DNA of 64,000 nucleotides from Amphibalanus amphitrite. Lineage: Eukaryota; Arthropoda; Thecostraca; Balanomorpha; Balanidae. A model generated the notes under the pieces. The model was not told the origin of the DNA, ran no database searches, and saw nothing but the letters and a program-made list of their open reading frames with translations. How positions within the stretch are numbered: the stretch's first letter is position 1; every line of letters starts with the position of its first letter. The stretch spans positions 930,001 through 994,000 of the forward strand of contig NW_024881539.1 in the NCBI RefSeq assembly GCF_019059575.1. Direction: 5' to 3'. The position numbers were made by a program, and so were the translations under genes. Positions 1 through 64,000 of this stretch are shown here, in pieces.

Positions 1-1028
1 CTATAATATTATAGCTGAATTAATTTGGAAAGCACATGCAAACTTTCACTTATTTACGACTATTCCCTTTTATGTGAAATTCAGAAAACCAAAGCAAGAT
101 TTTTGGGGTAAGTTGAAAAATTGTGGGGCAACTTGATACACGATATGGGGTAAGATGTTACACATCTTTTTTCGTAGTTTCTTCATCATTATAACGGTCA
201 TTGGCCGTCCTATCGGAACCGATCGTAAGCCCCCGTAATGGATAATACTAAACATGCTTTCCTTTCTCATTGAAAGGCAAGAACAATAAAGCATAAACCA
301 TTACTGTACTCCACACGCATGAAAAGGCTCATCAAACATGGCTCAATCTCTGATCTGCCTTTACTGCGACGCCAAGGGCACCATGCATTGCCACTGACCG
401 GAGTTTGATTTTCTGCACGAAATTTACGCCCAGGTGAAATGGAGCACGCTATAAGCAGTCTTGGGTAGCCATCTTGAAACATGCCCCGGCCCTGCGGCGG
501 CCGACTCTCACAAGACTGAACTCAAATAATGTTTGTTTACATGAAGAGGCTAGTGCGGTTTACTTGGTGATCTTACAAAAGAAATCATCGCTTAATTTTG
601 TGAACCTACATTCAACATTCTTACACAAATAACCTTGACAAAAAAAACGACCCAAAGTGTTGGCCAGCAAAAAAAAAAAAAAATACTTTTGCTGTCACCT
701 TACCCCAGTCGCACTGGGCCTGTGCGCCTACAGGGCGACATGGCGTTCCACCAGGTCTGAGCCTGCAGTGACATGTAAAATGTGCGTAACCTTTCTGCTA
801 GCGTAAATATTGGCGCCATATCAAGAGTATTTTTCAAGATATTTCCTTTGTAACAACTTACCCCTGTAACAACTAGCTCCACTCTCCCCTACAGACATTT
901 CTTATCAGTGCAATTTTGGTCTCAACGTTGTTCTGAACATTAAAAAATCTGCTGTTTTCCGAAATAAATGATTAATTTGCGCTTCGTATGCCCTGGTTCA
1001 GCAAAGTCGGTCGATAACTGTGGAATCC
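1..1028. other. Upstream non-coding sequence, probably repeat-derived
   Basis: There is no supportable gene. The motif GGGGTAAGTTG recurs in both orientations (about 107-117, 152-160, and as its complement near 698-706 and 857-866), which suggests a decayed inverted-repeat element, but no ends could be fixed. A run of A lies at 668-683. Confidence 0.3.
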
Positions 1029-1036
1029 ATGTGCAT

Positions 1037-1419
1037 TAGAGATGTCATTCGGATACCAACCTTTTGGTATACCGATACCAAACCGATACCAACTTGGTAT
1101 TTGGTTGGTATGTGCTGTTTTAGAGTCATATTTTTCCCAGGTTTATGCTTGTAGATATAAAACTTTATCGGAATTCACTGGGATTGTATTGCGTTGTATT
1201 GTATTGCGGGATTGTATTTGGTTGGTATTTCAAGGCGTGTGGATTTGGTATTTTGTTGGTATTATGAATTCTCACTAATGTAAAAGAGGCTGAGAATTTG
1301 GCAAAAAGTTGGTATTTTCCTCATATTCCCAAGTCAATTTGGTTTCGGTATTTTTCCATGGATATTGTTGGTATTTGGTTTGGCATCGGTATCTCGATTT
1401 TCCGTAATTGACATCACTA
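1037..1419. mobile_element. hAT-like MITE with perfect 8-bp target duplication
   Basis: The terminal inverted repeats are TAGAGATGTCATTCGG at the left and, read inward from the right, TAGTGATGTCAATTACGG. Both ends are flanked by ATGTGCAT (1029-1036 and 1420-1427). An 8-bp duplication and a TAG.GATG terminus fit the hAT superfamily. The interior is built from GGTATTTGGTTGGTAT-type repeats with no coding capacity, so it is a non-autonomous 383-bp element. Confidence 0.8.
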
Positions 1420-1427
1420 ATGTGCAT

Positions 1428-2754
1428 ACTGTAATACGCAGTTAAATGCCTGTTTTCATTAAATTACATGCTTTGTCTGGGATGTTTACTGAATGTTTAA
1501 ATACTGGGGAAAAGCTACAAACCCATTTGCCGGATCATCTGAAGAAACTCAGTGACCCACGGTTTGGACTGAGGAGGCATTGGTGTAGAAATGGAAGCCG
1601 AGAAGTGTGGCTGAGGCGACTAAGGCCTTGAGTAAATTTAGCGATATAAGGTGCGAAACTTGTGACCATCACTTTTACCAAAAGTCTCAACATTCCATGA
1701 AATTAAAATTTATTATTGAGGAGATACCGCTAAGAATCATGATAACAACAATGCGAAGACGTATGTCCTAAGTAGTACATGAGATCTCGCTGTCGCTCCC
1801 GCTCGTAATAATGGACAGGTCATAAAAATGACCGGACCTGAGGTCAACGCAGGGCGATAGCCACTTTTTATTTTCGCATATGAATGACAATTGATAAGGC
1901 TTTAATCGTCATCAGACAAAATTGCAACCTTCAGTGGGGAAAATATCAAGGTCACTCTTCGAAAAATAGGTCAAAAGGTCACGTGATCAAAATTTTTCAA
2001 AAATTGAAAATCCAAGACAGCCAAAATGTTTGTTGGTTGATTGTTAGTTGAACCATATAAAGTTTGTATCGTAGAAAACCAATAGTTTTTTTAATTATAG
2101 GCCGCCAAACATAGGGCTGCAGCGCGACCTCCATGAATTGCCCGAGGCTATATCTCGGAAACCGTTGTTCGAAGAAAAACAAATCCTTGCCACAGCTGGC
2201 TTCCCCGCCCATCACAACCCATTGGACCAATTTTAAGCAAAAAATAAAATATGAGGGTGCAGGGCACTTGTCGATTTGTCGTGGAACAACAAATAGGTCA
2301 TAGGTGTTTTGAGTTTCTCACAAAGTAAGACCAGAAGGGTGCTGCCTCCCCTCAACATGCACACACTCACTTTCTTTGAGGCTTCCATGTTCGTTAGAAA
2401 GGGCTTACAGATATAAACCGACAGATATTAGTCGGAGATTAGTGCGACTTTCTTTGGCGAACAATAAATTTTCAAAGAATCGCTTTATCACCCATTTCCT
2501 TCTTTCAATAACGTGCCGTACAACTGGTGCCTCTAACCATGGATGGGACTTACTATTTTTATCACTCATGAGAAATACCACATTTCCCATTCATATTAAA
2601 TGCTTAAAGCATTTTACAAACGATTTACAACTAAAAATACTGAAGATTGCACAAATTCAAACCTGGAAATACTTGGGATTTTAACTCATTGTTTTGCTCT
2701 GAAAACATCCTAATGAAAGCGTTCGTTGGGTTATTCATGAAAAGACTGTCACAA
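1428..2754. other. Non-coding sequence without recognised features
   Basis: AT-rich sequence; the open frames are short and show no domain. Nothing beyond background could be supported. Confidence 0.4.
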
Positions 2755-4736
2755 TGGCCTCGTTTCATAAATCTCTGCCGTAACTTACACCTTTCCGTAA
2801 TTCACACCCTTTCAAACTACGGAGCGCAAATGAAGCGGTTTCACAAAGCCACAACTGGAATTGTTTACACCTCCGTAACTAAGCACATTTGCGTAGTTAC
2901 ATTCAATATACCCTGGTAGTTACCGTAATTTATCAAGCGTCCTACAAATTACAATTTCATATCAACACTTATTTTTTTACAAGAAATTATAAAACAATTA
3001 TGTTGAATTTAAATCGTAAAAATTATTTATGAAAAAAACAAAATCGATTTTGCTGACCATCCTTTATTAACCCGCGCGGGGCTGGGGGGGGGGGTAAATT
3101 TTACCCCCCCTCGCGAATTTTTGCAATATCTCAAAAACGGCGGCGCGCAGCGCCGCCAAACTTTCAATACCTTTTCTTACATCAATTTGACACGTTCCCT
3201 GAAAATTTGAGCGAAATCCGTCGGAAATTTTTTGAGAAATTGACGTTTTAGTGACGTCATGTTCGCGATTTTCGCCTCAAAAACGGCAAAAGTTGAAACG
3301 CCGCTAACATCTTCATTTTTAAAGGAATCAAGACGTAACAAAAAAGGTTATGCGTGATTCTACTTTGTCTATCAAATGGCTATCTCGGTTTTTTGAAAAT
3401 TTTGGATTTTGGCCCAAATTTTTTCTAAAAACTGACTTTTTTGGGAAAATAATTATAAAATCCAAAATTTTGAGTTTATCGAAAAAACCGGAATATATGT
3501 CAGAGAAGTGGTCTATGTGCACCTACATACCAATTTTTAGAAGAATCGGTTCAAAAATGTGGGAGTTATTCAAGATTTTATGACGTCACGACACACAAAA
3601 ATTTTGAAAAATGATTTTTTGGAAGTTCTAGACCTCGCACGGAAACAAAAATAGCACCATTCGATTCGTCGTGAAAAACTGCATCAGATAGACACCTTTT
3701 TAGGCCTTAACAACCAACTACAAAATTTGACCTCACTTGACCTGACCTTGACCTGACCTCGACCTGAAATTCATCCAGAGGTGGTCCATATCACTTATTG
3801 AGTGTGCCTATTGAATTCTATGAGTAAAATGATCCATAAAACATGTGTCGCACATGCCCTTTTCCATATTTTGTTTTTTGGTGACCTGACCTGACCTGAC
3901 CTGACCTTGACCTTGACCACTGAATGATATTGTATGCAAAGAATATTGTCTTGGTAGCCTAAGAACACGTTTTGGGCAATCAGTCTCAGTCGATGACTCC
4001 ATTCTTCGGCAACTACGGTGCAAGGCCGATACTGTAGAAACTTGCAATTTGTACCCTTGACCTGACCTTGACCTTGACCTCAAACTTTAAATTAAGTACA
4101 TATTTTAAGTAGTTCGTGATGAGATCTTTCGATTGGCGTTTGATTTTTCCAAATCGGACCATTAGTTCGGGAGATAACAGGGGGGGTAAAATTTACCCCC
4201 CCCCCAGCCCCGCGCGTTCGGCTGGAGACCCCAGCCCCGCGCGGGTTAAATCAATATACTGAAAACAGCAGAAAGCCAGCTAAGCAGAAGTGCCTTACTA
4301 CGAAAGTGGCGCGGCGCGGCGAATAAACAAAATTCCGATAGCTGCCACAAAAAGCGACTGGTACAGAGGATTTGCAGTTTCTTTTTCTCATTTTGGCTGT
4401 TCTCTCTTCCTCATCGGGCTCAACATTATAAAATATATTAAAAATTAGCTTCGAATCTTCACATTAATTCAAATTCACGCAACATTTTTGTGCGCAGTTT
4501 ACACCACTGGTATCAAGAACTTGTTAAAATAGTTGGTGTTAATTACGTCGTTTTATGAAACCCAAATGGCATCAATTGGTCCGGATTCGAGCATTTGCCG
4601 TAAATGAAGCTCCGTAATTTCGATGGCGTGAATTACTCCGGTCTCCGGCTTTATGAAACCGAATTGGCATCAAATACGCCAAATCTGGCATAATTGACGG
4701 AACGCCGTAAGTAATTCCTTTTATGAAACGAGGCCA
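2755..4736. mobile_element. Inverted-repeat element (TGGCCTCGTTTCATAAA ends) hosting T1
   Basis: The left end TGGCCTCGTTTCATAAA at 2755-2771 is matched by its reverse complement ending at 4736. The subterminal parts on both sides repeat CCGTAA/TTACGG words spaced through 2780-2930 and 4540-4720. No clear target duplication was found. The centre is occupied by T1. No transposase remains, so the superfamily is not assigned. Confidence 0.55.
3067..4249. mobile_element. T1: TTAA-bounded G-hairpin element
   Basis: TTAA stands at both ends (3067-3070, 4246-4249). The inverted termini start CCCGCGCGGGGCTGGGG and run into a hairpin of G-run, TAAATTTTA and C-run. In the right end the terminal segment is partly duplicated. 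The interior has many TGACCT/AGGTCA words, densest near 3726-3770, 3882-3918 and 4058-4080. No coding capacity. TTAA boundaries and a CCC start suggest a piggyBac-like non-autonomous element; this is inference from the ends alone. Confidence 0.72.
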
Positions 4737-4749
4737 ATGAGACCAAAGT

Positions 4750-6737
4750 TCTGATCTGTCATAGATGGGCCACGTTTCGATTGCGTTTTTGAGCCTTAGG
4801 CATTCCACGAGCTATCAAAGATATATAGATATACAAATCAGAAACATGTTAAACATCTCGTTCTCTTTCGTGTCCTGTCCCCAGAGTCTCCCTCCACTCT
4901 ACAATCACGCCTTTCCTTCCACCTTTTCAATGCCACCCTTATACGCCCGATTATGAACGGCTCCACCGCGGCCCGTTGTTCGGTGGCCGGTGTTGTCTCG
5001 GAATCAGCCAGCTGTTACATCGCGTCACAGTAATTGTTAGCGCACACCGTTTTCACTGGGAAATAATCGCCGCCTTCCTGTCTCTCGTGTGCGTTATCAC
5101 GGTGAAACATCTGACGAGCGGACGGCGCTCAGGGTCGTGACCGTGATGTGACCCCTGCGTCGGCTGACCTCTGGTGGATTCAGCTGACCTCTTATGACCT
5201 CATGGGACGGGACGAGGCATCTGTTAACACAAGAGAACGAGTGATGAGTGAAGCTTCATGAAGGGCTTGACGTGACGGGAGAAACGGGGGATGGTGAGGT
5301 ATGATCGAAGAAAAAATGATGCGGATAGGACATGACCAAAGAAAATGCAGTGTTTTGAAAGTGCAGAATAACTCGGAAGATTGGAGTGAAAAGGGGCTGG
5401 GTGAGTGAAAATGTTTGTGAGATTGGACAAGACGCGGCAGACACTGGTATGGAATGAAACAAGGCATTTCAGAACATAGAAAGGTATGGACAGGATAAAG
5501 AAGCGCAAAATAAATCCGACCATTAGCCAGCTGGAAAAGAGTCCGACGATGTGCCGGTTCGATGCTCAATTTAAATCTCGTAGGTGGGGCAAGAGGGGAT
5601 AATACAAGAAGGGGGAGGCAAGATAGGACTAAGACTGGATAGGGATGAAGGATAGGGACTTCACGCGAAGACAGGACAAGAGACTGGTACAGAGATGGAG
5701 GGACAGAAGCAGACGCAGATGCGGACTCAGACTCAGACCCAGGAGAAAGGGGCGGTGTTGACAGAGGTCCATCTAGTAAAGCAGGTAAACTGTGTGCCGA
5801 AAGATGCACCGTAACCATGAGGCGGCGAACGTCAGGAGAGAATCGACATGAACAGGTGTTCGAGACGAATCAAATCCTACCAAACACCTTAGCGGCGGCT
5901 AATCCATCTCACCTCCATCCTCCTCTAGACACACGTTTTCACTCATGCGAAAAACAGCGGCGGCCCTGGCTGCGAGCATCCGTCATGGCACGGCGGCTAA
6001 AAAGTGGCGTGATCTTGCCCTGATCTCCGAACAGCTGGCTGGAGAGGGGAGGCGACATATGCCAGGTGAACTCGGACAAGATAAGATGTTATCGACTGAC
6101 TACTCCCTCCGCTGAGCCGCTGCCAATCTCCGCTATTACCCGCTGGTTCCCCCGCTGTCCTGCTCTCTCAGATCGGGGAAGATTAGCGGCCAATATTGAG
6201 AGTGATGCGCCTAGTTCGGAACTCTACAGCAACTAGTTAGGGCGTCCGCCGTCCACACGCGAATAACGCGTTCAGAGCTGCAGAAAATGCGCATGGATTT
6301 TGTGAAATAGTGTGGAAACGGTAATCACTTTATAGATGTAAATATTCATAGCTGGCACGCATTATGATTTATTTATGTAGGCGTAGATTTTCATCAATGG
6401 AGAACGTGCTTGCGTGCTCTGGCAGCGGCTTATTTTGGACAGCCATGAGCCAGTCTGGAAACACGCCATGACGTCCAAAAGCTTGCAGAAACAGACTGAG
6501 GGGCGTCGTCACTCTTCCATGATCAAACATTTCTGAATCCTGATGGACAACAATTGTCCACACTCCACACACGAACATTTCCTCAGCACCAAGGATCGTG
6601 TGTTCAGCTATGCTGATCTTAATGAACATTTTCAAGTAGGAAAACATCTCGTTGTCGCAACAGAATCCCGGGAGGCCCTCAATGCACTCCGTATTGTCTG
6701 ATGCCTGTATGACCGTCTTTTGGTGTCTGTTCGACAG
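4750..6737. other. Non-coding sequence upstream of the LIM1 exon
   Basis: Expected to contain intron and perhaps the unidentified first Islet exon. A start at 5817 (ATGAGGCGG) gives a short frame with no Islet N-terminal likeness and was not adopted. The segment 5700-6240 is moderately GC-rich. No gene supported. Confidence 0.35.
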
Positions 6738-55002
<48,265 letters not shown>

Positions 55003-57485
55003 GACTGAACGACTCACACCTCACTCGCCTCTGTGATATCCGCGTACGCCGCGACGGCCGGCGCCACACCGGCCCGGCCGCCGCGGCCCCGAGAGAGAGG
55101 ACGCTTCTTTTGGGCACCTGCTCTAGGTGGAAGCCAGTGTTCTATCTCGTGTTGCCTCATGTGGTCATTTGGTAAGTCCTGTCCGCCTGTCGAGCCGCGG
55201 AGTGCGGATTATTTCACCGCCTTCGTGTGGTTCGTAGAAGGGCAGCTTTCTGTGCTGCGGCTCCTGAAGATCCCGTTTGAGGAAGTGGCAGCCTTTGGTT
55301 CGGTGTTAGCGTTTCACCAGTACAGTACAACGGAGCTGCTCGGTCTGGTGATATTGCCGAGTAGACCGCTCGAACCTGGTGCCGAGGCACGGGAGGACAA
55401 TGCGGCGGGACCTGTAGGGTGTAGCTGAACGTCTGATTGTCTGGCTGAACTTCATCTTCCCTCGAGTACCTTCAGCCCCAACCAATCATCAGCCCTTGGA
55501 CCTGTGTTTCCCTTTCGCCGCCTTAATCACCCTAATTTTGAAACCAGCTTCGGAGGCGAAAAGGTGACAGTGATTCTTGCTTTGTACCTAAGTTTATTGT
55601 TGGAAGATGTGTCCATTTGTAGTTGTAGGTACTGGGCAAGAAAGGTTCGCCTTGCAGCTGTTTTCTCGATGGCATTAGAGCTAAGATAATCCGGCTTTTT
55701 GTGGCTAACTATCGAGCATTGTATAGTTTCCTCATTCTTTACGTCCATGGCGCATGGCGCATGTGGAAATCGTATGATATTCTTGAATGTGTTATAATTC
55801 CGCCATCACTTCTTTGCTTCAGCCGGCGTATCTGATTGTTTCGCGCCAGCAAACTAGACTCACCCATATGCGTGTGCGTGTGTGTGCGTGCGATTGCCGG
55901 TAAGCCACCCGCGTCTGTGCCAGTGAGTGTAGCCATGTATCGGAATTCGGACCGTGTGACCTCTATCGTGCCGTTACGTTTGAGTGGACCTGTGGCCCAA
56001 GGGGGACGGCCCCAGATTTGCCGGGATAGGGCACTCCTGTGTGTGTAAGAGGCTCGGTGGGGCGCTCCGGCTCAGTGGCAGCCAACATTGGCGGATCCAA
56101 AAAGGTGACAGTTAACCCTGCAGGGCGTACTACGTCCACATATTTTTTTCTGAAACCTAAAAGCTGATTTTGAATCGTTGTATTCACCGGTATGCATTTT
56201 TGAGCAAACCCTTTCAAAAAAAAAAAAAATTAAAAAAATTTCGTTCCGTGGGGGTCATGGTGTGTCGTTTCGGGAACTAGCGACCCGCGGCCGGGCGCCG
56301 CGGAGAGGTGCCCGCCATAGGGTTTTGGGGCTATTTTTTCACGTTTCGGTCTGAATCGTGAAAAGTACTGGTCGTAGCAAATATGTTCCCTGGTTTCTGA
56401 ATTTTCAGCCCACGTGGAATGCGATAGCACAAGAGTCATTTTCGTACAAACAAAACTGTGCCCGCGTTTTTTGGTCAAAGTAAAAATGTTCAGCAGCTTT
56501 TAACACGTGGGCCGCCGCAAAACAGGGTACACCGGAGGACTTACGATTCAATATCTCCTAAGCCATCACAGATAGCAAATATGTTCCCTGGATCTATGTA
56601 GATAATACTTTAGAGAACACTTTAGGCCAAAAATTGTTTCTCGACAACTTACACCCAGCCCGCGTTTTTGGCTTAAATGCAATGCAACACGGCAGCCGAC
56701 CTTGAGGGCTCAGTTAGCGAGTTCATTTTTTAGCGAGCACTTCGAGCATTTCAGCGTTCGATGAAATGACATATTTTTTCAACGCAGTCGTTTCTTCATT
56801 TGCATCTAAACGCGACCTATATGATAATGTGATTGTATCGTCACACTAGAAGGTGTAATTCATGGTAATTTATAGGGCTAATTCTCGGCGCACAGCAGCA
56901 GACGGACACCGACTGACCCACCATCTAAAGGCAGTTTGGCGAAGCAGTATCGTGAATCACAGCCGCGAGATGTCCCTAGCGTAGAACACCGTCTGTTTGC
57001 CCAGTTTAAATACGTGATGTTTGCCCTCTGTCAACCCCTCAGTCATGGGGTTGGGGTCGCGGATGAATGGGCGACCGCCCGCCGCGCGGGGAGGGGGCTG
57101 TTTCCCTGACCCGGACCGCCACGGCATAGGGACGGTCCCGCACTCGCGTGCCTCACGTCGCCGCCTCACACCGGTCAATTACGCTGGTTTTGAGGAACCG
57201 CCCATTGTGGTGGTGGGTGATCCAACGCAGACCATGCCAGAACCCCACTGAGGGGGTATCACCCGTGTCAGCTGGCTCAGACCCATGATATCCCCATACC
57301 GAAAGCGACGTTCCAAAGAGCAATATGCCTTTAGTGGGTATTATTAATGTTTAATTCGAGAATGTATGCATGGATGTAAGCAAATACCTACATGATGTGT
57401 TGAAGTACCTACTCCAACTGTACAACTCTGGCCTCTCAGCTCGAGGAATAAACTTTTTTTACTTTAAAGACAGATTTTTAGTGAC
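55003..57485 (+). other. Islet 3' UTR and downstream flank, boundary unknown
   Basis: Sequence after the stop codon. The transcript end could not be placed: no AATAAA is convincing near the stop, and the one at 57446-57451 is 2.4 kb away. TTAACCCTGCAGGG at 56112 resembles the start of a T-type element with no partner end. AGCAAATATGTTCCCTGG is duplicated at 56376 and 56575, indicating further repeat-derived sequence. Confidence 0.4.
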
Positions 57486-59059
57486 TTTACACTCGCACTT
57501 GCATATAGCGGGGTCGAACGGACCCCCTCCCGGTTTTTCGCGAATAATTCGCGCAAAAAGCGGCTGATCGCGACGAAACTTTCAGTACCATCGAGTTAAT
57601 AAATTTTACACTTACTCTTAAAATTTAATGACCCTGACCCCAATGACCTTTGACCTGTGGTCTGATTCTCGAGACCATGTTTGACCGGAATCGCGAATTG
57701 GCGTATGTCGGCTGAGGCTCACATTATCCGCGCAATTTCCAATCTTTTTTTTTGGTGTGGGTTTCAAGGTCCCGTGAAGGTCAGGTCAAAGCCATTGACC
57801 TTAATGACCTTGATTCACTATTTCGAGTTTTACATGTTTCTATGGTAGTTTCTGGGGCTGATTTCGAATTCCCATTTGGAAATTTATGAAATAGTTTTGG
57901 TGCCCTCGTATGCTACGAAGCTGTCAATAGTGGTCAACACCTGCTATGGATGGCCGGCAGGTCACCTAATGGTTGACCTGACCTGACCTGACTCGACCTG
58001 GCATAAATACATTAACACGCGCAGTGGAAGGGTTGCGAGTACTAAGCCCAGTGGAAGGGGGGCGGATGTCGCCCCCCCCCCTAAGATCTCAGCTCCCACT
58101 GGAGCTAGAAAAACGAAATTTGGAGGGTAGGTGGGGGCCATGGGGAACTCTGTTGTGTGTGAATTTCATGACCCTAGGTCAGTATCTTCAAGGTCAAATG
58201 AGGTCAAATGTGGTCAAATCTGCCATATTAGCGACTTTTTTGCGTTTACACGCCAATAACTCAAAAAGTTACCGGCCGATTTTTTAAAATCTTTCACTAT
58301 ACGAAAGAGCAAACATTTATGAGTATGTATGGTGAATTTCTAGATAATCCAACAATAAATATGGCAGTTAGAAGCCTGCTAAGGGTAAGATGTCGCCGGC
58401 TGAAGCGGCATCGGCCGACGCGGGAAACGCGGCAATCACAATTTTGTGTTTACACACTCATAACTCAAGTTGTTACCGGCCGATTTTCAAAATTCTTTAA
58501 CCATATAATTGCTTGTACATTTCTCAGTCTTCTCACCGAACTTGACGCGAATCTAATATCATGAGCGGTAAGGAGCTCGATGTAAAGACGCAACCGTCCC
58601 GCCCCGGCACAGTCTACAATTCAGGCGGCGCATAGGCGTAGGAACGTTTTCGAAAGTGGGGGGGGGGGGGGGGGGGGCCAAGGTCCCAGAGGTCCAAAAC
58701 CTAACCTACCCCCAAAATCCGATTTCTCCTCGGATTTCGGCCACTTCGTTTTCGCAAACATGATCAGAGATAAAAAAAAAATCGAGACAAAAACAAAAAC
58801 AAAATTGGTTAAAATTTCAGGGAGGCTCCCGTCCATAAACTCAAACTGATGGACGCGTTCCCCTGTCCTCCGCAGCCGTTGGCACCCATGCAAATTCCAG
58901 AGGCATTTAGCAACTTTTTCATTACGAGCAAGCGTGAGACGTGCAAAGCTAGTCTTTTCAATACATATACCTAAAATCAGCATGAACAGCCCAGCTAGGC
59001 TCAGCCAAACCTATAACGTTTTTAAGAGGTTTTATATCAGCGACCAGACCACTGCAACT

Positions 59060-61130
59060 TGGCTGATTGACTATCAGAGGCCGGTGTGGGACTTTTAGAG
59101 GTCGGTCTGGGCCATCAGAGGCCAGTTTAACCCTCGCCGGACCGGACCTATAGGTTTTCGCCCCCCGCCCCCCCCCCCCGGCCGAGGGGGCGGGGGGGGG
59201 GCGGGTACGACCCCTCTCGCCGTTGCGCCCCAGGTGGAGCTAGCGCGTCGCGGAAAAACGAGCGTGTGCGCCGTTACAAGACGCAGAGATCGATACCCGA
59301 TTTTAATGTTCTAGGTCAACCGGTGACCTCTGAGGTCAGGTCAAGTGCCTCAAGGCACGGTTCCGTTTTTGGTGAATAACTTCGCAAAAAAAACGGCCGC
59401 AGAGCCGCGATTTTGCCAGCATCGTGTTCGCCTCTCTCAGGCGCGTCGAATGATGTACTTTTTGTTTGGGTGAGGTAAACTGAGGGTGTTGACCACGGGT
59501 CACGGTCAGGTCAGCGCCCCCAGGTCACGAAATTGGTCGAAGGAGGTCATGTCGCATATCATTCGATTCGGCAGGTCTTCCTGAGTCCATTGATGGCTTC
59601 CCCGACTCGCTAGCTCAATTTGATCGGTAGTTATTGACGACAAACTTATATGACCCTTATAACTTCATAAATGACGTCGCGCAAGGTCAACATTGCAAAA
59701 GTGACGCATCGAACCTTGCAAGGAGTGCATGAAGATTCAGTGTGCTTGAGATAGTTGAAGATCGTTTACGGCGTCAGAAAGTTTTCAGTTTATCCCCATT
59801 GACTTATACCTAATGGTGAGGTCACGAAAATGACCTTAGGAAAAATCCGAAATGCACAAGTTGTGAGACTTCTAATGGATACTAGGTCCTCCAAGGTTCA
59901 TTTCCCTGTGAAATCTCCTCTGGCAGTGAGGGCGTTGCGAAGTTGCGACATCTGAAGACCGTGCAGAGGTTCACTTATGACCTCATGGGTCAGTGACCTG
60001 ATCTGACCCGAAAATGCGGTTGGTGTCAAAAGATCCGGCTTGATTCAAAGGTCAGGTATGCAAAGCTTCAGCTCTCTATCACCGGCGTGTTCGGAGCTAT
60101 CGTGAAAAAAAAAACTGGAGGGGCGGCACCCGCCCCCCCCCCCCCATCGGTCGGTGAGGGTTGAGGCCCTCAGAGACCAGTACAGGGCCTGCAAAGGGCA
60201 GGATGAGACATTTAGATGCCGACTTGGGCCATCGGAGGCTAATGTGGGCCCTTACAGGCCAGCATGGGCCCTCAGAGGTCAGTGTGGGACCCTAAAATGC
60301 CGGCATGGGCCGGTGTTGGACCCCAGAGGCCAGCAGAAGGCCCTCAAAAACCAAGATGGGCCTCAGAGGCCAGCATCGGGTCTTCAGAATCCAGTGCAAG
60401 GACCTCAGAGGCTAATGCGGGTCCTTACAGGCCAGCATGGGCCCTTAGAGGTCAGTGTGGGGCCGTAACAGACCGGCATGGGCGGGACCTGGAACATAGA
60501 GACCAGCGGAAGGCCCTCATAGGCCAAGGTGGGCCCTCAGAGGCAGATGCGGACCCTTAGAGACCGGCATAGGATCTTCAGAATCCAGTGCGGGGCCCTT
60601 AGAGGTCAATGTGGGACCCTAAAATACCAGCATGGGCCGGTGTTGGACCCCAGAGACCAGCAGAAGACCCTCAAAAACAAAGATGGGCCTCAGAGGCCGG
60701 CATCAGGTCTTCAGAATCCCGTACAATGCCCTCATAGGCTAATGACGGGTCCTCCAGGCCAGCATGGGCCCTTAGAGGTCAGTGTGGGGCCCTAAAAGAC
60801 CGGCATGGGCCGGCGTTGGACCTCTAAGGCCAAGATGGGCCCTCAGAGGCCGATGCGGACCTTAGAGGCCGGCATCGGGTCTTCAGAAATCAGAATTCAG
60901 TGCAGGACCCTCAGAGGCACCTAAAGGTTAGTCTTGGGACCCCAGAGACAGAAATGAGGCCACCAGAGGCCGGTGTGAGGCCCTCAGACGCCGACTGGGC
61001 CCTTGAGGCCGGTTTAGGGGCCCTCAAATGAGGTCAATGTGGGTTCTCAGCGGTCAATGTCGGCGCTTGACCGCCACTGAAGTGCCCTCCAAGATCAGTG
61101 TAGGACCCTCAAAGACTGGCTTGGGAGCTG
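59060..61130. repeat. GGGCCCTCAGAGGCCAGCAT minisatellite with about 323-bp higher-order period
   Basis: Units of about 20 bp, variants of GGGCCCTCAGAGGCCAGCAT, lie at 59070-59126 and 60165-61130, interrupted by T7. A longer pattern (ACCCTAAAAT, TTGGACCCCAGAG, CCTCAAAAAC, GTCTTCAGAAT) recurs from 60294 and 60617. Confidence 0.85.
59127..60164. mobile_element. T7: TTAA G-hairpin element, innermost level
   Basis: TTAACCCTCGCCGGACCG starts at 59127; the right end reads CGGTCGGTGAGGGTTGA, so the second TTAA has become TTGA (60161-60164). It shares the CGTTTTTGGTGAATAAC block, a G/C hairpin at each end and AGGTCA repeats. It splits the minisatellite in the hAT-like element. Confidence 0.7.
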
Positions 61131-62452
61131 TTAATAGCTAGCGTGGGATTCTTGAGCCTCGTGACAATCGGATAAGGGCCAGAGCCCCATACGCCCATGG
61201 GGGCCCATTGGTTGTTTGGGGGGGGGCAAATGATATGATGGCCCCCTGATTAGCCTTTGGAGGGGGGAAGGGCATGGCCCCGATCCCCCCTCTGCGACCG
61301 CCACTGCACTGAAAGTGGAAGGGAAGGGGTAGATACAGACATTGCTGGCCCCCAGCCTGTTTGAGCCGAGGCGGGGGCATGGTCACCCTGGCCCCCAGCT
61401 AGTACGCCTTTGACGAACTATGCCGACCCCAAGCAGATCCGGTCAAGCGTTGGTCGTTTGTATACGCATTCTCCTGCACCGTGCTAGTATTGTCTTATAC
61501 CTTTTCAGTGCTCGCTGTCCCGTGCCTCGTATTCAACAAAATGCTGTCACCAGGACCCACAGTCTTGTCTCTGATATGGTTTCCTTCATTGAGTGAAGGA
61601 AATTGCGGTCAATAACGCTGTAGAAACAAAAGGGAATCTTCATTAAAGGGCAAGCTGAATTGTTGTCAAGTTACCGGGTGGTAGCACTGGTACCTAGGTA
61701 CAGACAGACACTTAAGTCAGCAAAAAGTGGGGGGGGGGGCATTTAACATTGCTGGCCCCCCCCACCTCCGAAAGTGGGGGGGCCATGGCCCCCCGGCCCC
61801 CCCTGTTCCTACGCCTATGAGGCGGCGCGTAACGGCTAGCGCCGGCCGCCGCGCCGCCGCGCCGCCGCGGCGGCAGGATGTTTGAATTTACACCGCTATT
61901 ACTAGAAAAGTTGTGAACGGATTTTCTTACTTCTTGCAGGAGAAGATCCGCAATTCAATTCTGGACAGGTAGCCGAACTTTCACATTGATATTATGCTTG
62001 CGGCGCGAGTTATTGGCGAAAAAAAAAAAACAGGAGGGGTGGGCGAAATCCGCCCCCCCCCCCTTCCATTAAAGGTATGTGATCAAAGCTAACATGAAGT
62101 ACGTGTTCAGCACCCCACAAAATCCCTTTTTCAACCTCACTTTACGAACTTCCAGCAAGTCCCGATTTTCCCGATTTGTGGGTCATTGACCTGACCTGGA
62201 AGGTCAACCAGTGACATAAATAAGACCATAAAATTGGGTATCATCGGCTTACTTTCGTTGCGGGCAACGCGCTCGTTTTTTTTCTGCGAAGCTCTAGCTC
62301 CATCAGAGGCTAAACGGCAAGCAGAGTCCAACGGACCCCCCCCCCCCCCCCCCACATATACGTTAGACGCTGGCAAACACGAATACGGGCGAGGGTTAAA
62401 ACGAAGGAGAAATATACGAGCGAACGGACCGCGCAAGCGAAGCGAAATATTT

Positions 62453-63722
62453 TTAACCCTCGCCGGCACAGGCCATTTTGCGTCCATCGACGGCACAAGG
62501 GGGGGGGGGTACGACCCCCCTCGCGTTTGCCCCTGATCGAGCTACAGCTTCGCGGAAAAACGAGCGTGTTGCCCGTCACGAGAGGAAGCCGGTGATATCC
62601 AATTTTAAGGTCCTAGGTCATCGGGAGACCTTCCAGGTCAGGTCAATGACCCGAAAATCGGGAAAATCGGGACCTGTTAGAAAGTCGTAAAGTGTGGCTG
62701 CTATGGGGTTTTCCGGGGTGCTGATTACGAACAGGTATCGTGTTAGTTTTGATCAGAGATTTTGTTTCTAAGCATTTAAACCAGGTCGGGTCAGGTCAGG
62801 TCAGGTCAGGTCAACCGGTAGGGGTCGTGACGGGTATTCGTAATACGGGTCAACCGCCTCTGACAGCTTCGTAACATGTTACGAAGGCAACAAAACTACT
62901 TCGTAAATGTACAAATGGTTGCTAAATTCGAAATCAGCTCCAAAAACTAGCCTAGAAACATGTAAAACTCCAAAAAGTGAACCGAGGTCACCAAAGGTCA
63001 ATGACCTGACCTGACCTTCAGGTGACCTTGACAACCACCCTAATGCATGGGAGGAACATCAAATCACATGTTGGAATATAACGAGGCTTGAAATGATCTC
63101 ACGCATGTCAAAGTGTTTTTATTTTAGGCAAAATAAATATCTAAAACAGTAAAACAAGCTTTCGGCATTACGCCATCATCAAGTTTGAATAAATTAACAT
63201 GTTTTTGATTTTCAAAAGCTAGAGCACAATCATATTGTTCTCTAGCTCTAGCAGATTGTGCTCTAGCTTTTGAAAATCAAAAACATGTTAATTTATTCAA
63301 ACTTGATGATGGCGTAATGCCGAAAGCTTGTTTTACTGTTTTAGATATTTATTTTGCCTAAAATAAAAACACTTTGACATGCGTGAGATCATTTCAAGCC
63401 TCGTTATATTAATAATAATCATGTCATCCATCCTCGTCCATATAAAAACACATGTTGGAACGTTTGAAACCACGAAAAGCGCGGCTAAAGCGAGCCGACA
63501 TACGACGAATCGCGATTCCGGTCAAGCATGGTCTCGGAAAAGAGGTCACAGGTCAAAGGTCATTTGAGTCAGGGTCATGAAATTTTCAGGGTAGGTGTAA
63601 AATTAATCAATACGAGGGTACCGAAAGTTTCGTCGCGATCGGCCGCTTTTTACGCGAGTTATTCGCGACAAACCTTAGGGGGGGGTGCATCAACCCCCAA
63701 CCCCTGTGCCGGCGAGGGTTAA
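62453..63722. mobile_element. T8: TTAA G-hairpin element with hairpin insertion
   Basis: TTAA at 62453-62456 and 63719-63722 with matching ends TTAACCCTCGCCGGCACAGG. It is the reverse-orientation relative of T2 over nearly its full length. AGGTCAGGTCAGGTCAGGTC lies near 62785-62815. It is interrupted by the insertion at 63077-63448, and T2 shows the uninterrupted arrangement at that point. Confidence 0.85.
63077..63448. mobile_element. Hairpin insertion with one-sided tail in T8, Penelope-like candidate
   Basis: Arms 63075-63231 and 63254-63410 (157 bp) pair with no mismatch seen; the loop is 22 nt. A 38-bp tail (63411-63448) ends TATAAAAA. CACATGTTGGAA flanks it at 63065-63076 and 63449-63460, and T2 shows the corresponding single site, so this is an insertion. 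The right arm has TTGATGA (63303-63309), a GGC-GTAAT-GCC stem and GAAA (63322-63325), resembling a hammerhead core with its first C changed. Confidence 0.6.
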
Positions 63723-64000
63723 CCCTCGCCCGTATTTATGTTTTTCCAGCCGCAAACGTATAAGGGGGGAACGGACCCCCCCCTTGCCGTTTCGCCCCTG
63801 ATCGAGCTAGAGCTTCGCGAAAAAAAAAACGAGCGTGTTGCCCGTGACGAGAGGAAGCCGACGATACCCAATTTTAAGGTCCTAGGTCATCGGTTGACCT
63901 TCCAGGTCAGATCAATGACCCAAAAGTCGGAAAAATCGGGACCTGTTAGAAAGTCGTAAAGCGTGGCTGCTATGGCATTTTTCGGGGTGCTGATCACGAA
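63719..64000. mobile_element. T9: TTAA G-hairpin element, cut by window end
   Basis: It starts TTAACCCTCGCCCGTATT, sharing the TTAA with T8, then a G/C hairpin and the CCCCTGATCGAGCTAGAGC block also seen in T5 (reverse) and T8. It continues to the last base of the window. Confidence 0.75.

Follow-up and report, generated by a model that had tools for sequence, protein, structure and literature searches.

In the excerpts of the literature on which this and the later comparisons draw, piggyBac has CCC...GGG ends and 19-bp subterminal repeats situated 3 bp and 31 bp inside its inverted terminal repeats (ITRs) (PMC2533014). Its palindromic internal repeat is described as the site of a cysteine-rich-domain (CRD) dimer, and its unlike ends have been termed an enigmatic feature (PMC7351741). 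With the native transposase, only the LE35/RE63 combination gives both excision and integration; the asymmetry is not absolute, since a symmetric RE63/RE63 pair is also active with the hyperactive enzyme of the moth Trichoplusia ni (PMC7351741). The related piggyBat has been described as an asymmetric tetramer (PMC13405395). When the T. ni piggyBac ends were measured in the same way as the elements reported here (using letters identical to those printed in PMC4625184 except for one base inside the right palindrome), a repeat offset of 27 bp was found in the right end only, and the palindrome centres lay at 24.5 and 52.5.

The stretch analyzed here (the window) comprises 64 kb of the Amphibalanus amphitrite genome (NW_024881539.1, 930,001-994,000, forward strand) and contains about ten small TTAA elements lacking a transposase. 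These are very probably non-autonomous, non-coding members of the piggyBac superfamily with unlike ends of the T. ni type, whose tip, address and palindrome would be read by a helper transposase. The initial annotation had recognized a family of nine insertions; the family is borne out, and the count is revised to five two-ended elements of 0.9-1.3 kb (T1, T4, T5, T8 and T9) together with five copies that are truncated or have one end (T2, T3, T3b, X and X2). A de novo search for pairs returned T1, T4 and T9 (3067-4249, 32329-33340 and 62453-63722) with perfect 14-bp terminal inverted repeats (TIRs) and CCC tips at TTAA, and T5 and T8 are two-ended with imperfect TIRs. The raw number of TTAA-bounded pairs (four, one of them inside an unrelated foldback) is no evidence by itself, because pairs bounded by AATT (five) and AGCT (four) are equally many. 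The TTAA boundary and the mostly CCC-starting termini noted earlier hold up: TTAA is intact at 13 of 15 ends, with TCAA at the right end of T8 and TTTA at T3, and the tips are CCC at 13 of the 15 ends examined and CAC at the other two. The commonest tips are CCCGCGC and CCCTCGC. The piggyBac superfamily is marked by CCC/CCY tips and short TIRs of ~12-19 bp, with which these ends agree. As the fourth base may be T, G or A, the CC[C/T]T motif of PMC2872659 applies only in part. Two further TTAACCC sites, at 56112 and 22042, carry no hairpin and were excluded from the element set. Simple repeats are abundant throughout the window.

The five complete elements have no long open frames, the longest being 70-94 aa, and Pfam detected no transposase in the 10 that were scanned of the window's 32 ORFs of at least 150 aa. 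At 923-1270 bp, the complete elements lie outside the strict definition of a MITE, cited as <500 bp, homogeneous and of high copy number (PMC2872659).

A distinction absent from the initial annotation is that the ends fall into two kinds, single and double. At single ends the G-run begins 13-15 bp from the TTAA in five of six cases, T9 being less clear at 14/20. At double ends the inner TIR is repeated and the G-run lies 40-42 bp in; of the eight, only T8, at 55/61, departs from this. Every complete element pairs one short-spaced with one long-spaced end, and in T1, T4 and T5 the distances are exactly 13 and 40. T1 (3067..4249, +, 1183 bp) has its single end on the left and its double end on the right, with the TIR CCCGCGCGGGGCTG identical at both, between the TTAA copies. 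Its single-end palindrome (3084..3110, +; core TAAATTTTA) has its G-run starting 13 bp from the TTAA, and its double end (4180..4249, -) consists of the TIR, a spacer, a repeat of the TIR at +27 (15/15 bp) and a palindrome with its G-run at 40. T4 (32329..33340, +, 1012 bp), which sits in a short tandem repeat, has the same orientation, and its double end (33265..33340, -) shows ACCGACGGGGG repeated at +27 with the G-run at 40. T5 (51289..52211, -, 923 bp) is reversed, with the double end on the left (51289..51357, +; TTGCTGGGG repeated at +27, palindrome GGGGGCGTTAAACGCCCCC, G-run at 40) and a single end (52173..52211, -) that carries the same palindrome with its G-run at 13. T9 (62453..63722, -, 1270 bp) likewise has its double end on the left, with the repeat at +27, and its single end on the right. 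A foldback is nested inside T9; a hammerhead ribozyme was suspected there and was absent among the 41 matches of a lax Rfam search, all of which scored below gathering scores, as expected of any long hairpin. At gathering scores, Rfam gave no match in the window.

The incomplete copies show the same two kinds of ends. T2 (20706..21469, +) retains a single end with a palindrome at 20724-20751 and has lost its right end, its homology to T9 running to ~21469. T3 (57486..58011, +) is a decayed T2-like single-ended copy in which TTAA has become TTTA and CCC has become CAC; alignment to T2 located no right end. It is followed by the double end of T3b (58012..58081, +; tip CAC), which has CAGTGGAAGGG repeated at +27 and a palindrome at 58057-58081, and for which no other end was found. 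X is represented by its right, double end (62336..62399, -), with a long G-run lacking a C-run, and X2 by its left, double end (63719..64000, +), which shares its TTAA with T9 and belongs to an element cut by the window edge.

The offset of the repeat is exactly 27 bp in five of the eight double ends (T1, T4, T5, T9 and T3b). The weak repeats of X and X2 fit best at 25 (7/10 bases) and 26 (5/10 bases), respectively, and not at 27. T8 (59127..60164, -, 1038 bp), with a decayed right TTAA and expanded G/C runs at its ends, is without the 27-bp repeat: its double end matches in 5/10 bases at 27 and best in 6/10 at 36, and its two addresses agree in only 3/10 bases. The insertion site of T8 is a repeat array with a unit of ~20 bp. 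No repeat at such an offset was found in any of the six single ends. An 11-mer test detected five repeats beside 15 dyads, four of the five at 27, compared with 5 in 4000 random places; the T5 repeat is a 9-mer and thus below the reach of this test.

The subterminal G-run/C-run hairpins and their often palindromic cores, both claimed from the first reading, proved to be real. The window contains 10 such hairpins, eight at element ends and two elsewhere (61729 and 61776), while random placement of the runs gave a mean of 0.10 and a maximum of two (2000 trials). A hairpin follows within the next 81 bases at 11 of 20 sites with TTAA plus C[A/C]C and at 5 of 452 other TTAA sites; the only family tips without one in that span are the T8 left tip and X. 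The 13 cores show 36 of 51 possible dyad pairs against a shuffled mean of 16.6 and a maximum of 28 (5000 shuffles), a comparison that disregards the shared element origin of several cores and the trimming of cores to a non-G start and a non-C end. The block said to follow the hairpin, TTTTTCGCGAATA, is present at single ends, with a close match in T2, T3, T4 and T9 and a looser one in T1, T5 and T8; no double end showed it. The plan itself had been thought to lack a described counterpart, which is not supported, since in place and asymmetry it agrees with piggyBac's palindromic internal repeats of 19 bp. Because T. ni piggyBac has the same design with a 27-bp offset, the plan most likely represents a G/C-rich version of this palindromic internal repeat, and as such a putative site for the cysteine-rich-domain dimer.

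Length-wise variation of the runs and their surroundings could suggest that the G/C blocks are low-complexity slippage or assembly noise near unrelated TTAA sites. The G-runs vary from 5 to 18 between ends, two of the 10 hairpins lie away from element ends, and simple repeats abound in the window, all of which speaks for such noise. Against it stand the identical TIRs at paired TTAA sites, the dyad pairing of the cores beyond the shuffled maximum, and the concentration of hairpins at TTAA plus C[A/C]C over other TTAA sites, and chance or low complexity was rejected on the random-run, random-place, core-shuffle and TTAA-site controls; we regard this explanation as scarcely credible. It is also very improbable that the elements come from a different superfamily that targets TTAA, chiefly Kolobok, with a convergent likeness to piggyBac. 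Kolobok elements do produce TTAA duplications and are widespread in animals (PMC6004289, PMC9587614), but their termini are given as 5'-RR in the cited excerpts (PMC9587614, PMC6004289), whereas all 15 ends here begin with CCC (13) or CAC (2), and the palindromes and the 27-bp asymmetry fit piggyBac. Kolobok was rejected on the tips.

The palindromes might instead act as single-stranded hairpins, cruciforms or G-quadruplexes, serving as signals in replication, excision or transcription rather than as a duplex site for a transposase. Single-stranded folding of six of the 14 ends gave z of -2.4 to -4.9 for those six (equalled in stability by 0-2 of 200 shuffles), T1, T4 and T5 each carry a further GC-rich hairpin behind the first at their single end, and a 2025 preprint, as excerpted, connects PGBD5 binding with dyadic structures in the ends of piggyBac-like elements (PMC12324416). 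Fold stability does not discriminate, however, because any palindrome folds well, and placement at 13 or 40 bp inward of the tip, adjoining a repeated address, follows a known protein-binding layout; we consider a structural role of this kind unlikely. The piggyBac-like reading originally proposed is supported by the CCC tips (13 of 15 ends), by the empty site of T4 and, above all, by the asymmetric ends with their 27-bp offset. When 0-12 bases from the right-hand copy were compared, with paralogous tandem-repeat units as reference, keeping four bases (one TTAA) fitted the neighbouring units of T4 best, at 0.796 against 0.68 for the next. The corresponding support from T8 is weaker, with 2, 3 and 4 bases scoring 0.673, 0.679 and 0.685 and hardly separated, and the window holds no usable empty sites for T1, T5 and T9.

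From the layout of the ends we infer the transposase, its mode of binding and the mobility of the elements. A piggyBac-type transposase would be supplied from elsewhere in the genome, its core reading the CCC tip and the ~10-bp address (bp 8-17), and its paired cysteine-rich domains would bind the palindrome of G-run, symmetric core and C-run. The second address copy of a double end, 27 bp inward and adjoining its palindrome, may hold a second, non-catalytic dimer, which would make a single plus a double end the preferred synapse. Differing addresses under one 27-bp single/double layout are natural evidence that the spacing is constrained and the sequence free, in keeping with a two-dimer model. 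The layout also offers a search rule for such elements and for matching them to transposases, namely one end where a 10-bp word recurs at +27 ahead of a palindrome, paired with an end where the word occurs once. In the main-text excerpts covered, no description of the 27-bp rule outside T. ni was found.

The addresses include GGGGCTGGGG, ACCGACGGGG, GTTGCTGGGG, CGGCACAGGG and CCGTATT, and in one subgroup the 10-bp address (bp 8-17) is variable between a conserved tip and an interior that is ~91% conserved. Each of the 19 AGGTCAGGTCA arrays is located within an element; none of the papers retrieved for terms including AGGTCA and piggyBac contains AGGTCA. A tentative and rather doubtful idea is that the ends are exchangeable keys in a fixed geometry, the address being swapped wholesale and in a coordinated way at as many as three sites while the tip, the palindrome plan, the 27-bp offset and the ~91% conserved interior are kept. 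The three sites would, equally tentatively, be the single end and both copies, outer and inner, of the double end. If this were true genome-wide, the 27-bp single/double rule would be a general constraint on synapsis of T. ni-type piggyBac elements, comparable to the 12/23 rule, address switching would be a way for helper-dependent elements to change transposase, and the AGGTCAGGTCA arrays would be a further conserved cis module.

Searches of contig collections say little on animals, because the collections consist of bacterial, archaeal and viral DNA: TTCGCGAATAACTCG gave 15 viral-contig matches with a G6+/C6+ hairpin at none of the 15 loci, GGCCGATCGCGACGAAACTTTC gave none in genome or viral contigs, and the pattern TTAACCC-N-CGC-gap-GGGGGG gave five viral-contig matches, none with a G/C hairpin or partner end. 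Among animal elements compared by description, in excerpts, CsuPLE1.1 of Chilo suppressalis has 25-bp subterminal inverted repeats in asymmetric placement (PMC4273485), human MER75, MER85 and Looper have inner inverted repeats at their ends (PMC12324416), and Daphnia Pokey and mPok exemplify a piggyBac superfamily transposon with non-autonomous derivatives. The Acropora CMITE families, as excerpted from PMC2872659, resemble the present elements in being TTAA-bounded and non-coding, in having CCC tips in nearly all families and in an interior better conserved across families than the TIRs, and their internal consensus starts with AGGGGTTCCCC, a small G/C palindrome. They differ in their length of ~100 bp, compared with 0.9-1.3 kb here, in that the excerpt describes no single/double end pair, and in that one CMITE family seems to be derived from a piggyBac-like element. 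The piggyBat of Myotis lucifugus shares the asymmetry of the ends and a motif that is bound by the core and has palindromes after it, and it too has been modelled as a tetramer in which the inner dimer is non-catalytic (PMC11707139, PMC13405395, in excerpt), whereas its left-end motif repeats at 44 bp (GCGGGA at bp 11, 55 and 99) and its right end is without a corresponding palindrome. Compared with T. ni piggyBac (IFP2), the elements here are without a transposase gene, use several different addresses, contain interior AGGTCA arrays, have tips that are mostly CCCGCGC or CCCTCGC, and carry palindromes of the G-run/core/C-run type that are far richer in G/C runs. Nevertheless, they have in common with its LE35/RE63 ends the TTAA target, the CCC tips, a palindromic internal repeat at both ends and, at one end, a duplicated inner TIR segment with an offset of 27 bp.

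Such a G-run/core/C-run hairpin lies within the next 81 bases of 11 of 20 TTAAC[AC]C sites vs 5 of 452 other TTAA sites, and the family of TTAA-bounded elements with subterminal hairpins proposed in the initial annotation is real. Ten hairpins of this kind occur in the window, where placing the runs at random 2000 times gave a mean of 0.10 and a maximum of 2. Eight of them sit at element ends; the other two, at 61729 and 61776 (61729-61794), are at no recognised element end. The hairpin cores are symmetric: across 13 cores, 36 of 51 dyad pairs match, whereas 5000 shuffles averaged 16.6 and reached at most 28. This count includes the non-independent cores of both ends of one element. Scanning all 16 palindromic 4-mers for boundaries enclosing 14-bp inverted repeats (≤2 mismatches) returned four TTAA pairs, three of which have CCC tips, the first bases inside the TTAA: T1 (3067-4249), T4 (32329-33340) and T9 (62453-63722). 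The fourth (14707-14945) falls within a long foldback unrelated to the elements (14690-14962; 127-bp arms, 98% complementary, 19-nt loop), which is without the CCC tips of the family. Since AATT (five pairs) and AGCT (four) give similar numbers, the TTAA pair count is uninformative by itself. T5 (51289-52211) and T8 (59127-60164) also have two ends, with less perfect inverted repeats, and single ends represent T2 (from 20706), T3 (57486, decayed), T3b (58012), X (ending at 62399) and X2 (starting at 63719). At 56112, a TTAACCCTGCAGGGCG tip without a G/C hairpin, for which no partner end was seen, is possibly a remnant of another TTAA family.

Aligning the element ends separated two classes. 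Single ends comprise, in order, the tip, an address (the ~10 bp that follow it, bp 8-17), the G/C palindrome and finally a block resembling TTTTTCGCGAA, and double ends the tip, address, a spacer, a second address copy, the palindrome and a different block. The palindrome G-run starts 13 (T1, T4, T5), 14 (T2), 15 (T8) and 14 or 20 (T9) from the TTAA of single ends, and 40 (T1, T4, T5), 41 (X2, T3b), 42 (T9, X) and 55/61 (T8) from that of double ends. All five complete elements combine one single and one double end, the pairing in T8, which is without a clear inner repeat, being assigned by spacing and alignment. T1, T4 and T5 each carry a second GC-rich hairpin of GGCGGCGCGCAGCGCCGCC type in the single end, ~65 bp inward (3139-3157, 32400-32418 and 52124-52142, respectively).

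Repeated 11-mers were sought on both sides of all 15 G5+/C5+ dyads in the window and were found at five, with an offset of exactly 27 in four (T1, T4, T3b, T9); random places gave offset 27 in 5 of 4000 cases and any offset in 200. The fifth, AAAGTGGGGGG, has an offset of 47 and lies beside the hairpin at 61776, at no element end. T5 repeats a 9-mer at offset 27, below the length of the 11-mer test, and the 27-bp offset is present in five of eight double ends, among which the addresses vary. The best address repeats of X and X2 have offsets of 25 (7/10 bases) and 26 (5/10 bases), and the T8 double end has none, nor did any of the six single ends examined have one.

T4 lies inside a tandem repeat, and the units at 32268 and 33348 match its joined flanks at 42/54 and 43/54 bases, ungapped (control maximum 26/54 across 1-30000 of the window). 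The predicted single TTAA at the empty site was borne out here, the best fit keeping four bases of the right-hand copy (0.796; next 0.68, with 0 bases). T8, inserted in the left part of a tandem array of ~20-bp GGCCCTCAGAGGCC-type units (60204-60893), also fits best with four bases (0.685), three (0.679) and two (0.673) being close behind; for T1, T5 and T9, no informative site was found in the window. No stop-free frame in the five complete elements exceeds 94 aa (maxima per element 70-94 aa), and a Pfam scan of 10 of the window's 32 long ORFs revealed no transposase.

The 64-kb surroundings (G+C 50%) contain microsatellites, tandem arrays and a LIM-domain ORF (8761-9273). A minus-strand ORF with DUF1759 and aspartyl protease Pfam domains (35418-38177) lies between two identical direct repeats of 300 bp, set 4035 bp apart (34215-38549), and together they are presumably a young BEL/Pao retrotransposon. 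T9 and X2 have one TTAA in common, and one therefore targeted the flanking TTAA of the other. X and X2 have similar addresses, and their double ends face each other ~53 bp apart if T9 is discounted (62399-63722). A foldback nested in T9 (63075-63410; 157-bp arms, 100% complementary, 22-nt loop) matched no Rfam family at gathering score; ACATGTTGGAA flanks it on both sides and looks like a target duplication of ~11-12 bp.

AGGTCA is a nuclear-receptor half-site. Counting both strands, the 8095 bp of element intervals, provisional and in part homology-based for T3/T3b and X, contain 106 copies vs 49 in the remaining 55905 bp, where some copies sit in the array at 60204-60893; shuffled elements contained a mean of 3.7 and a maximum of 9 (300 rounds). 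All 19 tandem AGGTCAGGTCA forms are within elements (slightly different intervals, 8050 bp), and one AGGTCAGGTCA array, ~170-205 bp from the TTAA, aligned in all seven double ends compared, with one mismatch in X2. Because the 5-bp period makes the half-sites overlap, a transposase or other host factor is an equally possible partner of these arrays.

Address turnover was seen in one subgroup only. The single ends of T2 and T9 share 166/180 of bases 60-240, 7/7 of the tip and 5/10 of the address (Fisher p 0.001), the double ends of T9 and X2 164/180, 7/7 and 3/10 (p 1.5e-5), and T9 and X 151/180, 7/7 and 4/10 (p 0.003), comparisons that have members in common and are not independent. In contrast, X and X2, with an address in common, share 8/10 of it and 146/180 of bases 60-240. 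Between T9 and X2 the stretch 17-60 had diverged as well (25/43). Such turnover may reflect switching between transposases. A bolder reading is that addresses are exchangeable and replaced in concert under a fixed end geometry. The two ends of an element match at 10/10 address bases in T1, T4 and T5, 9/10 in T9 and 3/10 in T8. The T1 and T5 addresses (8/10) are not more diverged than the interiors (135/191 and 127/176), which lowers the probability of concerted replacement, and we consider it unlikely. Acropora coral CMITEs resemble this subgroup in that their TIRs vary more than the interior, according to text from PMC2872659. The turnover in this subgroup and the half-site arrays are the two features that merit genome-wide study.

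Judged by the ends alone, membership of piggyBac is supported, in keeping with the piggyBac-like mobilisation first suggested, by the CCC tips, the asymmetry and a 27-bp offset as in Trichoplusia ni. The hairpin plan, initially regarded as without a described counterpart, most likely corresponds to the known piggyBac internal repeat, here in a G/C-rich form. PiggyBac has CCC...GGG ends and subterminal repeats of 19 bp, which lie 3 bp and 31 bp inward of the terminal repeats (PMC2533014), and the T. ni end sequences are printed in PMC4625184. Run on the T. ni ends, a similar script finds AAAGATAATCAT twice, 27 bp apart, in the right end and not in the left, and places the palindrome centres at 24.5 and 52.5 bp. 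Among the elements here, the best dyads of single ends centre at 25.5-29.5 (T1, T2, T4, T5) and 32.5 (T8), and those of double ends at 54.5 (T1), 61 (T4), 55.5 (T5, T9) and 51 (X2); the script chose other dyads in the T9 single end and X, and a C/G dyad lies at 55 in the T8 double end. According to sections of PMC7351741, two cysteine-rich domains bind the piggyBac palindrome at bp 17-33 as a dimer, and a second, inner dimer is proposed at the right end. There, native transposase performs both excision and integration with LE35/RE63 only (the left end and the right end with its inner repeat), and RE63/RE63 permits excision with the native and also integration with a hyperactive enzyme. PiggyBat acts as an asymmetric tetramer (PMC13405395), and its end spacing, as given in part of PMC11707139, is unlike that of the elements described here. 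The subterminal repeats of CsuPLE1.1 are asymmetric too (PMC4273485, in part), so asymmetry as such is already known beyond T. ni.
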